From Candidatus Bathyarchaeota archaeon A05DMB-5 (GTDB lineage: Archaea > Thermoproteota > Bathyarchaeia > Bathyarchaeales > Bathycorpusculaceae), in assembly GCA_019685655.1 (NCBI GenBank), contig JABFQP010000003.1:186001-250000 (forward strand): a stretch of 64,000 nucleotides of DNA, read 5' to 3'. The notes under the pieces are model-generated. The model searched no databases. It had not been told where the DNA came from and saw nothing but the letters and a program-made list of their open reading frames with translations. Shown one piece after another: positions 1 through 64,000 of this stretch. The stretch's first letter is position 1, and each line of letters starts with the position of its first letter. Position numbers and translations under genes: made by a program.

Positions 1-1
1 C

Positions 2-640
2 GGCGAAGCCATACGCAACTGGCACTGCAACCAACATGTTCGCGATGCTCTTTTCTCACGTTACCACGCGCTGGTTAACTCGGGCTTCTTCACAGACGAA
101 ACAGGCGGAACCATGCTACTGGAGGAATGCCTATTCAAAGCCAAAGAACACGGCGGAGCCATCATAATAAATCTTCGCAATACATCAACAATCGACCGCC
201 AAATAGTCGTCGAATACGTCCTAGGAAAACTCGTAGAACTGCTCACAAGTTGGAAACTTAAAGCGGCTTTTCTATTTGCTGAAGAAGCACATCTTTACCT
301 TCGTGAAACCTACTGGGACGACATCGTCACACGCATGCGCCACTTCGGAATATTCACAACCTTCATAACAAACCAGCCGGACACAATCCGCGAAAACATT
401 TACCGCCAAGCAGACAACATATTCCTCTTCAACTTTACAAACGAACACGACTTAGAAGTGGTTTCACGAGCAGCCCGCGTAGACGCAGAAACAGTCAAAT
501 CCATCGCCAGAGACTTGCCGCCACACTATTGCCTAACGCTTGGAAAAGTTGTAAAAGATTTCCCAATGGTCGTAAAAGTTAAGACTTTAGACGTGAAAAC
601 AATGGGAGAAACACGGCTTTTCTTCAAAAACGCCGACTAA
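2..640 (+). CDS. HerA-like P-loop ATPase, C-terminal part (gene starts before the window)
   Basis: The reading frame is open from base 2, so this is the last 212 residues of a larger protein. A hydrophobic strand ending in FAEEAH is a Walker B motif, and ITNQP further on resembles the sensor region of the HerA/FtsK superfamily. HerA-type ATPases form hexameric DNA pumps that work with the NurA nuclease in end resection, or act in conjugation-like systems. Which subtype this is cannot be decided without the N-terminus and Walker A. No NurA gene follows; the next gene is about 390 bases away. An internal ATG at 113 exists, but the conserved sequence upstream of it shows it is not the start. Confidence 0.75.
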   Translation, partial: GEAIRNWHCNQHVRDALFSRYHALVNSGFFTDETGGTMLLEECLFKAKEHGGAIIINLRNTSTIDRQIVVEYVLGKLVELLTSWKLKAAFLFAEEAHLYLRETYWDDIVTRMRHFGIFTTFITNQPDTIRENIYRQADNIFLFNFTNEHDLEVVSRAARVDAETVKSIARDLPPHYCLTLGKVVKDFPMVVKVKTLDVKTMGETRLFFKNAD

Positions 641-1028
641 AATGCACATTAAAAACTTAACTTTTCATCTCCCTAAAAAGAGTGAAAGAGGACACAGATG
701 CGCATTTTTGGGTGCGGGTGTCCTCTCCAACTCTTAAGTTCTCTATTGTTTCCAAAATCAAGCTAAACAAAAAAGTGATTATAAAGGATTATGAAGCGAC
801 AATTTGAATCAGTAAAATCTGCAATTTCGAATCGAACCTCGAACATTAACCAGAAAATATTTAGTGAATAAAACGCAAAAATCTTGAAAACAGCATATTT
901 AAGCCTTAATATGCACGTTTTTTGCGTGTTCGAACATTTTAAATGACCGTTCGAAAGTATCGTTTTAATAAACCAATAATACTATAGCATTTTGGAGGAG
1001 GTATAGTTCAACAAAAAGGTGTACGCTG
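641..1028. other. Non-coding stretch with hairpin and TTCGAA-rich promoter
   Basis: This 388-base gap holds no credible gene. It contains a long hairpin at 678-735 and, nearer the next gene, an AT-rich promoter region with several TTCGAA-type words. One is the 14-mer AAATGACCGTTCGA at 941-954. A strong GGAGGAGGT lies at 994-1002 and a second, weaker AAAGGTG at 1015-1021 is correctly spaced for the TTG start at 1029. Confidence 0.6.
678..735 (+). ncRNA. Candidate structured RNA or 3'-end hairpin
   Basis: Reading 5' to 3', AAGAGT (678-683) pairs with ACTCTT (730-735). Next comes a symmetric 3x3 internal loop (GAA/CCA), then a perfect 9-bp stem AGAGGACAC (687-695) with GTGTCCTCT (718-726). An inner CGCA/TGCG helix (701-704 with 713-716) sits inside. 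It starts 38 bases after the HerA-like stop codon. It could be a transcript-end structure or a separate small RNA. No family is recognised. Confidence 0.45.
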
Positions 1029-1485
1029 TTGCCTTCTGATAGCGAAAAGAAGTATGAAGAAATTTCAAAAAGCACACTACTTGTATATTTATATCTTCTC
1101 AAGAAAAGACGGAACTGCGGGGTCAGAGAGATACAAAGGGCACTGGGTTTTTCAAGCTCAAGCTCTGCTCATTATCATCTTGAAAAATTGGTGCAAGAAG
1201 ACATTCTGACCAGAGATTTATATGGAAATTACAAAATCAAGTATGGCGCAAAAGTTGAATTAATCAATCGCTTCTTTGTCATCCATGGTTTCCTGTTACC
1301 TAAACCACTTATTTATGCAACTATAACCACCATAATGTGTCTACTCTATATGTCAATCTTCTGGAATCTCCTTACGCCAACTGTTATACTTGCTTTACTT
1401 CCAGGAGTCTTGGCTTCAGGAATTTTTTGGTACGACACGGTTAAAACATGGTTAAGTTTGCCGTCATTCAAAAATGACCGTTCGA
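941..1485. repeat. Two copies of AAATGACCGTTCGA flanking the HTH gene
   Basis: The 14-base word occurs at 941-954, upstream of the HTH gene, and at 1472-1485, inside its last codons and 59 bases before the next gene. Both sit among further TTCGA words. The coordinates give the outer limits of the pair. Placement before two adjacent genes fits an operator for the HTH protein encoded between them; this is inference. Confidence 0.5.
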
Positions 1486-1514
1486 TAACCGCGAAAAATC
1501 GTTCGAATATGTAG
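1029..1514 (+). CDS. Membrane-anchored winged-helix transcriptional regulator
   Basis: A protein of 161 residues. Roughly residues 10-75 form a winged-helix domain (REIQRALGFSSSSSAHYHL gives the recognition region). Two hydrophobic segments follow at about 90-110 and 115-135, so the regulator probably sits on the inner face of the membrane. Such one-component membrane regulators are common in archaea, and the ligand is unknown. The start is TTG at 1029, preceded by AAAGGTG. The next gene encodes a surface protein 29 bases downstream and may be its target. A repeated 14-mer lies before both genes. Confidence 0.65.
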   Translation: MPSDSEKKYEEISKSTLLVYLYLLKKRRNCGVREIQRALGFSSSSSAHYHLEKLVQEDILTRDLYGNYKIKYGAKVELINRFFVIHGFLLPKPLIYATITTIMCLLYMSIFWNLLTPTVILALLPGVLASGIFWYDTVKTWLSLPSFKNDRSITAKNRSNM

Positions 1515-1543
1515 ATTAAAATTTCTGAAAAGAAATTAGAAGA

Positions 1544-2617
1544 ATGAAGAACGTGAGAAAAATGGTAAAGAGGTTAAGGCATGTTAGGGCAAATCTGTTG
1601 ATGAGAAGATTATTCGCTTTAGTCCTCTGCACTTTTCTAGTAATTTTTTCACATGTGATTACAAGCACAGTCACTGCAGAAGAGGCGCCAACCACAACAA
1701 TTTTCACTGACCCATTAGTGCTTCAACCAACCGAACTCAATCAGAACTTCAATGTGAACATAAACATATCTAACGTAGTAGACCTTTATGCATGGCAAGC
1801 GGGCATCACATTTAATCCGAACATTTTGGAATGCACAGGCTTTTACGAAGGCGCTTTCTTAAAGGATGGAAGCATGGCCTCAACCATTTTTGTGAAACAT
1901 TACAAGGACATGGACAACACGTTAGGAATAGTGTATTTCCGAGGTTGTTGTCTTCTTGGACCAGTGCAGGGGGTAAATGGAAGCGGGCAGTTAGCGTACG
2001 TGACTTTTAAATCAGTTGGGATAGGTGTTTCTGAGCTTCACTTAACTGATATAATATTGTTAAATTCAAAGTTAGAAGATATCGAGTTTGAGGTTGTAGA
2101 GAGCTTGAATGTTTTTCTAAGTGGAACATATCACTCGGTGGAGATTGTGAATAATCTAAAAGGGTTACAGAATGCTGAACAACCGCCTGTTTCGGGAGTA
2201 TTTGACACAAGCTTCAGCATGGACGAAAAAGAAATAAGTTTTGATATTATGAGCGAGAGCGCTTGGTTCTGCCAAGTTAATGTGCCAAAATCGGTCTTAA
2301 TGTGTAGCATTCCATCGGAGTGGACGATTAAGTTGAATGGAACGCCCATATCTTATACAGTTAGTGAAAACGCTACGCACACTTCGCTATACTTTGAATA
2401 TGATAAGGGTAATTATAGTATTGAGATTGTCGGAAAAGAAATTCCAAGCGAACCTCCTCCTGCTCCACCCCCTTCTCCTTCAGTCCCACCCTTAATTTTG
2501 GCAGCAACTGCACTTCTAGGTTTCTTTGCTTTAACAGTAGCTTTGTTAGATTTTAAGAAAACAAAAAGATTAACATGGTATCAAACAGCGAATCCACCAA
2601 CAAATTCTTTCATTTAA
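1544..2617 (+). CDS. Secreted, membrane-anchored protein with a cohesin-like domain
   Basis: A protein of 357 residues. It has a basic N-terminus and a hydrophobic signal segment ending near residue 45. A beta-rich domain follows (about 60-180) that begins like archaeal cohesin/carbohydrate-binding modules (VDLYAWQAGITFNPNILE). A second beta domain, a proline-rich linker (about 303-315) and one C-terminal membrane helix with a short basic tail complete it. The layout is that of an archaeal cell-surface protein held by its C-terminus. It follows the membrane HTH gene by 29 bases. Ligand and role are unknown. Confidence 0.6.
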   Translation: MKNVRKMVKRLRHVRANLLMRRLFALVLCTFLVIFSHVITSTVTAEEAPTTTIFTDPLVLQPTELNQNFNVNINISNVVDLYAWQAGITFNPNILECTGFYEGAFLKDGSMASTIFVKHYKDMDNTLGIVYFRGCCLLGPVQGVNGSGQLAYVTFKSVGIGVSELHLTDIILLNSKLEDIEFEVVESLNVFLSGTYHSVEIVNNLKGLQNAEQPPVSGVFDTSFSMDEKEISFDIMSESAWFCQVNVPKSVLMCSIPSEWTIKLNGTPISYTVSENATHTSLYFEYDKGNYSIEIVGKEIPSEPPPAPPPSPSVPPLILAATALLGFFALTVALLDFKKTKRLTWYQTANPPTNSFI

Positions 2618-2620
2618 ACT

Positions 2621-2632
2621 TCCCTTTTTTTA
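2621..2632 (+). terminator. Oligo-T terminator after the surface protein gene
   Basis: A run of seven T (2625-2631) directly follows the stop codon region of the gene ending at 2617. This is the usual form of an archaeal intrinsic terminator, and it lies between convergent genes. Confidence 0.4.
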
Positions 2633-2664
2633 AAGTTTCAAAATAATTAAAACGTTTCCACAGC

Positions 2665-3114
2665 TCAGATACATGAATTAAGTTTTTCCAGTTTCTGTTT
2701 ATTTCTTTGGAAAAACGCCCTAAACGTTTTTGTCAAATCATATTCTTCTACCTCATTTAGAGAGACCCATTTTAATTCTCCCGCGTCGCTTCCCACAGTG
2801 AGTGTTCCGCCTTTCAATTTCACAAAATAATCAAGTATTATAAAGTGATATTTTATTTCTCCATTTGCATCTTTAGTTATGTTGTCAACTACGTCAATGT
2901 GTTCTGGCTTTTCAACATCCAAGCCCGTTTCTTCCTTAACCTCTCTGACAACAGTTGTTTTTACGCTCTCGCCTAGCTCCACCAAACCACCAGGAATGCT
3001 CCATTTTCCCTTTCCAGGCTCACCCTTTCTTTTCTCAAGCAGAATTTTGCCGTCACAGATTATGACTGCGCCGACACCGACGATTGGTTGCTTAGGATAA
3101 AGCCTCTTCACCAA
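2665..3114 (-). CDS. Nudix hydrolase
   Basis: A protein of 149 residues with a complete Nudix box at about residues 43-65. The pattern G-x5-E-x7-REVKEETGL includes the metal-binding glutamates. The family hydrolyses nucleoside diphosphates linked to another group (for example ADP-ribose, NADH or oxidised nucleotides); the substrate cannot be told from sequence. The start appears to be TTG at 3114, with GTG as the next codon as an alternative. It is the last gene of the (-) strand ABC exporter cluster, 32 bases after the MacB-like permease, so it may be co-transcribed. Confidence 0.85.
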   Translation of the reverse strand: MVKRLYPKQPIVGVGAVIICDGKILLEKRKGEPGKGKWSIPGGLVELGESVKTTVVREVKEETGLDVEKPEHIDVVDNITKDANGEIKYHFIILDYFVKLKGGTLTVGSDAGELKWVSLNEVEEYDLTKTFRAFFQRNKQKLEKLNSCI

Positions 3115-3146
3115 AGCTGAAGCCTCACATGTTTAGAGAAATTATC

Positions 3147-4430
3147 TTACTCATACCTTAAAGCTTCTACGGGTTTAAGTTTTGAAGCTCGCCATGCAGG
3201 ATAAAGCGCAAAGATTACACTAACTCCTACGCCGAAGGCTAACGCAAGCATAGTCACCATTGGAGTTAAAACCGGGTTAATTGCCATTGCGTTAAAATTG
3301 CCAGTTTGAGAGACTTGATTTCTCATTCCGAAGCCGCCGCCACTCAAAGCAAATGCAACTATATTCGCCAAACCCCAACCCGATACTACGCCAATCACTG
3401 CGCCTAACAAGCCAATTATTATGGATTCGCCCAAGAAAATAAGAAGCACCGTGCGACTTTTCATGCCCAACGCTTTAAGAATGCCTATTTCGCGTGTGCG
3501 CTCCATTAACGAAACAATCATAATGTTCATTATGCCTATACCGGCTACTAAAAGCGAGATTGCGGCAATTCCAGCCAAGAAAAGCTCTATGATTGAAAAG
3601 ACGCTCGAAAGAGTGTTAAGCACCGCCGTGGCGGATGTCACTGAGACTTGGTCGCCAAGAGCAGCCTTTATGGCTTTGGAAACACTTTCAATTGTATCCT
3701 TATCATCGTTTGTCAATTTTACAATTATCACATCGCATTCGTCTGTTCCAAAGAAGCTTTGAGCTTGAGAAATTGGAATGTAAACGTTGAAGTCTGACGG
3801 CCCGCCTATGCTGAAGCCTCCTATTTCTTGGAGAACAGCTGTGACGTTGCCGGTGTAGTTTTCATATTTTGGTGGGCGTGCGGTTGCGTTGAGCCAGACG
3901 ATTGTTGCTGTGTCATTTGCGTTGCATAGTATTGTTCCGTTTTTCCATGGGTCGCTTACGCGTTTGCCAACCACTATAGCGTCATTTGCTGGGCTACTTG
4001 GCATGTTTCCTCCTTCTTCAGGCACGAAAGTAGTTGTGTAAACACTTGCATATTCAGTGAAGTCAACACCTACTATGGTAACATTTCGAGCCCCAGCGGC
4101 AAAATTAATAAGGCCCGCTCTTTGAATTATCGCAATCGACAATTCAACGTTTTCTAATTCATTAATTGTTTGTGTATCGTTAATGAACAATTTAAAGCCA
4201 GAATCACCACCGCCGAAGACCCCGCCTCCACCAGCAGAAACAATCAACGTGTCTGTTGCAAATCCCCTCTGAAGCTGCGTAGTAATGGTTTCTTGTAAGC
4301 CTTGAGTGATTGAAAGCAAGGCGACTATGGCGGCGATGCCTATTACGACGCCTAGAGTCGTTAAGCCCGCGCGAAGTTTCCTCAATCTTATTGCGCTGAA
4401 AGAGTAGGAGAGAATGTCGCTTGCTTTCAT
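3147..4430 (-). CDS. MacB/FtsX-family ABC transporter permease
   Basis: A protein of 427 residues. One N-terminal membrane helix (about 20-45) is followed by a large extracytoplasmic domain (about 50-280) and three C-terminal helices with the MERTREIGILKALG loop. This is the MacB/FtsX layout. These proteins couple cytoplasmic ATP hydrolysis to movement of the outer domain, exporting peptides, lipids or drugs rather than forming a classic channel. Its start overlaps the stop of the ATPase gene by four bases, so the two are one transporter. No substrate is evident. Confidence 0.85.
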   Translation of the reverse strand: MKASDILSYSFSAIRLRKLRAGLTTLGVVIGIAAIVALLSITQGLQETITTQLQRGFATDTLIVSAGGGGVFGGGDSGFKLFINDTQTINELENVELSIAIIQRAGLINFAAGARNVTIVGVDFTEYASVYTTTFVPEEGGNMPSSPANDAIVVGKRVSDPWKNGTILCNANDTATIVWLNATARPPKYENYTGNVTAVLQEIGGFSIGGPSDFNVYIPISQAQSFFGTDECDVIIVKLTNDDKDTIESVSKAIKAALGDQVSVTSATAVLNTLSSVFSIIELFLAGIAAISLLVAGIGIMNIMIVSLMERTREIGILKALGMKSRTVLLIFLGESIIIGLLGAVIGVVSGWGLANIVAFALSGGGFGMRNQVSQTGNFNAMAINPVLTPMVTMLALAFGVGVSVIFALYPAWRASKLKPVEALRYE

Positions 4431-5116
4431 TTGTGATTCATCCTTTCATTAACTATTAAACCATCAAACATCTGCAGTGTTCTCTGTGCTTGCGATGCTA
4501 AACGCTGATCGTGCGTGACCATTATTATGGTTACACCTTTCTCTTCATTAAGCCTCTTGACTAGTCCCATTATTTCGCTTGCAGCCTTAGAATCGATATT
4601 TCCAGTCGGCTCGTCCAACAACAAAAATCGGGGGTTATTCGCTAAGGCGCGTGCAATTGCGACACGCTGCTGTTGGCCACCGCTGAGCTCGGCTGGCTTA
4701 TGATTCATTCGCTCCTTCAATCCCACAATTTCAAGAAGCTCTTCCGCATGTTTTCTTCTTTCAGCTTTGCCTACATCAACTATAGACATTGATAACTCCA
4801 CGTTTTCTCTTGCTGTGAATCGAGGAATCAAATTGAAGAACTGGAACACAAAGCCTATGCGGCGTCTAAGGTCTGCCAATTGATTGTCATTAAGCGTTGA
4901 GACATCTACCCCTTCAATCAGCAATCGTCCTTCTGTCGGCTTATCTAAAGCGCCTATCAAATTTAGCAGTGTTGATTTGCCGCTTCCAGAGGGCCCGAGG
5001 ATGGCGACGAAGTCGCCGCTTTCAATCTTTAGATTAACACCGCGGAGAGCTTCGACGGGAACTTTGCCCAGCATGTAAGTTTTTTTAAGGTTAGCCGCTT
5101 CAACTATTGTTGTCAT
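4427..5116 (-). CDS. LolD/MacB-type ABC transporter ATPase
   Basis: A protein of 229 residues, a single nucleotide-binding domain. It has Walker A GPSGSGKS near residue 41, signature LSGGQQQRVAIARAL near 144 and Walker B LLLDEPTGNID. The family energises MacB/FtsX-type permeases, and the partner is the overlapping downstream gene. It lies 28 bases after the ABC-2 permease of a different exporter. This makes one (-) strand operon: PadR, ATPase, ABC-2 permease, ATPase, MacB permease, Nudix. Confidence 0.88.
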   Translation of the reverse strand: MTTIVEAANLKKTYMLGKVPVEALRGVNLKIESGDFVAILGPSGSGKSTLLNLIGALDKPTEGRLLIEGVDVSTLNDNQLADLRRRIGFVFQFFNLIPRFTARENVELSMSIVDVGKAERRKHAEELLEIVGLKERMNHKPAELSGGQQQRVAIARALANNPRFLLLDEPTGNIDSKAASEIMGLVKRLNEEKGVTIIMVTHDQRLASQAQRTLQMFDGLIVNERMNHK

Positions 5117-5144
5117 ATCAAGTCTCCATTTTTGTCTTTAGCTT

Positions 5145-6080
5145 TTACTTTGTGAGATACTTCCATGAGAGCAGTATGCCAATTATGGAAAACAGGATTG
5201 CGAAGATGCCGAGAAAAGCAAAGTCAAACATCAACGATGCCGCGTTTAATTTGTACACTGTCAGTTGCCTAATAGCGTCTGTCAAGTAGCTTATTGGATT
5301 CACACGTGCTATTGCCTGTATCCAGTCTGGCATCTGAGATATTGGAAAGAACGTGTTGCTCGCAAACATCAATGGCAAGTTAATAAGGTTCACAATTGCC
5401 ATCTGCGTTTCCCATTTAGTAGACCGTAAAGCAAGTGCCAGAAATACGGAGGATAACCCTAGACAAAGAAGGAATATTGCAGCGTATAATAAGAGTATGT
5501 TTAATGGCGTAAATGTTGAACTGACTTGCAAACCAAAGATTACTGCGAGTACTAGGATTATTGTGGCTTGGAACATAGCTCTTAAAGACGCATTAAGAAC
5601 CTTTGAAAATATGATTGCTGCTCTTGATACGGGCGTGCTGAGCACTTTGTTCAAGAACCCCAAGCGTCTGTCCCAAACTATGGACATACCGCTGAACATT
5701 GTGGTGAACAACACGATGAAAGATATCATGCCCACTGACATGTAGCTAAAGTAATCCGTGACACCAAAGATTTTCTCCATCATGGTCGGACCGAAGCTGG
5801 CAAACATCTGTGAAAGTGCCGTGCCAGAGACAGTTACACTTCCTGCTTGAGGAGGAATAAGAGCAAAGCCAGGAATAGCAACATCGGATATGCTTATGTT
5901 GCTGCTTGAGAACATGCTGCCTAAGTTCATTGCTTTTCCGAACAAGCCCATCCATATTATCGGTTGAAGTATTGCCATTAGAAGTATTACGGGCTCGTTT
6001 AGCCATTTTTTAAGTTCTCGATTAGTCAATGCCCAGAGTCCATGAAGCTTCTTCGGATGATGCTCATTCTGTTTGCTCAT
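5145..6080 (-). CDS. ABC-2 type exporter permease (DrrB-like)
   Basis: A protein of 311 residues with a cytoplasmic N-terminus and six predicted membrane helices. It has the ABC-2 permease signature region before the last helix (near NPISYLTDAIRQL). It pairs with the DrrA-type ATPase, whose stop overlaps its start by four bases. DrrAB-type exporters move hydrophobic compounds, antibiotics or lipids out of the cell. An extra stretch between the first two helices probably lies outside the membrane. Substrate is unknown. Confidence 0.85.
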   Translation of the reverse strand: MSKQNEHHPKKLHGLWALTNRELKKWLNEPVILLMAILQPIIWMGLFGKAMNLGSMFSSSNISISDVAIPGFALIPPQAGSVTVSGTALSQMFASFGPTMMEKIFGVTDYFSYMSVGMISFIVLFTTMFSGMSIVWDRRLGFLNKVLSTPVSRAAIIFSKVLNASLRAMFQATIILVLAVIFGLQVSSTFTPLNILLLYAAIFLLCLGLSSVFLALALRSTKWETQMAIVNLINLPLMFASNTFFPISQMPDWIQAIARVNPISYLTDAIRQLTVYKLNAASLMFDFAFLGIFAILFSIIGILLSWKYLTK

Positions 6081-7078
6081 GCTCTTGCCCTCCTCATGGT
6101 CATTCTATGCGCCCTAAAAGTTTCACGAGACTCCTCAGTATCACGCATCGACCTGCCAGTGTATTCCAAGTAAACCTCGTTCAATGTTGGTTCTGTCATT
6201 GAAAGCTTCGTTACCGTGTATCCTTTACTTCGCAAAGCTTCAATTATAAATGGGGCGGTTATTTCGCCATATTCAACCTTAATTCTGTATGAGCCATCTT
6301 CATTCTTAACTTCCTTCACATGCTCCACAGAGCGGATAAGTTCGCTTACATCCGTATTCTCCTTAATACTCAAGGTTATGATGTCGCCGCCTAAGCTATG
6401 CTTAAGCTCTTCTGGCGTGCCAATCACAACTATTTTTCCATGGTCAATTATTGCAATGCGGTCGCAGAGAGCGTCAGCCTCTTCAAGATAATGGGTAGTC
6501 ATAAAAAGCGTCATCCCATATTCCTTCTTCAGCTTTCGAATGTAGTCCCAAGTTGCAGCTCTAGTTTGAACATCCAACCCTAATGTAGGCTCATCCAAAA
6601 AAAGCACTTTTGGCCTATTGATTAATCCGCATGCAAGCTCGAGCCTGCGACGCATGCCACCAGAATAGGTTTGAACCTTCTTGTCTTTAAACTCGGTTAA
6701 CTCCACAAGCTTAAGCAGTTCCATAGCTCGTTCTTTCGCGATGTCTCGTGGAATTCCATAAAGGTAAGCGCACAAGAGAATGTTTTCTAAACCAGTCAAG
6801 TCTTCGTCAGCAGTGTATTCTTGCGGCACAACGCCAATCACGTTCCTAACCTCATTGTTCTGTTTTACGATATCAAAACTTAGCACTGACGCTTTGCCTT
6901 CGGTAGGCTTCAAAATTGTTATCAACATGTTAATCGTCGTTGTTTTTCCAGCACCATTAGGGCCCAAAAAACCGAAAATTTCGCCTTGCTTCACACTGAA
7001 GCTTACGTGGTCAACTGCTGTTAAACTCTTATTGAAAACTTTCGTCAAGCCTACAGTCTCGATTACATTTTCACTCAT
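6077..7078 (-). CDS. DrrA-family ABC transporter ATPase
   Basis: A protein of 333 residues. Walker A GPNGAGKT lies near residue 39, the signature YSGGMRRRLELACGL near 140 and Walker B VLFLDEPTLGLD just after. The C-terminal 100 residues are the extension typical of the DrrA/CcmA group of exporters. It overlaps the PadR gene upstream by eight bases and the ABC-2 permease downstream by four. The regulator and transporter are therefore translated together. Confidence 0.87.
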   Translation of the reverse strand: MSENVIETVGLTKVFNKSLTAVDHVSFSVKQGEIFGFLGPNGAGKTTTINMLITILKPTEGKASVLSFDIVKQNNEVRNVIGVVPQEYTADEDLTGLENILLCAYLYGIPRDIAKERAMELLKLVELTEFKDKKVQTYSGGMRRRLELACGLINRPKVLFLDEPTLGLDVQTRAATWDYIRKLKKEYGMTLFMTTHYLEEADALCDRIAIIDHGKIVVIGTPEELKHSLGGDIITLSIKENTDVSELIRSVEHVKEVKNEDGSYRIKVEYGEITAPFIIEALRSKGYTVTKLSMTEPTLNEVYLEYTGRSMRDTEESRETFRAHRMTMRRARA

Positions 7079-7625
7079 CGGGTTTCCTCTCCAATTTTTT
7101 GTTTAACTCTTCAATTTTTTCTGCTGTTTCATCCAAAATTTTCTGAACTTCTTCCAAGGCTTTTTCAGAAAACTTTGTCTCTAAATTGCTTCCAAGCTCG
7201 AAGAAGGCGGAAAAAACTCTATGCATAGACTTGCGCAATTGAGTGGTTTTTTCCGGCGGAATGCGGAACCATAAGGCACCTAAGAAAGGCGGCGGCATAA
7301 AACGCACTTCTTTTCTGAATTTCATCTTTATCTGTCGCTGTTCTTCGAGGAGTTTTTTGCCTTTATCAGTAAGCGTGTAACGTTTCATGCCATTTTCTTC
7401 AACTGACAACTCTTTCACGTAACCGTTATCCTGCAACCATGACAAAAGCGGATAAATCGAACCGGGGCTCGGTCTCCAACGCCCATCCGTCCTCTTTTCA
7501 ATTTCGTCCATTATTTCTGAACCAGACATGGGTTTTTCGCTTAATAATTCAAGGACTTGATAGCGTATGAAGCCTTTTGGAACAAGTGCTGTGTGTTTCA
7601 TCCAGTGTCTTCCAAAGGGACGCAT
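7071..7625 (-). CDS. PadR-family repressor of the ABC exporter operon
   Basis: A protein of 184 residues. The PadR winged helix covers about residues 15-95 (LELLSEKPMSGSEIMDEI, then PGSIYPLLSWLQDNGYV). It is followed by a long C-terminal helical part that would serve dimerisation, longer than in minimal PadRs. It heads the exporter operon and sits right behind a 36-bp palindrome that covers its own promoter. The simplest reading is autoregulation and ligand-induced release of the exporter genes. The ligand is unknown. Confidence 0.85.
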   Translation of the reverse strand: MRPFGRHWMKHTALVPKGFIRYQVLELLSEKPMSGSEIMDEIEKRTDGRWRPSPGSIYPLLSWLQDNGYVKELSVEENGMKRYTLTDKGKKLLEEQRQIKMKFRKEVRFMPPPFLGALWFRIPPEKTTQLRKSMHRVFSAFFELGSNLETKFSEKALEEVQKILDETAEKIEELNKKLERKPDE

Positions 7626-7631
7626 GTATTT

Positions 7632-7667
7632 ATCACCATTGATATCGACAGCGATATCAACAGTGAT
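7632..7667 (-). promoter_or_regulatory. 36-bp palindromic operator of the PadR operon
   Basis: TTGATATCG (7639-7647) and CGATATCAA (7652-7660) form perfect 9-bp arms around a 4-base centre. The symmetry continues outward with ATCAC and GTGAT after a 2-base mismatch, matching 14 of 16 positions per arm. On the (-) strand a TATA-like TTTAAATA (7667-7674) abuts it, so the site lies at the expected transcription start just before the PadR gene. Confidence 0.75.
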
Positions 7668-7690
7668 ATTTAAACTTGTCGCGAGACATG

Positions 7691-8365
7691 TTACTCTATT
7701 AACGTTCCAATATGCTTACCATTAATTGCAGTCAAAACATTTTCGGGTTTAAAGCCGTTCAAGACAATCATCCTAATTTTCTTGCGCCCTAAAATCTTAA
7801 TCGCTTCCGGGTCAATGATTTGGTGTATCCCCGCCTTATGCTTATTTTCAGCAAGCACATGTGACAAATCCTTAAACTTTAAATGCTCAAGCTTAACAGC
7901 GTCTGCGTATTTCCTCGGGTCTTTATCATACACGCCCTCCTGGTCGGTAGCCTTAACCAACAAACTCGCATTTGCTTTTTCGGCGATTAAAGCTGCAACA
8001 GTGTCCGTTGTCATGCCGGGCTTCAAACCGCCCATGACCGCAATTTTCCCTTCGCTCACGCATTCTACAGCATCCTCAACCGTTAAGGGAACATTTTCAC
8101 AGCCTAACTTTCCAAGCGCCTTAAGGAAAAGTTGCGCGTAAAGCCGTGAAACGGAAATGGCAACCTCGTCCTGCGCCTCTTCTTTCAAGCCCAACTCTTT
8201 TGCGGCTTTAATGAATTCTCTGGCTAAGGTGCCGCCGCCAACAACAACTGCCACTTCATGTCCCTTTTTACGCAAGTCTTTCAATAAACCTACGTATTTG
8301 CTGATTAGGTCGGAATTCAACGGAGAAGCAACAACTGAACCGCCAATTCTTAACACGACACGCAT
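7691..8365 (-). CDS. pyrH: UMP kinase (archaeal PyrH)
   Basis: A protein of 224 residues of the amino-acid kinase fold. It phosphorylates UMP to UDP with ATP in pyrimidine nucleotide synthesis. Visible motifs are the N-terminal RIGGSVVAS, the VVGGGTLARE glycine-rich turn and TDQEGVYDKDPRKY near the nucleotide site. Length fits the short archaeal type. ATG at 8365 is chosen because GGATG lies seven bases before it. An upstream in-frame start at 8395 lacks a binding site and adds residues outside the family. It lies 50 bases after the MBL hydrolase gene on the same strand. Confidence 0.9.
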   Translation of the reverse strand: MRVVLRIGGSVVASPLNSDLISKYVGLLKDLRKKGHEVAVVVGGGTLAREFIKAAKELGLKEEAQDEVAISVSRLYAQLFLKALGKLGCENVPLTVEDAVECVSEGKIAVMGGLKPGMTTDTVAALIAEKANASLLVKATDQEGVYDKDPRKYADAVKLEHLKFKDLSHVLAENKHKAGIHQIIDPEAIKILGRKKIRMIVLNGFKPENVLTAINGKHIGTLIE

Positions 8366-8415
8366 TGCTTTTACATCCTTCAGCCTATTATACAAGCGGT
8401 TCTAGTTAAAATTCT

Positions 8416-9249
8416 TTAGAAAAACTTGTTTAAGCCCTGCTGCGTTTTTCTGGGCGCTTGAACATTTATTGCTTCACCAAAATCAATCAGCATACCATCT
8501 GTAGCGGCAACGGTGGGAACTCCAGTTTTTTCTTTGATTAGCTTCGCTTCATTCGCTGGTCCCTTAAATATCATCTGCATTCCAAGATGCGTCAAAACCG
8601 CCTGTTCAGGACGCGTAGCCTCAATTATCTTTACGGCATCGTTCGTTGTCATGTGTCCCTTCCAAGGTTTTCCTGCTGGTCGCATAACACACAATAACAG
8701 AAGCCTCACACCCTCGTAGTATTCACTTATCCCCTCAAAATATTCAGTGTCACTTGTATACGCGAAATCGCCGAACTCTTGAGTTTCAAACCTGAAACCC
8801 ACAGCGTCTGGGTCAGTGTGCCGCGCTTCAGTGACTAAGACATTAACATCTCCAACTTGAAATTTCACGTCGGGCAAAGCCGCAATTTTCTGCCCCGGCA
8901 TTTGCTGATGATACTTCGATATTGACGGTTCACACACGTCGCTTCCATTCAAAACGCTATTGGCAGCTGCAAGCAAACCTCGCTTTCGAGTCATACCCCT
9001 AGTCATAGCCTCAATCAAAACTTCGGCGTCCGTATAATGGTCGGGGTGGCAGTGTGAAACGAAAACGGCGTTAATTTTCTGTGGGTCTAATCCTTCATTA
9101 ATGGAGTATACGAGAGCCCCAGGTCCAGGGTCCAAATGCAGATTTAAATTGTCACTTATTATGCGTATTCCAGCAGTGCGTCTTTTCTGCGTGATTGTTG
9201 CGAATCTTCCGCCTCCAGTTCCAAGAAACACTATTTTGAACGAAGACAT
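8416..9249 (-). CDS. Metallo-beta-lactamase-fold hydrolase
   Basis: A protein of 277 residues. The metal-binding motif SHCHPDH lies near residue 65, further metal ligands are at HTD (about 147) and a late HLG, and the N-terminus has the GTGGGR turn. The arrangement resembles the RNase Z/phosphodiesterase branch of the superfamily, but the residues that define RNase Z are not clear. The substrate therefore stays open. It is the first gene of a probable two-gene operon with UMP kinase. Confidence 0.75.
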   Translation of the reverse strand: MSSFKIVFLGTGGGRFATITQKRRTAGIRIISDNLNLHLDPGPGALVYSINEGLDPQKINAVFVSHCHPDHYTDAEVLIEAMTRGMTRKRGLLAAANSVLNGSDVCEPSISKYHQQMPGQKIAALPDVKFQVGDVNVLVTEARHTDPDAVGFRFETQEFGDFAYTSDTEYFEGISEYYEGVRLLLLCVMRPAGKPWKGHMTTNDAVKIIEATRPEQAVLTHLGMQMIFKGPANEAKLIKEKTGVPTVAATDGMLIDFGEAINVQAPRKTQQGLNKFF

Positions 9250-9371
9250 GAGTAAATTTATAGCGTTTACGTGATTTTTGCTTTATGCAAGTTTTTGTTA
9301 GTGTCTATTAAAAATGTGGGAAATACTTTTAACTAATACTTAGAGGGAATTAGGAAAAGGAGCGGGTTGCT

Positions 9372-10349
9372 TTGTTTGAGGGGCTGCTGGTTAATGTTAT
9401 AATTCTCATAGTGTCGTTAGTCACTTTAGACAAAGCCAGCGACTGGACAATCACAAACTCCGCTAGGGTTGCAGAAATAACAGGTATAGGAAAAACAACC
9501 GTAGGATTTATACTAGTTGCATTTTCCACGTCTTTACCCGAACTCAGTGTAGCCATTTTTGCTGCAGTATCAGGAGAGAATGTGGGTGTCGCCATAGGAA
9601 ACGTTTTGGGTTCAAACATCGTAAACATTTGCTTAATACTCGGCATCTGCTTTTTGATTGTGGTTCTTAAATGCCCAGGATACACTTGCATGTATCCCAC
9701 CATGGCAAAAGAAGAAATAGGAAGCCTATACTTCGGACTTTTTATAGCTTCAGTCATCCCGCTAACTTTGCTTTACATTGGATATGCAAGCCAATACATA
9801 GGAATAATTTTACTGACAATTTTTGTTTTCTATCTTTTCCAGCTTTCCAGAGTAAAAAAAGTAAAAGAAGAAAGCTCCCTAGGCTCAGAAAAACAGAAAA
9901 TAGGCAAATATGCACTTCTGACATTTCTCGGCGCCGCCGGCGTAGTAGCCAGCTCTTACTTCATAGTTGACTCCGCCTCTTACATAGCTCTCAGCGTGGG
10001 CGTGCCACGAGTTGTTATCGGCGCTACGGTTGTTGCTTTTGGTACAAGCATACCGGAACTGGCAACCAGCATTGATGCGACAAGAAAAGGACATTTAGAC
10101 ATGGCATTGGGCAACATTGTAGGAAGCTGCTTCATAAACATAACATGCATTCTTGGAGTAACCTTGGCAGCCTCAGCATTAACAGTTAACATGACTGTTT
10201 TCTCTAACTTGGTTATGTTCTCGTTAATAACAAACCTTTTCTTATGGTATTTCTTGTCAAGCGAAAAAATAAGCTGGAGAGAGGGCGCAGTTCTACTTTT
10301 CATGTACAGCATATTTTTGGCTGTTACAATCGGAGGCTACCGAACCTAA
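9372..10349 (+). CDS. Sodium/calcium exchanger family antiporter (CaCA)
   Basis: A protein of 325 residues with about ten membrane helices in two homologous halves. Each half carries an alpha-repeat: FSTSLPELSVAIFA with GNVLGSNIVN near residues 55-90, and FGTSIPELATSI with GNIVGSCFIN near 220-255. These glutamates and asparagines bind the exchanged cation in the family, which swaps Ca2+ for Na+ or H+. The start is TTG at 9372 with GGAG nine bases upstream. It stands alone, divergent from the MBL gene. Confidence 0.88.
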   Translation: MFEGLLVNVIILIVSLVTLDKASDWTITNSARVAEITGIGKTTVGFILVAFSTSLPELSVAIFAAVSGENVGVAIGNVLGSNIVNICLILGICFLIVVLKCPGYTCMYPTMAKEEIGSLYFGLFIASVIPLTLLYIGYASQYIGIILLTIFVFYLFQLSRVKKVKEESSLGSEKQKIGKYALLTFLGAAGVVASSYFIVDSASYIALSVGVPRVVIGATVVAFGTSIPELATSIDATRKGHLDMALGNIVGSCFINITCILGVTLAASALTVNMTVFSNLVMFSLITNLFLWYFLSSEKISWREGAVLLFMYSIFLAVTIGGYRT

Positions 10350-10389
10350 AAATGAAAGTTTTTAAATCAAGCCGAAAAATATCCTATTC

Positions 10390-11550
10390 GTGTTTAATTG
10401 CATTTTAATTCACTACGGAGAACTCGGACTTAAAGGATTGAATAGACCATTCTTTGAGAAAAAGCTAATTGAGAACATAGAAAACGCTTTGAAAAATGTA
10501 GAGTATGAAACAATTAGAAAAGTTCAAGGGCGAATAATTCTAGAATTAAACGAAAAATCAAACGTAAAAATAATTGAAGAAACGCTTAAGAAAGTTTTCG
10601 GCATAGCATGGTTCGCCCCTTGCAAAACCACAGACGCCTCCAGCATAGACAAAATAAAAGAACTTGTAAGAAACAATTTTTCGATAACTGCAGGCACAAA
10701 AACGAGAGTCTCAGCGAACAGAGCAGACAAAACCTTACCCTACACTTCAATGGAAGTTAACCGTGAATTAGGCGCCTATCTCGTGAAACAATTTAAGGCT
10801 AAAATCTCCTTGGAAGAACCAGAAACAACCATTTTTGTTGAGATTGTCAGAGGAAAAGCATACATTTTCGACAGGAAAGTTAAGGGACTGTACGGTTTGC
10901 CTTCTGGCGTTTCCGGAAAAGTTCTACACTTGTTGTCTGGCGGAATAGACTCGCCAGTAGCAGCATGGCTCCTAATGAAACGTGGATGCACTGTTGACTT
11001 TCTACATTTCCACGCTTTTGAACAGTTTGACGAAGCAAAGCTTGCCAAAATTCTGAATTTGGCGAAAGTCTTGACACAGTACAGTTTCAAAACACGCACA
11101 TTTTTTGTTCCTTTTTATCCCTTCGAAGCCGAAGCCGTAGAGGCACCATCGAGATACAGACTTGTTTTGTTCCGCAGGTTCATGGTTAAAGTTGCAGAAG
11201 AAATAGCCAAAAAACACAGCATAAATGCTCTAGGAAGCGGCGAAAACTTGGCACAAGTCTCCTCGCAAACATTAGAAAACATGGCAGTAATCAGCAAAGC
11301 AACAAATATACCCATACTTAGACCGCTCTTAACTTACGAGAAAAACGAAATCGTCCAGTTAGCCAAGCAAATTGGTACTTTCGAAATTTCCATCCAGCCC
11401 TACAAAGACTGCTGCTCAATTTTCATGGCAAAACACCCCACAACAAAAGCTAACTTAGAAATTGTGGAATCAATCGAAAAAAGACTGAACCTGAAAGACG
11501 CTATAGAGGAATGTCTCGAAAAAATCGAAATAATCAACATAGAATACTGA
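10390..11550 (+). CDS. thiI: tRNA 4-thiouridine synthetase ThiI
   Basis: A protein of 386 residues. An N-terminal ferredoxin-like plus THUMP region binds tRNA (about 1-165). It is followed by a PP-loop ATPase with SGGIDSP near residue 182, which adenylates U8 before sulfur transfer. The rhodanese tail of the bacterial enzyme is absent, as is usual in archaea. Cysteines in KDCCS near residue 340 may carry sulfur. The start is GTG at 10390, and TTTAAAT at 10362-10368 would place the transcription start there, so the mRNA is probably leaderless. Confidence 0.9.
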   Translation: MFNCILIHYGELGLKGLNRPFFEKKLIENIENALKNVEYETIRKVQGRIILELNEKSNVKIIEETLKKVFGIAWFAPCKTTDASSIDKIKELVRNNFSITAGTKTRVSANRADKTLPYTSMEVNRELGAYLVKQFKAKISLEEPETTIFVEIVRGKAYIFDRKVKGLYGLPSGVSGKVLHLLSGGIDSPVAAWLLMKRGCTVDFLHFHAFEQFDEAKLAKILNLAKVLTQYSFKTRTFFVPFYPFEAEAVEAPSRYRLVLFRRFMVKVAEEIAKKHSINALGSGENLAQVSSQTLENMAVISKATNIPILRPLLTYEKNEIVQLAKQIGTFEISIQPYKDCCSIFMAKHPTTKANLEIVESIEKRLNLKDAIEECLEKIEIINIEY

Positions 11551-11613
11551 CTTCTTTATCAACAATTTTTGCTTTAGCTTTTAATAACAAAACAGACTAT
11601 TCTATGCACAATT

Positions 11614-12509
11614 ATGTCGTCAGCTGAAACCGCAGTAAAAGTGTTCCGCACTTTAGAAAATGAAGATTTCAGAGTACTGCAAGTCATAGAAGTAGCAATG
11701 AGCAAACACGAATTCGTCCCAAAAGAACTAATCGCAAAATTCGCCAAATTCAACCTTGAAGAAACCGACTATCGACTAAAGCGACTCCACAAATTACGTT
11801 TAATACGCCAAATGGAGCATACGTAGGCTACACTCTAAATTATGCCGGTTACGACTGCCTAGCAATAAACGCTTTCGTCAAAGCCAACGTGCTTGAAGCC
11901 TTCGGAAAACCCTTAGGCGTAGGCAAAGAAGCAGACGTATACGACGCCCTAAACCCAGAAGGAGAAAAAATAGCCGTAAAATTTCACAGACTTGGAAGAA
12001 TAAGTTTCCGCCAAACAACGCGGAAAAGAACCTACACAACTGAACACGCCAACTGGCTTTTCCAATCAAGACTCGCGGCAGAAAAAGAATTCCAAGCCTT
12101 AAAACTCGTTTTTTCTCATAAAGTGGCAGTTCCAGAACCGATAAGTCAAAACCGTCACGCCATAGCCATGGGAATGATTGAAGGAGCAGAACTTGCAGAA
12201 TGGAAGGAAATTCCAGAACCAGAAAAGATATTGAAACGAATACTGCGTAACATTCGAAAAGCTTACTCGCAAGCCGGCGTAATCCACGCTGACCTAAGCG
12301 AATACAACATCATACTGAAGCCGAACATGCAAATACTCATAATTGACTGGCCACAATACGTCACAAGCAAACACCCAAACGCCCAACAACTACTAACCCG
12401 AGACGTAACGAACGTTCTGCAGTATTTCAAACGCAAATTCATGTTGAAAATCACGCTTAAAGAAACTCTGGAATACGTGACAGGAAAACGAAAACTAACC
12501 GCTTTCTAA
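11614..12509 (+). CDS. rio2: RIO2-family protein kinase, interrupted by a frameshift
   Basis: RIO2 acts in late maturation of the small ribosomal subunit. The N-terminal winged helix is read in one frame (11614 to a stop at 11824). The rest continues in another frame from about 11805: YVGYTLNYAGYDCLA, then the kinase with GVGKEADVY, catalytic loop HADLSEYN and metal site IIDWPQ. One extra A in the AAA run near 11811-11813 would restore a single protein of about 298 residues, the normal RIO2 length. No classic slippery site is visible. A real pseudogene, a sequencing error and a split protein are all possible; an error is the simplest, since RIO2 is nearly universal in archaea. Confidence 0.85.
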
Positions 12510-12739
12510 TGCACATCCAACATTATATAAAGTATGTTGTTCCCACGCAACAAAAGATTTCCATAGTTAGCAATGAGCTGATCATCCTTGCTCTCGGCTG
12601 CGCCTTCCAAAAGAATATTCATGTGCCCATCACATTTGATCATTTTTCCCTTGTATTCGCAACCGTTCTTCAGCACAACTGCAATGTAAGCGTTCAGTTG
12701 CTTAACCAACACGTTCAGCGGTTTTTTGCTGGGTTCCAT
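12506..12739 (-). CDS. Sm-like RNA-binding protein (LSm)
   Basis: A protein of 77 residues, full length for an archaeal LSm. The Sm1 motif (VLKNGCEYKGKMIKCDGHMN, about 22-41) and the Sm2 motif (GNLLLRGNNILYI, about 60-72) are both intact. These proteins form heptameric rings that bind U-rich RNA. It converges on the RIO2 gene, and the two stop codons overlap. A TATA-like sequence on the (-) strand lies near 12791-12799. Confidence 0.9.
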   Translation of the reverse strand: MEPSKKPLNVLVKQLNAYIAVVLKNGCEYKGKMIKCDGHMNILLEGAAESKDDQLIANYGNLLLRGNNILYIMLDVH

Positions 12740-12963
12740 GCAAGCACCTTAACAGACTAATTATTTACTCATATCCAAATCCCTCAGATATAAAAGTTTT
12801 ATGAAAAACCAATTCCAAATTTGAAGGCAATTTAGTCATACGCGAAGATTTTTCAGTTTTTTCAAAAAATAAATCAAGTTTTCATGATTGAATAAGAAAG
12901 AAGATTTATACCCTAAAGAATTAAAGTTTAGAAAGTTCCTATTCGTAATCGGAGATAATTATT

Positions 12964-14481
12964 ATGCATAAAGTGCAAGTTGACGGGGAAACATTAACAA
13001 TTGAGGATATCGTCAAGGTTGCACGAGAAAACGCCAAAGTAGTAATTCTAGAAGAAACGAAAAAGCGAGTAAAGAAAAGCCGCATGGTTCTGGAAAAACT
13101 GGTCAAAGAAAAACGCGTCATCTACGGCGTGAACACAGGTTTTGGAGCATTAAGCAACATAACAATTCAACCAGACAACATAAAACAGTTACAAATTAAC
13201 CTCATCAGAAGCCACGCATCTGGCGTGGGAAAACCTTTAAGCACCGATGTGGTGCGCGCTTTAATGCTCTTACGTGCAAACACCTTAGCTAAGGGGCACT
13301 CAGGCGTGCGCCTAGAAACTTTAGAAACGCTTGTTGAAATGCTTAACAAAGGTGTGCATCCTATAGTTCCAGCTAAAGGTTCAGTTGGCGCCAGCGGCGA
13401 CCTCGCGCCTTTATCCCACATGATTCTTGTGCTCATAGGCGAAGGAAAAGCCGAATACCAGGGCAAAACATTAAGCGGAAAAGAAGCTATGCAAAGGGCT
13501 GGAATAAAGCCAGTCCAGCTTGATTTCAAGGAAGGAATAGCGCTTAACAATGGCACACAATTGATGACAGCCATTGCAGCATTAATAGTTCACGATGCTG
13601 AAAACTTAATTAAAACAGCGGAAGTTGCAACCGCCTTATCGCTTGAGGCTTTGCTTGGAGTCTCAGACGCTTTTGACGAAAAAATCCATAATGTCAGACT
13701 GCACATCGGCCAAATGTTGACGGCAAAAAACATTAGAAAGCTAATTGCTGAAAGTCAGCTTGTCCAAACAGGAAACGAAGCAATGCAAAAGAGGCAGCGT
13801 CCCCATGACCCTTACAGTTTAAGGTGTGCACCACAAGTTTTGGGCGCCGCAAGAGACGCAATAGCCTATGCAAAAAAGATTGTGGAAACCGAAATTAACT
13901 CTGCAACAGACAACCCTCTAATCTTTCCCAAAGAAAAAGCTTGTCTCTCAGGCGGAAACTTTCATGGACAACCAGTATCCCTTGCAATGGACTTGCTTGG
14001 AATAGCATTAGCAATGGTTGGCAATATTTCTGAAAGAAGAATTGCAAGGCTACTTGACGACAAATTGAACAATGGTTTACCGGCTTTCTTAATCGCACCA
14101 GAAGCAAAAGCAGGCGTGAATAGCGGTTTTATGACTTTGCAGTACACTGCTGCAGCTTTAGCCTCGGAAAACAAGATTCTAGCGCATCCCGCCTGTGTAG
14201 ATTCTATTCCAACGTCGGCGAATTATGAAGATTTTGTTAGTATGGGAGTAATAGCAGCAGAAAAAGCCATGCAGATTTTGGAAAACACAGAATACATTAT
14301 AGCCATAGAACTATTATGCGCGGCTCAAGCAGCAGATTTTCGTGGACCAGAAAAACTCGGAAAAGGAACCAAGAAAGCATACGGTCTCATAAGAGAGAGC
14401 GTGCCAATGCTCAAACAAGACAAAGTGTTAAGCGAAGACATAGAAAAAATAAAACAGTTACTCAAAGAAACCAAATTTTAG
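12964..14481 (+). CDS. hutH: Histidine ammonia-lyase
   Basis: A protein of 505 residues, normal length. Residues ASGDLAPL near 143-150 form the self-made MIO cofactor (Ala-Ser-Gly) that deaminates histidine to urocanate. YGVNTGFG near 56-63 carries the active-site loop, and the C-terminal core motif with QMLTAKNIRKL is present. An aromatic ammonia-lyase or aminomutase of the same fold cannot be excluded. The start ATG has GGAG nine bases upstream, and a TATA box GATTTATAC lies near 12903. No other histidine-degradation gene is nearby. Confidence 0.88.
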   Translation: MHKVQVDGETLTIEDIVKVARENAKVVILEETKKRVKKSRMVLEKLVKEKRVIYGVNTGFGALSNITIQPDNIKQLQINLIRSHASGVGKPLSTDVVRALMLLRANTLAKGHSGVRLETLETLVEMLNKGVHPIVPAKGSVGASGDLAPLSHMILVLIGEGKAEYQGKTLSGKEAMQRAGIKPVQLDFKEGIALNNGTQLMTAIAALIVHDAENLIKTAEVATALSLEALLGVSDAFDEKIHNVRLHIGQMLTAKNIRKLIAESQLVQTGNEAMQKRQRPHDPYSLRCAPQVLGAARDAIAYAKKIVETEINSATDNPLIFPKEKACLSGGNFHGQPVSLAMDLLGIALAMVGNISERRIARLLDDKLNNGLPAFLIAPEAKAGVNSGFMTLQYTAAALASENKILAHPACVDSIPTSANYEDFVSMGVIAAEKAMQILENTEYIIAIELLCAAQAADFRGPEKLGKGTKKAYGLIRESVPMLKQDKVLSEDIEKIKQLLKETKF

Positions 14482-14533
14482 CGAAAAAGAGACTTGGTCG
14501 GGCGGGCGGGATTTGAACCTGCGACACTCCGGT

Positions 14534-14579
14534 TTCTGTATGCTTGATAGGCTGGATGACACCCACCTTAAGTAGGCAT
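14534..14579 (-). other. tRNA-Tyr intron 2 (canonical 37/38)
   Basis: A 46-base intron after G37. Near its 3' end, ACAG can pair with C32-U35 and leaves a three-base AAA bulge before the 3' half of the anticodon stem. This is the bulge-helix-bulge layout recognised by the splicing endonuclease. Confidence 0.75.
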
Positions 14580-14586
14580 CTACAGC

Positions 14587-14616
14587 GTCTCCGCCTGCTA
14601 CACGTGTTAGCAAGCT
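14587..14616 (-). other. tRNA-Tyr intron 1 (non-canonical 30/31)
   Basis: A 30-base intron inside the 5' strand of the anticodon stem. Its ends are fixed by the need to rebuild five paired bases in the mature stem. A 7-bp inner helix (CUUGCUA with UAGCAGG) lies beside a short helix between exon and intron, giving a relaxed bulge-helix-bulge. Confidence 0.75.
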
Positions 14617-14825
14617 CGGAAGCTCTACCAAGCTGAGCTACCGCCCGACCGAAATTTTAAGATGCAAATAAAGAGATTTATGCATTTCGTAGTCTGTGTA
14701 AAGCTTGCAAACCTTTATTATTGTCATCGTTGACTCTCACAGCAGCATTGTTGGGTTAAAATCTTATATACTCATTAAATTGACCTATATATCTGCGGTG
14801 AAATTATGAGAGAAAAAGCCCTGCA

Positions 14826-15341
14826 ATGGATGCTCCTTTTGGATTAAACATAGGCGGTGTTAATCTCTCTACGGGTTTATACACTATTGACAGTCTTTTA
14901 GAGGGAAACATTTACAAGTTTGTGGAAAGTCTCCGGTATCTTTTTCTACCTTCATTAACCCTGGGTTTGGTGCTTTCGGGAGTTTTCATTAGGTTAACAA
15001 GAAGTAACATGCTAGAAACCTTGCGGCTTGACTTTGTAACAGCTGCAAGAGCAAGAGGGCTAAAAGAAAGGGTCGTAACCTACGGCTATGCTTTAAGAAA
15101 CGCTTTTCTTCCCGTGCTGACCATGATGGGACTACAATTTGCAACGCTCCTCGGCGGAGCAATATTAACGGAAACCACTTTCTCTTGGCCTGGCCTTGGC
15201 AGATACATCGTTGACCGAATAAACTTCCGCGATTACACAGCCATTCAAGGCGCAGTTGTTGTTTTTGGAATTTTCGTCTCCATAGTCAGTTTGGTTGTTG
15301 ATTTGCTTTATGCTTACCTTGACCCTCGAATACGCCTTTGA
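14826..15341 (+). CDS. dppB: Peptide ABC transporter permease DppB, C-terminal half only
   Basis: A protein of 171 residues matching only the last half of DppB/OppB permeases, which are normally 310-340 residues. The conserved cytoplasmic loop (VTAARARGLKERVV near residue 75) and the last helices are present, but the first helices are missing. Upstream of the ATG the frame closes at 14799, and the tRNA-Tyr gene lies beyond. A 13-codon ORF at 14806-14847 with its own GGTGA site overlaps the start in another frame. The gene may be a remnant of an importer that also lacks its substrate-binding protein. Confidence 0.75.
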   Translation: MDAPFGLNIGGVNLSTGLYTIDSLLEGNIYKFVESLRYLFLPSLTLGLVLSGVFIRLTRSNMLETLRLDFVTAARARGLKERVVTYGYALRNAFLPVLTMMGLQFATLLGGAILTETTFSWPGLGRYIVDRINFRDYTAIQGAVVVFGIFVSIVSLVVDLLYAYLDPRIRL

Positions 15342-15350
15342 GGTGCAGAA

Positions 15351-16235
15351 ATGAAAACGCCTGAAATTAAGAAAAGCATGCTTTCAAGAGTAATTCCAGG
15401 CTTAACTTCACTAAGTAAGAGGGGCTTAGCTGGGTGGCTTGTACTTTTTGGTGCAATCATAGTTACATCTATCATTGTGATGACGCTCATTGCCCCTTGG
15501 GTAAGACCTCACGATCCTTCTGCTATTGAGGTTGGTCCGCCTTTGTCTCCGCCTAGCTCGCAGTTTCCTTTTGGAACTACTGACATGGGAGGAGACATGC
15601 TCAGCAGAGTCATTTCAGGTGGTGGAATAATGCTTCAAGTTGCTGTATTGTCTGTGATTATCTGTTTGGCGGCTGGTGCTCCGCTTGGTCTGTTTTCATC
15701 GTACGTTGGAGGTATAACAGACCGTGTCTTCTGCCTTGTAATGGATAGTGTTTATGCGTTTCCAAGCTTGGTTTTGGCTATTGCGATAGCGGCGATGCTG
15801 GGAAAGGGTGTTGTTAACATGGCTCTTTCAATAGCCGTGGTTTATGTCCCTTCTTATTTCAGAGTTATTCGAAGTCAGGTGCTCAGTATAAAGGAAATGC
15901 CCTATGTAGAAGCAGCAAGGGCGGCTGGAGCTAAAAGTGGCACTGTATTGTTTCGTTACATTCTTCCAAATGTTGTTCCATCCATAGTTGTGATTTTGAC
16001 AGTAAATTTTGCAGACGCCATTCTAACGGCTGCTGGACTAACCTTCATAGGTTTAGGCGTTCCCGTAGATGTTCCAGACTGGGGATGGGACTTAACAAAT
16101 GGACGAAGACTTCTGAATAGCGGTGCATGGTGGGTGATAACATTTCCGGGTTTAATGATAATTCTTTTGGCTTTAGGCTTCACGTTCATGGGAGAAGGAC
16201 TTAGTGAGCTTTTGAATCCGAGACTTGAAGATTAG
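15351..16235 (+). CDS. dppC: Peptide ABC transporter permease DppC
   Basis: A protein of 294 residues, full length. It has an N-terminal cytoplasmic segment with one helix (about 28-50), then five helices. The EAA loop (YVEAARAAGAKSGTVLFRYILPN near 185) contacts the ATPases. It forms the channel with DppB for uptake of di- and oligopeptides or similar solutes. The start ATG follows GGTG by five bases, nine bases after the truncated dppB stop. It overlaps nothing of dppD once the better dppD start is taken. Confidence 0.88.
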   Translation: MKTPEIKKSMLSRVIPGLTSLSKRGLAGWLVLFGAIIVTSIIVMTLIAPWVRPHDPSAIEVGPPLSPPSSQFPFGTTDMGGDMLSRVISGGGIMLQVAVLSVIICLAAGAPLGLFSSYVGGITDRVFCLVMDSVYAFPSLVLAIAIAAMLGKGVVNMALSIAVVYVPSYFRVIRSQVLSIKEMPYVEAARAAGAKSGTVLFRYILPNVVPSIVVILTVNFADAILTAAGLTFIGLGVPVDVPDWGWDLTNGRRLLNSGAWWVITFPGLMIILLALGFTFMGEGLSELLNPRLED

Positions 16236-16245
16236 GGTGAGAACG

Positions 16246-17232
16246 GTGGCTCAAGAATTGTTGAACGTGGACGCATTAACCGTGGAATACTGGGCTAAGC
16301 GGGGAAGAATACGCGCGGTAGAGGATGTTTCTTTTTCGGTAGGAAAAGCGGAAACACTAGGCGTGGTAGGCGAGTCGGGATGTGGAAAATCCACGTTAAG
16401 TTTATCTTTGGGCTTGCTGGTTCCCTACCCGGGTAGAATAACAAAAGGGCGAATAATTCTTAAGGACAAGGATATTTTGAAACTTAAAAAGAACGAGTTG
16501 CGGAACCTTAGAGGAAAAGAAATCTCCTATGTATTCCAAGACCCCATGACCTCTTTAAATCCAGTCAAAAGAATCGGCGCCCATTTTGTTGAACTTATCC
16601 AAACTCATGAGCCAAAAATAAGCAGCAAAGAGGCACTGGAACGAACAAAAAAATTTCTTGCAGATGTTGGGATTCAGCCAGAACGCGTAAACGATTATCC
16701 TCATCAGCTCAGTGGAGGAATGAGACAACGAGTAATGATAGCATTAGCAATGGCGCTTAATCCAAGCTTAATAGTCGCTGACGAACCAACAACTGCTCTT
16801 GACGTGATAGTCCAAGCCAAAATTCTAGACCTTCTCGATGCTCTAAGAAAAGCTTACGGTTTGACTCTTATCATAATAACGCATGATTTGAGCCTAGTCT
16901 TAGAAAGAAGCGACAAAATCCTTGTTATGTACGCTGGACACATGGTTGAGTACGCCCGCAGTGTAGACATCTACTCTAATCCTCAGCATCCCTACACGCA
17001 GGGACTCTTGAAGTCAATTCCAAATATTGAGCTCGCCGAACAAAAACTTGAAGCCATAGCAGGTTCCCCACCTGACATGCTTAATCTTCCAAAAGGCTGC
17101 CGTTTCTGGCCAAGATGTTATCGCGCAAAAGAAAGATGTCGCACGCAAGAACCTCCGCTAGTGGAGACTAACGCTGAACATTACGTTCGATGTTATGCTT
17201 ATGAAGGAGTGAAAAAGCGTGAGCCAAAGTGA
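16246..17232 (+). CDS. dppD: Peptide ABC transporter ATPase DppD
   Basis: A protein of 328 residues with Walker A GESGCGKS, signature LSGGMRQRVMIALAM and Walker B LIVADEPTTALD. The C-terminal Opp/Dpp extension carries the cysteine pattern GCRFWPRC-x6-C, which binds an iron-sulfur cluster in some family members. GTG at 16246 is preferred, with AGGGTGAG upstream, over TTG at 16225. It acts as a heterodimer with DppF. Its end overlaps the dppF start by 14 bases. Confidence 0.88.
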   Translation: MAQELLNVDALTVEYWAKRGRIRAVEDVSFSVGKAETLGVVGESGCGKSTLSLSLGLLVPYPGRITKGRIILKDKDILKLKKNELRNLRGKEISYVFQDPMTSLNPVKRIGAHFVELIQTHEPKISSKEALERTKKFLADVGIQPERVNDYPHQLSGGMRQRVMIALAMALNPSLIVADEPTTALDVIVQAKILDLLDALRKAYGLTLIIITHDLSLVLERSDKILVMYAGHMVEYARSVDIYSNPQHPYTQGLLKSIPNIELAEQKLEAIAGSPPDMLNLPKGCRFWPRCYRAKERCRTQEPPLVETNAEHYVRCYAYEGVKKREPK

Positions 17233-18211
17233 CATTCTAAAAGTTGAACATCTAAAAAAGTATTTTCCAGTTGAGAAAAGCTTTCTTGAAAAACTTTTAG
17301 CACGCACAAAAAGTTTTGTTAAAGCAGTTGATGACGTAAGTTTTTCAATTCGTAGAGGAGAAGTTTTTACGCTTGCTGGAGAGAGCGGTTGTGGAAAAAC
17401 GACAACAGGCAAATTAGTCGTACGGTTAATACCGCCTAGTTCTGGAAAAATTTTCTTCAACAACACAGAAACCACGACGCTTAATCCAGAGAAACTTAGA
17501 ATACTTAGGAGAAAAATGCAAATCATATTTCAAGACCCCTATGCATCATTTAATCCTCGAATGAAAATTGGAGATGCCGTGGGACATCCACTTGAGATTC
17601 ATGGATTAGCAAAACATCAAGAGAAAAGAAAAAAAGTCTTGGAAATGCTTGAACGCGTTGACCTTACTCCGCCGGAGCAGTTTGCAGACTTGTACCCGCA
17701 CCAGTTAAGTGGAGGACAGAGACAACGGGCGGCAATAGCGCGCTCTTTGATTTTAGACCCAGAATTTATAGTTGCAGACGAACCAGTCTCCATGATTGAC
17801 GTTTCTTTGAGAACAACAATCATCGATTTGATGTTGAAATTAAGAAAGGAATTAAACCTTACTTACCTTTTTATAACTCACGATTTGGCAATCGCTAAAT
17901 ATATTTCAGACAGAATAGCAATAATGTACCTTGGAAAAATTGTGGAAATGGGAGATAAAAAAGAGATTTTCTTCAATCCCTTTCACCCCTACACACAAGC
18001 TTTGCTTGCTGCTATACCAGTTCCAAACCCGGAAAGAAAACGAAAACCAATCGCGTTAAAGGGTGAAGTGCCCTCAGCGATAAACATACCTTCTGGATGT
18101 CGTTTTCACCCGCGTTGTCCACATGAAGAAAAAAGGTGTAGAGAGAAAGAACCAGAATTGATTGAGGTTTCGCCTGATCACTTTGTTGCTTGTCACTTAG
18201 TTGAAAAGTGA
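17219..18211 (+). CDS. dppF: Peptide ABC transporter ATPase DppF
   Basis: A protein of 330 residues with Walker A GESGCGKT, signature LSGGQRQRAAIARSL and Walker B FIVADEPVSMID. The C-terminal oligopeptide-transporter domain has GCRFHPRCPHEEKRC. It starts at GTG inside the end of dppD, with AAGGAGTGA upstream, showing translational coupling. It is the last gene of the importer operon, which has no substrate-binding protein in this window. Confidence 0.88.
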   Translation: MSQSDILKVEHLKKYFPVEKSFLEKLLARTKSFVKAVDDVSFSIRRGEVFTLAGESGCGKTTTGKLVVRLIPPSSGKIFFNNTETTTLNPEKLRILRRKMQIIFQDPYASFNPRMKIGDAVGHPLEIHGLAKHQEKRKKVLEMLERVDLTPPEQFADLYPHQLSGGQRQRAAIARSLILDPEFIVADEPVSMIDVSLRTTIIDLMLKLRKELNLTYLFITHDLAIAKYISDRIAIMYLGKIVEMGDKKEIFFNPFHPYTQALLAAIPVPNPERKRKPIALKGEVPSAINIPSGCRFHPRCPHEEKRCREKEPELIEVSPDHFVACHLVEK

Positions 18212-18290
18212 AGCCGCTTAAGAATATAGAAGTCAGGCGTAGAAGAATCTTGTTTTATTTTTAGTCATTAACATTTAGTAAGGTAAATGT

Positions 18291-18410
18291 TTATGCATTG
18301 TTTTTTGATGCACGCAACCAGAGAGCGCCTGAGACTATTATAAAGGCTAAGGTAACAAAGAAGAGAAACATCAACATTTTAACCGCATCTGCAGCAATTT
18401 CCTCGAACAT
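18291..18410 (-). CDS. Small membrane protein of 39 residues
   Basis: This short ORF encodes one acidic N-terminal stretch (MFEEIAADAVK), one hydrophobic helix (about residues 12-31) and a short basic tail (WLRASKNNA), the shape of a single-span membrane micropeptide. GGTGGGAAGG lies 10-20 bases upstream of its ATG. It is convergent with dppF and upstream of no other gene. The family is not recognised, and coding status rests on composition only. Confidence 0.45.
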   Translation of the reverse strand: MFEEIAADAVKMLMFLFFVTLAFIIVSGALWLRASKNNA

Positions 18411-18509
18411 TTTCTTAAGCCTTCCCACCAATACTTTTCGCTTTACTGCCTAAAAGCAAAGTTTCCAAAGCTGAAATGAGTGTGTAATAGGGTATATTTT
18501 GAGAAATGA

Positions 18510-18527
18510 TATATGCTTGTGCATATA
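18510..18527. repeat. Inverted repeat TATATGC-TTGT-GCATATA
   Basis: Perfect 7-bp arms around a 4-base loop in the gap between the small membrane protein and the surface protein gene. It lies about 100 bases upstream of the small ORF on the (-) strand and about 100 bases past the stop of the surface protein. It could be an operator or a transcript-end hairpin. Confidence 0.4.
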
Positions 18528-18625
18528 GCAAGGGTTTTATAAAAAAGAGCATTTATAAGGTATTCAGCCTAAGCGGGAAAGGAGAAGGCTTCCCTCATCA
18601 CTTCTTTCTTCTTCTGTTCTAGAAA

Positions 18626-20089
18626 TCAACGGATTCTCTTTCGCAGATCGTAACAGTAATACCAAGCGGTCCAGCCTCTGTAGAACGTGTCTTCTTTCTT
18701 CTTTTTTCTTCTGCGGTAAAGCAGAGCGAGAAGGATGATAAGTATTAATGCGAGTGGGAAGAGCAGATACCAGAAGAGTGCCCACCATGGGAAATATGCA
18801 CCCGCCGCTATAGAATGATAGTAGGCTGTCGCGTTGTGAGGGGCGTTCATGAAAACTGTTATTGTGCGTGTTCCAGCGATTTGAGTGGTTTCGTCAACTT
18901 TCCAATAGTCAAAGTCGTATCCTTCAACAACCGGAGCTGTTAAGCTGACATTTTCAAATTGATCATACCAACCTTCCCCAAGAATCATCACAATACCTGA
19001 AGGAACCATGTTGACAGTCAAATAATACTGTACAATATAATGTGCTGTAACTGTATGATTTGAATTCATAATCACAGTGATCGAATTTGTTGCGTTAAAT
19101 ATCCCATCGACATCCCAGCATACAAACTTGTAACGCGTATTAGTGGTTATGGAAACATGTTCAGGAGCAACTAAGTTGACGTTAGACCCTTCATTATACC
19201 AGCCTTCGCCAGAAATTGTAACTATGTTAGGAGGATTAGTTCTCACAGCTAAATAATACTGCTTTTGTGGAGTGATAGTTAATTTTGTTGATATAGTAGG
19301 ACAATAGGGAACCCCACCAATATCAAGTGGAGCAGTGAATGCGACTGCATAAATTGTTGCTTCTCCGATCATCGCAGTTAGCGGAACGTGCGAAGTTACA
19401 TATGTGTAACTTTTTCCATGTTCAAAAACGTCATCGTTTTGAATATGCAATATTGGATAGTTCGCTATGTCTTGCATATCCACAGCAATTGTGGCGATTT
19501 TTGGTGTTAGGGCAATATTTTGGATTGTTAGATTGAAAACTATTGTTTCTCCTTGAGAACATGACGTTATGGGTTCCAATCTTGTATTTAAAGTGGATAT
19601 TTCCGTTATTTCAATTATCCAGCCAACCTTGAAGGTTAAAGTATCTAATACCATGCTTCCTGCTATATCCACAGTAGCTATTACTGACCATACACCAAAA
19701 ATTATCTCTTCACCATTTTCAGAGGGCCATGGAATTCTAAACAAGAAAGTTGCTATACCGCTCTCATTTGAGGCGCAAGTACCAGTTATCGTTATGTTTT
19801 GAAACGCGTTTATTGGATTCCTAACTTGAAAACCAACAAGTTTGTTGGATAATGGATTTTCATTGTAAGTTACTAGAGCGTAAAGAATAAGCAATTCTTG
19901 CGGTTGATATGCATCACTTGATTGGTTTAGTCCTCTTCCATCAAATGGCGCCTTGTCTGTAAAGACATCAATTTTTCTTTCGCCGCTTTCTGAAAAAGTA
20001 ATTTTCGTGTTCATGGGTATTAATCCAAAAAGAAATACTGTAATTGTAAGCACCACAGCTAACTTTCTTATCTTAAAGTCCATCTCCAA
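18626..20089 (-). CDS. Surface protein with two InlB-like B-repeats and a C-terminal anchor
   Basis: A protein of 487 residues. It has a signal peptide (about 8-30), a beta-rich region (to about 280), then two similar repeats of about 65-70 residues, each with GEGWY and ending in H-x-V/A-T-A-H/Y-Y. These resemble the divergent InlB B-repeat of cell-surface proteins. A strong membrane helix (WWALFWYLLFPLALILI) is followed by a lysine/arginine-rich stop and a 20-residue tail. It is extracellular and anchored by the C-terminus. Role unknown. The next gene upstream is the tRNA-Lys. Confidence 0.65.
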   Translation of the reverse strand: MEMDFKIRKLAVVLTITVFLFGLIPMNTKITFSESGERKIDVFTDKAPFDGRGLNQSSDAYQPQELLILYALVTYNENPLSNKLVGFQVRNPINAFQNITITGTCASNESGIATFLFRIPWPSENGEEIIFGVWSVIATVDIAGSMVLDTLTFKVGWIIEITEISTLNTRLEPITSCSQGETIVFNLTIQNIALTPKIATIAVDMQDIANYPILHIQNDDVFEHGKSYTYVTSHVPLTAMIGEATIYAVAFTAPLDIGGVPYCPTISTKLTITPQKQYYLAVRTNPPNIVTISGEGWYNEGSNVNLVAPEHVSITTNTRYKFVCWDVDGIFNATNSITVIMNSNHTVTAHYIVQYYLTVNMVPSGIVMILGEGWYDQFENVSLTAPVVEGYDFDYWKVDETTQIAGTRTITVFMNAPHNATAYYHSIAAGAYFPWWALFWYLLFPLALILIILLALLYRRRKKKKEDTFYRGWTAWYYCYDLRKRIR

Positions 20090-20216
20090 TCATGCATATA
20101 ATTAATAGTGAATACTTTAACAAATATTCCGCAATCATGAATATTACTATAAAGGATGCGTTTTCCAAAAGTCACAACCACAAAAATTTAAAAAATAATG
20201 TCAACACGCCTTTAGA

Positions 20217-20323
20217 CGGGCCCGCCGGGAACTGTCCCCTGAAAGGCACGAATCTTCCAAGTTTGAACCCGGGACCCCCGGGTTAAAAGCCCGGTGCTCT
20301 AATCCTTACTGAGCTACGGGCCC
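20217..20323 (-). tRNA. tRNA-Lys (UUU) with an intron in the T loop
   Basis: The acceptor GGGCCCG pairs fully with CGGGCCC, the D stem is GCTC/GAGC, and the anticodon stem CCGGG/CCCGG encloses CTTTTAA with anticodon TTT. The T arm is broken: CCGGG-TTCAAA, then 31 extra bases, then T-CCCGG. Removing 20231-20261 restores a normal seven-base T loop. The discriminator is G, and CCA is not encoded. The mature length is 76. T-loop introns are known from Thermoproteota relatives. Confidence 0.9.
20231..20261 (-). other. tRNA-Lys T-loop intron (59/60, or 58/59)
   Basis: 31 bases folding as CUUGGAAG/CUUUCAGG, an 8-bp helix with two or three wobble pairs. Next to it GUUC of the exon pairs with GGAC of the intron. 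The bulges are AAA and AGU, a full bulge-helix-bulge motif. Cutting after the second base of each bulge would shift the intron by one (20232-20262) and leaves an equally good T loop. Confidence 0.8.
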
Positions 20324-20386
20324 GCCAAGCTTTTAGAAGATGATTGAAGATGTTTTTTAGCATTTCGATTGTTTTGGTGTAAAAAA

Positions 20387-20758
20387 TTAAGCGGTAGATT
20401 GAACTTTTAACAAGCCTGTTATGAAGTTTTTGATTTTGTCGTTTGCGTTGAGTACGGTGTCGATTGTTTTTCTGCCTTTGTCTGTGAGTTTGTAAACTCT
20501 TTTTCTTTCGTTCCATGTACCTTCGATTAGTCCGTTTCTTTCGAGAGAGTATAAGAGCGAGTAAACGGTGCCTGAGCTTACGAGGAGGTGGAATCTGTTG
20601 TGGATGAAGGAAATTACGTCGTAGCCGCTTAAGGGTCCGTTTCTCAGCTCAGCCAAAATGATTATGTCCATGAAGTTTTTGATTATTCTTTCGTGCATTT
20701 TTTTCAAAATTTTTCCTTCCAATCTTTCACCGCCAACAATGATTGTCAGGGCAGTCAT
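20387..20758 (-). CDS. PadR-family transcriptional regulator
   Basis: A protein of 123 residues. The PadR winged helix spans about residues 25-110 (LAELRNGPLSGYDVISFI, SSGTVYSLLYSLERNGLI). The first 20 residues are outside the domain, so a later start is possible. It is divergent from the acetamidase gene, and an inverted repeat lies between them at 20806-20824. No partner gene follows on its own strand except the tRNA, so the acetamidase gene or itself is the likely target. Confidence 0.8.
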   Translation of the reverse strand: MTALTIIVGGERLEGKILKKMHERIIKNFMDIIILAELRNGPLSGYDVISFIHNRFHLLVSSGTVYSLLYSLERNGLIEGTWNERKRVYKLTDKGRKTIDTVLNANDKIKNFITGLLKVQSTA

Positions 20759-20805
20759 GTTTATTCACATTTTAACATTTTAGGTTAGATATAAATATTT
20801 AAATT

Positions 20806-20824
20806 TTATTCGAATTCCGAATAA
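20806..20824. promoter_or_regulatory. Inverted repeat in the padR/acetamidase divergent promoter
   Basis: TTATTCG and CGAATAA form perfect 7-bp arms around AATTC. The site adjoins TTTAAATATTTATAT (TATA region of the PadR gene on the (-) strand) and lies about 90 bases before the acetamidase start. It is a good candidate for the PadR operator. Confidence 0.6.
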
Positions 20825-20916
20825 GAAGTTGAAACAGAATAAAACAAATTTAAACAGCAGAGTCCATAAACCTTTTATAAAAACTGCATGTTTACCCTAA
20901 ATAAAAGGTTAACACC

Positions 20917-21822
20917 ATGAAAAGAATATCAAACCGCAAGGTCATCTACAGCTTCTCACCGAAACACAAACCAGTAGCACACATCGACCTTAAAGAGAAA
21001 ATTCTTCTCGAAACCCAAGATGCGTTTGGAAACCAAGTAAAAAGCGAAAATGCATCAATAGAAAAGCTTGACTGGACGAAAGTGAACGGTGCAACAGGAC
21101 CACTCTACATCAACGGTGCAAAACCCGGCGACACGCTAATTGTGAAGATTGAAGAAATAAGGATGCCGGAAAAAGGCGTAATCGCAACGATACCGAAACA
21201 AGGAGCATTAAGAAATAAACATATCAAACCAACAATAAAAATCGTCCCAATCCAGAACGGACAAGTACATTTTGAAAACGGAATCAAAGTTAAAGCAGAG
21301 CCTATGATAGGCACGATAGGTGTAGCGCCCAAAACCGGCGAAATCCCAACAGGAACCTCGGGCAAACACGGCGGAAACATGGATGTAAAAGAAATAACTG
21401 CAGGTGCAAGGCTCTATTTGCCCGTTTTCGTGGAAGGTGCTCTTTTCGCGGCTGGAGACCTTCATGCGGTTCAGGCTGATGGCGAAGTCTGCGTTTCAGC
21501 GATTGAGATTTCTGGAGAAGTAATCTTAAGCTTTGACGTTCTAAAGGGAAAATGTCCTTCTTGGCCTGTTCTTGAAACGCGTGATAGTTATGCTTTTCTT
21601 GTTTGCGGTGATTCGCTTGATGAGGCTTCAGAGTTGGCTGTTGAAGCGGCTGTGGAAGGGTTAATGCGTGAGTATGGGTGGTCTTTTGAGAATGCCTACA
21701 TGTTCGCTAGCCTTGTTGTTGATGTGAAGGTTAATCAGGTTGTTGACCCGAAAAAAGGCGTAAGGGCTGCTGTTCCGAAAAAGCTGGTTTCGATTGAGAG
21801 TTTATGCCATAAAAAATCGTAA
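20917..21822 (+). CDS. Acetamidase/formamidase family amidase
   Basis: A protein of 301 residues, the usual length. Family features include the TGPLYINGAKPGDTL segment near residue 65, GTIGVAPKTGEIPTG with HGGNMD near 135-155, and LPVFVEGALFAAGDLHAVQ near 170. These enzymes split short amides such as formamide or acetamide to ammonia and the acid. The cell may use it for nitrogen. An eight-base T run at 21870-21877 follows as a terminator. Confidence 0.88.
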   Translation: MKRISNRKVIYSFSPKHKPVAHIDLKEKILLETQDAFGNQVKSENASIEKLDWTKVNGATGPLYINGAKPGDTLIVKIEEIRMPEKGVIATIPKQGALRNKHIKPTIKIVPIQNGQVHFENGIKVKAEPMIGTIGVAPKTGEIPTGTSGKHGGNMDVKEITAGARLYLPVFVEGALFAAGDLHAVQADGEVCVSAIEISGEVILSFDVLKGKCPSWPVLETRDSYAFLVCGDSLDEASELAVEAAVEGLMREYGWSFENAYMFASLVVDVKVNQVVDPKKGVRAAVPKKLVSIESLCHKKS

Positions 21823-21869
21823 AGAAATGTTTCAATAATCAATTATAAAAGACAGCCAGCAACAATCGA

Positions 21870-21877
21870 TTTTTTTT
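21870..21877 (+). terminator. Oligo-T terminator after the acetamidase gene
   Basis: Eight consecutive T about 50 bases past the acetamidase stop codon, followed by a second T5 run. This is consistent with factor-independent archaeal termination before the next (+) strand gene. Confidence 0.4.
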
Positions 21878-21993
21878 AACGCAATTTTTCACTTAAAAGA
21901 GAAAATCTTCCCTTTTTAACAGTCAGCGATATATCTGCATGTTAACAAACGTTATCTCTTTCTTTCGCGGCTAAAACTGAACGGTGCTAATAA

Positions 21994-22593
21994 TTGATTT
22001 CGTGGAAACACTCGTTTAAGCGATTAAGCGAAGAATATGAGATGGCGAAGAAAAAGAAGCAAGCTTTAGACAATTTATTGAACACTGGCAAAATTTCGCC
22101 GCCTACACATGAACTTTTCAACAAGGAAATCGACGCGACGGTGGAAGAAATTGAGAAGCAGCAGAGGGCTTTGCTGGAGAAAATGAACACTAAAATGATG
22201 GAGCTTGAAGAGCAAATCAAAACGTTGGAGATGTTTCTTGCAAACTTTGAAATTCAGCATGTGACAGGTGAGGTTGACGATGAGACTTATCAGCGTGAAA
22301 TCAACCTTCTGTCTGTTGGGCTTGATACTGCAAGGAACGAGTTAGGCGCGGTTAAAGAAGCCATAAATCAACTTTCGACAAACACGTTGAACCTAACAGC
22401 GGATGTGAGTGTGCAAGAAAAAATTGAGCCACAATCTTCACAAAATATTGATGTACCCCAAGCTGAAATCAAAGTTGCCGAAGAAACTCCGCCAGTTGTG
22501 GAAATCAAAGAGATAACAACTTCCGAGCCTGCGCAAGAGCAAGCACAACCTACAGAAACTCAATCACAAACTGAAGAAAAACAAGAAGCGTAA
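21994..22593 (+). CDS. CdvA-like coiled-coil protein
   Basis: A protein of 199 residues. About residues 1-145 are predicted coiled coil with KTLEMFLANFEIQHVTGEVDDETY in the middle. The last 55 residues are a disordered tail rich in Glu, Pro and Gln. The pattern of long helices with 'tGeVddETY' matches the CdvA-like coiled-coil group of Thermoproteota, thought to relate to the ESCRT-based division protein CdvA; the PRC-barrel of true CdvA is missing. No CdvB or CdvC gene is adjacent. The start is TTG at 21994 with GGTG upstream. Confidence 0.55.
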   Translation: MISWKHSFKRLSEEYEMAKKKKQALDNLLNTGKISPPTHELFNKEIDATVEEIEKQQRALLEKMNTKMMELEEQIKTLEMFLANFEIQHVTGEVDDETYQREINLLSVGLDTARNELGAVKEAINQLSTNTLNLTADVSVQEKIEPQSSQNIDVPQAEIKVAEETPPVVEIKEITTSEPAQEQAQPTETQSQTEEKQEA

Positions 22594-22617
22594 TAAACTA
22601 ATAGATAACTTCGCTCC

Positions 22618-22623
22618 TTTTTT
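22618..22623 (+). terminator. Short oligo-T terminator
   Basis: Six T shortly after the CdvA-like stop codon, between it and the TATA-like TTTTATATATTT of the next gene. Weak but well placed. Confidence 0.3.
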
Positions 22624-22699
22624 CTATCTAGTTAGCTTGGAATTTCAGAGTTTTTTATATATTTTAACGTGTGTTTATTTTTCCGAGAGTGCATAATGG

Positions 22700-23797
22700 T
22701 TGATTGACAAAGTGATGATGACTTTTCACGAGAAATTTAGGCAGTATGATTTGGGCGAAGGGCATCCTTTTAGAGGTGACAGATTCGCCAATGCTATGAA
22801 GTTTTTTGAGAATCAAGGTTTGTTTAAGCTTTCGGAAATTGTTCTAGTTGAACCTCAACCAGCATCGAGGGAAGAGTTGTTAAGGGTTCATGATAAGGGT
22901 TATGTGGATTTGATTTTTCGTTTGGCAACGGAGAACACGCCTTATGATGTTGAGACGCCTGTTTCGCCGGAGATTTTGGAGGCTGCACTGTTAATTGTTG
23001 GTGGTGCGATTCGTTGTGGAAGAGCTGTTTTTGATGGTGAAGTGAAACGTGCAATTTCCGTGGGTGGCGGTTATCATCATGCAGGACGCAATTATGGCGG
23101 TGGTTTCTGCATATTTAATGACGTGGCTGTTTTGGTTGAGCATTTGAGAGCTAATTATAATGTTAAGCGTTTTTTAATATTGGATTATGATGTGCATTTT
23201 GGAAATGGCACAAGCGACATTTACTATCATGACCCAAGCGTGCTGTACATTTCTTTGCACCAAGACCCAAGGACGATTTATCCGGGAACAGGTTTTGTTG
23301 AACAGATTGGAGAATATGCTGGGGAGGGTTACAATATTAACGTGCCTTTACCGCCGAGGACAAGTGACAACACATACCTTTATGCGTTGAATGAAGTTTT
23401 TGTGCCGTTAGCAGAGGAGTTTGAGCCTGAAATAATAATTGCAAATGGCGGAAACGACCCGCACTTTGCTGATATGCTTGGAGATTTGAATTTGACTGTG
23501 AAGGGTTTTTTTAGAATTTCGCAGTTGATTAGGGAAACGGCGGACAAGGTTTGTGGTGGAAAGGTTGTTTTGATTCCTGGAAGTGGTTATAACCCGCAGG
23601 TTTTGCCGATGTGTTGGTATGCGCTTGTTGCTGGAGTGGTTGGTTTGAAGGAGATTTGCGTGGAAGATTCTTTTCCGCTACCGAAAGAACCGCCATATTG
23701 TATTAGGGTGGTTGAGAGGACAGTTGATGAGTTGAAGAGGTTGTTGCGTAGGTATTGGTCGTGTTTTGGCGGTTTTGGGTTGAATGTTGTTCCTTGA
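22700..23797 (+). CDS. Histone deacetylase family protein (AcuC/HDAC-like)
   Basis: A protein of 365 residues of the arginase/deacetylase fold. The tandem active-site histidines are in GGYHHAGRNYGGG, zinc ligands in DYDVHFGNGT and GGNDPHFAD, and the late GSGYNP carries the catalytic-tyrosine position. The family removes acetyl groups from lysines, acetyl-polyamines or acetoin-related substrates. No archaeal histone gene is in this window, so the substrate is open. The start is TTG at 22700; GTG at 22712 is an alternative. Confidence 0.85.
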   Translation: MIDKVMMTFHEKFRQYDLGEGHPFRGDRFANAMKFFENQGLFKLSEIVLVEPQPASREELLRVHDKGYVDLIFRLATENTPYDVETPVSPEILEAALLIVGGAIRCGRAVFDGEVKRAISVGGGYHHAGRNYGGGFCIFNDVAVLVEHLRANYNVKRFLILDYDVHFGNGTSDIYYHDPSVLYISLHQDPRTIYPGTGFVEQIGEYAGEGYNINVPLPPRTSDNTYLYALNEVFVPLAEEFEPEIIIANGGNDPHFADMLGDLNLTVKGFFRISQLIRETADKVCGGKVVLIPGSGYNPQVLPMCWYALVAGVVGLKEICVEDSFPLPKEPPYCIRVVERTVDELKRLLRRYWSCFGGFGLNVVP

Positions 23798-23811
23798 GTT
23801 TTTGTTTGTGT

Positions 23812-23849
23812 GCTCTGCGCAGCTATACCCCCCTTATTTATAGGTTGAA
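23812..23849 (+). promoter_or_regulatory. C6-TATA motif, copy 1
   Basis: ATACCCCCCTTAT at 23825-23837, then TTATAGGTTGAA, preceded by GCTCTGCGCAGC. The same arrangement recurs at 48185-48225. This copy lies between the deacetylase stop and the rubrerythrin start, with a TATA-like TTTATAGG that could drive rubrerythrin. Confidence 0.45.
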
Positions 23850-23937
23850 TTTTTGGTTGATTTTGGGCGGTTTTGGGGAACTCTTTTATGAGTGTTGCGT
23901 GTAAATTATATGAGTCATAATGGAGGTTAGGCATTAG

Positions 23938-24510
23938 ATGGAATTGAAAGGTAGCAGAACGGAGAAGAATTTGTTGGCGGCTTTCGCTGGCGAGTCGCAG
24001 GCTAGAATGCGCTACACCTTCTTCGCCAGCGTTGCGAAGAAGGAAGGTTACGAGCAGATTTCGGCGATTTTCACAGAAACCGCGGACAACGAGAAAGAAC
24101 ACGCTGAGCTTTTCTTTAAGTTCTTAAAAGGCGGCTTGGTGGAGATTACTGCAGCCTATCCAGCAGGCGTTATTGCCTCGACAGCGGAAAATTTGCGGGC
24201 TGCGGCTGAAGGCGAAAAATACGAGTGGGGCACGCTTTATCCTAATTTTGCAGAGATTGCCGAAGAGGAAGGTTTTCCAGAGGTTGCAAGAACTTTTCGG
24301 AATGTTGCGAAGGTTGAAGAGTATCATGAGAGACGATATAGAAAATTGTTGGAAAATGTTGAGCTTGGCAGAGTTTTCAAAAGAGAAAAGCCAGTGATGT
24401 GGAAGTGTCGAAACTGTGGATACGTGATGGAAGGCAAAGAAGCGCCAGAAAAATGTCCGGTTTGCGACCACCCGAAAAGCTACTATGAGCTTTGGACAGA
24501 AAACTACTAA
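23938..24510 (+). CDS. Rubrerythrin
   Basis: A protein of 190 residues. An N-terminal ferritin-like domain (about 1-140) has diiron ligands in [18 protein letters not shown] and the later [10 protein letters not shown]-terminal rubredoxin-type domain has CRNC and CPVC. It reduces hydrogen peroxide using electrons from rubredoxin-like partners, a sign of an anaerobe that meets oxygen. GGAGG upstream is well placed. It converges with the Lrp gene; T-rich bases lie between. Confidence 0.93.
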
Positions 24511-24519
24511 AAACATTTT

Positions 24520-25038
24520 TTATTTTTCTTGTTGCTGCATTTCTGCTAAATATTTCAAGTGAAAGGGTTTCACCAGTTCTTTTCCCCGAAGATTCACAAG
24601 AACGGATTGAATGTCCTCGGTGAACTCTCCCATTTCAAGCCTATAATCCCGCATGAACTCGTCATATTCTGGGTAACTCTTGTGAAGAGAAATCATGAAG
24701 GAATCAACGCCCATGCCTCTGCAAGCGCCAGCCATGATAATGTTGTTTTGATTCTTAAGCCAATCCAAAGCTCTTTTTCGAGTGGCTTCATAGTGTTCTT
24801 TTGATGCGATAGCAGACTTAATCTTGACTAGGGTAATCGCGAAAATTTCAAAGCCAAGCTTATTCCATTTCGGAATCGCAGTGTAACCATCAATAAACTC
24901 TTTTTCTAGAATGGCTCTTTTCCGCGTGACGGTCGGCTGAGATATTCCCAAAACTTTAGCTAACTGTCGGTCACTGCGTTTAGAATCTCTCATTAACTCT
25001 AACAGAAGCCTATAATCTGACGGCTTAAGGTTCGCCAT
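24520..25038 (-). CDS. Lrp/AsnC-family transcriptional regulator
   Basis: A protein of 172 residues. The helix-turn-helix covers about residues 5-60 (LMRDSKRSDRQLAKVLGISQ, then PTVTRKRAILEKE). A longer C-terminal part is only loosely like the usual ligand-binding RAM domain. ATG at 25038 is chosen because GAGGTG ends seven bases before it. An earlier ATG at 25053 overlaps that binding site. The effector is unknown. Confidence 0.8.
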   Translation of the reverse strand: MANLKPSDYRLLLELMRDSKRSDRQLAKVLGISQPTVTRKRAILEKEFIDGYTAIPKWNKLGFEIFAITLVKIKSAIASKEHYEATRKRALDWLKNQNNIIMAGACRGMGVDSFMISLHKSYPEYDEFMRDYRLEMGEFTEDIQSVLVNLRGKELVKPFHLKYLAEMQQQEK

Positions 25039-25103
25039 AATATCGCACCTCATTGTTAATGCATTGTCTCAATTTTTATGTCTTGCTAATCGGAAACTTG
25101 ATT

Positions 25104-25667
25104 TTAGGTATTTTCTAGAAATTTGACTGCTTTTTCAAGTATTACCTCGTGTAGGTTTCCTCTGTTCTCAAAAGTGACCACATGCACTTCTGCGTCTTCT
25201 CTGCTTCTAATCTCATTTATCAGTTTGTCCCGTGCCTTCCAATGAATTATGCCAACCACAAGCTTTTTACTTTCAGTAGCCCGCTTAACCGCTTCCCTAA
25301 ACCGTTCAGAAAACAACTCCATCGGTCCAACCTCATCAACAGCAACCACATCCAAACCCTCAACAGCCCTCAAAATCGCAGCAACGCCCACACCGTCAAG
25401 GTCTTCCAAGTTCACGCGGTACTTGCCAACCCTTGGACCACTAGGCTGATTAACATGCGCAAGCCACCCACGCTCGCCACTGCTCAAATCCAAAATTTCA
25501 AAACCAACCCGTGTACCGCAAGAGCGAACTTCACGACTTAACATTCCACCGACACGGTAGCCTCTAGCTTTCAACGCCTCAACAATCTTCAAAAGAACAC
25601 TTGACTTACCAACACCCGGACTGCCAGTTAAAAGCAAAACTCGTTTCTGCAACTTAACCAGCTTCAA
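25104..25667 (-). CDS. THEP1-family nucleoside triphosphatase
   Basis: A protein of 187 residues. Walker A GSPGVGKSS lies near residue 16, and VVAVDEVGPMELFSE near 107-121 is the signature Walker B of THEP1 NTPases, found in thermophilic archaea and bacteria. They hydrolyse ATP, GTP and other NTPs in vitro; the cellular role is unsettled. It lies six bases after the M55 peptidase gene in a two-gene operon. Confidence 0.88.
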   Translation of the reverse strand: MKLVKLQKRVLLLTGSPGVGKSSVLLKIVEALKARGYRVGGMLSREVRSCGTRVGFEILDLSSGERGWLAHVNQPSGPRVGKYRVNLEDLDGVGVAAILRAVEGLDVVAVDEVGPMELFSERFREAVKRATESKKLVVGIIHWKARDKLINEIRSREDAEVHVVTFENRGNLHEVILEKAVKFLENT

Positions 25668-25673
25668 AACACC

Positions 25674-26522
25674 TTAAGAAAGATTCGTAAGCAAAGATGA
25701 CATGCCCGCAGCAGCAAGCACCAACAACTCAAACGTCTTATACGCGTCAACCATACTCTTCGCCGTGTATTCCACACTCAACCCGTCAACCCGCTTAACT
25801 GAAGGCAACAACCCTGCTACATCCGCAAAGTGACTCGCCAAAAAAGTAACACGCGACTTCACAGGCTTACCAGCAACCAACAACTTAACCTTCTTACGCT
25901 TAAAGTTAGCTACAGCCTTATCAACAGCCTTTCTCAATTCACTCTCAATTTTCGCCATTCCTGGACTTTTAGCGGAAACTCTACTCAGAGAACGCTTCAA
26001 AGCCACAGTTTCAACCCAAGGCGCATACTTCTTAACATCATCCTCTAACAGTTGAGCGTCACCTGCAACCAGTATTACTGGAACCTTAAAGTCACCCGCA
26101 GCGTAAGCATTAAAGAGAAACTCACTAACCTCAACACCATTAATCTCTAACTTGTTAATACTTCCGCCACTGTAAGTATGGTCAAACGAAGACTTCGCCG
26201 TTCCAAACTTAGAATGATAACCAAGAAAAACAGCAACATCACACCCTTCAACACCCGCAACCATACTCAACGGACGCGGAAAACCCCGGATAATCTCCAC
26301 ATACTCCGGCAAATCCTCAACATGAACATTAACCATCGGACCATGACTGTCAGCAACAACAACCTCGTCAAAACCCTCCTTATGCAACTCATCAACAACC
26401 ACAAGCGTAACTTTAGTAGCAATCTTCCTAGCCTCCCCATACAAACTACCCTTCAAATTCAAATGCCCCGGAACAACAACATACGGCATGCCTTCCATAT
26501 CAACCGAAACAAACGCTTTCAT
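25674..26522 (-). CDS. M55 family D-aminopeptidase (DppA-like)
   Basis: A protein of 282 residues. The motif VDMEG near residue 6, DSHGPM near 49 and the GYHS region near 100 match zinc-dependent M55 peptidases such as Bacillus DppA, which cleave peptides with D-amino acids. GEARKI follows the first motif as in the family. ATG at 26522 starts right at the family N-terminus and has GAGTGAG upstream. Divergent from trm1 with 84 bases between them. Confidence 0.85.
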   Translation of the reverse strand: MKAFVSVDMEGMPYVVVPGHLNLKGSLYGEARKIATKVTLVVVDELHKEGFDEVVVADSHGPMVNVHVEDLPEYVEIIRGFPRPLSMVAGVEGCDVAVFLGYHSKFGTAKSSFDHTYSGGSINKLEINGVEVSEFLFNAYAAGDFKVPVILVAGDAQLLEDDVKKYAPWVETVALKRSLSRVSAKSPGMAKIESELRKAVDKAVANFKRKKVKLLVAGKPVKSRVTFLASHFADVAGLLPSVKRVDGLSVEYTAKSMVDAYKTFELLVLAAAGMSSLLTNLS

Positions 26523-26606
26523 ACACTCACTCTCACGCGCTACACATCTACACAAAACGCATTAAAATATTTCGATCCCCAAATACTCTCGGAGAAAAAC
26601 AAGAAC

Positions 26607-27827
26607 ATGAAAAAAACAAACGCCACCATAGACTTTCCAACAGAAACAATCCAAGAAGGCAAAACCAAAATCACCGTTCCAAAACTCAAAGCCTTCATAA
26701 AACAACCCTCAGACTACGCACCCTCAAAAGCTCCAGTCTTCTACAACCCAATCATGGAACTCAACCGCGACATAGCAGTCCTAGCCTTACAAGCCTACCA
26801 GAAAATAGCAAACCGAGAAATCTCCGTTTGCGAACCTTTAACCGGCTGCGGCATAAGAGGAATACGCTTCGCAAAAGAAGTCAAAGGCGTAAAAAAAGTT
26901 CTGATAAACGACATCAACGACAAAGCCGCCCAACTCGCCAAAATCAACGTGCAAAAAAACAAACTAGACAAACGCATCACAGTCAAAAACGAAGATGCAA
27001 ACTTTCTCCTCGCACATTACTCCGAACCACACAAAAGATTCGACGCCATAGACATAGACCCGTTTGGCTCGCCAGTGCCCTACCTAGACCCTGCAATCCG
27101 CGCCTTACGCAACAACGGACTCTTAGCCTTAACAGCAACAGACATGGCGCCACTCTGCGGAGTCCACCCAAAAGCCTGCATACGCAAATACGGCGGAAAA
27201 CCACTACGCACAGAATACTGCCACGAACTAGCCGTTAGACTGTTAGCTGGATGCTTAGCCACGATAGCCGCAAAACACGACATAGGCATGCAAGTAATTT
27301 TCAGCCACAGCGCAAACCACTACGTACGCGTATACGCAACAATAAACTACAGCGCAAAAAAAGCTGACGAAAGCATAGAAAAAATGGGCTACATACTCCA
27401 CTGCTCCAAATGCTTCCACAGAGAAACCACAAAAGGACTATTCAAAACAGACCAGCTTAAATGCAGTGAATGCGGCTCAAAAATGAACTTCGCGGGACCA
27501 TTATGGCTAGGAAAACTAGCAGACCAGCAATTCTGCGAAACAATGAAAAACGAAGCCAGACGCAAAGTTTTGAAAACAGGAGGAAAAATAGCAAAAATTC
27601 TAAATCTAATAAGCAAAGAAGCAGACGCACCACCGACATACTATGTTCTTGACAAAATATGCGACAAAACGGCGCTTCCAGTCCCATCAACAGAAAAAAT
27701 AATCGAAACCCTAAAAGAAAAAGGATTCAAAGCGTTGGCAACCCATTTTAACACAAAAGGAATCCGAACCAACGCCAACGCTTCAATTTTGACGAAAATT
27801 GTTGAAGAATTTTTTAGAAAAATTTAG
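26607..27827 (+). CDS. trm1: tRNA (guanine26-N2)-dimethyltransferase Trm1
   Basis: A protein of 406 residues. It uses SAM to methylate G26 of tRNA. Visible are the SAM-binding CEPLTGCGIRGIR near residue 80, the acidic DIND strand, and catalytic DIDPFGSPVPYLD near 150. A zinc-binding pair follows in the C-terminal half (CSKC and CSEC). The frame is open far upstream of ATG 26607, but that part is antisense to the M55 gene and repetitive in composition, so ATG 26607 is taken as the start. TTAAAATATTT near 26562 serves as TATA box. Confidence 0.92.
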   Translation: MKKTNATIDFPTETIQEGKTKITVPKLKAFIKQPSDYAPSKAPVFYNPIMELNRDIAVLALQAYQKIANREISVCEPLTGCGIRGIRFAKEVKGVKKVLINDINDKAAQLAKINVQKNKLDKRITVKNEDANFLLAHYSEPHKRFDAIDIDPFGSPVPYLDPAIRALRNNGLLALTATDMAPLCGVHPKACIRKYGGKPLRTEYCHELAVRLLAGCLATIAAKHDIGMQVIFSHSANHYVRVYATINYSAKKADESIEKMGYILHCSKCFHRETTKGLFKTDQLKCSECGSKMNFAGPLWLGKLADQQFCETMKNEARRKVLKTGGKIAKILNLISKEADAPPTYYVLDKICDKTALPVPSTEKIIETLKEKGFKALATHFNTKGIRTNANASILTKIVEEFFRKI

Positions 27828-27926
27828 TCAGCCCATAACAATGACTCTCGTCAAGTCGGACACCGATTCCAACGTGACAAATTTTAAATATCAACAATAT
27901 TATCAAGTTTGAAAGGGTGTTCATAA

Positions 27927-28502
27927 TTGAAAGAAAAACTTTTGTTATCAGCCTTAATGGCAACACTGATAGCATTATCTTTTGCGTCTTCCGTTAAAGC
28001 TGCCGCCAGCATAGAAATTTACGGCTACGTGGACAAACCCCAATACAAACCAGGCGAACAAGGAAACTTGCGCATCTGGATATACAACGACGGAACAGAA
28101 GACATCACCATAAAAAGCATCACTGTGGAATATCCATGGCACGACGCTTACGTATGGGAAGGAAACGAAACAATCAAAGATATACAATACCCAACCATCG
28201 ACGCAGGCGAAAACCGAAGCTTTACACTAACATTCACTGTGCCCACAGACGGCAGAGCAATCGCTTCCGGCATCTCAAACATAAAAGTGCGAACAGTGAC
28301 CGATAAGATAACCGAAACAAAGAACATTCCAATCAGCATAGCAAGCACGCCAGCTCCGATGAGCATTCAAGACATGGATAAACTGATAACATTGTTCACA
28401 ATACTAACCGTGTTAATAATCGTCTGCACAATAATAATAGCCTCCACCATATTTCTATCAACACGCAAACCACAAGTGACATGGAAAACAACAGAAGAAT
28501 AA
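27927..28502 (+). CDS. Secreted single-domain protein with a C-terminal membrane anchor
   Basis: A protein of 191 residues. It has a signal peptide (about 1-25, cut near VKAAAS), then one beta-sandwich domain of about 100 residues of the CARDB/NEW3 type (YKPGEQGNLRIWIYNDG, ending LTFTVPTDG), then one membrane helix (about 150-178). Such domains often act as spacers or adhesion modules outside the archaeal cell. Role unknown. The start is TTG with GGTG upstream. Confidence 0.6.
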   Translation: MKEKLLLSALMATLIALSFASSVKAAASIEIYGYVDKPQYKPGEQGNLRIWIYNDGTEDITIKSITVEYPWHDAYVWEGNETIKDIQYPTIDAGENRSFTLTFTVPTDGRAIASGISNIKVRTVTDKITETKNIPISIASTPAPMSIQDMDKLITLFTILTVLIIVCTIIIASTIFLSTRKPQVTWKTTEE

Positions 28503-28596
28503 CAACAGCAAACTTCCCCCAACATTTTTCTCCATTTATCTTTAAGTAATAGAATTAACAAGAGGATAACAGCTTAAATGAAAATTTGGAGGTGCC

Positions 28597-30294
28597 GTGA
28601 AACTCGGAAAAGTCGTAGTCACATGCGCTTGGCCCTACGTGAACTATCTCCCACACTTGGGCACGCTAGTGCAAGTCTTATCAGCAGACGTTGCCGCTCG
28701 ATACTATCGCTTGAAAGGCGAAGAAGTAGTGATGGTAAGCGGTTCAGACGAGCATGGAACTCCAATAGAAGTGGAAGCGATAAGACAGGGAATTTCGCCG
28801 AAACAATTAACAGATAAAATGCACGCGAAAGTTGTTGAACTATTCAAGAAATGGGGCTTCTCATTCGACAATTACACCCGAACAGAAAATCCCGTTCACA
28901 TAAAATTCGTGCAAGACCACCAAAGAAAAGTCTACAACAACGGTTACATCTTCACACAAGAAACAGAAATGCTCTACTGCACAAAATGCAGTCGCTTCTT
29001 ACCAGACAGATTCGTCGAAGGAAAATGCCCATACTGCGGATACGAACCAGCCCGCGGAGACCAATGCGATTCCTGCGGAAGACTACTAGAACCCCTACTG
29101 CTAATCGAACCCTACTGCGTAATATGCAAAAGCAAACCAGTCATAAAAAAGACAAAACAATGGTATTTTGACCTGCCAAAATTCTCAGAAAAACTTGCCA
29201 ACTACATCAGCAAAAACAAACAATTACCACTCAACGCTAGAAACTTCAGCCTAAACCTCATAAAAGAAGGATTAAAACCAAGAGCCATGACAAGAGACGT
29301 TGAATGGGGAATCCCAGCGCCGTTTCCAGGAGCAGAAGGCAAAACCTTCTACGTCTGGTTTGAGAATGTTTTGGGCTACATTTCAGCAACGATAGAATAC
29401 TTCAAAAAGCGTGGAGAACCAGAAAAATGGAAGGAATACTGGTTCAAAAAGGACACGCGCACCTTGTATTTCATTGGAAAAGACAACATTCCCTTCCATG
29501 TGATAATCTTTCCAGCATTGCTATTGGCTTCTGGAGAGGACTATGTCTTGCCATGGAATGTGCCTGCAACCGAATTCCTCCAGTTCAAAGGCGAGAAAGC
29601 CTCAAAAAGCCAGAGAATCGGCATATGGATAGACGAAGCCCTAGAGCTTTTCCCAGCAGACTACTGGCGTTACTTTCTAATGGCAACAAGACCAGAAACC
29701 AAAGATTCAAACTTCTCATGGGAAATATTCATTGAAAAAGTAAATGCTGACCTAAACGACACATTCGGCAACTTCATCCACAGAACCCTAACTTTCATAC
29801 GCACCCAATTCGACGGAAAAATTCCACAACCAATAACCTTAAGCCAAGATGACCAACAAATTCTGAAAACTCTCAGAGAAAAAGTCAAAACACTCGCAGA
29901 GGAAATCGAAGACTGTAAACTGCAGTCTGCCACTAACACGCTAATAAGCATCAGCCGCATAGGAAACCAGTATCTTAACGAGAAAGAACCATGGAACCTC
30001 ATCAAGAAAAACAAAGAAGAGGCTGCAAACATCCTTTACGTTGCAGCGCAAATTGTCAAAGCCTTATCCATAGCCTCAGCGCCTTTCATGCCATTCACCG
30101 CACAAGAAATCTGGAAAACCCTTAACCTACCAGGAAACGTGTATGAACAAAACTGGGATGAAACCCTAAAACCCTTACCAACAAACCATGAAATAGCCAA
30201 ACCCAAACCATTATTCAGAAAGATAGAGGCTGACGAAAAAGAACTGGATGAGATGTTAGAGAAAGCCAGAGAACGCCTAGGAAAGACTGCGTGA
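28597..30294 (+). CDS. metG: Methionyl-tRNA synthetase
   Basis: A protein of 565 residues, class I synthetase. The HIGH motif appears as PHLGT near residue 20, and KMSKS as KASKS near 336. Four cysteine pairs in the insert (about 128-180) make the double zinc-knuckle of the archaeal form. The C-terminal EMAP-like tRNA-binding domain is absent. The start is GTG; GGAGGTG lies only two bases upstream, an unusually tight spacing, but no other start keeps the conserved N-terminus. A PHP gene follows four bases later. Confidence 0.93.
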   Translation: MKLGKVVVTCAWPYVNYLPHLGTLVQVLSADVAARYYRLKGEEVVMVSGSDEHGTPIEVEAIRQGISPKQLTDKMHAKVVELFKKWGFSFDNYTRTENPVHIKFVQDHQRKVYNNGYIFTQETEMLYCTKCSRFLPDRFVEGKCPYCGYEPARGDQCDSCGRLLEPLLLIEPYCVICKSKPVIKKTKQWYFDLPKFSEKLANYISKNKQLPLNARNFSLNLIKEGLKPRAMTRDVEWGIPAPFPGAEGKTFYVWFENVLGYISATIEYFKKRGEPEKWKEYWFKKDTRTLYFIGKDNIPFHVIIFPALLLASGEDYVLPWNVPATEFLQFKGEKASKSQRIGIWIDEALELFPADYWRYFLMATRPETKDSNFSWEIFIEKVNADLNDTFGNFIHRTLTFIRTQFDGKIPQPITLSQDDQQILKTLREKVKTLAEEIEDCKLQSATNTLISISRIGNQYLNEKEPWNLIKKNKEEAANILYVAAQIVKALSIASAPFMPFTAQEIWKTLNLPGNVYEQNWDETLKPLPTNHEIAKPKPLFRKIEADEKELDEMLEKARERLGKTA

Positions 30295-30298
30295 AACT

Positions 30299-30943
30299 TT
30301 GCAGTTAAAAATCGACCTTCACGTTCACACACACTATTCCTACGACTCCTCAATCACGCCAGAACAGCTCGTTTTCTACGCTAAAAAACGCGGATTAAAC
30401 GGCATAGCAATAACAGACCACGACAGAATCAACGGCGCCCTAAAAATAGCCAAAGAAACCGACTTTTTAATTATTCCTGGAATTGAAATTTCAAGTTTGA
30501 ACGGACACGTCCTAGGGCTTAATGTTCAAGAATTCATTCCATCAAAACTCAGCGTAGATGAAACTGTGGATAAGATACATGAGACTGGCGGCATTGCAGT
30601 GGCATGTCACCCAGCAACTTTCTTTAAAGGAAGCTTGGGGAAACACACGAATTCAAAGTTTGACGCAGTGGAAGTGATTAACGCTTCTGCCTTCCCATTC
30701 AAATATTCCGTTAAACATAGTAAAGAAATTGCTTTGCGCCTAGGAATTAGCCAAGTTGCTGGCAGCGACGCCCACTATGCTCCAGAAATCGGCTGCGCAT
30801 ACACGATTATTAACGCTGAATTACAGATTGATAAGATAATGAGAGCAATAAAAAAGGGGTTATGTGAACCCTTGGGCAGTGCAATACCGTTAACAATGAG
30901 ATTGAAAAGAGAGATTCTGTCCTTGAAAAGAAAATTACGTTAA
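30299..30943 (+). CDS. PHP-domain phosphoesterase
   Basis: A protein of 214 residues. Metal ligands are in DLHVHTHYS near residue 6, TDHD near 39, the CHPAT region near 101 and GSDAH near 160. This is the complete set for a trinuclear PHP hydrolase. Family members split phosphoesters such as histidinol phosphate, nucleoside 3',5'-bisphosphates or 5' nucleotides; the substrate is undetermined. It starts with TTG five bases after the metG stop, so the two are co-transcribed. Confidence 0.85.
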   Translation: MQLKIDLHVHTHYSYDSSITPEQLVFYAKKRGLNGIAITDHDRINGALKIAKETDFLIIPGIEISSLNGHVLGLNVQEFIPSKLSVDETVDKIHETGGIAVACHPATFFKGSLGKHTNSKFDAVEVINASAFPFKYSVKHSKEIALRLGISQVAGSDAHYAPEIGCAYTIINAELQIDKIMRAIKKGLCEPLGSAIPLTMRLKREILSLKRKLR

Positions 30944-30966
30944 TAATTCACTGCTCTTTAATAAGT

Positions 30967-30983
30967 GAGAATATTCTATTCTC
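30967..30983. terminator. Hairpin between convergent PHP and ftsZ genes
   Basis: GAGAAT and ATTCTC form 6-bp arms around ATTCT in the 150-base gap between two convergent genes. It probably marks transcript ends on one or both strands. Confidence 0.3.
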
Positions 30984-31092
30984 TACTCATATATTTTGTA
31001 ACAAGCTTTAGAATTGTAGATTTCTTGTCTCCGTGGAAAAATGGGATTTACCGAATACCTTTTGGGCGCGTATTCATAAAAAGAGAGAAAAG

Positions 31093-32202
31093 TCAGAGGA
31101 AGTTTTCCATTTGATAGAGATTCAAATTCAAGCCAAGTTTCTTTTCTGGCTCCGCGTAGGGTTCAAGATTGAAAAGTTGAGGCGCGATTGTTCCGAATCC
31201 GCTTAGAATATGCGGCGAGTTCACGCCAGTCATCACAAGCGTGACTTTCAGTTTGCCGTCTTGCTCTGGGTTGACTCTTGCTCCCCATATTACCAAAGCA
31301 TTAGTGTCCATCATTTCAGTAACGATTTCGCCTACACGGTTTGCCTCTTCAATTGTCATATGCGCGTCGCCAGTCACGTGAATTAAGGCTCCGGTTGCGC
31401 CGGCATAATCCACATCAAGCAGTGGACTTCTTAGAGCGTTTCGCACGGCTTCTTCTGCCCTGTTGGGCGCGTCAGATTCGCCTACTCCTACAACGGCTAC
31501 TCCGCCTCGTTTAACAATGGTTTTGAAGTCTGCGAAGTCAAGGTTTATGAGGCTTGGGGCTGAGATTGTTTCGACGATGCCTTTAATCATGTTTGCTAAA
31601 ACTTGGTCTGCGATTCTGAAGGCTTCGTTTATGGGTAACTGTGGCACGAGTTGCATTAGCTTGTTGTTATCTATTACGACCACGGTGTCGCAGTTTCTGC
31701 GCATTTCAGTTAACGCCGCGGCGGCATATTCGATTCGACCCTTCTCGATTCTGAAGGGCGTAGTTACAACGCCCACAGTTATTGCACCTTTTCGCCTTGC
31801 AATTTCCGCGATAACTGGCGCGGCGCCAGTTCCAGTTCCGCCTCCCAAACCAGCAGTTATGAAAACTATGCCTGCGCCAGAAAGCAAATCTTCAATGCGT
31901 TTCTTAGATTCTTCGATTGCTGCTCTTCCAAGCGTTGGGTCGCCACCAACACCGAGTCCCTTAGTGAGTTTTTCACCTATCAGGATTTTTTGATGTCCTC
32001 TTGACGCAGTGAGGTGAAGCGCATCTGTATTTATCGCTATGCATTCAGCGCCTGTTATTCCCATCTCCATCAGTCGCGAAACAGTGTTATTTCCAGCTCC
32101 GCCAACTCCGACTACTACAATGCGGCAGTTGCTAGACTGCAGAACCTCCTCAGCTGTCATGCCTTGCCACGCGTACTTAAGCGCATGTTCTGCGGGTTGC
32201 AT
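31093..32202 (-). CDS. ftsZ: Cell division GTPase FtsZ
   Basis: A protein of 369 residues. The tubulin signature GGGTGTG is at about 120-126. GVGGAGNNTVSR near 32 forms the first nucleotide loop, and the T7 loop region (NLDFADFKT) completes the GTPase. It polymerises at mid-cell to build the division ring. ATG at 32202 is preferred; it lies one base after the stop of the small RHH gene. The in-frame ATG at 32235 lies inside that gene. A CdvA-like protein is encoded 9 kb away, so this lineage may mix both division systems. Confidence 0.94.
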   Translation of the reverse strand: MQPAEHALKYAWQGMTAEEVLQSSNCRIVVVGVGGAGNNTVSRLMEMGITGAECIAINTDALHLTASRGHQKILIGEKLTKGLGVGGDPTLGRAAIEESKKRIEDLLSGAGIVFITAGLGGGTGTGAAPVIAEIARRKGAITVGVVTTPFRIEKGRIEYAAAALTEMRRNCDTVVVIDNNKLMQLVPQLPINEAFRIADQVLANMIKGIVETISAPSLINLDFADFKTIVKRGGVAVVGVGESDAPNRAEEAVRNALRSPLLDVDYAGATGALIHVTGDAHMTIEEANRVGEIVTEMMDTNALVIWGARVNPEQDGKLKVTLVMTGVNSPHILSGFGTIAPQLFNLEPYAEPEKKLGLNLNLYQMENFL

Positions 32203-32203
32203 T

Positions 32204-32359
32204 TTAGCCAACCTTTTTCCACCGCATAACTTCATCGTTAATTAAGTCACGGATAGCTACGCGAATTGCTTCTGCACGGTTTGGGTAAAACTTTTCATTC
32301 ACGAGGTGGTCTAAAGCTTTAATATAGGGTTCGGGTAAATACAGTGTGATTAACTTCAA
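32204..32359 (-). CDS. Small ribbon-helix-helix protein upstream of ftsZ
   Basis: A protein of 51 residues. A beta strand LKLITLYLPEPYIKALD is followed by two helices (NRAEAIRVAIRDLIND), the standard RHH/CopG DNA-binding fold, ending RWKKVG. The start is TTG at 32359 with GGAGGGAG nine bases upstream. Its stop is one base from the ftsZ start, so the two are translated together. It probably regulates its own operon. A TATA-like TTTATATCAT lies upstream near 32420. Confidence 0.75.
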   Translation of the reverse strand: MKLITLYLPEPYIKALDHLVNEKFYPNRAEAIRVAIRDLINDEVMRWKKVG

Positions 32360-32566
32360 TTCATTTCTCCCTCCGGGTAAGCAACAGAATTAGGGTTACA
32401 AGTTATACTTCTTCATAATATGATATAAATATGCCTTAAATATGTTCGTTCTTTTATATTTAAGCATTCTTTATGACCTGTTTCAGATTTCTGTAAATTC
32501 CAGCAGTTGGCAACCTCTATGTTTTTATTTCTTGTTAAAGCATTTAATGTATCGCGATGAAGTGGC

Positions 32567-33856
32567 ATGCGCGTTTTCGTTAAGAGTTTCGGGTGCTCAA
32601 CAAATTTAGCGGACGGTGAGGTTTTGGCGGGTTGTTTAGCGGAAGCTGGTTATGCGTTGGTGAGCGATTTCTCAGAGGCAGATATCATTGTCTATAACAC
32701 TTGCGCTGTTAAAGGACCCACGGAAAGCCGCATGATTGAAATGCTAAGAAGAGTCCCGAAAAGCAAGAAGCTGATTGTTGCTGGATGCTTGCCATTAATT
32801 AATTTTGAACGGTTATGCAGAGAAGTACCTTTTGACGGGGTCGTCGGACCAGCAGCAGGCAACGCAATCGTTAAGGTTGTTAAGCAAGTTTCAAATGGTA
32901 AAAGAACCGTTTTCTTGGAAGATGCGTTGAAGGCTAAACCAAGCTTGAATCTTCCATGTGTACGAATTAATCCGGTCATAGGCATCATCCCAGTAAACTA
33001 TGGCTGTTTAGGTTCATGCGCTTATTGTTGTGTGGTTTTTGCAAGAGGACGCTTAAGGAGTTATAGTGTTCAAGAGGTTGTTGAAAGAGTGAAAAGAGAC
33101 CTCGCCAGTGGAGTTAGAGAGTTTTGGCTTACTTCGCAGGATACGGCTTGTTATGGAAGAGACATTGGCACGAATCTTGCAGAACTTCTTGAAGCCTTAT
33201 GCACTGTTGAGGGAGACTTTAAAATTCGCGTGGGCATGATGACCCCCAACCTGGCAATGGACATGCTAGAAGATTTAATTCGCGCTTTCAAAAACGAGAA
33301 AGTCTACAAGTTTGCTCATATACCAGTACAAAGCGGCGACGACCAAATCCTTAAGCGCATGCGAAGATTCTATTCAATCGAAGAGTTCAAGAAAATTGTA
33401 AACGCTTTCCGTGCAAGTTTTCCACAGATGACTGTAGCTACTGATGTGATTTGTGGTTTTCCAGGCGAAAGCGGAGAAGCTTTTGAGAAGACCTTGCAGT
33501 TAATTGAAGAGGTTAAGCCTGACATCGTGAATGTTTCAAAGTTTTTTGTAAGACCCAGAACGGTGGCGGCTGAAATGCAAGCGGATTTTGTGTCTTTGGG
33601 GGAGATTAAACGCAGAAGTAGCGAAGCAGCTAAGGTAGCGAGAAAAGTTGCTTTTGAGAAAAATCAGCGCTGGGTTGGCTGGGAGGGCGAAATTCTGGTT
33701 AATGAGATGGGTAAGGTTGCTGGTTCTTGGGTGGGACGTAATTTTGCATACAAACCCGTTGCCGTAAAAGGCAATGGCAATCTGCTCGGAAAGAACTTGC
33801 GCGTTAAAGTTGTGAGAGCTTTTTCAACGCACTTGGAAGGCGAAATTTTTGAATAA
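32567..33856 (+). CDS. tRNA t6A37 methylthiotransferase (MtaB/CDKAL1 type)
   Basis: A protein of 429 residues. The N-terminal UPF0004 domain has its three cysteines at about 10, 46 and 74, and the radical SAM CxxxCxxC is at 147, 151 and 154. The C-terminus is a TRAM domain. It adds a methylthio group to t6A37 of ANN-decoding tRNAs using two iron-sulfur clusters and SAM. The archaeal form is closest to CDKAL1/e-MtaB. It is a single gene with its own promoter, 41 bases before the next gene on the same strand. Confidence 0.9.
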   Translation: MRVFVKSFGCSTNLADGEVLAGCLAEAGYALVSDFSEADIIVYNTCAVKGPTESRMIEMLRRVPKSKKLIVAGCLPLINFERLCREVPFDGVVGPAAGNAIVKVVKQVSNGKRTVFLEDALKAKPSLNLPCVRINPVIGIIPVNYGCLGSCAYCCVVFARGRLRSYSVQEVVERVKRDLASGVREFWLTSQDTACYGRDIGTNLAELLEALCTVEGDFKIRVGMMTPNLAMDMLEDLIRAFKNEKVYKFAHIPVQSGDDQILKRMRRFYSIEEFKKIVNAFRASFPQMTVATDVICGFPGESGEAFEKTLQLIEEVKPDIVNVSKFFVRPRTVAAEMQADFVSLGEIKRRSSEAAKVARKVAFEKNQRWVGWEGEILVNEMGKVAGSWVGRNFAYKPVAVKGNGNLLGKNLRVKVVRAFSTHLEGEIFE

Positions 33857-33905
33857 ATTATTTATGTAAATACTACTCTTATTGTGTTTTTAGGAGATGC
33901 GATGC

Positions 33906-34166
33906 TTGAGTGAAGAAGAGGTTGTTGAGGTTGGGCGTGTAACTCATTTCTTCCCAAAAATCAGCGTGGCGGTTATTGAGCTTACTAAACCCTTGTCTGT
34001 TGGCGATACCATACTCATTAAGGGACCTACAACAGATTTCGAGCAAGTTGTGGAGTCCATGCAGATTGAACATAAAAACGTTCAGCAAGCCAAAGCAGGA
34101 CAGAGTATAGGCTTGAAGGTTGCAGAGCGAGTCAGAGAAAAAGACATGGTATACAAGAAACTTTAG
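33906..34166 (+). CDS. EF-Tu domain 2-like small protein
   Basis: A protein of 86 residues containing only the beta-barrel of translation factor domain 2. It has VGRVTHFFPKISVAVIELTKPLSVGDTILIKG, then a characteristic VVESMQIEH and AKAGQSIGLKV. No GTPase domain is present. Such stand-alone barrels are widespread in archaea with no proven role. TTG at 33906 is chosen because GGAG is nine bases before it; an ATG at 33897 is too close to that site. Confidence 0.8.
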   Translation: MSEEEVVEVGRVTHFFPKISVAVIELTKPLSVGDTILIKGPTTDFEQVVESMQIEHKNVQQAKAGQSIGLKVAERVREKDMVYKKL

Positions 34167-34200
34167 CATTTCTCCTCTTATTTTTCCATTCATTAATCTC

Positions 34201-34554
34201 TCATTCAACAGGTTCTTCCCAATCTGTTTGGCAGCCATTCTCAGGAATTAAGACGATTGTTGTTTCGTTTGGCAATGGCATTAAAGGATTTTCTCTTACG
34301 TTTAAAAATGTGGATTTAGCATAGGCGTGAATTGCCACTTGATTATAGAATCTGTTCCTGTGAGGGTTATAGACCATGTGGAGTAAACTTTTGTACTTTT
34401 CGATTGGAAACTTGCTTGCTTTCTCTTTTATTTCTAAATCAACAGCCTTAATGACATCGATTATGGAAGCATTATCACCCAAAATAAGCCGAAGACCATC
34501 GGGGAAGACTTTGCTGATTTCTCGTTGACGAATGAATATTACAATTGTTTTCAT
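34201..34554 (-). CDS. Conserved hypothetical, possibly beta-grasp fold
   Basis: A protein of 117 residues with no recognised family. The N-terminal strand, the LRLILGDNASIIDVIKAVD segment and the late TTIVLIPENGC pattern recall the MoaD/ThiS beta-grasp. The C-terminal Gly-Gly needed for sulfur carriage is missing, so that role is unlikely. It is the last gene of a (-) strand run after the ABC-2 permease, with a 44-base gap. Confidence 0.45.
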   Translation of the reverse strand: MKTIVIFIRQREISKVFPDGLRLILGDNASIIDVIKAVDLEIKEKASKFPIEKYKSLLHMVYNPHRNRFYNQVAIHAYAKSTFLNVRENPLMPLPNETTIVLIPENGCQTDWEEPVE

Positions 34555-34598
34555 CTGCGCATTATTCTAAGTCGAAAGGCATATTTTTGTATATCGTA

Positions 34599-35351
34599 TT
34601 AACTTAATCTCTTGGTTAAAGTTCTTTCATGTAATTTTATTGCAGCAAACATGAATATGGACGCAAAAATCAAAATCATTATGTAATCCAGCATTATTGG
34701 ATAGTATCCCTTATCCATGATAAATTGTCGGGCTAAGTCTGTGAAATACGTCAAAGGAGAAAAGGAAGCTATAATTCTTCCCCACTCTGGTAGTTGCTCG
34801 ATTGGTATGAAGACACCACTTATGAATACTAAGGGAAATTTAACTAGAGATGACAACATCATGGATGTAGCTGGAATATCTGTTGGTGGATAAGCTGAGA
34901 GAAGAACACTTAAAGCTGAGAAACACAAGTTTGCAGTAACTAATCCTAAAAGCAAAGCTACAAAGTTCAATAGTCCCACGTTGAAAGTCAAGAGGAGAAT
35001 AAGCGGAAATATAGATATGACGAGCCCAAAAATGAATGACGCTAGCATATCTCCAACTATTATCGTCCAAAAGGCAACAGGACAGCATAAGAGCCTCTCG
35101 AGGGTTTTTGACCGGGTTTCCCAAGGCACAATAGAAGGCCCAACAGAAGTTGCTGTAAAAAACGTGGTCATACCGATTATTCCAGGCAAAACTTCTCTTA
35201 AAGGTATGTTTCGCCCGATAACGTAAGCCAAAGCCAAAAACAGTGGGAATACAAGCCCGAAAATAATGACTGGCCCTTTTGAATAGTAAATTTTGATGTT
35301 CTTTTTCGCTATGACGAAAGAACGCTTAAATTGTTCTGTGAATTGACTTAT
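34599..35351 (-). CDS. ABC-2 exporter permease with an ATA start
   Basis: A protein of 250 residues with six predicted helices, the normal size for an ABC-2 permease. The first helix (GPVIIFGLVFPLFLALAYVIG) lies upstream of the first ATG/GTG/TTG in frame, so that start would cut the protein. GGAGGT followed by nine bases leads to ATA at 35351, overlapping the ATPase stop as ATAA where ATGA is usual. Either ATA initiates or the start codon is damaged. It partners the ATPase just upstream. Confidence 0.75.
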   Translation of the reverse strand: MSQFTEQFKRSFVIAKKNIKIYYSKGPVIIFGLVFPLFLALAYVIGRNIPLREVLPGIIGMTTFFTATSVGPSIVPWETRSKTLERLLCCPVAFWTIIVGDMLASFIFGLVISIFPLILLLTFNVGLLNFVALLLGLVTANLCFSALSVLLSAYPPTDIPATSMMLSSLVKFPLVFISGVFIPIEQLPEWGRIIASFSPLTYFTDLARQFIMDKGYYPIMLDYIMILIFASIFMFAAIKLHERTLTKRLS

Positions 35352-36286
35352 TTTAAAGCAACCTCCTTTTCTTTAATGAGTTTTATGAAAACGTCCTCCA
35401 GCGAGGGCATCATAGTATTTAAGCTCAAAATTCGTATACCTTTTTGTTTGGCGAAATCCGCCAAAAATTCAATCACAGCGGATGGGTTGGCAGTAGAGAT
35501 TCGTAATTTGTTTCCTGCAAAAAAAGCTTTTTTTACGTTTGGATTTTCTGAAAATATTTGGAGGTCTACTGGTTTATCTAAAATGACCTCAATGTATTGG
35601 AGTTCCATACTTTGAATTCTTAAGTTCTCAGGCGTGTCTATAGCCGCTATTCTTCCATGGTTGATTATCGCTATTCTATGGCAAAGCTGGTTTGCTTCTT
35701 CCATGTTGTGAGTTGAAAGGAAAACAGTCTTCCCTTCCTTGTTAAACTGTGTAATTTTCTCTCTCAAAACTCTTGCACTTTCAACATCAAGCCCAGAAGT
35801 AGGCTCGTCTAGAAAAAGCACCTCTGGGTCGTTTACTAAAGCCATACATAACAAAAGCCTTTGCTTCATTCCTTTCGAGAAGCCTTTAACAAGCTTGTTC
35901 TTAACTTCATATAATCCGAATTCTTTCAAAAGTTGAATGGTGTTCTCTTGAATTTTTGATTTTGGAACGCCATAAAGCTTTCCTATTAATGTCAAGTTTT
36001 CCCACGCTGAGAGATCTATGTAGGCGTTTGAGACTTCTGGGACGATTCCAATACGTTGTTTGGCTTCGATTGGGTTTTTCAAAATGTCATGATTGGCTAC
36101 AGATGCTTTTCCCGTATCAGGTTTTATTAGTCCTGTCAAAATTCGGATAGTTGTGGTTTTGCCCGCTCCATTGGGTCCAAGAAATCCGAAAATTTCGCCC
36201 TTTTTAACTTCAAAATTTATATGGTCAATTGCGGTTACATCCTCGTAGTGTTTTGTTAGATTCTTAACTTCTATTGCAAAATTCAT
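35348..36286 (-). CDS. NatA/DrrA-type ABC transporter ATPase
   Basis: A protein of 312 residues. It has Walker A GPNGAGKT, signature FSKGMKQRLLLCMAL (a Lys replaces one Gly of the usual SGG), Walker B VLFLDEPTSGLD and the switch histidine in LSTHNMEEA. The C-terminal extension typical of exporters follows. It forms an exporter with the next gene. It belongs to the PadR-DUF5320-cupin run, and the cupin gene ends 11 bases upstream. Confidence 0.87.
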   Translation of the reverse strand: MNFAIEVKNLTKHYEDVTAIDHINFEVKKGEIFGFLGPNGAGKTTTIRILTGLIKPDTGKASVANHDILKNPIEAKQRIGIVPEVSNAYIDLSAWENLTLIGKLYGVPKSKIQENTIQLLKEFGLYEVKNKLVKGFSKGMKQRLLLCMALVNDPEVLFLDEPTSGLDVESARVLREKITQFNKEGKTVFLSTHNMEEANQLCHRIAIINHGRIAAIDTPENLRIQSMELQYIEVILDKPVDLQIFSENPNVKKAFFAGNKLRISTANPSAVIEFLADFAKQKGIRILSLNTMMPSLEDVFIKLIKEKEVALK

Positions 36287-36297
36287 TGTTTCAACTT

Positions 36298-36654
36298 CTA
36301 ATGGGGGTCTTGGATGCCTAACAAAACTAGTCGTTCCTTGCTTTTTATTCCTCGTGGCATATTTGCTGGAACGAAAAGCATCTCACCCGAAGACAAATCA
36401 GCTTCTTCATTGCCTACGGTGAACGTTCCGCTGCATTCGAGGATTTGGAAGCAAACAGCGTAAGGTTCAGGGCGTGATGGGATTTCTTGTCCAACATTAA
36501 GGCAAATTAACACGAGATTATAATTTTCTGTTTTCATCAAGTCTTTCTTTACACTTTTGCGCTTTTCCATAGTATTTAGTACGCCTTTTTCTGGCGAAAA
36601 TTCCACAAATTTTTTCAAGTTTATTATTTTCATTTCTTTTTCATTTTCTTTCAT
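36298..36654 (-). CDS. Cupin-domain protein
   Basis: A protein of 118 residues with a single cupin barrel (about 45-115). It keeps the turn P-x-P-Y-A-V-C-F and the late GEMLFVPANMPRG motif. The usual metal-binding histidines are mostly absent (no HxH is seen), so it may bind a small molecule rather than catalyse. It lies between the DUF5320 gene and the ABC exporter on the same strand. Function unknown. Confidence 0.7.
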   Translation of the reverse strand: MKENEKEMKIINLKKFVEFSPEKGVLNTMEKRKSVKKDLMKTENYNLVLICLNVGQEIPSRPEPYAVCFQILECSGTFTVGNEEADLSSGEMLFVPANMPRGIKSKERLVLLGIQDPH

Positions 36655-36709
36655 AAATATCCACCATTAAAATTAAAGGTAAAAGTGGAAAAGCGGATTT
36701 TCAAACAAA

Positions 36710-36895
36710 CTAACGTTTTAGAGCCTCAAGTCGTTTGTTAACTTTTTCCAATCGTTTGGTTAATGCTTCTTTGTATTCTTCAAGCATCTTGACTTCTTCG
36801 TTAACATCCATTAGTGGCATGTGATAGCCCATACAGATTCCATGTCCGTGATGTTCATGATGATGCCCTGGTCTACAACAACTTTCTCCACACAT
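36710..36895 (-). CDS. Small Cys/His-rich protein of the DUF5320 type
   Basis: A protein of 61 residues. The N-terminus is dense in possible metal ligands (MCGESCCRPGHHHEHHGHG), and the C-terminal 30 residues form a charged coiled coil (LTKRLEKVNKRLEALKR). It resembles DUF5320-type archaeal proteins of unknown role. Its start directly abuts the stop of the PadR gene, whose own N-terminus is also rich in Cys and His. A metal-sensing or metal-binding pair is a reasonable guess. Confidence 0.65.
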   Translation of the reverse strand: MCGESCCRPGHHHEHHGHGICMGYHMPLMDVNEEVKMLEEYKEALTKRLEKVNKRLEALKR

Positions 36896-37282
36896 TCACT
36901 TTTCACCTCCCTTTTCCTTCGCAAAATGTTCTTTATAAAAACGTGCTAGGTCGTCGAAAAGCAGTTTTCTCTGCACAATTGATTTAAGTCCCATTCTAAG
37001 AGCTTCCACGCCGTTTTTGGTTACTTTGTAAACGCGTTTGTCTGGACCGCCTTCGGTTTTCTCCCATTTGGATTCAAGCAAGCCTCTCTCTTCCATTCTT
37101 CTCAGAAGCGTATAGATAGAGCCCGGTTCGAGTTTGTGACATCCGCAGCTTCTTTCTTCGATTTCTTCTAGGAGCTGGTAGCCGTGCATTGGTTTTTCAT
37201 AGAGTATTCTTAGCATTAGGAATTGTATCCAGCCTCGCTCTGGATAGTCATGTCGACAATGGCATCGGTTGGAACCACACAT
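36896..37282 (-). CDS. PadR-family regulator with a Cys/His N-terminus
   Basis: A protein of 128 residues. An N-terminal stretch MCGSNRCHCRHD precedes the PadR winged helix (LRILYEKPMHGYQLLEEI, PGSIYTLLRRMEERGLL). CGCHK inside the domain adds two more cysteines. This may bind a metal. It heads the operon PadR, DUF5320, cupin, ABC ATPase, ABC permease and hypothetical. A perfect palindrome over its promoter at 37313-37331 is the likely operator. Confidence 0.82.
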   Translation of the reverse strand: MCGSNRCHCRHDYPERGWIQFLMLRILYEKPMHGYQLLEEIEERSCGCHKLEPGSIYTLLRRMEERGLLESKWEKTEGGPDKRVYKVTKNGVEALRMGLKSIVQRKLLFDDLARFYKEHFAKEKGGEK

Positions 37283-37312
37283 TGTTTTTGCCTCTTTTTC
37301 GTTCGGATAATG

Positions 37313-37331
37313 TATGTAACAGTGTTACATA
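37313..37331. promoter_or_regulatory. Palindromic operator TATGTAAC-AGT-GTTACATA
   Basis: Perfect 8-bp arms around AGT, with another GTTAC half-site at 37340. On the (-) strand a TATA box (TTATATATG) overlaps one arm, 30-50 bases before the PadR start. The site also lies 90 bases before the (+) gene at 37424. Confidence 0.7.
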
Positions 37332-37423
37332 TATAAGTGTTACTCTCAACAACACGTGTGGTCAAGGTAAATCATCCAAAAGATTCTTTAATAATCGGCA
37401 CTTGTAGAATAAGTAGACTCATT

Positions 37424-37750
37424 ATGAGCGGTGAAGTTGTCAAAGTCAAAAGTTGGGAAGAATTCAAACGTTTAGTTATGGAAAAAAAGCCTAACTCCAT
37501 TGTTTACAATATAGAACAGAACGGTTTGTCTCCGGCAAGAGAGCTTACAAACTTGAGACTAATAATACCATGCAAAGAATCGTATTACGTTTTCATTGAT
37601 TTTTGCAAAGGAGACAGACTGAAAGAAACGGGCATATCTTTGCGCCGAGATAAGACGGGAAACCGCTACATTGACGAAAAAGACGTGATGCAATTCTTGA
37701 AAAATCAGTTTGGAGAAAAATTGGCAATTTGTTCTTACTGGACCATCTGA
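37424..37750 (+). CDS. Conserved hypothetical protein
   Basis: A protein of 108 residues, soluble, with mixed helices and strands and no recognised domain (begins MSGEVVKVKSWEEFKRLV, ends CSYWTI). A TATA-like TTTAATAA at 37387-37394 sits about 30 bases upstream, so the mRNA may have almost no leader. Its end overlaps the end of the arsenite exporter gene by 16 bases. It is divergent from the PadR operon and shares the palindrome region. Confidence 0.55.
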   Translation: MSGEVVKVKSWEEFKRLVMEKKPNSIVYNIEQNGLSPARELTNLRLIIPCKESYYVFIDFCKGDRLKETGISLRRDKTGNRYIDEKDVMQFLKNQFGEKLAICSYWTI

Positions 37751-38790
37751 CGTTTCTTTCGTGGAAAATATTTTCGGGTTCGCAAGCCAAGCTTGACAAG
37801 CGAAAGCATCAAGGGCACTTCCATTAACGGTCCTATAACTGTAGCCAATGCCGCTCCGGAACCAATACCATAAAGAGTAGTAGCAACGGCAATCGCCACT
37901 TCGAAGTGACTGCTTGAACCTATAAGAGTAGTGTCGATGGCGGTTTCGTAAGCCCAACCAGCAAAATAGCCTAGAAGATATGTCCACGTAATCATCGTAG
38001 CATAATGCAATAGGTTTGGAGCTGCAAGATAAGCAACCAAGAGAGGATTATTCAGAATTGTTTGCCCTTCAAAGGAGAATAAAACTATTAAAGTTGTTAA
38101 TAGAGCAACAATGGAGATTTTTCCGATTATTGGCGTGTAAACGTTGGTGAACCACTCTTCACCTTTTTTATCTAATATCAGCTTTCGGGAAATTGCTCCT
38201 GAGACTATTGGTAAAGCTATAAAAAACAGCACACTCATAGCAATCAGATCCCACGGCACGGGAATGCTGCTTACACCTAAATACAGAGCCGCCAATGGAG
38301 CGTAAAGAAAGAGCATTAACAATGCATTGATTGCGGTATTTATCAATCCTTGTGCTAAATCACCTTTCGCGAGAAACATCCACCACATTACCATAGCAGT
38401 GCAAGGAGACAACCCTAAGAGGATGACTCCTGCAATGTATTGAGAATTTCCAGCCAAAATTGTGTTCGCGTAAAGTGTCATTAATGGTGGAGCTATGATC
38501 CAGTTAGCAATTATTGTAACGAGTAATGGTTTCGGTTTTTTGGCAGCCTTTTTGATATCGCTGAATCGTATTCCCACAACGGTTGGATACATCATGAAGA
38601 ACAAGAGAATGCCTATCGGAATTGACAACTGCCCGAACTTAAGAGACTCCATAAATTCTCCGAATTGTGGCAGAAATCTTCCAACAAGCAGTCCAGCCAC
38701 TATGCATATGGCTATCCAAAGCGTTAGGTATTTCTCGAAAATGCCAAGTTCGACTTTTCTGGTTGACGTGGGCTCTTCAGCAGAACTCAA
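37735..38790 (-). CDS. acr3: Arsenite efflux permease Acr3
   Basis: A protein of 351 residues with about ten helices of the bile acid/Na+ symporter fold. The conserved cysteine needed for arsenite transport is in GLSPCTAMVMWW near residue 127. The GSSSHFEVAIAVA stretch of the Acr3 group is also present. It exports As(III) or Sb(III) using the membrane potential. It follows the universal stress protein gene by 20 bases. ArsR genes and ArsC nearby support the arsenic role. Confidence 0.9.
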   Translation of the reverse strand: MSSAEEPTSTRKVELGIFEKYLTLWIAICIVAGLLVGRFLPQFGEFMESLKFGQLSIPIGILLFFMMYPTVVGIRFSDIKKAAKKPKPLLVTIIANWIIAPPLMTLYANTILAGNSQYIAGVILLGLSPCTAMVMWWMFLAKGDLAQGLINTAINALLMLFLYAPLAALYLGVSSIPVPWDLIAMSVLFFIALPIVSGAISRKLILDKKGEEWFTNVYTPIIGKISIVALLTTLIVLFSFEGQTILNNPLLVAYLAAPNLLHYATMITWTYLLGYFAGWAYETAIDTTLIGSSSHFEVAIAVATTLYGIGSGAALATVIGPLMEVPLMLSLVKLGLRTRKYFPRKKRQMVQ

Positions 38791-38810
38791 TTTTTCTCAC
38801 TTCGACAAAA

Positions 38811-39200
38811 TTACTTTACAACGAGTACACTAACAGGTGAGTCATAGCATATTTTGTTGCACACGCTTCCTATCAAATAGGCATGTATTGCGCCTATTCC
38901 TCTGCTTCCAACAACGATTAAGTCAAACTTTTCGTCTTCAGCCATGTCCGTGATGACTTTAGGAGTGTTAGGGTTCAAAACGGAGACAAGATTAAACTTA
39001 ACATCATTGTTTTCTAGAATGGCTTTAGCCTTATCTAAGATTTTTTGGCTTACTTCCTGACCAGTAGGAGCGTGATAAACATTCACTACAGTTACCTGCG
39101 CAGAAAACTTCTGTGCAATTTGAATTGCTTGTTTCAGAGCTTTTTCCGCATACTCTGAACCGTCAACACCGACCAATATCTTTTTCAAGTGATGTTTCAC
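38811..39200 (-). CDS. Universal stress protein UspA family
   Basis: A protein of 129 residues. It starts KKILVGVDGSEYAEKAL and ends with the ATP-binding motif GSRGIGAIHAYLIGSVCNKI (G-x2-G-x9-G-S). The family binds ATP and modulates stress responses. It lies 20 bases before acr3 on the same strand, so they are likely one transcript. The gap to the ArsR gene (80 bases) has AT-rich sequence that may hold a promoter. Confidence 0.88.
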   Translation of the reverse strand: MKHHLKKILVGVDGSEYAEKALKQAIQIAQKFSAQVTVVNVYHAPTGQEVSQKILDKAKAILENNDVKFNLVSVLNPNTPKVITDMAEDEKFDLIVVGSRGIGAIHAYLIGSVCNKICYDSPVSVLVVK

Positions 39201-39280
39201 CGTGAGCTATAAAAGGAACATATTAAAGTATTTAAATCTATTGTTACAATTCTCCAAGAGATAAATAACCAAGCATGTGC

Positions 39281-39670
39281 TTATCGCATGATGTGGAATC
39301 TGCGCAAGTTTTGAATTAATTTCGGGTCAGCTATCATGTAGTAAACCCATTTCCCTTCCTTTCTACTCCTTACTAATCCCACATTTTCTAATATTCCCAG
39401 GTGATGAGAAGTTGTGGGTTGTGTCAAGCCAAGCGCAATCATAATTTCGCAGACACACATTTCCCTAACTTCCAAAAGCTTCAAAATTCTTATTCTAGTC
39501 GCGTCACTTAATGCCTTGAAAAATTTACTTTGTTTTCCAGCTTCTTCTGCATTTGCAACTTCATCCGCAAGCTCTTTAAGCTCATCAGCGTATTTCAGTG
39601 GGTCATCATGGGGACATATTCCAGTGTTTACAAGCCGCTTAAGTCTTTTATCAATTTTTATCTTAGACAT
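39281..39670 (-). CDS. arsR: ArsR-family metalloregulator (first copy)
   Basis: A protein of 129 residues. The winged helix lies at about 45-120. EMCVCEI near residue 70 gives the two cysteines used by ArsR to bind As(III). It recognises DNA until metalloid binding releases it. Its TATA region at 39699-39710 is itself a palindrome (ATATTTAAATAT), a candidate operator. It sits between the redox operon and the usp-acr3 pair. Confidence 0.88.
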   Translation of the reverse strand: MSKIKIDKRLKRLVNTGICPHDDPLKYADELKELADEVANAEEAGKQSKFFKALSDATRIRILKLLEVREMCVCEIMIALGLTQPTTSHHLGILENVGLVRSRKEGKWVYYMIADPKLIQNLRRFHIMR

Positions 39671-39698
39671 TTTGACCGTGATAATTTAACAAAACAAA

Positions 39699-39710
39699 AT
39701 ATTTAAATAT
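39699..39710. promoter_or_regulatory. Palindrome ATATTTAAATAT at the arsR promoter
   Basis: A 12-bp perfect palindrome overlapping the TATA box of the first arsR gene. Its core is the same as the 16-bp palindrome at the second arsR promoter (44015-44030), so ArsR may read both; a bare AT-rich TATA element cannot be excluded. Confidence 0.4.
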
Positions 39711-39727
39711 GTTTTAAATTCGCGTTT

Positions 39728-40312
39728 TTACTTCAATTTAATAGGGCTCATCATCTTTTCAATTTGAATTCTAATCGCAACATTTTCTTCCAAGCTCAAG
39801 GGGGAGCAGTCATGTAACGATTTCTCGCCATTCAAGAGTTTTGCCGCAAAAGCGAAGCATCCTTGCTCTCCGCATTCTTTGCAGTTGGTCTTCGGCAGTT
39901 TTTCGTAAATCTTTGTTGGATCAAGTTCCTTCTTTGCCTTTATCAACTTGGGTTCAGGTTTTCCATGAATTTTGAGGTAGACGAAAGCATGGTTTATGAG
40001 GTTTTTTGCTTCTTCTATCAGTTGTTCCGCTTCGCTTCTATCTTTGACGTAGGTCATTCCGATTCTTCCAGTCGAAAACATTGTTATCAAATGCTGCTTG
40101 TATCTATAGCTCAAAGCGCCTAGTTTCTCAGAATATTTCGCGTTTGGAATCGCAAGATAAAGAATAGGAAGCACATCCTCAAGAGGCTTATCAGCGTGAG
40201 CCAAAAACTTAATCTTTTCAGGGTCTGCAGTGCAAGGCGTTATCTCCTTTATCTCAATCTTTTTAACTAAAACCTCAGGAAACAAAAGTTCCATGAAATC
40301 ATCAATCTTCAT
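39728..40312 (-). CDS. Protein with a C-terminal 4Fe-4S domain
   Basis: A protein of 194 residues. The first 130 are an unrecognised alpha/beta domain. The last 55 hold YEKLPKTNCKECGEQGC and a distant C in LHDCSPL, the four-cysteine Fe-S domain of CdhE, RnfB and similar proteins. It may pass single electrons. ATG at 40312 has GAGAGG upstream and overlaps the end of the preceding small redoxin gene. It is the last gene of the eight-gene operon. Confidence 0.72.
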   Translation of the reverse strand: MKIDDFMELLFPEVLVKKIEIKEITPCTADPEKIKFLAHADKPLEDVLPILYLAIPNAKYSEKLGALSYRYKQHLITMFSTGRIGMTYVKDRSEAEQLIEEAKNLINHAFVYLKIHGKPEPKLIKAKKELDPTKIYEKLPKTNCKECGEQGCFAFAAKLLNGEKSLHDCSPLSLEENVAIRIQIEKMMSPIKLK

Positions 40313-40577
40313 TTCTGTTCCTCTCAAGAATAATTTCTTCAAGTTCTTTCTCGTCAAAATCCACGGGAAGCTTAACTGCACCATCAACTACTACGCATAA
40401 GCCTTGCACTCCGTACTTAGAAGCCTCAGGTGACTTAAGCGACTTCATTTGAACTTCAACGAAATCTTTGAATCTTGAGGTTACATTACCGATTTTATCC
40501 ATAAAAGGGGCAAAATCACAAGCACAAGAGCCGAAGGGCACAAAGACCTCAATCTTCACCTTACTTTTTTTAGTCAT
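40302..40577 (-). CDS. Small redoxin-like protein with a CxC motif
   Basis: A protein of 91 residues. A strand VKIEVFVPFGSCACDFAPF places a CxC motif where small thioredoxins have CxxC. The later GVQGLCVVVDGAVKLP matches the thioredoxin cis-turn region, with a Cys in place of the usual residue. It overlaps the CcdA gene by four bases, so it probably exchanges electrons with that membrane protein. No experimental family name is recognised. Confidence 0.6.
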   Translation of the reverse strand: MTKKSKVKIEVFVPFGSCACDFAPFMDKIGNVTSRFKDFVEVQMKSLKSPEASKYGVQGLCVVVDGAVKLPVDFDEKELEEIILERNRNED

Positions 40578-41278
40578 ATCAAACCTCTCAGTGTGAATCC
40601 AACCATTACGATGCCAATTATGAGAAAAACAATTCCAAAGCCTTTTGTTAACAAATCACCTTTTTCAGATATTCTTTGGCTTATAGCCTTCCTAGCTGTT
40701 GCGAGCAAAGTACTCAGCAAGATTACTGGTAACGCATGACCTAACCCAAACATAAAGAGTAGAAAACCGCCATGAAAAGGAGTAGGCGCTGTTAGTATGG
40801 TCAGCAGGATGGCGGGTAATACTATGGACAGTGAGCATGGCCCTAATGCTATAGAGATGACTAGTCCGAAAAGAAAGGAGCTAATTATATAATTATACTT
40901 TGAAAAGCCTGTTAACGCATTCAGTTTGAGGGCGTTTATCCGCTCGTTTAAAGAATTGCTAATATTGATTGCAATGTTAGTTTTTTTGAGATACCCTAAA
41001 TTGTTAATTCCGAAAATTATGAGAATAGCACCAGCAATTCCAAGGAACATTGGATAATTTACCATACTTAACGGAATAAGAGAGGTTATAGCATAGCCAA
41101 GGAAAAAGAAGACAAGACACATGGCCAGAGTAAAACTCACTCCAATGACTACCCCTTTCAAAATATTTTTACCGACGCCTACCGCAAAAGTAAGATAAAC
41201 TGAGATAAGAGCAATGGAACAAGGTGAAAGGAAAGTTGCGAGTCCAAGAAGGAACAAGCCAAAAGCTTCTTCAAACAT
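40574..41278 (-). CDS. ccdA: CcdA/DsbD-type transmembrane electron carrier
   Basis: A protein of 234 residues with six helices. The two active cysteines lie in FLSPCSIALIS near residue 20 and LGPCSLSIVLP near 145, the CcdA pattern. CcdA takes electrons from cytosolic thioredoxin and gives them to redox proteins outside the membrane. It is flanked by a membrane-anchored redoxin and a cytosolic small redoxin, which fit its two sides. No cytochrome c biogenesis genes are near. Confidence 0.88.
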   Translation of the reverse strand: MFEEAFGLFLLGLATFLSPCSIALISVYLTFAVGVGKNILKGVVIGVSFTLAMCLVFFFLGYAITSLIPLSMVNYPMFLGIAGAILIIFGINNLGYLKKTNIAINISNSLNERINALKLNALTGFSKYNYIISSFLFGLVISIALGPCSLSIVLPAILLTILTAPTPFHGGFLLFMFGLGHALPVILLSTLLATARKAISQRISEKGDLLTKGFGIVFLIIGIVMVGFTLRGLI

Positions 41279-41284
41279 GTTCTA

Positions 41285-41992
41285 TCAAACCTCTAGAAGT
41301 TGATTTATTTTAGATGCCACAATATCTGGCGCTATCTGCTCTGTGTATACTTGAGCTACATGGAATGATTTGTCCACTAAAATAACACTTCCATCACGAA
41401 TCGAGTAAGCAGTATAAGTGTTCACTATGTCCAATATCTGATCGTCATAATCATTACCCAAAATCCATGTAACGCCATAACTACTGCGGATACTCGCAAG
41501 CTGACTATTTGGGCATGTTGCAACGGCAACAGTCACTATAACGAACGGGTGACCTACGCAATAAGTGTTACAGAGACTCTTTAGCTGCCTGAGTTGATGT
41601 TTATTTATATCATAAATTTGTCCACTGCAACCCACCGCCATAAAATGAACGATGATGACTTTTTCGCTGTCTTGATTTAAAGTAAATTGTGTCCCATTTA
41701 TGTCCCTTATAGAGAATGCTGATGCTAAACCCGTTGATGCCGAAGTGCTTGCAGCGCCACCTATTGACGGAGGAAGTTGACTAATATAATATTGCCAATA
41801 ACCATATACTCCAAATATCATAATAGCCAGACAAAATGCTCCAAGAATCTTCCATTTTAACCACTTTCGTGGTTTTTTAACAGTTTCTCTTTCTTTCCTT
41901 ATCTGATATGCTTCTTGCGACCTTTGCTGTTTTACTTGCCTTTTTCGCTGCTTTTCCTTCCAGCTTTCCCTTTTCTTTCGTTTTGTCGGCAT
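41285..41992 (-). CDS. Membrane-anchored thioredoxin-fold protein (TlpA/Sco-like)
   Basis: A protein of 235 residues. A highly basic 40-residue cytoplasmic N-terminus is followed by one helix (about 45-65). An outer thioredoxin-like domain has FMAVGCSGQI where CxxC is usual, plus CNTYC and a later ATC. The C-terminus ends with the DKSFHV strand of redoxins. The missing second cysteine of CxxC is odd; CNTYC may replace it. It lies six bases before ccdA. ATG at 41992 has GGATG upstream; 42001 is an alternative. Confidence 0.68.
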   Translation of the reverse strand: MPTKRKKRESWKEKQRKRQVKQQRSQEAYQIRKERETVKKPRKWLKWKILGAFCLAIMIFGVYGYWQYYISQLPPSIGGAASTSASTGLASAFSIRDINGTQFTLNQDSEKVIIVHFMAVGCSGQIYDINKHQLRQLKSLCNTYCVGHPFVIVTVAVATCPNSQLASIRSSYGVTWILGNDYDDQILDIVNTYTAYSIRDGSVILVDKSFHVAQVYTEQIAPDIVASKINQLLEV

Positions 41993-42015
41993 ACTTCCCA
42001 TCCTTAATTTTAAAG

Positions 42016-42747
42016 CTAATTTGGATTATGACTTGTGTAGAGTTTGTATACTCTTTTCTCTTTCACAGTTTTCATTGCTTTTTTCGACAAGAATTCCAAA
42101 GACTGAACAATTTCTTCAAGAAGCTTAAGTGGAACTCCTATAAACATGTGCTCGGCCGGTGTATCTGTAGCTTCTCGACAACCATAACAGCCAGGGCTTA
42201 TGTTAATTTCATCAGTTAAATATGGCACAACAGTCACATCAACACAACAGCATTGGAAAATAGAAGAGCTAAAGTTGAGGCGTCCCCCTTCTTTGAAGTT
42301 TCGGGCGAGGCAAAGCCACATAATTTGTTCAGGAAGCCCCTCAACCACGATGACGTCAGGAGTTAAGGGAAAATTTTCCAAAGGTCCAGCAACCACCGCC
42401 TTCGTTGCTCCAAGCTTTATTTTTGGTGTCATACTCATTGTTTTTGCTGCTGCTTGTTTACCTTGGAAAAGTCCTAGAGTGCAAAGCATTTCACCGCTAG
42501 AAATTTTTTCCGGCAATGGTGCAAATCCTAACGCTGCTTTTGCAGCTGGACAAGCTAAATCTTCAGAAGTCAACATTAGAGTTTGCCCTTTTCTTGCAAG
42601 CATGAGAAGCTGACAATATCTAGATTTCTGCTGTGGAGATTGTATGTTAGGATGCGGCTCTTCTGTTTTAACTATTTTAACAGCTATCACCGGTGAATCT
42701 AAACCCAAAATCTGTCCAATTTTTCTGCTGAGAATCTTGTTTTCCAC
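42016..42747 (-). CDS. DUF169 family protein
   Basis: A protein of 243 residues. It has the DUF169 layout: SPVIAVKI near the start, a Cys in DLACPAAKAALG, ENFPLTPDVIVVEG in the middle, and a cysteine-rich FQCCCVD with SPGCYGCRE in the last third. Members are found in many anaerobes, often beside metal or redox genes, with no proven function. Nine or more cysteines suggest metal or cluster binding. It is the fourth gene of the operon. Confidence 0.75.
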   Translation of the reverse strand: MENKILSRKIGQILGLDSPVIAVKIVKTEEPHPNIQSPQQKSRYCQLLMLARKGQTLMLTSEDLACPAAKAALGFAPLPEKISSGEMLCTLGLFQGKQAAAKTMSMTPKIKLGATKAVVAGPLENFPLTPDVIVVEGLPEQIMWLCLARNFKEGGRLNFSSSIFQCCCVDVTVVPYLTDEINISPGCYGCREATDTPAEHMFIGVPLKLLEEIVQSLEFLSKKAMKTVKEKRVYKLYTSHNPN

Positions 42748-42774
42748 AGCTCTAATTCCCCAATCTCATTACTG

Positions 42775-43179
42775 TTACAGTCTTGCCTCGTTTATGACTA
42801 TTTTAGCTATTTTCTTGACATCTGCTTGATATATGTCAAGTATAGGCACCTTTTGCAGATACTTTGATATGTCTATCTCATAGTCTATTCTTTTTCCAGC
42901 TTTCTCCATAACTTTTGAAGCACACTTGTTGCCACATCCGTTTATGACGATGTTCTTTTTCGCTTTCTCCGCAATTTCCAAGTGTGGTTTTGAATTTGCA
43001 GCAACCGCCGTTGTGCAACACATTCGAGCTTTGTCCAAGTTAGTGAGCAAAACTCCAACTGCATGCCCTATTTGTCCCACGTTTGCCGCTCCATCACAAA
43101 CCCAAACTACATTTTCATGTTCTGCAACCTTATAACAAAGCGGAAGAATTTTTGGCTGAATAATTGTTTCTTCAGACAT
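42775..43179 (-). CDS. DGC-domain putative zinc-binding protein (first)
   Basis: A protein of 134 residues. It shows WVCDGAANVGQIGHAVG, then CCTTAVAA and INGCGNKCASK, the DGC-type arrangement of conserved cysteines in predicted zinc-binding proteins. It lies 34 bases after a second, distant DGC paralogue and 27 bases before DUF169. Function is not established. Proximity to CcdA and ArsR suggests handling of thiol-bound metal or metalloid. Confidence 0.7.
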   Translation of the reverse strand: MSEETIIQPKILPLCYKVAEHENVVWVCDGAANVGQIGHAVGVLLTNLDKARMCCTTAVAANSKPHLEIAEKAKKNIVINGCGNKCASKVMEKAGKRIDYEIDISKYLQKVPILDIYQADVKKIAKIVINEARL

Positions 43180-43213
43180 ATCGATTATTTCACCTCTTTT
43201 TTAAGTTAACAAA

Positions 43214-43651
43214 TCATTTTTCTAGGATTGATTTTATGATTAGTTCCTTAGCCTTGCGTATGTCTTCTTGAGACACGTATTTTTCAACACCTAAGCCCTT
43301 GCCAATGTCAGTATGCAGAGCCACTTTTTTCATACCGATATCTCTGACAAGCACTATGCTCTTGTCAATTTTGAAACCAGCAGCCTCTATCGTCTTTCGT
43401 GCACATTCAAAAGGACAACCATCCACCGTTATGATTTTCTTTGCAGCTTTAGCCTTTCCAATAACTGGTTTCACACCCAACGGCACAGAAGGCAAACAAC
43501 CAATAGCCACCTTTGCCAAGCCAAGCTCCTTAACAGCTTCCAAGCACGCCAAAGCGCTGGTTATTCCAGTGTTTGATAAACCGCCAAAACAAGAGAACAG
43601 TATAGCCTCATGCGTTGGCATTCCTTCTTGCCATTCTCCCTCTTTGGACAT
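43214..43651 (-). CDS. DGC-domain putative zinc-binding protein (second)
   Basis: A protein of 145 residues. It has ILFSCFGGLSNTGITSALA, GCLPSVPLG and VDGCPFECARK, again DGC-type, and is more complete than the neighbour. ATG at 43651 is taken; an earlier in-frame start at 43735 would reach into the ArsR gene. AGGAGG lies 13 bases upstream. It is directly after the second ArsR gene, 19 bases apart, as the first enzyme-like gene of the operon. Confidence 0.7.
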   Translation of the reverse strand: MSKEGEWQEGMPTHEAILFSCFGGLSNTGITSALACLEAVKELGLAKVAIGCLPSVPLGVKPVIGKAKAAKKIITVDGCPFECARKTIEAAGFKIDKSIVLVRDIGMKKVALHTDIGKGLGVEKYVSQEDIRKAKELIIKSILEK

Positions 43652-43670
43652 CTCCCATTTTCGCCTCCTA

Positions 43671-44000
43671 CTAAACAATTTGTTCAATAACACGTTTCGA
43701 AATCGCATCCACCAAATCAACATCAACGGCGTCAATTATTCGAAAGACCTCAGGGTCAGTAACTGAATAAAACCTTCTGTTCCCATCTTTTCTATGCTTT
43801 ACAAGTCCGCAATTTTTCAGAATGGCCAAATGCCTAGAAACAAGAGGCTGCGCGATTTTCACGTGTGGAATAATCTCGCATACGCATTTCTCGCCGCTAC
43901 GCAAGCACTCCAGAATCTCAATCCTGATTGGGTCAGCGAGTGCATTGAAGATTTTAGCCTTGAACTTGTTTGTGTTTTTTATTTTTGGATGCATGTTCAA
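43671..44000 (-). CDS. arsR: ArsR-family metalloregulator (second copy)
   Basis: A protein of 109 residues. The winged helix contains EKCVCEI near residue 38, again a CxC metalloid site on the recognition-helix side, and LVSRHLAILKNCGLV. It heads the (-) operon and is divergent from the (+) operon beginning at 44064. The palindrome CAATATTTAAATATTG lies between, so it can control both sides. It differs clearly in sequence from the first ArsR. Confidence 0.88.
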   Translation of the reverse strand: MNMHPKIKNTNKFKAKIFNALADPIRIEILECLRSGEKCVCEIIPHVKIAQPLVSRHLAILKNCGLVKHRKDGNRRFYSVTDPEVFRIIDAVDVDLVDAISKRVIEQIV

Positions 44001-44014
44001 AGCAAAGTTAATAG

Positions 44015-44030
44015 CAATATTTAAATATTG
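44015..44030. promoter_or_regulatory. 16-bp palindrome between the divergent ars operons
   Basis: CAATATTTAAATATTG is perfectly symmetric. It lies 15 bases from the ArsR start and 34 bases from the redoxin start. It overlaps the TATA elements of both directions, the expected place for an ArsR operator. Confidence 0.7.
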
Positions 44031-44063
44031 TTATATTTCTCAATAATCAAGCAAGGTGAGAAC

Positions 44064-44336
44064 ATGAAGGAAGTAAAAGTAGAAGTCATTGGGCCTGAAC
44101 CGCCGTGCATGCGGTGTCAAGCGGCAAAGAAGGCTGTGGAGAAAGCTGCTGAGAGACTGAAGCAGTCGGAGATTAGGGTGGAGATTCAAAAAGCTAACGT
44201 GATGTCAAAAGAAATAGTGGGCAAATATGGCGTTCTGGTTTCTCCTGCCATAGCCATAAACAACATTGTCAAAATTATGGGAAGGGTTCCGAAAGAAGAC
44301 GAAATTGAAAGGTTGATAAGAGAAGCTGCAAAGTAG
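44064..44336 (+). CDS. Small thioredoxin-like protein
   Basis: A protein of 90 residues, the redox-active disulfide type of methanogens (MTH895-like). CMRC near residue 14 is the active site, and LVSPAIAINN holds the cis-proline. It can reduce disulfides or deliver electrons to CcdA or ArsC. ATG at 44064 has GGTGAG upstream. First gene of the (+) strand ars operon, 14 bases before the permease. Confidence 0.85.
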   Translation: MKEVKVEVIGPEPPCMRCQAAKKAVEKAAERLKQSEIRVEIQKANVMSKEIVGKYGVLVSPAIAINNIVKIMGRVPKEDEIERLIREAAK

Positions 44337-44349
44337 AGCCTGAAAGATT

Positions 44350-45387
44350 ATGGATGAGAAAACAGTCAGAAGTATTCGAACAGCAATACTTTTGCTTTTT
44401 GTATTCACAGTAATCGGCTTACTAATTTACAGTCGCGTAATGGCTTATTCGCTTGCGCCAACAATGAAGCCAGCTGATTTTCATGGACTCGCCGTATGGG
44501 AAATCCCAATAGCCTATCTCATAGACTACTTTAGCCACGGATGGATATGCTTACTTTTTGCGTTTGTTGCTGCAGGGTTGGTTTACGAGTTTGTGCCGAA
44601 AGAGGCGATTACAAAGTATATGGGCAGCGGAAAGGTTGCTGGATATGGACTTGCTCTTGGAATGGCGCCTTTCTTGACTGTTTGTTCATGCACAATGGTT
44701 CCGCTGTTTGCGGGCGTGCTCTATGCTGGAGCAGGAATCGGTCCAGCCATAACTTTTCTTTTGATGGCACCCGCAGCCAACATACTAAGCATTCTATTAA
44801 CTGGAGAGCTAATATCTTGGGAACTTGCTGGAGTGCGCATAATAGTTTCAGTTGTTGTTGCTTTATCTGCTGGCATAATAATTTCTAAGACTCCGTGGGG
44901 AAAGGCAATAGAGAAGGAGCATCAACTAAACGTTCCCGCTGGTCAGGCATCGGTTGAGGTGGTTAAGCCGCCTTTGGACGAGAGACTTTGGGCATCATTA
45001 AAATTCGCAGCATATCTAGCAAAGCAAATTTTACCCTTCTTTCTCGCGGGCTTAATTGTGGTTGGCTACGTGGAAGCCTACTTGCCCGAAGACATAGTTG
45101 GCACTTATCTGACGGGCGTAACAGGTGTGTTACTTGCGTCAGTTATCGGTGGACCATTGTACACGCCAACATTAGTCGAAATTGTTCTCGGAAGAGGAAT
45201 GTACGCTTTGGGTATGTCAAAAGGTGCATTGCTCAGCTGGCTTATGGGACAGCCGTATGATGTTGCAAATGCTTTGGCTGTTTCGCGAATAGCTAAGTGG
45301 AAAGTTGTTTTAACATACATGTTAATTGCTTGGGCGGGCAGCGTAATATTCGGTTTATTATATGGCTTTTTAAGTGGGTCGCTGTAG
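44350..45387 (+). CDS. ArsP/DUF318-type permease
   Basis: A protein of 345 residues with eight or more helices. Cysteines in LTVCSCTMVPLFAG near residue 120 match the conserved site of the family, known as ArsP when it exports trivalent methyl- or aromatic arsenicals. The second half repeats the fold (GGPLYTPTLVE). Context with ArsR, ArsC and thioredoxin supports organoarsenical export. No ArsM methyltransferase is in the window. Confidence 0.85.
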   Translation: MDEKTVRSIRTAILLLFVFTVIGLLIYSRVMAYSLAPTMKPADFHGLAVWEIPIAYLIDYFSHGWICLLFAFVAAGLVYEFVPKEAITKYMGSGKVAGYGLALGMAPFLTVCSCTMVPLFAGVLYAGAGIGPAITFLLMAPAANILSILLTGELISWELAGVRIIVSVVVALSAGIIISKTPWGKAIEKEHQLNVPAGQASVEVVKPPLDERLWASLKFAAYLAKQILPFFLAGLIVVGYVEAYLPEDIVGTYLTGVTGVLLASVIGGPLYTPTLVEIVLGRGMYALGMSKGALLSWLMGQPYDVANALAVSRIAKWKVVLTYMLIAWAGSVIFGLLYGFLSGSL

Positions 45388-45390
45388 CCT

Positions 45391-45594
45391 ATGAAGGACG
45401 AAAAGACAGAAAAGAAAGCCTCATGCGCGTGCACACAAGCGGCAACAGACGTTCTGAAGTCAGTTTCGCCGATAAAAGAAGGAATGCTTAAAGAAGTAAA
45501 ATGTAAAGAATGTGGAAAAACTTTTTTGGCAAATTTTGAAACTGAATACTGCTTTGACTGCCGAAGAAAATCAGGTAAGGAGGGAAAATCTTAA
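45391..45594 (+). CDS. Small zinc-ribbon protein
   Basis: A protein of 67 residues. A C-terminal ribbon (CKECGKTFLANFETEYCFDC) gives four cysteines, and two more lie near the N-terminus (SCACTQ). The next gene ends with the same kind of ribbon, so the two are related by duplication or fusion. The gene starts four bases after the permease stop and overlaps the next start by one base. Confidence 0.65.
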   Translation: MKDEKTEKKASCACTQAATDVLKSVSPIKEGMLKEVKCKECGKTFLANFETEYCFDCRRKSGKEGKS

Positions 45595-45944
45595 TGGCAA
45601 ACTCTTGTGCACCATGGTATCCAACAGTTTTTCCGGAAAAATGCGATGGTTGCGCCAGCTTTGGTAAGCCTAAATGTGTAGAATTCTGTCCAAATGGCGT
45701 TTTCATTCTTGAAGGCGGAAAAGCTGTTGTTGCATATCCATTTAAATGTGTAAACGGTTGCACAGCGTGTGAGCCGTTATGTCATAAAAAAGCGATAACT
45801 TTTCCAAAAAGAGAGTTTGCCTTTGCCGCGGTTAAGTCTGGAGATAAGGGGCTACTGCGCAAAACTACTTGCGTCAAGTGTGGCAAAACTTTCTGGACTA
45901 ACAGAGACGCGGACACTTGCATGGACTGCGAAAGCAAAAGATAG
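45594..45944 (+). CDS. Ferredoxin-like protein with a zinc-ribbon tail
   Basis: A protein of 116 residues. Two cysteine clusters (CDGCASFGKPKCVEFC and CVNGCTACEPLC) have the spacing of a two-cluster 4Fe-4S ferredoxin with an insertion. The tail CVKCGKTFWTNRDADTCMDC matches the ribbon of the preceding protein. It is likely an electron donor in the ars operon. The start ATG overlaps the stop of the ribbon gene as TAATG. Confidence 0.78.
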   Translation: MANSCAPWYPTVFPEKCDGCASFGKPKCVEFCPNGVFILEGGKAVVAYPFKCVNGCTACEPLCHKKAITFPKREFAFAAVKSGDKGLLRKTTCVKCGKTFWTNRDADTCMDCESKR

Positions 45945-45993
45945 GAACGATAATAAATTATTCAATCAATGATTATTGTAAAAGCAAAGTAGG

Positions 45994-46404
45994 ATGACGT
46001 TAATGAGGAAGGTTCTTTTTGTTTGTGTTGAGAATGCTGGCAGAAGTCAAATGGCTGAAGCTTTTGCGCACTATTACGGTAAAGGCAAGATTGAAGCCAT
46101 GAGCGCTGGCACAATGCCTTCTAAAGATGTTAACCCAGTTGTTGTGCAAGCCATGCGTGAAAAAGGAATTGACATATCACGAAACAAGCCGAAACTGCTT
46201 AGCACAAAAATGGTTCAAGAGGCAGACATGGTAATTGTTATGGGATGTGGTGCAGAAGGCATATGTCCAGCGCCATTGCTCAACAAAGTGGTTGATTGGG
46301 AGCTTGAGGACCCGAAAGGGAAGCCTATAGAGAAGGTTCGCGAAATTAGAGACGAGATTGAAAGAAGAGTCAAAAAACTCGTCGCGGAGTTTTCTGGGGC
46401 TTAA
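45994..46404 (+). CDS. arsC: Arsenate reductase (ArsC, LMW phosphatase type)
   Basis: A protein of 136 residues. The phosphate/arsenate loop CVENAGRS (C11 to R17, CX5R) is intact. VMGCGAEGICP supplies two more cysteines for the thiol relay, as in thioredoxin-coupled ArsC. It reduces arsenate to arsenite, which Acr3 can export. The 49-base gap upstream has AT-rich sequence that may be a separate promoter. A small thioredoxin three genes upstream is the natural electron donor. Confidence 0.88.
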   Translation: MTLMRKVLFVCVENAGRSQMAEAFAHYYGKGKIEAMSAGTMPSKDVNPVVVQAMREKGIDISRNKPKLLSTKMVQEADMVIVMGCGAEGICPAPLLNKVVDWELEDPKGKPIEKVREIRDEIERRVKKLVAEFSGA

Positions 46405-46425
46405 ACCTTTATAGAGCGCTTTTCA

Positions 46426-46761
46426 CTATTTGATGAAGCGCAGCATGTAATCGTTCACTGTTTGCAGAAAAGCTTCTTCCAGTTCTATGCCGTAGTGCTC
46501 AGCTAAGACAAAGATAATGTATAGTAAATCTGAAAGTTCCGTGGCAAGCATTTCTTTAGTCTTCGGCTTTTCTGGCGGCTTATAACCTTCTAAACCTTTA
46601 ACTACAGCAGCCACTTCGCCTGCTTCTTCCAGTAAGTCGGTGACCATTACAAAGGGTGTCCAGTTTTTGCCTCGTTCTGGGTCGAGTTTATCGTTAATTT
46701 TGCGGAAGTTTTTCCAGCAGAGATGTTGAGCGTCACGTAGGGTTACAGACAAGCCGTTCAC
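46426..46761 (-). CDS. MazG-like nucleotide pyrophosphohydrolase
   Basis: A protein of 111 residues. The conserved metal-binding set is visible: LLEEAGEVAAVVKG near residue 43 and ATELSDLLYIIFVLAE near 72, together EExxE and ExxD. These proteins split NTPs to NMP and diphosphate for house-cleaning. It is convergent with arsC, and the start is GTG. It lies at the border of the arsenic island. Confidence 0.85.
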   Translation of the reverse strand: MNGLSVTLRDAQHLCWKNFRKINDKLDPERGKNWTPFVMVTDLLEEAGEVAAVVKGLEGYKPPEKPKTKEMLATELSDLLYIIFVLAEHYGIELEEAFLQTVNDYMLRFIK

Positions 46762-46884
46762 CGATTCACAATTTGGGAATGGGCAAATTAAGATTTTGGC
46801 TGGTCGCCGGGTTTCTGTGAGTGAAGGTGGCTTACATACAAAACCTTACCATGTTAGCAGGCGAATTGCGTTTTGGAATGACTG

Positions 46885-48123
46885 ATGCAGTCTAAGGTAG
46901 GCTATCGTCTCACAGTATTCGCAGTGGTTTCGATGCTTTTTCTGTTGCTTATCAGCTATGCTGCGCCCACAGCAAACTACAACTCAAACGGCGACGACCG
47001 CAAATCAGTATTTACGTTCTTTGAAGATTATGAAGGTTGGATGCTTGAAGGTTATGAGCGATATGGTGAATTTTCGGTAAACGCTTCGTTGACTGCTGGG
47101 GTTGTTGTGGGAGTTGGAGAAGAATATGAAAGTATCCAAGATGCTTTGGATGTTGGTTTTTCGTGTCTTTATCTCAAAAAGCAAAGGTTCCACATTACAG
47201 AGCCTATAACGCCGCCTAAAGAAGATTTTCACATAATAAGCGACGGGGCTGAAATAGTCGCTGTTAAGCCGATGTCTACGGTTTTTGACATTCGCAATAT
47301 ACGATATGCGCATTTAGACGGTTTGTTCATTAATGGTAATGGTTTAGCTGAAAAATGCATAGATGCCATACGCATGTCAAGCCAAGTGCCTGTTCATCAA
47401 ATTAGGAATTGCAAGATTTGGGGCGCCAAATTCGCGAATGTAGATTTGACGGGTTGTGAAGACACTTTGCTTTTTAACTGTTGGATTGATGGAAGAATAA
47501 CTAATGATGTTTCAGATGCGATTACGGAGTACGGCGTCAAAATTGGCGAAGCACGCGATGGTTACAGAACTGGTGGTCAAGTAAACCTAATACATTGTTT
47601 GTTTGGTTTTCATAGAAAAGCAGACGTATATTCAAGGAATGTGGCGGAGTTGAAATTGGCGAATTGTCTTTTGGCAAGCAAAACAGTGTGGAGTGATGAG
47701 TTGGAAGCGCATATTATTGTTGAAGGTGGAACTGGAGAGAATGCGCTTTTGCCAGTTTTGGAGTTGACGAATTGTTGGGTGGAGAATGGTTTGGGCGGTG
47801 ATGTTCCCAACATACTCGTAAGGAATCGGATGATTTCAAAGCTTACTGTGGTAGGTGGCATGTTTTACACGGACAACAGTCCAAACATTTACAGTCAGTT
47901 GAGCCCATGTGCTGAAACTATAACGTTAATCGGAGCATTATTCGAAAACAACTTTAACTATGATGGCTTTAATGTTGTGGCACCTACACAAAAGTTGGTT
48001 TCAATAGGAAACACGTACAACTGGCACGGAATAGATAAAACAAACGTCGCAACATACCTAATTTTCGATAAAGACGACACGCAAGTAGAAACAAACATTA
48101 AAATCAAAACGAATAATCGGTAA
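46885..48123 (+). CDS. Secreted protein with a right-handed beta-helix
   Basis: A protein of 412 residues. It has a signal peptide (about 1-35). VVGVGEEYESIQDALD near residue 75 is the usual entry into a pectate-lyase-type beta-helix, and repeated short strands with N and G turns (HLDGLFINGNGL, NCKIWGAKFAN, NCWID) continue to the end. No C-terminal anchor is seen, so it may be released. It may bind or cut polysaccharide, but no catalytic residues are recognised. Confidence 0.65.
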   Translation: MQSKVGYRLTVFAVVSMLFLLLISYAAPTANYNSNGDDRKSVFTFFEDYEGWMLEGYERYGEFSVNASLTAGVVVGVGEEYESIQDALDVGFSCLYLKKQRFHITEPITPPKEDFHIISDGAEIVAVKPMSTVFDIRNIRYAHLDGLFINGNGLAEKCIDAIRMSSQVPVHQIRNCKIWGAKFANVDLTGCEDTLLFNCWIDGRITNDVSDAITEYGVKIGEARDGYRTGGQVNLIHCLFGFHRKADVYSRNVAELKLANCLLASKTVWSDELEAHIIVEGGTGENALLPVLELTNCWVENGLGGDVPNILVRNRMISKLTVVGGMFYTDNSPNIYSQLSPCAETITLIGALFENNFNYDGFNVVAPTQKLVSIGNTYNWHGIDKTNVATYLIFDKDDTQVETNIKIKTNNR

Positions 48124-48184
48124 GATTCAGAGGACTATTTCATATCTATCCGAAATCATACCTTGAGTTTTGCTTGTTTTTTAA

Positions 48185-48225
48185 GCTCTCTGCGGAAGAG
48201 ATACCCCCCTTATAAATACGTTGAA
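48185..48225 (+). promoter_or_regulatory. C6-TATA motif, copy 2
   Basis: ATACCCCCCTTAT at 48201-48213, then AAATACGTTGAA, preceded by GCTCTCTGCGG. It shares 13 consecutive bases and flanking words with 23812-23849. It lies 62 bases past a stop codon and has no (+) strand gene within 3 kb, so if it is a promoter it would make a non-coding RNA. Confidence 0.45.
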
Positions 48226-48400
48226 ACCGTGGTAGACCTTGCACTAAAATCCGATTCTATTTGCTTTATGAGAACTAATCAAATTCGCCATAAATAGAGA
48301 CATCTCCCACACACTCTTTTTTAAAAGAAAGTTGCCAAAACACGTTTTTCAAAGTCTATAGAAAATGCAAATGCTCCTCTTAAAAAGTGCTTGTTAGGTT

Positions 48401-48435
48401 TAAATCCTCAGGATTTATCCATGCAAAATTTGCAT
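48401..48435. repeat. Two tandem palindromes at the 3' end of the Mg2+ ATPase gene
   Basis: TAAATCC-TCA-GGATTTA (48401-48417) and ATGCAAA-A-TTTGCAT (48421-48435) are each perfect with 7-bp arms and stand three bases apart. They lie 56 bases past the ATPase stop and probably shape its transcript end. Confidence 0.5.
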
Positions 48436-48490
48436 AAAAGGTACTTCGATAATTTTTTTCTTGAAACTGTGTTAGAAACTTCCATGACTT

Positions 48491-51481
48491 CTATGATAGT
48501 AAAAGGTTCTGATATTCTGTATTCACTTTCTTGTATTTCTCTTGAATAATGTCACTGATTTTCCGCCAATCTTCAGCTATTTGCGGCCAAAACTGGCTAG
48601 TCATCACTTGCTTCGTTACATATTCTTTCATAGACTTTTCTCGTTTTATTGTCCTCTGACGCCAATTAATGCTGACAAGTCCTGCACGTCTTAAATGTTG
48701 AATGTTATGGCCTACTTGGTCTTGGTCAAGAGGATAGCTCACGCTTCTTGTTAAATCGGCTAACAAGGAATCGATTGAGATTTCGTCTTCAGGACGCAGA
48801 CAGATTATGGCCACCATATCTTGGACAAGTCTCGCAGTCTTGCTGAAGTAAAGTCCCCTGCGTCTTGTCGGAATCAGAACTTGCTCCAAGCGGTAGGCGT
48901 ATTTTTTATAGAACCACTTTTTGACAGCTTCAGTTAGCACTAAGTAAGCGCCAATCAACGCCGCTAAGACCAAGAAAAACGTGAACGGTGGCTGCACAAA
49001 ATGGAATAATTCGCCTAAGGGCGTGAATGGCAGTATTAATGCAAAGCCAACGATACTTAGGCTGCTTAAAAGTAAAAGTCTGCTTGGTTTGCTCTTGTAG
49101 AAAGGCGTCCTTCTCGTTCTTATAACAAATATAATAAAGGTTTGTGTACATAGGGACTCGAGAAACCATGCTGTTTGAAACAGCGGCTCGGTTGCGTTGA
49201 AAACAAGTAGCATTATAAAGAATGTTAGGAAGTCAAAGATAGAGCTTATTGGTCCTAAGAGTATCATGAATTTCCTTATGAAGGAGATATCCCATCGTTT
49301 GGGTTTTTCAACATACTCTGAATCTACATTGTCGGTTGTTATTGTGGATTGGGAGAAATCGTAAAGTAGATTGTTTAAAAGTATTTGTATTGGAAGCATG
49401 GGCAAGAATGGCAGAAACAAGGATGCTCCAGCGACACTGAACATGTTGCCGAAGTTCGAGCTGACACCCATCATGACGTATTTCATAGTGTTGCCGAAAG
49501 TTTTTCGTCCTTCTAAAACGCCTTCTTCCAGCACTCGCAAGCTCTTTTGCAACAATATGATGTCAGCGGATTCCTTGGCTACATCTACAGCATTGTCTAC
49601 AGATATGCCAATGTCTGCTGTCTTCATGGAAGGTGCATCGTTGATTCCGTCTCCTAAGAAGCCAACCACATGTCCATTGTTTTTCAGCGCGGTGATTATT
49701 CTGTCCTTTTGGGCTGGCGTCACTCTTGCAAAAACGTTTGCTTCTTCAACCACTCTCTGGAGGGCTTCATCATGCATCTGAGCAATCTCGTTTCCGAGAA
49801 CAACGCCTTTGATTTCAAAACCTAAGTGTTCACATGTCTTCCTCGTGACTAATTCATTGTCACCAGTGAGAATTTTTAGTTCCACTCCAGCCTTGCTTAA
49901 TAGTTGCAGAGATTCCCGCGCTGTTTCTTTAGGCGGGTCAAGAAACGCCACAAAACCCAAAAACACCATATCGCTCTCATCATTCACAGAGTATACGGGC
50001 TTCTCTTCCCTAAGTTTCTTGTAGGAAACTGCTAAGACTCTGAACCCTTCAGCACTCAAATCATAGTATTTCTGCTCAATTTTTCTGCGAAAATCATCTG
50101 TTAAATCGAAAATCATGTCTTTATGTTCACAGTATGAACATACTTTGACTATCTCCTCTGGGGCTCCTTTAGCAATAAAATATCGCTGTTTTTCATGCTC
50201 AACAACGACGGAAACTCGCCTTCTTATGAAATCGAATGGAACTTCATCGATTTTCTGGTAATCTTTCACGTCGATGTCTTTATATCCAAGTATAGCCTCA
50301 TCAAGTGGACTTATCAACCCTGTTTGGTGATAACTATTCAGAAATGAATACAACAGTACTTTTTCATCATCATTTCCTTCAATATCCACGTGCAGTACAA
50401 GCTTTATTTTGTTCTCCGTAAGCGTACCCGTCTTATCGGTACATAAAACATCCATACTTCCAAAATTCTCGATAGACGCGAGACGCTTTACGATAACGCC
50501 CTTCTTAGACATTGCAAGGGCTCCTTTGGAAAGGTTTACAGTAATAATCATCGGCAGAAGCTCAGGTGTCAAACCAACAGCCAGAGCTACAGCAAAAAGA
50601 AGGGACTCCAAAACGTCACGCTTGTAAAGGGCGTTTATGAAGAAAACAAACATCACCAGAAGAAAGGTGACTTGTATTACCAGAAAACCAAATCCCTTGA
50701 TTCCCCTTTCAAATTCTGTTTCAGGCTCTTTTTCTACAAGTCTCTTGGCGATTTTCCCATATTCCGTGAACCCCCCAGTTTTCAGCACTACAGCTGTGGC
50801 TGTTCCACTCACAACCGAAGTCCCCATAAAAAGACAGTTATTCCATTCAGTAGGTACTGTTCCCTTTGCCTTTGCGGGCATAGATGTTTTTTCTACCGGA
50901 AATGACTCTCCCGTTAACGCTGATTGATTCAGGAATAAGTCTTTTGCAGTGATGACTCGTGCATCTGCAGGTACAATGTCTCCAGCTGCAAGATATACGA
51001 TGTCGCCTGGAACAATTTCTGAAAGTTTCACTTCTTGTTTAGCGCCGTCTCTGAGAACTGTCGCGGTTGTGGTTACTTTTTCTTTAAGCATTTCTGCAGC
51101 TTTTTCTGCTTTGGATTCTTGATAAAAGTCAAGTATCACACTGACGAAAACAATAGAAAATATAATTGCAACGTTTATAATCTCTCCAAGAAAACCCGCA
51201 ATTACCCCTGCAATCAATAGTATAATTATCAAGGGGCTCCGGAAGTGAGAAAGAAAATTGACAATAGTTGTTCTCTTCTTTTTCATTGCAAATTCGTTGT
51301 AACCATATGTTCTTAGGCGTTCTTCCACTTCTTCGGAAGAGAGCCCAGACAAGGAAGTGTTTAAACGGGCAAGAAGCTCGTCAATCGGTAGACTTAGAAG
51401 TTCTTCGGTGCTTAGCAGAGCCCAGCTCGAAACCTTGCTTGCACTCAACCTCTCTATGTGTTTACTCTTCATCATCTCCAT
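48491..51481 (-). CDS. mgtA: Mg2+-type P-type ATPase with an extra C-terminal domain
   Basis: A protein of 996 residues. It carries the actuator TGES, phosphorylation site DKTGTLT, hinge GDGINDAPS and the membrane segment LLYDFSQ typical of MgtA/MgtB (P3B) ATPases. It imports Mg2+ using ATP. About 120 residues follow the last helix, with PEDEISIDSLLADL and HNIQHLRRAGLVSINW suggesting a winged helix-like fold. Normal MgtA proteins of about 900 residues lack this. The gene stands alone. Confidence 0.88.
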   Translation of the reverse strand: MEMMKSKHIERLSASKVSSWALLSTEELLSLPIDELLARLNTSLSGLSSEEVEERLRTYGYNEFAMKKKRTTIVNFLSHFRSPLIIILLIAGVIAGFLGEIINVAIIFSIVFVSVILDFYQESKAEKAAEMLKEKVTTTATVLRDGAKQEVKLSEIVPGDIVYLAAGDIVPADARVITAKDLFLNQSALTGESFPVEKTSMPAKAKGTVPTEWNNCLFMGTSVVSGTATAVVLKTGGFTEYGKIAKRLVEKEPETEFERGIKGFGFLVIQVTFLLVMFVFFINALYKRDVLESLLFAVALAVGLTPELLPMIITVNLSKGALAMSKKGVIVKRLASIENFGSMDVLCTDKTGTLTENKIKLVLHVDIEGNDDEKVLLYSFLNSYHQTGLISPLDEAILGYKDIDVKDYQKIDEVPFDFIRRRVSVVVEHEKQRYFIAKGAPEEIVKVCSYCEHKDMIFDLTDDFRRKIEQKYYDLSAEGFRVLAVSYKKLREEKPVYSVNDESDMVFLGFVAFLDPPKETARESLQLLSKAGVELKILTGDNELVTRKTCEHLGFEIKGVVLGNEIAQMHDEALQRVVEEANVFARVTPAQKDRIITALKNNGHVVGFLGDGINDAPSMKTADIGISVDNAVDVAKESADIILLQKSLRVLEEGVLEGRKTFGNTMKYVMMGVSSNFGNMFSVAGASLFLPFLPMLPIQILLNNLLYDFSQSTITTDNVDSEYVEKPKRWDISFIRKFMILLGPISSIFDFLTFFIMLLVFNATEPLFQTAWFLESLCTQTFIIFVIRTRRTPFYKSKPSRLLLLSSLSIVGFALILPFTPLGELFHFVQPPFTFFLVLAALIGAYLVLTEAVKKWFYKKYAYRLEQVLIPTRRRGLYFSKTARLVQDMVAIICLRPEDEISIDSLLADLTRSVSYPLDQDQVGHNIQHLRRAGLVSINWRQRTIKREKSMKEYVTKQVMTSQFWPQIAEDWRKISDIIQEKYKKVNTEYQNLLLS

Positions 51482-51680
51482 CGTCCATTCCTCTTAAATC
51501 ACTCTCGAGCTGAGCTGCAATACCGTTACAAACCCACACATTCTTAAAATTGTTTCCACAGTTTTTCATGCGACAAATTCGGCACAATCAACTTCTGATT
51601 AAAACGCAACGGAGAAAAAAGAATTTAAACATGCTTCAGAAAGTGGAAATGACCAAAAAGCTAACGGATTATGTAGAAAA

Positions 51681-52805
51681 TTAGGGTATTATTTCGCATC
51701 CGTTGTATTTCATGAATTCGAAGTCTTTTAGGCTTACTCTTCCACTTTCAATAAGACCTTTAATTCTTGGCAATTCATCAGTTATCGCGTCCACCAAATT
51801 CTTCACAGTACCACACACTAAACGATAAGCTTCACCATTCCACCTTTTCGTAACATTCGCATACAAACAACGACCACCACAGACCCCGTAAATCTCACAC
51901 TTTGTGCATGGTTCACCAACAAAAACCCGCGGCAACTTCAACGGTTCCGCACTGCTAATATGCCCTAAATAATAGTCTTTCATTCCCCACATCGTCGGAC
52001 AAGGAACAATAAACCCATCAGTTTGAACAGCATAGTTAATCCATCCTCCACCACAACGCAGCAAACTCTCCTTCTCATCGAACAAAAACGAATTTGCCAC
52101 GCCCAAAAAAGGATAAAGCCGCAAAACACACCCAGTCTTCTCTATGTAATCAACCCAAAACTTAACAAGCCTGCGAATCCCAGGATTATAGCTTTCCTCG
52201 CTCCATTTCTGGAAGCTTCTCCGTGCAAAATCGCTGCTCCAAAAACCCGCGTTCAATTGCCAATGCACAGAAGAAAACGAAAACTCCGCATTATCCACAA
52301 GCCACGTGACTTGCTTATAAATGTCCGTCTGCTCCATAACAGTCATACGCGCAATCAACTCGCCAGCAAAACCATTCTGCCTAATCAACCGTAAATTTTC
52401 AACAACCTTCCTAAAAACGCCCTTTCCCCTGTAAAAATCCGTTAAAGCCTCATCACCATCTACCGAAACAAGAATAGTGTGAAAACGATTAAAATAAGAA
52501 GACTCTAACTTATCTAAAAGCAAACCGTTCGTCTGAACCATAAAATGCTTAGCCTTCACACAGTCCATTATTTGTTTAATCCCATCAACACAAAGCAACG
52601 GTTCCCCACCATAAAAAGTCAAAACGCAATCTGGGTCTTTCTCGCAAAAACTCTTCAAAACATCCACGCTATAACTCATCTTTTTAGGCAAGCAATAGTC
52701 AACCTCAAACCCAGAAAAATCATCAGCAACATCCTCAACCGCCTCGCCAAAACAGTACCTACACTCAAGATTACACTCATTCGTCAATATCACATGAAAG
52801 AACGT
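51681..52805 (-). CDS. Radical SAM/SPASM peptide-modifying enzyme, ACG start
   Basis: A protein of 374 residues. The radical SAM motif CNLECRYC lies near residue 12, followed by FYGGEPLL. The C-terminal SPASM region has cysteines in LRCGGG, PCPTMW, CTKCEIYGVCGGRC and VCGTV for auxiliary clusters. It resembles the AF_1577-like group of putative peptide maturases. GGAGG followed by seven bases leads to ACG at 52803-52805, which would give the expected start (M)FFHVILTNEC. The first regular start is GTG at 52793. It follows the MFS gene by 15 bases. Confidence 0.82.
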   Translation of the reverse strand, partial: TFFHVILTNECNLECRYCFGEAVEDVADDFSGFEVDYCLPKKMSYSVDVLKSFCEKDPDCVLTFYGGEPLLCVDGIKQIMDCVKAKHFMVQTNGLLLDKLESSYFNRFHTILVSVDGDEALTDFYRGKGVFRKVVENLRLIRQNGFAGELIARMTVMEQTDIYKQVTWLVDNAEFSFSSVHWQLNAGFWSSDFARRSFQKWSEESYNPGIRRLVKFWVDYIEKTGCVLRLYPFLGVANSFLFDEKESLLRCGGGWINYAVQTDGFIVPCPTMWGMKDYYLGHISSAEPLKLPRVFVGEPCTKCEIYGVCGGRCLYANVTKRWNGEAYRLVCGTVKNLVDAITDELPRIKGLIESGRVSLKDFEFMKYNGCEIIP

Positions 52806-52820
52806 AGGCTTTCCTCCAAC

Positions 52821-54053
52821 CTAACCATACTTTTCCTTAATCTTCTTTGCCTTCTCAACGTACTCCTTAAGCTCTCTCTCTTTAATCTTCTTTTCAGGCA
52901 AAGTCTCAGGAGCATACATCAAGGGAATAACTGCCAAAAAAAGAAAGAAACTTGCAAAAGAAAAAGCTACGGTCTGAGGAATATCATTAGCATAAGGACC
53001 AATTAATATAGAAACGAAATTCGCAAGAAGAAAAGGAAGCCCACCCAATGCATAAAACTTCTCCTTCTCATAACCTTCACCAAGGTCTCCCCAAATAGCC
53101 ATAAAGAACACGGAAAAAAATAGCCCCCACGTTATGCCATCAAGAGCCATAAACAAATACAGAGTAGCTGGCGAAGAAGAAAAAACACTCAATGTTGCAT
53201 ATTCAATACCAAGCATAACAAAACCTGTAATAACTACACGCTTTCTTCCCGCAACATCCGCAACAATTCCGCCTATAATCGCAAAAATACCTGCAAAAGC
53301 ATACTCCGCAAATCCCGCAAATGTAAAAGATTCCGTACCAAACATCCTCTCCAAAATCGGCACCTCTGCAAAATTTATGAGAGAAAACATGACCCATGGA
53401 AATAAATACAATAGTACATCTCTTTTGCGAACAAGTTCTAGATAGTTTGGAGATTTTTGCACACTAAACTTTTCATGATGTCTAGTTAGAAACATAAAAG
53501 TAAAACCTCCAAAAACTCGCCACATTGTTAGCGCGATGATTGCTTCCCATCTTCCAAGCGCATTAACTAAAAAGAGTAAAAATAAAACAATAAATCCGAC
53601 ACCGCACCATATAATTCCTCCTACGAAACCACGATTTTCAATACATGTCGAATCAGCAAAAAAGCTTAAACAAGAAGGCAAGCCTATTCCAATTGAGATA
53701 CCCAAAAAAAGAGCAAATAAAACATTGACCAACATACCATTACTAGAAACTGTAATCAAAAGTGATGTTGTAACTGCCCCCATAAACAACCACAAATATA
53801 GAAATTTGACACGAGCTCGTGGAAAAAATTTCGAACCCAATATTGCTGATGCTGCAACGCCTAAAAAGTACATGGCGAACAAGCTCAATTTTTCTGTTTC
53901 AATCAGCTCCAGTCCATTCAAAATTGTGCTGAAAACCACATAGGTTATTAGATACCAAACAAAAGTATTGAGCACCAAATGGATCGATGGCGCAGCCTCT
54001 CTCCACGCAGTTTTCTCTCTAATAGTGCTTATTGAAACCATGGCACAACTCAC
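52821..54053 (-). CDS. MFS transporter
   Basis: A protein of 410 residues with 11-12 predicted helices. The loop DVAGRKRVVITG between two helices matches the MFS motif A region. It is likely an exporter or multidrug-type carrier of unknown substrate. It is the first gene of a two-gene operon with the radical SAM enzyme, so it may export the modified product. A tiny basic ORF runs divergently from 54168. Confidence 0.8.
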   Translation of the reverse strand: MSCAMVSISTIREKTAWREAAPSIHLVLNTFVWYLITYVVFSTILNGLELIETEKLSLFAMYFLGVAASAILGSKFFPRARVKFLYLWLFMGAVTTSLLITVSSNGMLVNVLFALFLGISIGIGLPSCLSFFADSTCIENRGFVGGIIWCGVGFIVLFLLFLVNALGRWEAIIALTMWRVFGGFTFMFLTRHHEKFSVQKSPNYLELVRKRDVLLYLFPWVMFSLINFAEVPILERMFGTESFTFAGFAEYAFAGIFAIIGGIVADVAGRKRVVITGFVMLGIEYATLSVFSSSPATLYLFMALDGITWGLFFSVFFMAIWGDLGEGYEKEKFYALGGLPFLLANFVSILIGPYANDIPQTVAFSFASFFLFLAVIPLMYAPETLPEKKIKERELKEYVEKAKKIKEKYG

Positions 54054-54167
54054 TTTAAAATGTGGTTTTTGAAGATAAAACTCTTCTTAATCACCATTCT
54101 GTATTCTTGTTCAACAACAACCCTTAATAAGTAGATGTGTTCTACAATAATACTTGAGGGGAATAAG

Positions 54168-54230
54168 ATGAAGAAGGCAACAGTTAAAAGAGCAAAAAAG
54201 AGAGATGTCCCTGTTCGAATACTTGGATGA
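54168..54230 (+). CDS. Candidate 20-residue basic peptide
   Basis: The ORF encodes MKKATVKRAKKRDVPVRILG, with GAGGGG seven bases before ATG and TTAATAA about 40 bases upstream as TATA. Nine of 20 residues are basic. It is divergent from the MFS-radical SAM pair, so it could be a precursor peptide, but it has no cysteine and no known leader pattern. It may also be non-coding. Confidence 0.3.
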   Translation: MKKATVKRAKKRDVPVRILG

Positions 54231-54233
54231 AGA

Positions 54234-55220
54234 TCACAAATCTTCAAGCATAAAAGATAAAAAAGTCTGAAGCTGACTTCTTAGTTTTGGATTAGGTAAA
54301 CAATTAGCAAATTTTGACCCTTCTTCGATTAAAGCCTGCATTTTCTCTTTAAGCTTCATAACAGGCAAAGCGTCAAGCGCACAATCAACTAGTTCATCAA
54401 CATCATCTTGAGTTATCTTGGATTTTGAAATAATCGCACTAACCTTTCCCTTTGCCTCTAGATCTCGCATCGCAAATAAGAGCGGCAAAGGCAAGTCCTG
54501 AACAAGAACTCGTTGGCGAAGCTCATCGAGTTCAAAAACATCTATAAACTCTTCCCGAAGCAAAACTAATATTCCGACAATTCTTCCCAACTTTGCTAAT
54601 AACTCAACTTCCGCATCCTTTCCACCGCCAAACAAAGCCCCAAAATGCATGTCCAACTCAATTCCCGCAGCCTTCATTCGGATAACCTTCACGTAATCAT
54701 CTGGAGCAACCTTTTTCCTTTCTTTTAAACCAACTTCAATAGCATGCCCGTTGCCAACTTCAAACATTAATCTCTTGAGAGTTTCAAGCGCTTCTTTTCC
54801 GTTCTCTTTTGGCAATACCATCGCTGAATCGACAAAAAGTTTGAAACCCTCTATCAAGAACGCGTTGCCAAGAAGAAGAGCAATTTCAGCGCCAAACTTT
54901 CCATAAACAGTTGGTATCTTATGCTTAGTTTTTGATTTGTCTATTATGTCGTCGTGTATGTCAAACGCTGCAGCCATCATAGCTATTGCCGCTTGCGCCG
55001 ACACAGCATCATCAACGTTGCCGCCCACTGCTTCACATGCCATCGAGAACAAGCCTGGATGCGTAAAATCGTTCCAGTGTGTAATGTAATGTTCAAGTGC
55101 TTTGCGTAGTATTGGATGGTTCATTCTCTCTGCTTGCATTTTCTGTTTTGCAAATTCAAGTCCTTTCTTACTTCGTTCCTTTAAATCGGCAACTATAATT
55201 TTGCCTAATTTCTTTACCAT
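54234..55220 (-). CDS. Prenyl diphosphate synthase family protein with altered second motif
   Basis: A protein of 328 residues. The first aspartate-rich motif is good (DDIID near residue 92, with KHKIPTVYG after it). The second, normally DDxxD, reads REEFID, and the usual lysine pattern after it is also changed. The family chains isoprene units for archaeal lipids and quinones. This copy may be inactive, specialised, or a subunit of a mixed enzyme. No other isoprenoid gene is near. Confidence 0.75.
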   Translation of the reverse strand: MVKKLGKIIVADLKERSKKGLEFAKQKMQAERMNHPILRKALEHYITHWNDFTHPGLFSMACEAVGGNVDDAVSAQAAIAMMAAAFDIHDDIIDKSKTKHKIPTVYGKFGAEIALLLGNAFLIEGFKLFVDSAMVLPKENGKEALETLKRLMFEVGNGHAIEVGLKERKKVAPDDYVKVIRMKAAGIELDMHFGALFGGGKDAEVELLAKLGRIVGILVLLREEFIDVFELDELRQRVLVQDLPLPLLFAMRDLEAKGKVSAIISKSKITQDDVDELVDCALDALPVMKLKEKMQALIEEGSKFANCLPNPKLRSQLQTFLSFMLEDL

Positions 55221-55294
55221 GCTCTATTCTTATCTGCCTAGTTGTTTAAAAGATTTGATTAGGATTAGAATGCGGTAATTCGTCGCTTCATGTT

Positions 55295-55609
55295 TTATCC
55301 GGATATTTGCTCTTTCAATACGTCATTATACGCTTCTACGTATCTTCTTCCGTTTTTAGCTATTGCGTAGACTTTTCTTGTTCTTCCTCCCTGTTGCTGT
55401 TTTTGGCTTGTTAGGAAACCTTTTTGTTCTAAAGTGTTAAGGAGGGGGTATAATGCGCCGTGTCTGAGTTTTATGCCGAATTCAGCTTCCATTTGCTTTT
55501 TTATTCTGTAACCCCACATTGGTTCTCTATCTATTAGTTTGAGTATTTGGATGTCGAGCAGGTTTTTGGTTATGCGTTGAACAATTTCTTTTCTGAAGTC
55601 TTCGGTCAA
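55295..55609 (-). CDS. PadR-family regulator (first of a divergent pair)
   Basis: A protein of 104 residues with the PadR winged helix (LKLIDREPMWGYRIKKQM, RHGALYPLLNTLEQKGFL) and almost no extra C-terminus. It is divergent from another PadR at 55832. GTCCTA-TT-TAGGAC lies just upstream (55629-55642). The prenyl synthase gene is 75 bases downstream and could be in the same unit. Confidence 0.82.
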   Translation of the reverse strand: MTEDFRKEIVQRITKNLLDIQILKLIDREPMWGYRIKKQMEAEFGIKLRHGALYPLLNTLEQKGFLTSQKQQQGGRTRKVYAIAKNGRRYVEAYNDVLKEQISG

Positions 55610-55628
55610 TTTTTCACTCTCTGAGAGT

Positions 55629-55642
55629 GTCCTATTTAGGAC
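55629..55642. promoter_or_regulatory. Palindrome GTCCTA-TT-TAGGAC
   Basis: Perfect 6-bp arms, 20 bases upstream of the (-) PadR start. The half-site GTCCTA recurs in the inverted repeat before the other PadR gene. Confidence 0.55.
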
Positions 55643-55771
55643 TTGTTCATGTTTTGGCTTATTTAGGTTATGTAAGAAACGGAATAGTTCAATATGCCAT
55701 TGTTATGCTTTGATATGCTTGCTATAAGCATGAACCTTTATATTTTCGTTTAGGCACTATAAAGACTTGAG

Positions 55772-55793
55772 ATATGTCCTAAAAGAGACATAT
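55772..55793. promoter_or_regulatory. Inverted repeat ATATGTC-N8-GACATAT
   Basis: Perfect 7-bp arms around CTAAAAGA, placed between the TATA box ACTATAAAG (55757-55765) and the ATG at 55832. This is where a repressor would block transcription. Confidence 0.6.
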
Positions 55794-55831
55794 TGTATCC
55801 GCGTCGAACACAAATACAAGAGGAAGGAAAA

Positions 55832-56248
55832 ATGGTAAACAACTCACGAGAAGTCCAAACCAAATTAATGAAAGGACTCCTAGACCTAATAGTACTACAA
55901 TTCCTAAGCTCACAACCCATGCACGGCTACCAAATAATCACAAAAATCCGCAGAACCTTCGGCGTATACTTCGGACCAAGCACAATTTACCCCCTACTAG
56001 GAACATTAGAAAAGAAAGGATACGTAAAAAGCGAATGGAACATGGACAACGAAAGACCAAGAAAAGTGTATAAGCTAACCACAGAAGGACAAAACCTACT
56101 GAACTTCACAGAAGACTCACTTAACTTCATATGCAGAAAAATCGGAACACCAGGACTGCCAAAAGGCGACCTCAGCGAAGAGAACATCATCCAACCAGCA
56201 CTGCGCCCATTCCTAAAGAAAATCGAACACTCAAAATCACTAATTTAA
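55832..56248 (+). CDS. PadR-family regulator (second of a divergent pair)
   Basis: A protein of 138 residues. The PadR winged helix spans about 12-95 (LQFLSSQPMHGYQIITKI, GPSTIYPLLGTLEKKGYV), with a 40-residue tail. ATG at 55832 has GAGGAAGGA upstream, better than TTG at 55793. Inverted repeats in the shared gap suggest mutual or self-control. The following gene, on the same strand, is MTA/SAH deaminase after 122 bases. Confidence 0.82.
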   Translation: MVNNSREVQTKLMKGLLDLIVLQFLSSQPMHGYQIITKIRRTFGVYFGPSTIYPLLGTLEKKGYVKSEWNMDNERPRKVYKLTTEGQNLLNFTEDSLNFICRKIGTPGLPKGDLSEENIIQPALRPFLKKIEHSKSLI

Positions 56249-56370
56249 CAATCACCACCGCCAACACTCTTAATTTTCACAACAAGAAAAACAAATAGCA
56301 TACGCCTTCTTCGGTCAAGTTTTCGTAGCCTTTTTATCGTTTCCTTCCCTATCTCAATTAAGGATGCAAT

Positions 56371-57675
56371 TTGGAAAAAGCAGACATTCTAATCCGCGAT
56401 TGCACCATTCTTCCAATGAACAAGAAAGAAATAATAGAAAACGGTACCCTAGCCATAAAAAATGGAAAAATAACTTTTGTAGGCAAATCTGCAGCAGCAA
56501 CCAGCATAAAAGCGGAAAAAGAAATAGACGCGAAAGAAAAAGTTGCCATACCTGGACTAATTAACTGCCACACACACTTGCCGATGACACTTTTTCGCGG
56601 AATAGCTGAAGACCAACCACTCGACGTTTGGCTGAAAGAAACCATTTGGCCTTTAGAAGCTAAACTCAAACCAAACGATGTCTACGCTGGAGCTCTTCTC
56701 GGCTGCTTAGAAATGATTAAGAATGGAACGACATGTTTCGCAGACATGTACTTTTACGAGGACATGGTTGCAAAAGCTGTGGAAAAAAGTGGGCTGAGAG
56801 GCGTTTTAGCGCAAGGCATAATTGAATCTGGACATAAGCTTCTGGGCGCAATAACGCTTAGAAAAAGCATAAGTTTCGCTAAGAAATTTCATGGATACGC
56901 CAATGGCCGCGTTAGAACAATGTTAGGTCCCCACGCAGCTTACAGTTGCAGCTTAAATTTGTTAAAAAAGATTAAGAAAAAATCTGCAGAATTGAACATA
57001 GGCGTGCAAATACACCTAGCTGAGTCGAAGGCAATGTTTAAGGAGTTTGAGAAGAAGCACGGACTCAGCGAAGTTGAGTTTCTAGACAAAATTGGCTTTT
57101 TGAATGAGAAAGTTTTGGCTGCGCATTGCATAGATTTGTCAGAAAAAGACATGCATATTCTTTCTGAGCGTGGTGTCAATGTGGTTCATGCTCCTGTAGC
57201 TAACATGAAACTTGGAGAAGGCGCGGCAAAGGTGAAGGACTTAATGGATTTAGGCGTGAACGTGTGCTTAGGAACTGACGGACCAGCAAGCAATAACACT
57301 CTTGACATGTTCGAAAGCATGAAAACTGCGGCCTTGCTTCAGAAGCACACTTACAGAGACCCTGCAGTGTTGCCAGCCTACGAAGTTTTGAAAATGGCAA
57401 CAATAAATGGCACCAAAGCCTTAGGACTTACGAAAGAAGTAGGCTCTATCGAAGTTGACAAGAAGGCAGATTTGATTCTGGTCGACCTTTCAAAACCTCA
57501 CCTTAAACCCTTACATAACATTCACGCAAGTCTCGTTTACGCTGCACATGGAAGCGACGCAGACACGGTTATTGTTGACGGAAAAATTTTGATGGAAAAT
57601 CGACAAGTAAAAACTCTCGACGAACATGCCGTGATAGAAAATGCTCAAAAGATAGCTTTGGATTTAGTTTCATGA
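56371..57675 (+). CDS. mtaD: MTA/SAH deaminase family amidohydrolase
   Basis: A protein of 434 residues. Metal ligands are in NCHTHLP near residue 66, HLAES near 216, AHCIDL near 251 and TDGPASNN near 305, the MtaD/ATZ-like set. Such enzymes deaminate 5'-methylthioadenosine and S-adenosylhomocysteine, clearing the by-products of SAM use. The start is TTG with GGATG upstream. An ABC exporter begins 56 bases after its stop. Confidence 0.88.
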   Translation: MEKADILIRDCTILPMNKKEIIENGTLAIKNGKITFVGKSAAATSIKAEKEIDAKEKVAIPGLINCHTHLPMTLFRGIAEDQPLDVWLKETIWPLEAKLKPNDVYAGALLGCLEMIKNGTTCFADMYFYEDMVAKAVEKSGLRGVLAQGIIESGHKLLGAITLRKSISFAKKFHGYANGRVRTMLGPHAAYSCSLNLLKKIKKKSAELNIGVQIHLAESKAMFKEFEKKHGLSEVEFLDKIGFLNEKVLAAHCIDLSEKDMHILSERGVNVVHAPVANMKLGEGAAKVKDLMDLGVNVCLGTDGPASNNTLDMFESMKTAALLQKHTYRDPAVLPAYEVLKMATINGTKALGLTKEVGSIEVDKKADLILVDLSKPHLKPLHNIHASLVYAAHGSDADTVIVDGKILMENRQVKTLDEHAVIENAQKIALDLVS

Positions 57676-57731
57676 TAACTCTTATCTAAAAGTATCGTTT
57701 ATTGTATCTGCTTCGGAGCATGACGTGAAGA

Positions 57732-58694
57732 GTGCCCTCAATAATCAAGATAGACAATCTTACCAAGAAATTCGGAAACATCACAGCAGTAGACCACTTA
57801 AACCTAGAAATTGAAGAAGGAGAAATCCTTGGACTTTTGGGACCAAACGGAGCAGGCAAAACCACAACCATTCTCATGCTTGCAACCGTTATACGCCCAA
57901 CAGAAGGCACAGCAACAGTAGGCGCGTATGACATAAGAAAAAACCCAGACAAAGTTCGCGGATTACTAGGCATAGTGTTTCAAGAGCCAAAAATGCTCTG
58001 GGTTAGCACACCATGGGACATAGTAAACTGGCACGCAAAAGTCTGCGGATTATCCACAGAAGAACGCAAACGCAGAGTCAAAGAAGTCCTAGAAGCCTTA
58101 GACATGTGGGACCACCGCCACAAAAACGTTCACGCACTTTCCGGCGGAATGCGCAAAAGAGTCGAATTAGCGAAAGTTCTCATTCAACGTCCCAAAATCG
58201 CGATTGTTGACGAGCCAACAGCCCAAATTGACGTGGTGGGCAAACATCGTATATGGAACATGCTTCGTCAACTGCGTGAAGAAGGAACAACTATAATCCT
58301 CGCCACAAACGAACTCTACGAAGCAGACGTGCTATCAGACCGCGTAGCAATAATGCACAAAGGCAAACTGCTTGTGCTTGACACGCCTAAAAAACTAAAA
58401 GACAACATTCCAGGCGGCGACGTTGTAGACATACAACTAGAAAAGGAAACTTCGCCGAAAATTGTTGAACAGCTCAAGAAGTTTAAGGAAGTCGTAAATG
58501 TCTTACAAGTTAAGCCTTCCAACCTACGCGTTTATCTGAACCAAGTTGAGGAAGTCGTCCCAAAGATAATGAATCTTTTCATGAAAGAAAACGTGTCAAT
58601 AACATCCATCCGCATGAGCGAACCAAGCCTTGATGATGTATTTGCACACTATACGGGCTTGACAATAGAAGAAGCCCAAAAAGGCGGAGAGTGA
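57732..58694 (+). CDS. ABC exporter ATPase
   Basis: A protein of 320 residues. It has Walker A GPNGAGKT near residue 39, signature LSGGMRKRVELAKVL and Walker B IAIVDEPTAQID, where Q replaces the usual G/L before the D-loop, and the C-terminal exporter extension. It is the first of three genes with two different ABC-2 permeases, so the transporter is likely a heterodimer. Confidence 0.87.
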   Translation: MPSIIKIDNLTKKFGNITAVDHLNLEIEEGEILGLLGPNGAGKTTTILMLATVIRPTEGTATVGAYDIRKNPDKVRGLLGIVFQEPKMLWVSTPWDIVNWHAKVCGLSTEERKRRVKEVLEALDMWDHRHKNVHALSGGMRKRVELAKVLIQRPKIAIVDEPTAQIDVVGKHRIWNMLRQLREEGTTIILATNELYEADVLSDRVAIMHKGKLLVLDTPKKLKDNIPGGDVVDIQLEKETSPKIVEQLKKFKEVVNVLQVKPSNLRVYLNQVEEVVPKIMNLFMKENVSITSIRMSEPSLDDVFAHYTGLTIEEAQKGGE

Positions 58695-58713
58695 AAACAC
58701 GAATAAAGTCCTC

Positions 58714-59760
58714 TTGGTGATAGAGAGAGACATCCGCATATTCTTCCAATACAAATTTTTAATTATAATGCGTCTAATATGGTTCGCGTCGCAAATCGCA
58801 CTCTTCGGGCTAATCGCCTCACGCATGATAAATGTTCCAGGGTCTCTTTTAACCACGAACACTGCAAACCTTGCTCCTTACCAAGAGCACGTATTTTATG
58901 TAAATGTTACAGATAGTTTAAATGGCATTTCGCTTAACTTATCATCTTCGCAAAAAGTTGGAGAAATCTACATATATTTCCCTAATGGAACCTTGGCTAA
59001 CCATGAGTTTTTTAATGTTTCAGATGGTTCATTTCACTTTGTCTTTGACAACCCCGTTTCTGGTTTGTGGCAAGTAAGATTTGTGGGTGGAACTCAGACC
59101 AGCAGCTTCACACTTTATGCATACCAGCTCATGAACTACTTCCGCTATTACGTAGCTGGACTCTCCGTAATGACTCTCTATTCTGCAGCCATTTTTATCG
59201 GATTTGACATCTACGAAGAAGCAGAACACGGCGTCTTCGAATACCTTCTAAGCCTTCCAGTCTCAAGAGGACAGCTTGTTCTCGGAAGATCGATTGGCGG
59301 AGGACTCAGATCATTCATTTACGTTGGACCAATGATAGCGATCTCATTATACGTCATAGGCGCCATCAACCCACTTAATTTCCTCGTAGCTTTGTTTGCA
59401 CTTTTCCTGTTCTCTTTCGGAGTTTCTGGAATGAGCATTACAATCGCTGTGATAATAAAATCCAGTGACCGCTTCGACATTTTAATGGGCGTTTTGGACG
59501 CTTTGATTGTCCGCTTAAGCACTGCCATGTATCCCTTAGCAGTTGTGCAAGCAGCTAATCCTCTTTACGGAAGCGTTACAAGCTTTAACCCGGTTACTTT
59601 CGCTGCAGACTTATTCCGTTGGGGCACAGGCATCGAGTCGATAATAACCATCGATAATCCTTTGTTGCCACTTCTAGGCATAATCATCTTCTTTGCAGTT
59701 TTCACTTTCGTAGGCGTAATAATCTACGACAAGCGTATTGAAGGAGGCGGTTGGCAATGA
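58714..59760 (+). CDS. ABC-2 exporter permease (first)
   Basis: A protein of 348 residues. After one N-terminal helix comes an outer domain of about 100 residues (about 45-145) with beta pattern, then five helices. The outer insert is absent from the sister permease. The start is TTG or GTG at 58714-58717. Its stop overlaps the next ATG as ATGA. Confidence 0.8.
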   Translation: MVIERDIRIFFQYKFLIIMRLIWFASQIALFGLIASRMINVPGSLLTTNTANLAPYQEHVFYVNVTDSLNGISLNLSSSQKVGEIYIYFPNGTLANHEFFNVSDGSFHFVFDNPVSGLWQVRFVGGTQTSSFTLYAYQLMNYFRYYVAGLSVMTLYSAAIFIGFDIYEEAEHGVFEYLLSLPVSRGQLVLGRSIGGGLRSFIYVGPMIAISLYVIGAINPLNFLVALFALFLFSFGVSGMSITIAVIIKSSDRFDILMGVLDALIVRLSTAMYPLAVVQAANPLYGSVTSFNPVTFAADLFRWGTGIESIITIDNPLLPLLGIIIFFAVFTFVGVIIYDKRIEGGGWQ

Positions 59761-60542
59761 TGAAGGCAATTCTATATTTGCTGGAACATGATTTCAGAAA
59801 CTTTTTCCGCTACAAATGGTGGCTTGTAGGCTTAATCAGCATGAACTTAGCCGACCTATTCATAATGGCAATCGTTTACAACTACATGATAAGCGGTGCA
59901 GTGGCGAGCGAGATCAAAAGCTACTTCAACTTTTTCGCGCCAGGACTCGCTGTGACGGGTTTGTTTGCTTCCGCTTTTATGATTGGACGCGAGATAAACA
60001 TGGAACGCCGAAGAGAAGTGCACCATTACATGTTGAGTTTGCCAATGACCAGGCTAGAACTGGCAATAGGACGCGTCCTTTCAGGCGGTTTGCGTGGGAT
60101 GCTGTACATGTCTCCGCTTCTACTCACATGCTTCATATTTCTTGGTTTTCCGAACGTGTGGCAGTTCTTCCTAATCTTAGCGGTTCTGTTCTTGTTAGCC
60201 GTAGGAATTTCAGGGTTAAGCATTGCAATTGCAGTTTCCACGTCGAGTCTTGAAAAATTCATAACCGCGAGAGGTCTGGTTTACTACACTCTCTTCTTCT
60301 GCAGTAGCGTTTTCTATCCTCTTTCGCTTATCCAACAGCTTGGACAAGACGGCAAATTTCCAATGGTATTGGTAACACTTGCAGAAATTAACCCTCTCAG
60401 CAATGCCTCAGACATGATTCGCAATTTCCTTCTCGGCTATCCACCCTTCGCTTTTACTTCAATAATAAACGTTTTAGCTTTTTCAGCAATTTTCACGTTA
60501 GGAGCAGCATTTGCATACATGAAAATAATAGAACGCACTTAA
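59757..60542 (+). CDS. ABC-2 exporter permease (second)
   Basis: A protein of 261 residues with six helices. The internal motif EVHHYMLSLPMTRLELAIGR matches EYLLSLPVSRGQLVLGR of the sister protein, showing they are paralogues. ATG at 59757 overlaps the previous stop by four bases; an upstream TTG at 59751 is possible. Completes the exporter. Substrate unknown. Confidence 0.82.
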   Translation: MMKAILYLLEHDFRNFFRYKWWLVGLISMNLADLFIMAIVYNYMISGAVASEIKSYFNFFAPGLAVTGLFASAFMIGREINMERRREVHHYMLSLPMTRLELAIGRVLSGGLRGMLYMSPLLLTCFIFLGFPNVWQFFLILAVLFLLAVGISGLSIAIAVSTSSLEKFITARGLVYYTLFFCSSVFYPLSLIQQLGQDGKFPMVLVTLAEINPLSNASDMIRNFLLGYPPFAFTSIINVLAFSAIFTLGAAFAYMKIIERT

Positions 60543-60624
60543 CTTGTAAAAGTTAAATTTATGAATGGGAACAACGTATCTTCTTTCCTTCCCTCTTAAA
60601 AGCTAAGGTTTGAAGGTTAACTCT

Positions 60625-61983
60625 ATGGATGAAGTGGCGGCTATCTTTGAACCGCAAAAAGTCGGCCTAATAGGCTCAAGCGTAATCCAAGAAAAAGTGG
60701 GCATGACTTCTCCGCAACTTTTCAAAAGTGTAACTTACAACATGAAGAAATTTTTCAGAGGAAAAACCTACACTTTAGATATAGATGGGAAAACTGGCTA
60801 TAACGAAATAGAAAAACTGCCCGAAGTTCCTGAGCTTGCAGTTGTGATGCTTCCGCCGAAACAGTCAATCATCCAAGTGGAAGAATGCGCCAAAAAAGGT
60901 GCCAAAGCGTTTGTTTTGATTACTGGAGGATACAAGGATGAACAACGCTTGCAGTTATTCAAGCTCAAACAGAAGTACAAAATCAGAATTTTGGGACCGA
61001 ACACTATTATGGGCGTAATAAACACAGCCAATGGTTTAAACACCACATTCGAAAGAGATACCATGCCCAAAAGGGGAAAAATTGCAGTAGTTTCACAAAG
61101 CGGTGGAGTAGGCGCTTGCATGCTTGATTGGGCATGTTTCTACGATGTTGGCATAAGCAAATTTGCTTTCATGGGAGACAAAATAGATGTGGATGACGTT
61201 GACCTGCTACGCTATTTAGGCAAAGACGCGAATACGAAAGTAATATGCTTGTACATGGAAGGAATAAAGGATGGAAGAAAATTCATAGAAGAAGCAAGAA
61301 AAATCGTCAATAAAAAACCAATACTAGCCTTGAAAGGCGGAATCACACAAGAATCAGCACACAGAGCCAAATCACACACGGCTTCAATTGCTGGGAAAGA
61401 CGAAATTTTTGACGCTGCCCTAAAAAAAGCGGGAATAATAAGAGTGGACGACGTTGAGGAGTTAATGAACGCCGCCATAGCACTTTCAAAACAGCTACCA
61501 ATGCACGGAGACAACGTAGCAATCGTAAGCAACGTTGGTGGACCAGCGATTTTGGCAGCAGACGCCGTTGCGAAAAACAATCTTAAACTTGCAACATTAT
61601 CAGAGAAAGTTAAAAGGAAAATTGAGACTCTATACCCGGGTGTAGATGCCTCTAACCCAATTGACATGATAGCAGACGCAAGAGCGGAAAGATACGCGAA
61701 AGTACTTGAGCTAGTCCTTGCAGACAAAAATGTGGATGGCGTCCTAATAATAAACATGCTCAAATCCTGCTTCTTTGAACCAGAAGACGCCAAGGTAATA
61801 CCGAGAATAGCCGCAAAATATCCAGGCAAGCCTGTTGTGGATGTGCCTGCAGGCGGAGAGGATTTTGCACTTGTATACAAAGTTTTAGGCAATACTAGCA
61901 TACCATTGTATAACTTGCCGGAAAAAGCTGCAAAAGCTCTAAAAGTTTTGAGAACCTACTGCAAGATTCTCGAGAAGCATTAA
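60625..61983 (+). CDS. ADP-forming acyl-CoA synthetase, alpha-type subunit
   Basis: A protein of 452 residues. The N-terminal CoA-binding domain (VGLIGSS near residue 15) is followed by two succinyl-CoA-synthetase-like domains with SQSGGVGACMLDW and the catalytic region AKSHTASIAG. The ATP-grasp beta part is not in this gene. These enzymes turn acetyl- or acyl-CoA, ADP and phosphate into the acid and ATP, the main energy step in fermenting archaea. ATG at 60625 has AAGGT upstream; TTG at 60610 is an alternative. Confidence 0.82.
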   Translation: MDEVAAIFEPQKVGLIGSSVIQEKVGMTSPQLFKSVTYNMKKFFRGKTYTLDIDGKTGYNEIEKLPEVPELAVVMLPPKQSIIQVEECAKKGAKAFVLITGGYKDEQRLQLFKLKQKYKIRILGPNTIMGVINTANGLNTTFERDTMPKRGKIAVVSQSGGVGACMLDWACFYDVGISKFAFMGDKIDVDDVDLLRYLGKDANTKVICLYMEGIKDGRKFIEEARKIVNKKPILALKGGITQESAHRAKSHTASIAGKDEIFDAALKKAGIIRVDDVEELMNAAIALSKQLPMHGDNVAIVSNVGGPAILAADAVAKNNLKLATLSEKVKRKIETLYPGVDASNPIDMIADARAERYAKVLELVLADKNVDGVLIINMLKSCFFEPEDAKVIPRIAAKYPGKPVVDVPAGGEDFALVYKVLGNTSIPLYNLPEKAAKALKVLRTYCKILEKH

Positions 61984-62049
61984 ATATATCTCTCTAAGCC
62001 GAATAGATTCTATTTTGTAGCGATTGCGTGCCGTGCATTAGGTGAAAAG

Positions 62050-63768
62050 TTGGCTCAACGTTCAAAAAACCCAAGCGAGCAACTATCAAGAGAAATTCTG
62101 AATTTTTGTAGACATGTCGCTGGTTCATGCGAGATAACGGCAGCGTGCACATGCGGAGATTACATGTTCAGATTGACTAGCGCAAGGAAACAAGTTAAAG
62201 TGCTGCTTGTAATTCGCGATTTTCAGCCGAGACTAATGAATTATGTGAACATTTTTGATGATAAGAACATCGTGGTTTCCGCAACGGACATGTGGGTTTT
62301 TGAAAGAGATGTCGACCGAGGATTTTTAGGTGAAGCCTTAGCAAGCATGTTAACTTTTCCATACACGCCTTTACTAAACAAGAATTATTTACACGAACAA
62401 GAAATCAAATTGAAAAAACGCCTAATCACTGAACTTCTGGAAAGCCTCGTCTTAAATTTTCCTGAACTTTCCTACGAAATTCACATAAAACCTGAATATT
62501 TCATGTATGAAACTTTGTTAAGCCGAGCGCGACTTTTCCCTCCAATGATTCAAGACGTGTTAGGGTTTATGCAGAGAAGTGCCAAGAAAAAGAATTTAGA
62601 AAGTGTTCTGAAAGGATATTTGGAAGCGTTAGAAGAATTAGAAAAAGAAAATGCAATCAACTTTTCGGAAGGTTACGTTAAAATTTCAAGAAAATTCGCT
62701 GACTCGGTTAGAAACAAAAAAGTTCGCTTTGTAAGTCTTCTCAAAACCGCCCAGAAAGCACAGAGGACGCTGTTTACGTCTCTGCTCAACATTTTTCCAA
62801 ACATCATGAGTTTCATTTCACAGAATAAGGAAACACTTTTCAAACTTCCAAAAATCGCAGAAGTAAATTCAAAAACTGCCCATCAAATTGAAGACCCACA
62901 AAGATATCTATATGTTCCTACAGCCAGCGGACTTGTACCATTAGCCAACAGAATCGACATCGAAGCATTCGCAAGAAGAATGCTCTCAGCCAAAAAAGAT
63001 ACAACAGTCAAAATCGAAGAAATCGGCGGCGTTCTAAATGATGTCTATTTAATCAGAGCCATAACAGACCGTCAAGAAAGAAAAATTGTTGTTAAAAGCT
63101 ACAAGGATTTATCTAATTTTAAGTGGTTTCCACTCACGCTATGGACTGTTGGAACCCGAACTTTCACTGTTTCCGGTCTTTCAAGACTTGAAAGAGAATG
63201 TGCCATAAACCAGTTTCTACATTCTAACGGATTTGCCGTTCCAAAAATACTGCATGTAAGTCCTGGTGAACGATTAATTTTCATGGAGTATGTTGAAGGA
63301 GAAAGTCTTGAGAAGACAATAAGAAACATCGTGAATTCAAAAACCAGAAGTGGAACGGAAAAAGAATTAAGCATTATAAGTAGAGTCGCCGAAAAATTCG
63401 CTAAGGCACACGCTCTTAACGTTTCTTTAGGTGATACAAAACCAGAAAATATCATGATAGGAAAAGATGGCGAAATCTACCTTTTAGATTTTGAACAAGC
63501 TTCCAGAAATGGCGACAAAACATGGGACATCGCAGAATTTCTGTATTATGCTGGACACTACATCCCGCCATGGATTGGCACACACCCAGCAGAAATTCTC
63601 ACAAAAACTTTCATTGAAAGTTACTTGAAGGCTGGAGGAGACGCAAAAGTTGTTAAGAAAGCTGGAAATCCAAAATACACGAAAGTTTTTAGCATCTTCA
63701 CATTTCCACACATAATACTAGCTATCTCCAACATTTGCAAAAACGTAGACAAAAAGAAGGAAGGATAA
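62050..63768 (+). CDS. Two-domain protein: degenerate nucleotidyltransferase-like part and atypical kinase
   Basis: A protein of 572 residues. The first 100 have the run ITAACTCGDYMFRL and KVLLVIRDF that recall a nucleotidyltransferase without its DxD. The last 230 form a Bud32/RIO-like kinase with LGDTKPENIM, where Leu replaces the usual His, and LLDFEQAS, where E replaces Gly. The middle is helical. The start is TTG with GGTGA. It overlaps the next gene by one base. Its target is unknown. Confidence 0.68.
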   Translation: MAQRSKNPSEQLSREILNFCRHVAGSCEITAACTCGDYMFRLTSARKQVKVLLVIRDFQPRLMNYVNIFDDKNIVVSATDMWVFERDVDRGFLGEALASMLTFPYTPLLNKNYLHEQEIKLKKRLITELLESLVLNFPELSYEIHIKPEYFMYETLLSRARLFPPMIQDVLGFMQRSAKKKNLESVLKGYLEALEELEKENAINFSEGYVKISRKFADSVRNKKVRFVSLLKTAQKAQRTLFTSLLNIFPNIMSFISQNKETLFKLPKIAEVNSKTAHQIEDPQRYLYVPTASGLVPLANRIDIEAFARRMLSAKKDTTVKIEEIGGVLNDVYLIRAITDRQERKIVVKSYKDLSNFKWFPLTLWTVGTRTFTVSGLSRLERECAINQFLHSNGFAVPKILHVSPGERLIFMEYVEGESLEKTIRNIVNSKTRSGTEKELSIISRVAEKFAKAHALNVSLGDTKPENIMIGKDGEIYLLDFEQASRNGDKTWDIAEFLYYAGHYIPPWIGTHPAEILTKTFIESYLKAGGDAKVVKKAGNPKYTKVFSIFTFPHIILAISNICKNVDKKKEG

Positions 63769-64000
63769 TGGCTAAACACAAGACTTCTTTAACATTTTAT
63801 GGCGGAGTAAACGAAATAGGCGGAAACAAAATTCTACTTCAAGACGGTGACGTGAAAGTTTTCTTCGATTTCGGCATGTCCTTCAAAATGAAAAGAAGAT
63901 ATTATTCACCCCCATTTCTTTCCCCTCGAACTGAAAAAAGTTTGCAAGAATTGGATATCTTGCCAAAAATAGAAGGTATCTACAAGTTTGATGAGAAAGC
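63768..64000 (+). CDS. RNase J-like metallo-beta-lactamase (start only; runs off the window)
   Basis: The first 77 residues only. LTFYGGVNEIGGNKILLQDG and the FFDFGMSF strand are the start of the RNase J/beta-CASP group of archaeal 5'-exonucleases. The metal motif HxHxDH would follow beyond base 64000. Its ATG overlaps the stop of the kinase gene (TAATG), so both are one operon. Confidence 0.78.
   Translation, partial: MAKHKTSLTFYGGVNEIGGNKILLQDGDVKVFFDFGMSFKMKRRYYSPPFLSPRTEKSLQELDILPKIEGIYKFDEK

Follow-up and report, generated by a model that had tools for sequence, protein, structure and literature searches.

An ArsR-associated arsenic island from an uncultured archaeon with a candidate transmembrane thiol relay resembling bacterial arsEFG

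The window analysed here, a stretch of 64,000 nucleotides from an uncultured archaeon related to Bathyarchaeia, contains an arsenic island arranged around a 24-bp palindrome, ATAGCAATATTTAAATATTGTTAT (44011..44034, no strand), whose arms match at 11 of 12 base pairs and which lies between ArsR2 and Trx3. One side reads Trx3-ArsP-ZnR-Fdx-ArsC on the plus strand; the other, on the minus strand, reads ArsR2-DGC2-DGC1-DUF169-TlpA-CcdA-redoxA-FeS, followed by ArsR1-USP-ACR3. All genes named in the original prediction were recovered at the positions it gave, and they pass Pfam or NCBIfam wherever a model exists. dN/dS values of 0.04–0.12 for the 11 genes common to the window and a genome of the same genus (G001) indicate that these are conserved genes rather than chance ORFs. 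The true starts are most likely 43651 for DGC2, as assigned from orthologues, and 44064 for Trx3, rather than the longest-ORF starts.

Both repressors, ArsR2 (43671..44000, minus; PF01022 64.8 bits, NF033788 99 bits) and ArsR1 (39281..39670, minus; PF01022 64.9 bits, NF033788 101 bits), are of the ArsR/SmtB type and carry CVC(E), present as CVCE, in the DNA-binding helix region, as in type I ArsR arsenic sensors; the CVC cysteines are present in 97–99% of 72 neighbouring ArsRs. The palindrome is identical in G001 and L183, nearly identical in L064 and L195, and overlaps a TATA-like box; it is likely an operator at which ArsR would bind. The original prediction placed two divergent operons under this one palindrome. 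The element itself proved real and conserved, but control of the whole gene set by a single operator is not established, because the island has a second ArsR gene and the ArsR1-USP-ACR3 group is preceded by its own gap with a TATA-like TTTAAATATTT. The G001 island retains ACR3, ArsP, ArsC, DGC2 and FeS and lacks DGC1-DUF169-TlpA-CcdA-redoxA, so that the relay genes appear dispensable for the remaining island genes; the stretch between ArsR2 and FeS is an exchangeable slot, described here for the first time.

Among the arsenic core genes, ACR3 (37735..38790, minus) scores 328.1 bits with TIGR00832, above the equivalog cut-off of 282.8, and is assigned as an arsenite efflux permease; it is accompanied by a universal stress protein, USP (38811..39200, minus; PF00582 92 bits). 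ArsC (45994..46404, plus; PF01451 89 bits) is an arsenate reductase of the low-molecular-weight-phosphatase type, with a CX5R P-loop (Cys11-X5-Arg17) and two further redox cysteines, Cys85 and Cys91. Cys11 and Cys91 are 100% conserved among 15 neighbours, and the protein reaches 91.9 bits with the thioredoxin-coupled model TIGR02691, below its cut-off of 174.3. The permease ArsP (44350..45387, plus; PF03773 142 bits) belongs to the ArsP_1 family, which also includes Cu/Zn and other exporters; it has eight predicted transmembrane (TM) helices and a CSC motif that is near-invariant among 40 neighbours. No curated ArsP model matched it, the best curated matches being SO_0444 and SaoE, both sub-threshold. 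A small zinc-ribbon protein, ZnR (45391..45594, plus; PF19769 and TIGR02098 below threshold), is conserved in relatives' ars islands, and a dicluster ferredoxin with a C-terminal zinc ribbon, Fdx (45594..45944, plus; Fer4 models below cut-off), has eight cluster cysteines conserved at 95–100% in 19 neighbours. An ArsM gene (358 bits, cut-off 263) lies elsewhere in the same genome, directly upstream of a thioredoxin reductase, a pairing that makes methylarsenite a candidate substrate; ArsM also occurs inside or beside the islands L104 and L118. A possible in-frame TAG was noted in ArsM of four genomes; in the window genome this codon simply terminates the gene. The island showed no ArsI-type gene, and the dealkylation of arsenicals that had been envisaged is not indicated.

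The island probably extends to the left of ACR3, given homologues of the flanking genes in other ars islands. The candidate members are a gene for an uncharacterized 108-aa protein (37424..37750, plus), with homologues in seven island loci (L022, L183, L184, L185, L195, L169 and L028), and a cupin (36298..36654, minus; PF07883 31.8 bits), homologues of which occur in L184, inside the DUF169-TlpA cassette, and in L104 and L107, where they stand upstream of ArsR-ArsP. A candidate neighbour is the ABC-2 exporter pair (34599..36286, minus; Pfam ABC2_membrane and ABC_tran), comprising a permease (34599–35237) and an ATPase (35348–36286); with the cupin, such a pair immediately precedes ArsR-ArsP-Trx3-DGC in L104 and L107.

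The redox genes centre on CcdA (40574..41278, minus), a CcdA/DsbD_TM membrane protein (PF02683 47.9 bits, cut-off 27.1) and distant relative of ArsG, whose NCBIfam model NF040495 it matches at 33.4 bits, well under the cut-off of 200. Its Cys20 and Cys148 fall inside predicted TM helices (7–25 and 136–154), as in CcdA/DsbD_TM electron conduits, and its sole PDB sequence match is the CcdA structure 5vkv. Both intramembrane cysteines are retained in 45 of 45 CcdA/ArsG-like proteins near DGC, which makes a transmembrane thiol relay plausible. The adjacent TlpA-like redoxin (41285..42001, minus) has a single N-terminal TM helix (47–65) following a K/R-rich tail, from which its redoxin domain is predicted to lie outside. 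The CxxC active site of TlpA/ResA oxidoreductases is replaced in it by CxGQ, and this motif, together with Cys144, Cys148 and Cys163, is invariant in an alignment of nine rows (eight distinct); without CxxC, the protein is perhaps not a disulphide reductase of the classical kind. RedoxA (40302..40577, minus) is a small, cytosolic thioredoxin-like protein with no TM helix, a GSCxC motif and a third invariant cysteine, Cys61, in the region where thioredoxins carry the cis-Pro; these cysteines are invariant in six aligned neighbours and also in L184 and L195. Neither TlpA nor redoxA matched a Pfam family, and they were recognized by context and TM prediction, with weak ResA/GPx-like PDB matches in the case of TlpA. 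On the opposite strand, Trx3 (44064..44336, plus; PF13192 53 bits) is an MTH895/ArsE-like thioredoxin with a CxxC (CMRC), scoring 50.5 bits with the ArsE model TIGR00412 (cut-off 62); the ArsF model NF040494 (cut-off 60 bits) gave no match to TlpA, redoxA or Trx3. FeS (39728..40315, minus) has a C-terminal PF04060 4Fe-4S domain (52.6 bits) resembling the cluster region of the corrinoid Fe-S protein, and its four cluster cysteines occur in at least 92% of 13 neighbours. The order TlpA-CcdA-redoxA is kept, with DUF169 immediately before it in the window, L162 and L195; in L184, DUF169 precedes a cupin, which is then followed by TlpA-CcdA-redoxA. This DUF169-TlpA-CcdA-redoxA cassette and its non-canonical redoxins are new to this study.

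The remaining slot genes encode two DGC-domain proteins, DGC2 (43214..43651, minus; PF08859 61 bits) and DGC1 (42775..43179, minus; PF08859 76 bits), and a DUF169 protein (42016..42747, minus; PF02596 201 bits) with the motifs YCQLLM, ACPAA and CYGCR. DGC2 orthologues are 62–93% identical in archaea and Chloroflexota, with near-invariant C21, C52, C79 and C83. The DUF169 protein belongs to an ars-linked clade of eight members (support 99/95) that reaches Chloroflexota, is newly recognized here and, within the sample, is found exclusively at ars or ars-redox loci. AF2 models of DGC2 and DUF169 have pLDDT values of 93.6 and 93.3, respectively; PDB sequence and fold searches with DGC and DUF169 returned no confident relative, plasmid searches with DGC2 and DUF169 gave nothing useful, and no functional study of DUF169, or of DGC within ars operons, came up in the literature search.

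Across the 77 genome loci retrieved with the window's DGC, ArsP, ACR3 or ArsC lies within 6 kb of DGC in 54; the link between redox and arsenic genes that had been anticipated thus extends far outside this genome. Within the same distance we counted ArsP_1 at 43 loci, CcdA at 42, an ArsE-like thioredoxin at 41, ArsR at 48 and a true ACR3 at 28. This last count was redone with a stricter limit, since other SBF-family transporters had matched the ACR3 profile and made the first count too high, as in L067, L068, L071, L082 and L088. At 26 of the 77 loci, ArsP, Trx3 and CcdA all lie no more than 4 kb from DGC and on its strand, the combination recurring in many phyla, and densities per 100 kb near and far from DGC are 7.2 versus 1.5 for ArsP and 6.3 versus 0 for CcdA. 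Aligning all DGC types together gave too much diversity for a genome scan, and an alignment that included one bacterial-like DGC sequence served solely for widening the search pattern. The bacterial connection is exemplified by L109 (Chloroflexi), where a DGC 69% identical to DGC2 has neighbours that pass the ArsE, ArsF and ArsG cut-offs. In the reverse test, ArsP proved to lie about 4 kb or less from each of the four above-cut-off ArsG genes of Chloroflexota, yet DGC is present in only one of their genomes, so that DGC and DUF169 look like accessories. The co-occurrence proposed for DGC, DUF169, CcdA and ArsP is borne out in part: ArsP, CcdA and thioredoxin recur near DGC and, within the sample, the DUF169 branch is confined to ars or ars-redox loci, but neither the DGC domain (ars neighbours at 8 of 47 DGC loci in the window's own phylum) nor the DUF169 family as a whole is arsenic-specific.

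Collectively, we regard it as probable that this is an ArsR-controlled arsenical-detoxification island that incorporates a redox set distantly analogous to bacterial arsEFG, alongside a proposed thiol relay. In the scheme that we infer, ArsC would reduce arsenate and ACR3 export arsenite, while the ArsP-family permease would probably export trivalent methylarsenicals produced by the ArsM encoded elsewhere. Thioredoxin reductase or ferredoxin would be the electron source in the cytosol, and redoxA, Trx3 or both, as small cytosolic redoxins, would be the first acceptors. The two intramembrane cysteines of CcdA would come next, and from them the electrons would reach the outer redoxin on its membrane anchor. 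At the cell surface this redoxin may reduce or bind arsenicals and thiols that are oxidized or carry As. The Cys-rich cytosolic proteins DGC, DUF169 and FeS would act as accessories, probably passing on arsenic or electrons. The cytosol-to-outer-redoxin route of the original prediction stays plausible on the strength of the retained cysteine pair, without its dealkylation step and as an idea that had already been voiced in 2010. A more far-reaching version, which we consider rather doubtful, would make redoxA, CcdA and the outer CxGQ redoxin a dedicated trans-envelope relay acting directly on methylated or thiol-bound trivalent As at the archaeal surface, with DGC and the ars DUF169 as new cytosolic arsenic-handling enzymes or metallochaperones and a lipoyl-carrying GcvH-like protein as dithiol carrier in sister islands.

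Alternatively, CcdA could be an arsenical efflux permease, as published for ArsG, with cytosolic or membrane-bound redoxins preparing its substrate and no electrons crossing the membrane. NCBIfam labels the ArsG family as an aromatic arsenical efflux permease, and a later paper counts ArsG among the ars efflux transporters (PMC9144182). This is unlikely, in that the cysteine pair typical of electron conduits is intact throughout the family members examined, efflux is already covered by ACR3 and ArsP, and the anchor of the TlpA-like protein predicts an outer domain. The relay might also serve general envelope thiol repair under ArsR control, without acting on arsenicals, as arsenite attacks thiols; CcdA and TlpA are known elsewhere as partners in disulphide reduction, and in G001 the ars core comes without the cassette. 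Such a role seems improbable to us, as the association of CcdA with ArsP, an ArsE-like thioredoxin and DGC over distant phyla is more specific than general repair would lead one to expect and an ArsF type is possible as the outer protein in bacterial islands.

Even less probable is an island serving mainly another soft metal (Sb, Cd, Pb, Hg or Cu/Zn), to which the permease and DGC would be devoted, the arsenic genes being neighbours. The permease's best sub-threshold curated models are indeed the Cu/Zn exporter SO_0444 and SaoE, and CVC-type ArsR relatives such as CadC also sense Cd/Pb, but a true ACR3 and ArsC share these clusters, joined by ArsM in Chloroflexi relatives, and no P-type metal ATPase was recognized within the island.

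The arsenical-detoxification reading ties DGC and one DUF169 clade, so far families without an assigned function, to arsenic through explicit gene neighbourhoods and through invariant cysteines amenable to mutation. The published view of ArsG as an efflux permease is touched as well, since conserved intramembrane cysteine pairs suit an electron conduit. Should the relay work on arsenicals beyond the cytosol, the anaerobic arsenic cycle of sediment archaea and Chloroflexota would contain a step not recognized until now.

Compared with known systems, the island shares with CcdA/TlpA of cytochrome c maturation a DsbD_TM protein with two intramembrane cysteines and a membrane-anchored TlpA-like partner, and differs from it in its ars context, in having redoxA as an additional member in the cytosol and in the outer redoxin, which carries CxGQ and three other invariant cysteines. 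The arsEFG genes of Shewanella were reportedly linked by Chen, Zhang and Rosen in 2019 to roxarsone and nitarsone detoxification. As in arsEFG, a thioredoxin-like protein, a second redoxin and a DsbD_TM membrane protein occur in an ars setting, whereas the ArsG-like protein and Trx3 score below the corresponding cut-offs, the outer redoxin is TlpA-like without CxxC rather than ArsF, and DGC, DUF169, FeS, ACR3 and ArsP are added. SAO, the selenocysteine-assisted organometal system of Haft and Gwadz (2023), as outlined in PMC13188914, likewise combines an ArsP_1-family exporter (SaoE) with a thioredoxin-like protein in an organometal setting; identity with it was rejected on scores of 75.7 bits for SaoE (cut-off 325) and 17 for SaoT (cut-off 65), and no window protein matched SaoC or the MerB-like SaoL. 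Castillo and Saier (2010) described eight cases of CcdA, thioredoxin and redox-active disulphide protein 2 in ars operons, the same three redox families as in the window, and suggested that CcdA might carry electrons across the membrane, favouring support of cytosolic ArsC (PMC2963123). Section 3.9 of that paper does not include the DGC, DUF169, Fe-S protein and exported redoxin that the window has (PMC2963123). Electron flow via CcdA in ars operons is an idea already published there (PMC2963123), and the window island is the archaeal counterpart of a bacterial arrangement already known in part.

Every gene named in the original prediction is present in the island (37735–46404), which lies on a 263-kb contig of a 1.51-Mb archaeal genome (98.6% complete). 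Rightward, in order, run genes for the ArsE-like thioredoxin Trx3, an ArsP_1 permease, a zinc ribbon (ZnR), a dicluster ferredoxin (Fdx) and ArsC. Leftward run ArsR2, the DGC-domain proteins DGC2 and DGC1, DUF169, a TlpA-like outer redoxin, CcdA, the small cytosolic redoxA and a PF04060 Fe-S protein (FeS), then ArsR1, a universal stress protein (USP) and ACR3. The predicted palindrome, ATAGCAATATTTAAATATTGTTAT (44011–44034), is real: it is kept in the same-genus genome G001 and in L183, nearly so in L064 and L195, and overlaps a TATA-like stretch, as would be expected of a repressor site. On the left, ArsR1-USP-ACR3 stands apart across gaps bearing their own AT-rich motif, so this side may comprise more than one operon. 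The 11 genes common to the window and G001 show dN/dS values of 0.04–0.12, indicating strong purifying selection. ACR3 (37735–38790) has a dS of about 2.2 against its G001 counterpart, versus 0.4–0.7 for all neighbouring genes, suggesting that acr3 was replaced in one lineage. The left flank encodes an uncharacterized 108-aa protein (37424–37750), whose family recurs in relatives' ars islands (L022, L183, L184, L185, L195, L169 and L028), and an ABC-2 exporter pair, a cupin and a His/Cys-rich 61-aa protein adjoining a PadR gene (34599–36895); an ABC pair and cupin lie immediately upstream of ArsR-ArsP-Trx3-DGC in Dehalococcoidia L104 and L107.

Association of the redox genes with arsenic genes extends beyond this genome. 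A genome scan with DGC2 yielded 80 loci, 77 with a recognizable DGC; given the query, these represent DGC2-like proteins rather than the domain at large. Within 6 kb of DGC lay ArsR (48 loci), ArsP (43), CcdA (42), Trx3 (41), true ACR3 (28) and ArsC (14), with ArsP, ACR3 or ArsC at 54/77; at 26/77, ArsP, Trx3 and CcdA all lay within 4 kb of DGC and shared its strand. Densities per 100 kb, close to versus distant from DGC in the same loci, were 7.2 versus 1.5 for ArsP, 6.6 versus 0.9 for Trx3 and 6.3 versus 0 for CcdA. The DGC domain as such is no arsenic marker, since just 8 of 47 DGC loci sampled evenly across the archaeon's phylum had ars neighbours. In the reverse test, ArsG exceeded its cut-off in 4 of 251 Chloroflexota genomes; all four carried an ArsP_1 gene within about 4 kb of ArsG and only one a DGC, so ArsP-ArsG is the tighter pair and DGC is accessory. 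SBF-family transporters other than ACR3 repeatedly adjoin DGC genes (L067, L068, L071, L082, L088, L103, L104, L107, L112, L113 and L126), none reaching the ACR3 cut-off in five tested loci.

The ArsR2–FeS slot is exchangeable within a retained island frame, because its contents differ among relatives: the corresponding island of G001 lacks DGC1-DUF169-TlpA-CcdA-redoxA, G005 (L183) carries a different pair of Trx-like proteins together with a ferredoxin and DUF169, and L064 and L065 carry one or two Trx-like ORFs with DGC2. Elsewhere, DUF169-TlpA-CcdA-redoxA diverges from ArsR-ACR3 (L195), follows ZnR-CTGK-Fdx-DGCx3-GcvH divergently from ACR3-ArsR (L162), or has a cupin after DUF169 (L184, a 5.7-kb contig where Trx3 is the sole visible ars gene). 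In a tree of 27 sequences, the window DUF169 falls in a clade of eight (support 99/95), one of them from Dehalococcoidia. Every member of this clade comes from an ars or ars-redox locus, whereas 15 of the remaining 19 bear no such label. DUF169 also occurs near a DGC in L113 and L103 and beside DGC1 in L071 and L082, accompanied by an SBF-family transporter; the two of these transporters that were tested are not ACR3. AlphaFold2 models of DGC2 and DUF169 were confident (pLDDT 93.6 and 93.3), and Foldseek against the PDB returned no match for either at E ≤ 0.001.

Electron conduits of the CcdA family keep intramembrane cysteines that a pure permease would not need. All 45 CcdA/ArsG-like proteins encoded near DGC (L027 and L163 being the same genome) have one cysteine in the first transmembrane segment and one in a later segment. 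The outer redoxin carries CxGQ in place of CxxC, with Cys144, Cys148 and Cys163 invariant; redoxA has GSCxC plus an invariant third cysteine, probably at the cis-Pro position of thioredoxins, and such three-thiol sets would suit As(III) binding. DGC proteins have four near-invariant cysteines, and both ArsR1 and ArsR2 contain CVC.

A second island type (L027, L029, L030, L062, L070, L126, L139, L162, L163, L169, L174, L175, L177 and L180) has a GcvH-like gene adjoining one to five DGC genes, its product retaining the lipoyl-lysine motif E[ST]xK (ambiguous in L062). Frequent companions are a ferredoxin, an uncharacterized CTG(K/E)CPG protein, TlpA-CcdA-redoxA and ACR3/ArsR, suggesting a lipoate-carrying redox chain tied to arsenic.

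Methylarsenite, which ArsP of Campylobacter exports (PMC6205960), is a realistic internal product, because the window genome encodes ArsM (358 bits versus a cut-off of 263) and ArsM adjoins ArsR-ArsP-DGC in Chloroflexi islands L104 and L118. The window-genome protein has all three characteristic cysteines, and its gene lies away from the island, with a thioredoxin reductase gene immediately downstream (L204 6244–8053, G000:C4); ArsM exceeded the cut-off in 17 of 20 archaeal genomes searched from the same phylum. We propose that the island's ArsP_1 permease, a protein without curated functional assignment, could export methylarsenite.

The data directly show which genes are present, how they are conserved and associated, and how their cysteines are arranged; electron direction and substrate are inferred. 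Most likely, thioredoxin reductase or ferredoxin would reduce redoxA/Trx3, CcdA would carry the electrons onward, and the outer redoxin would use them at the surface on arsenic-bound or oxidized thiols, or on arsenicals. ArsC, ACR3, ArsM and ArsP would deal with inorganic and methylated arsenic; a possible role of DGC, DUF169 and FeS is to bind arsenic or to connect ferredoxin with the relay.

The central electron-route idea of the original prediction is not new: CcdA, thioredoxin and redox-active disulphide protein 2 occur in eight ars operons, for which electron transfer has been discussed (Castillo and Saier, PMC2963123). The archaeal set has an arsEFG-like layout yet is not classed as a member, because its proteins fail cut-offs that Chloroflexi locus L109 passes. 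Beside a DGC 69% identical to DGC2, L109 encodes ArsE (107 versus 62), ArsF (81 versus 60) and ArsG (272 versus 200), whereas window Trx3 scores 50.5 for ArsE, CcdA scores 33 for ArsG, and the ArsF profile matches none of the window proteins. The island is real, conserved and tied to arsenic, and is an archaeal variant of a partly described redox set that newly connects DGC and one clade of DUF169 with arsenic.
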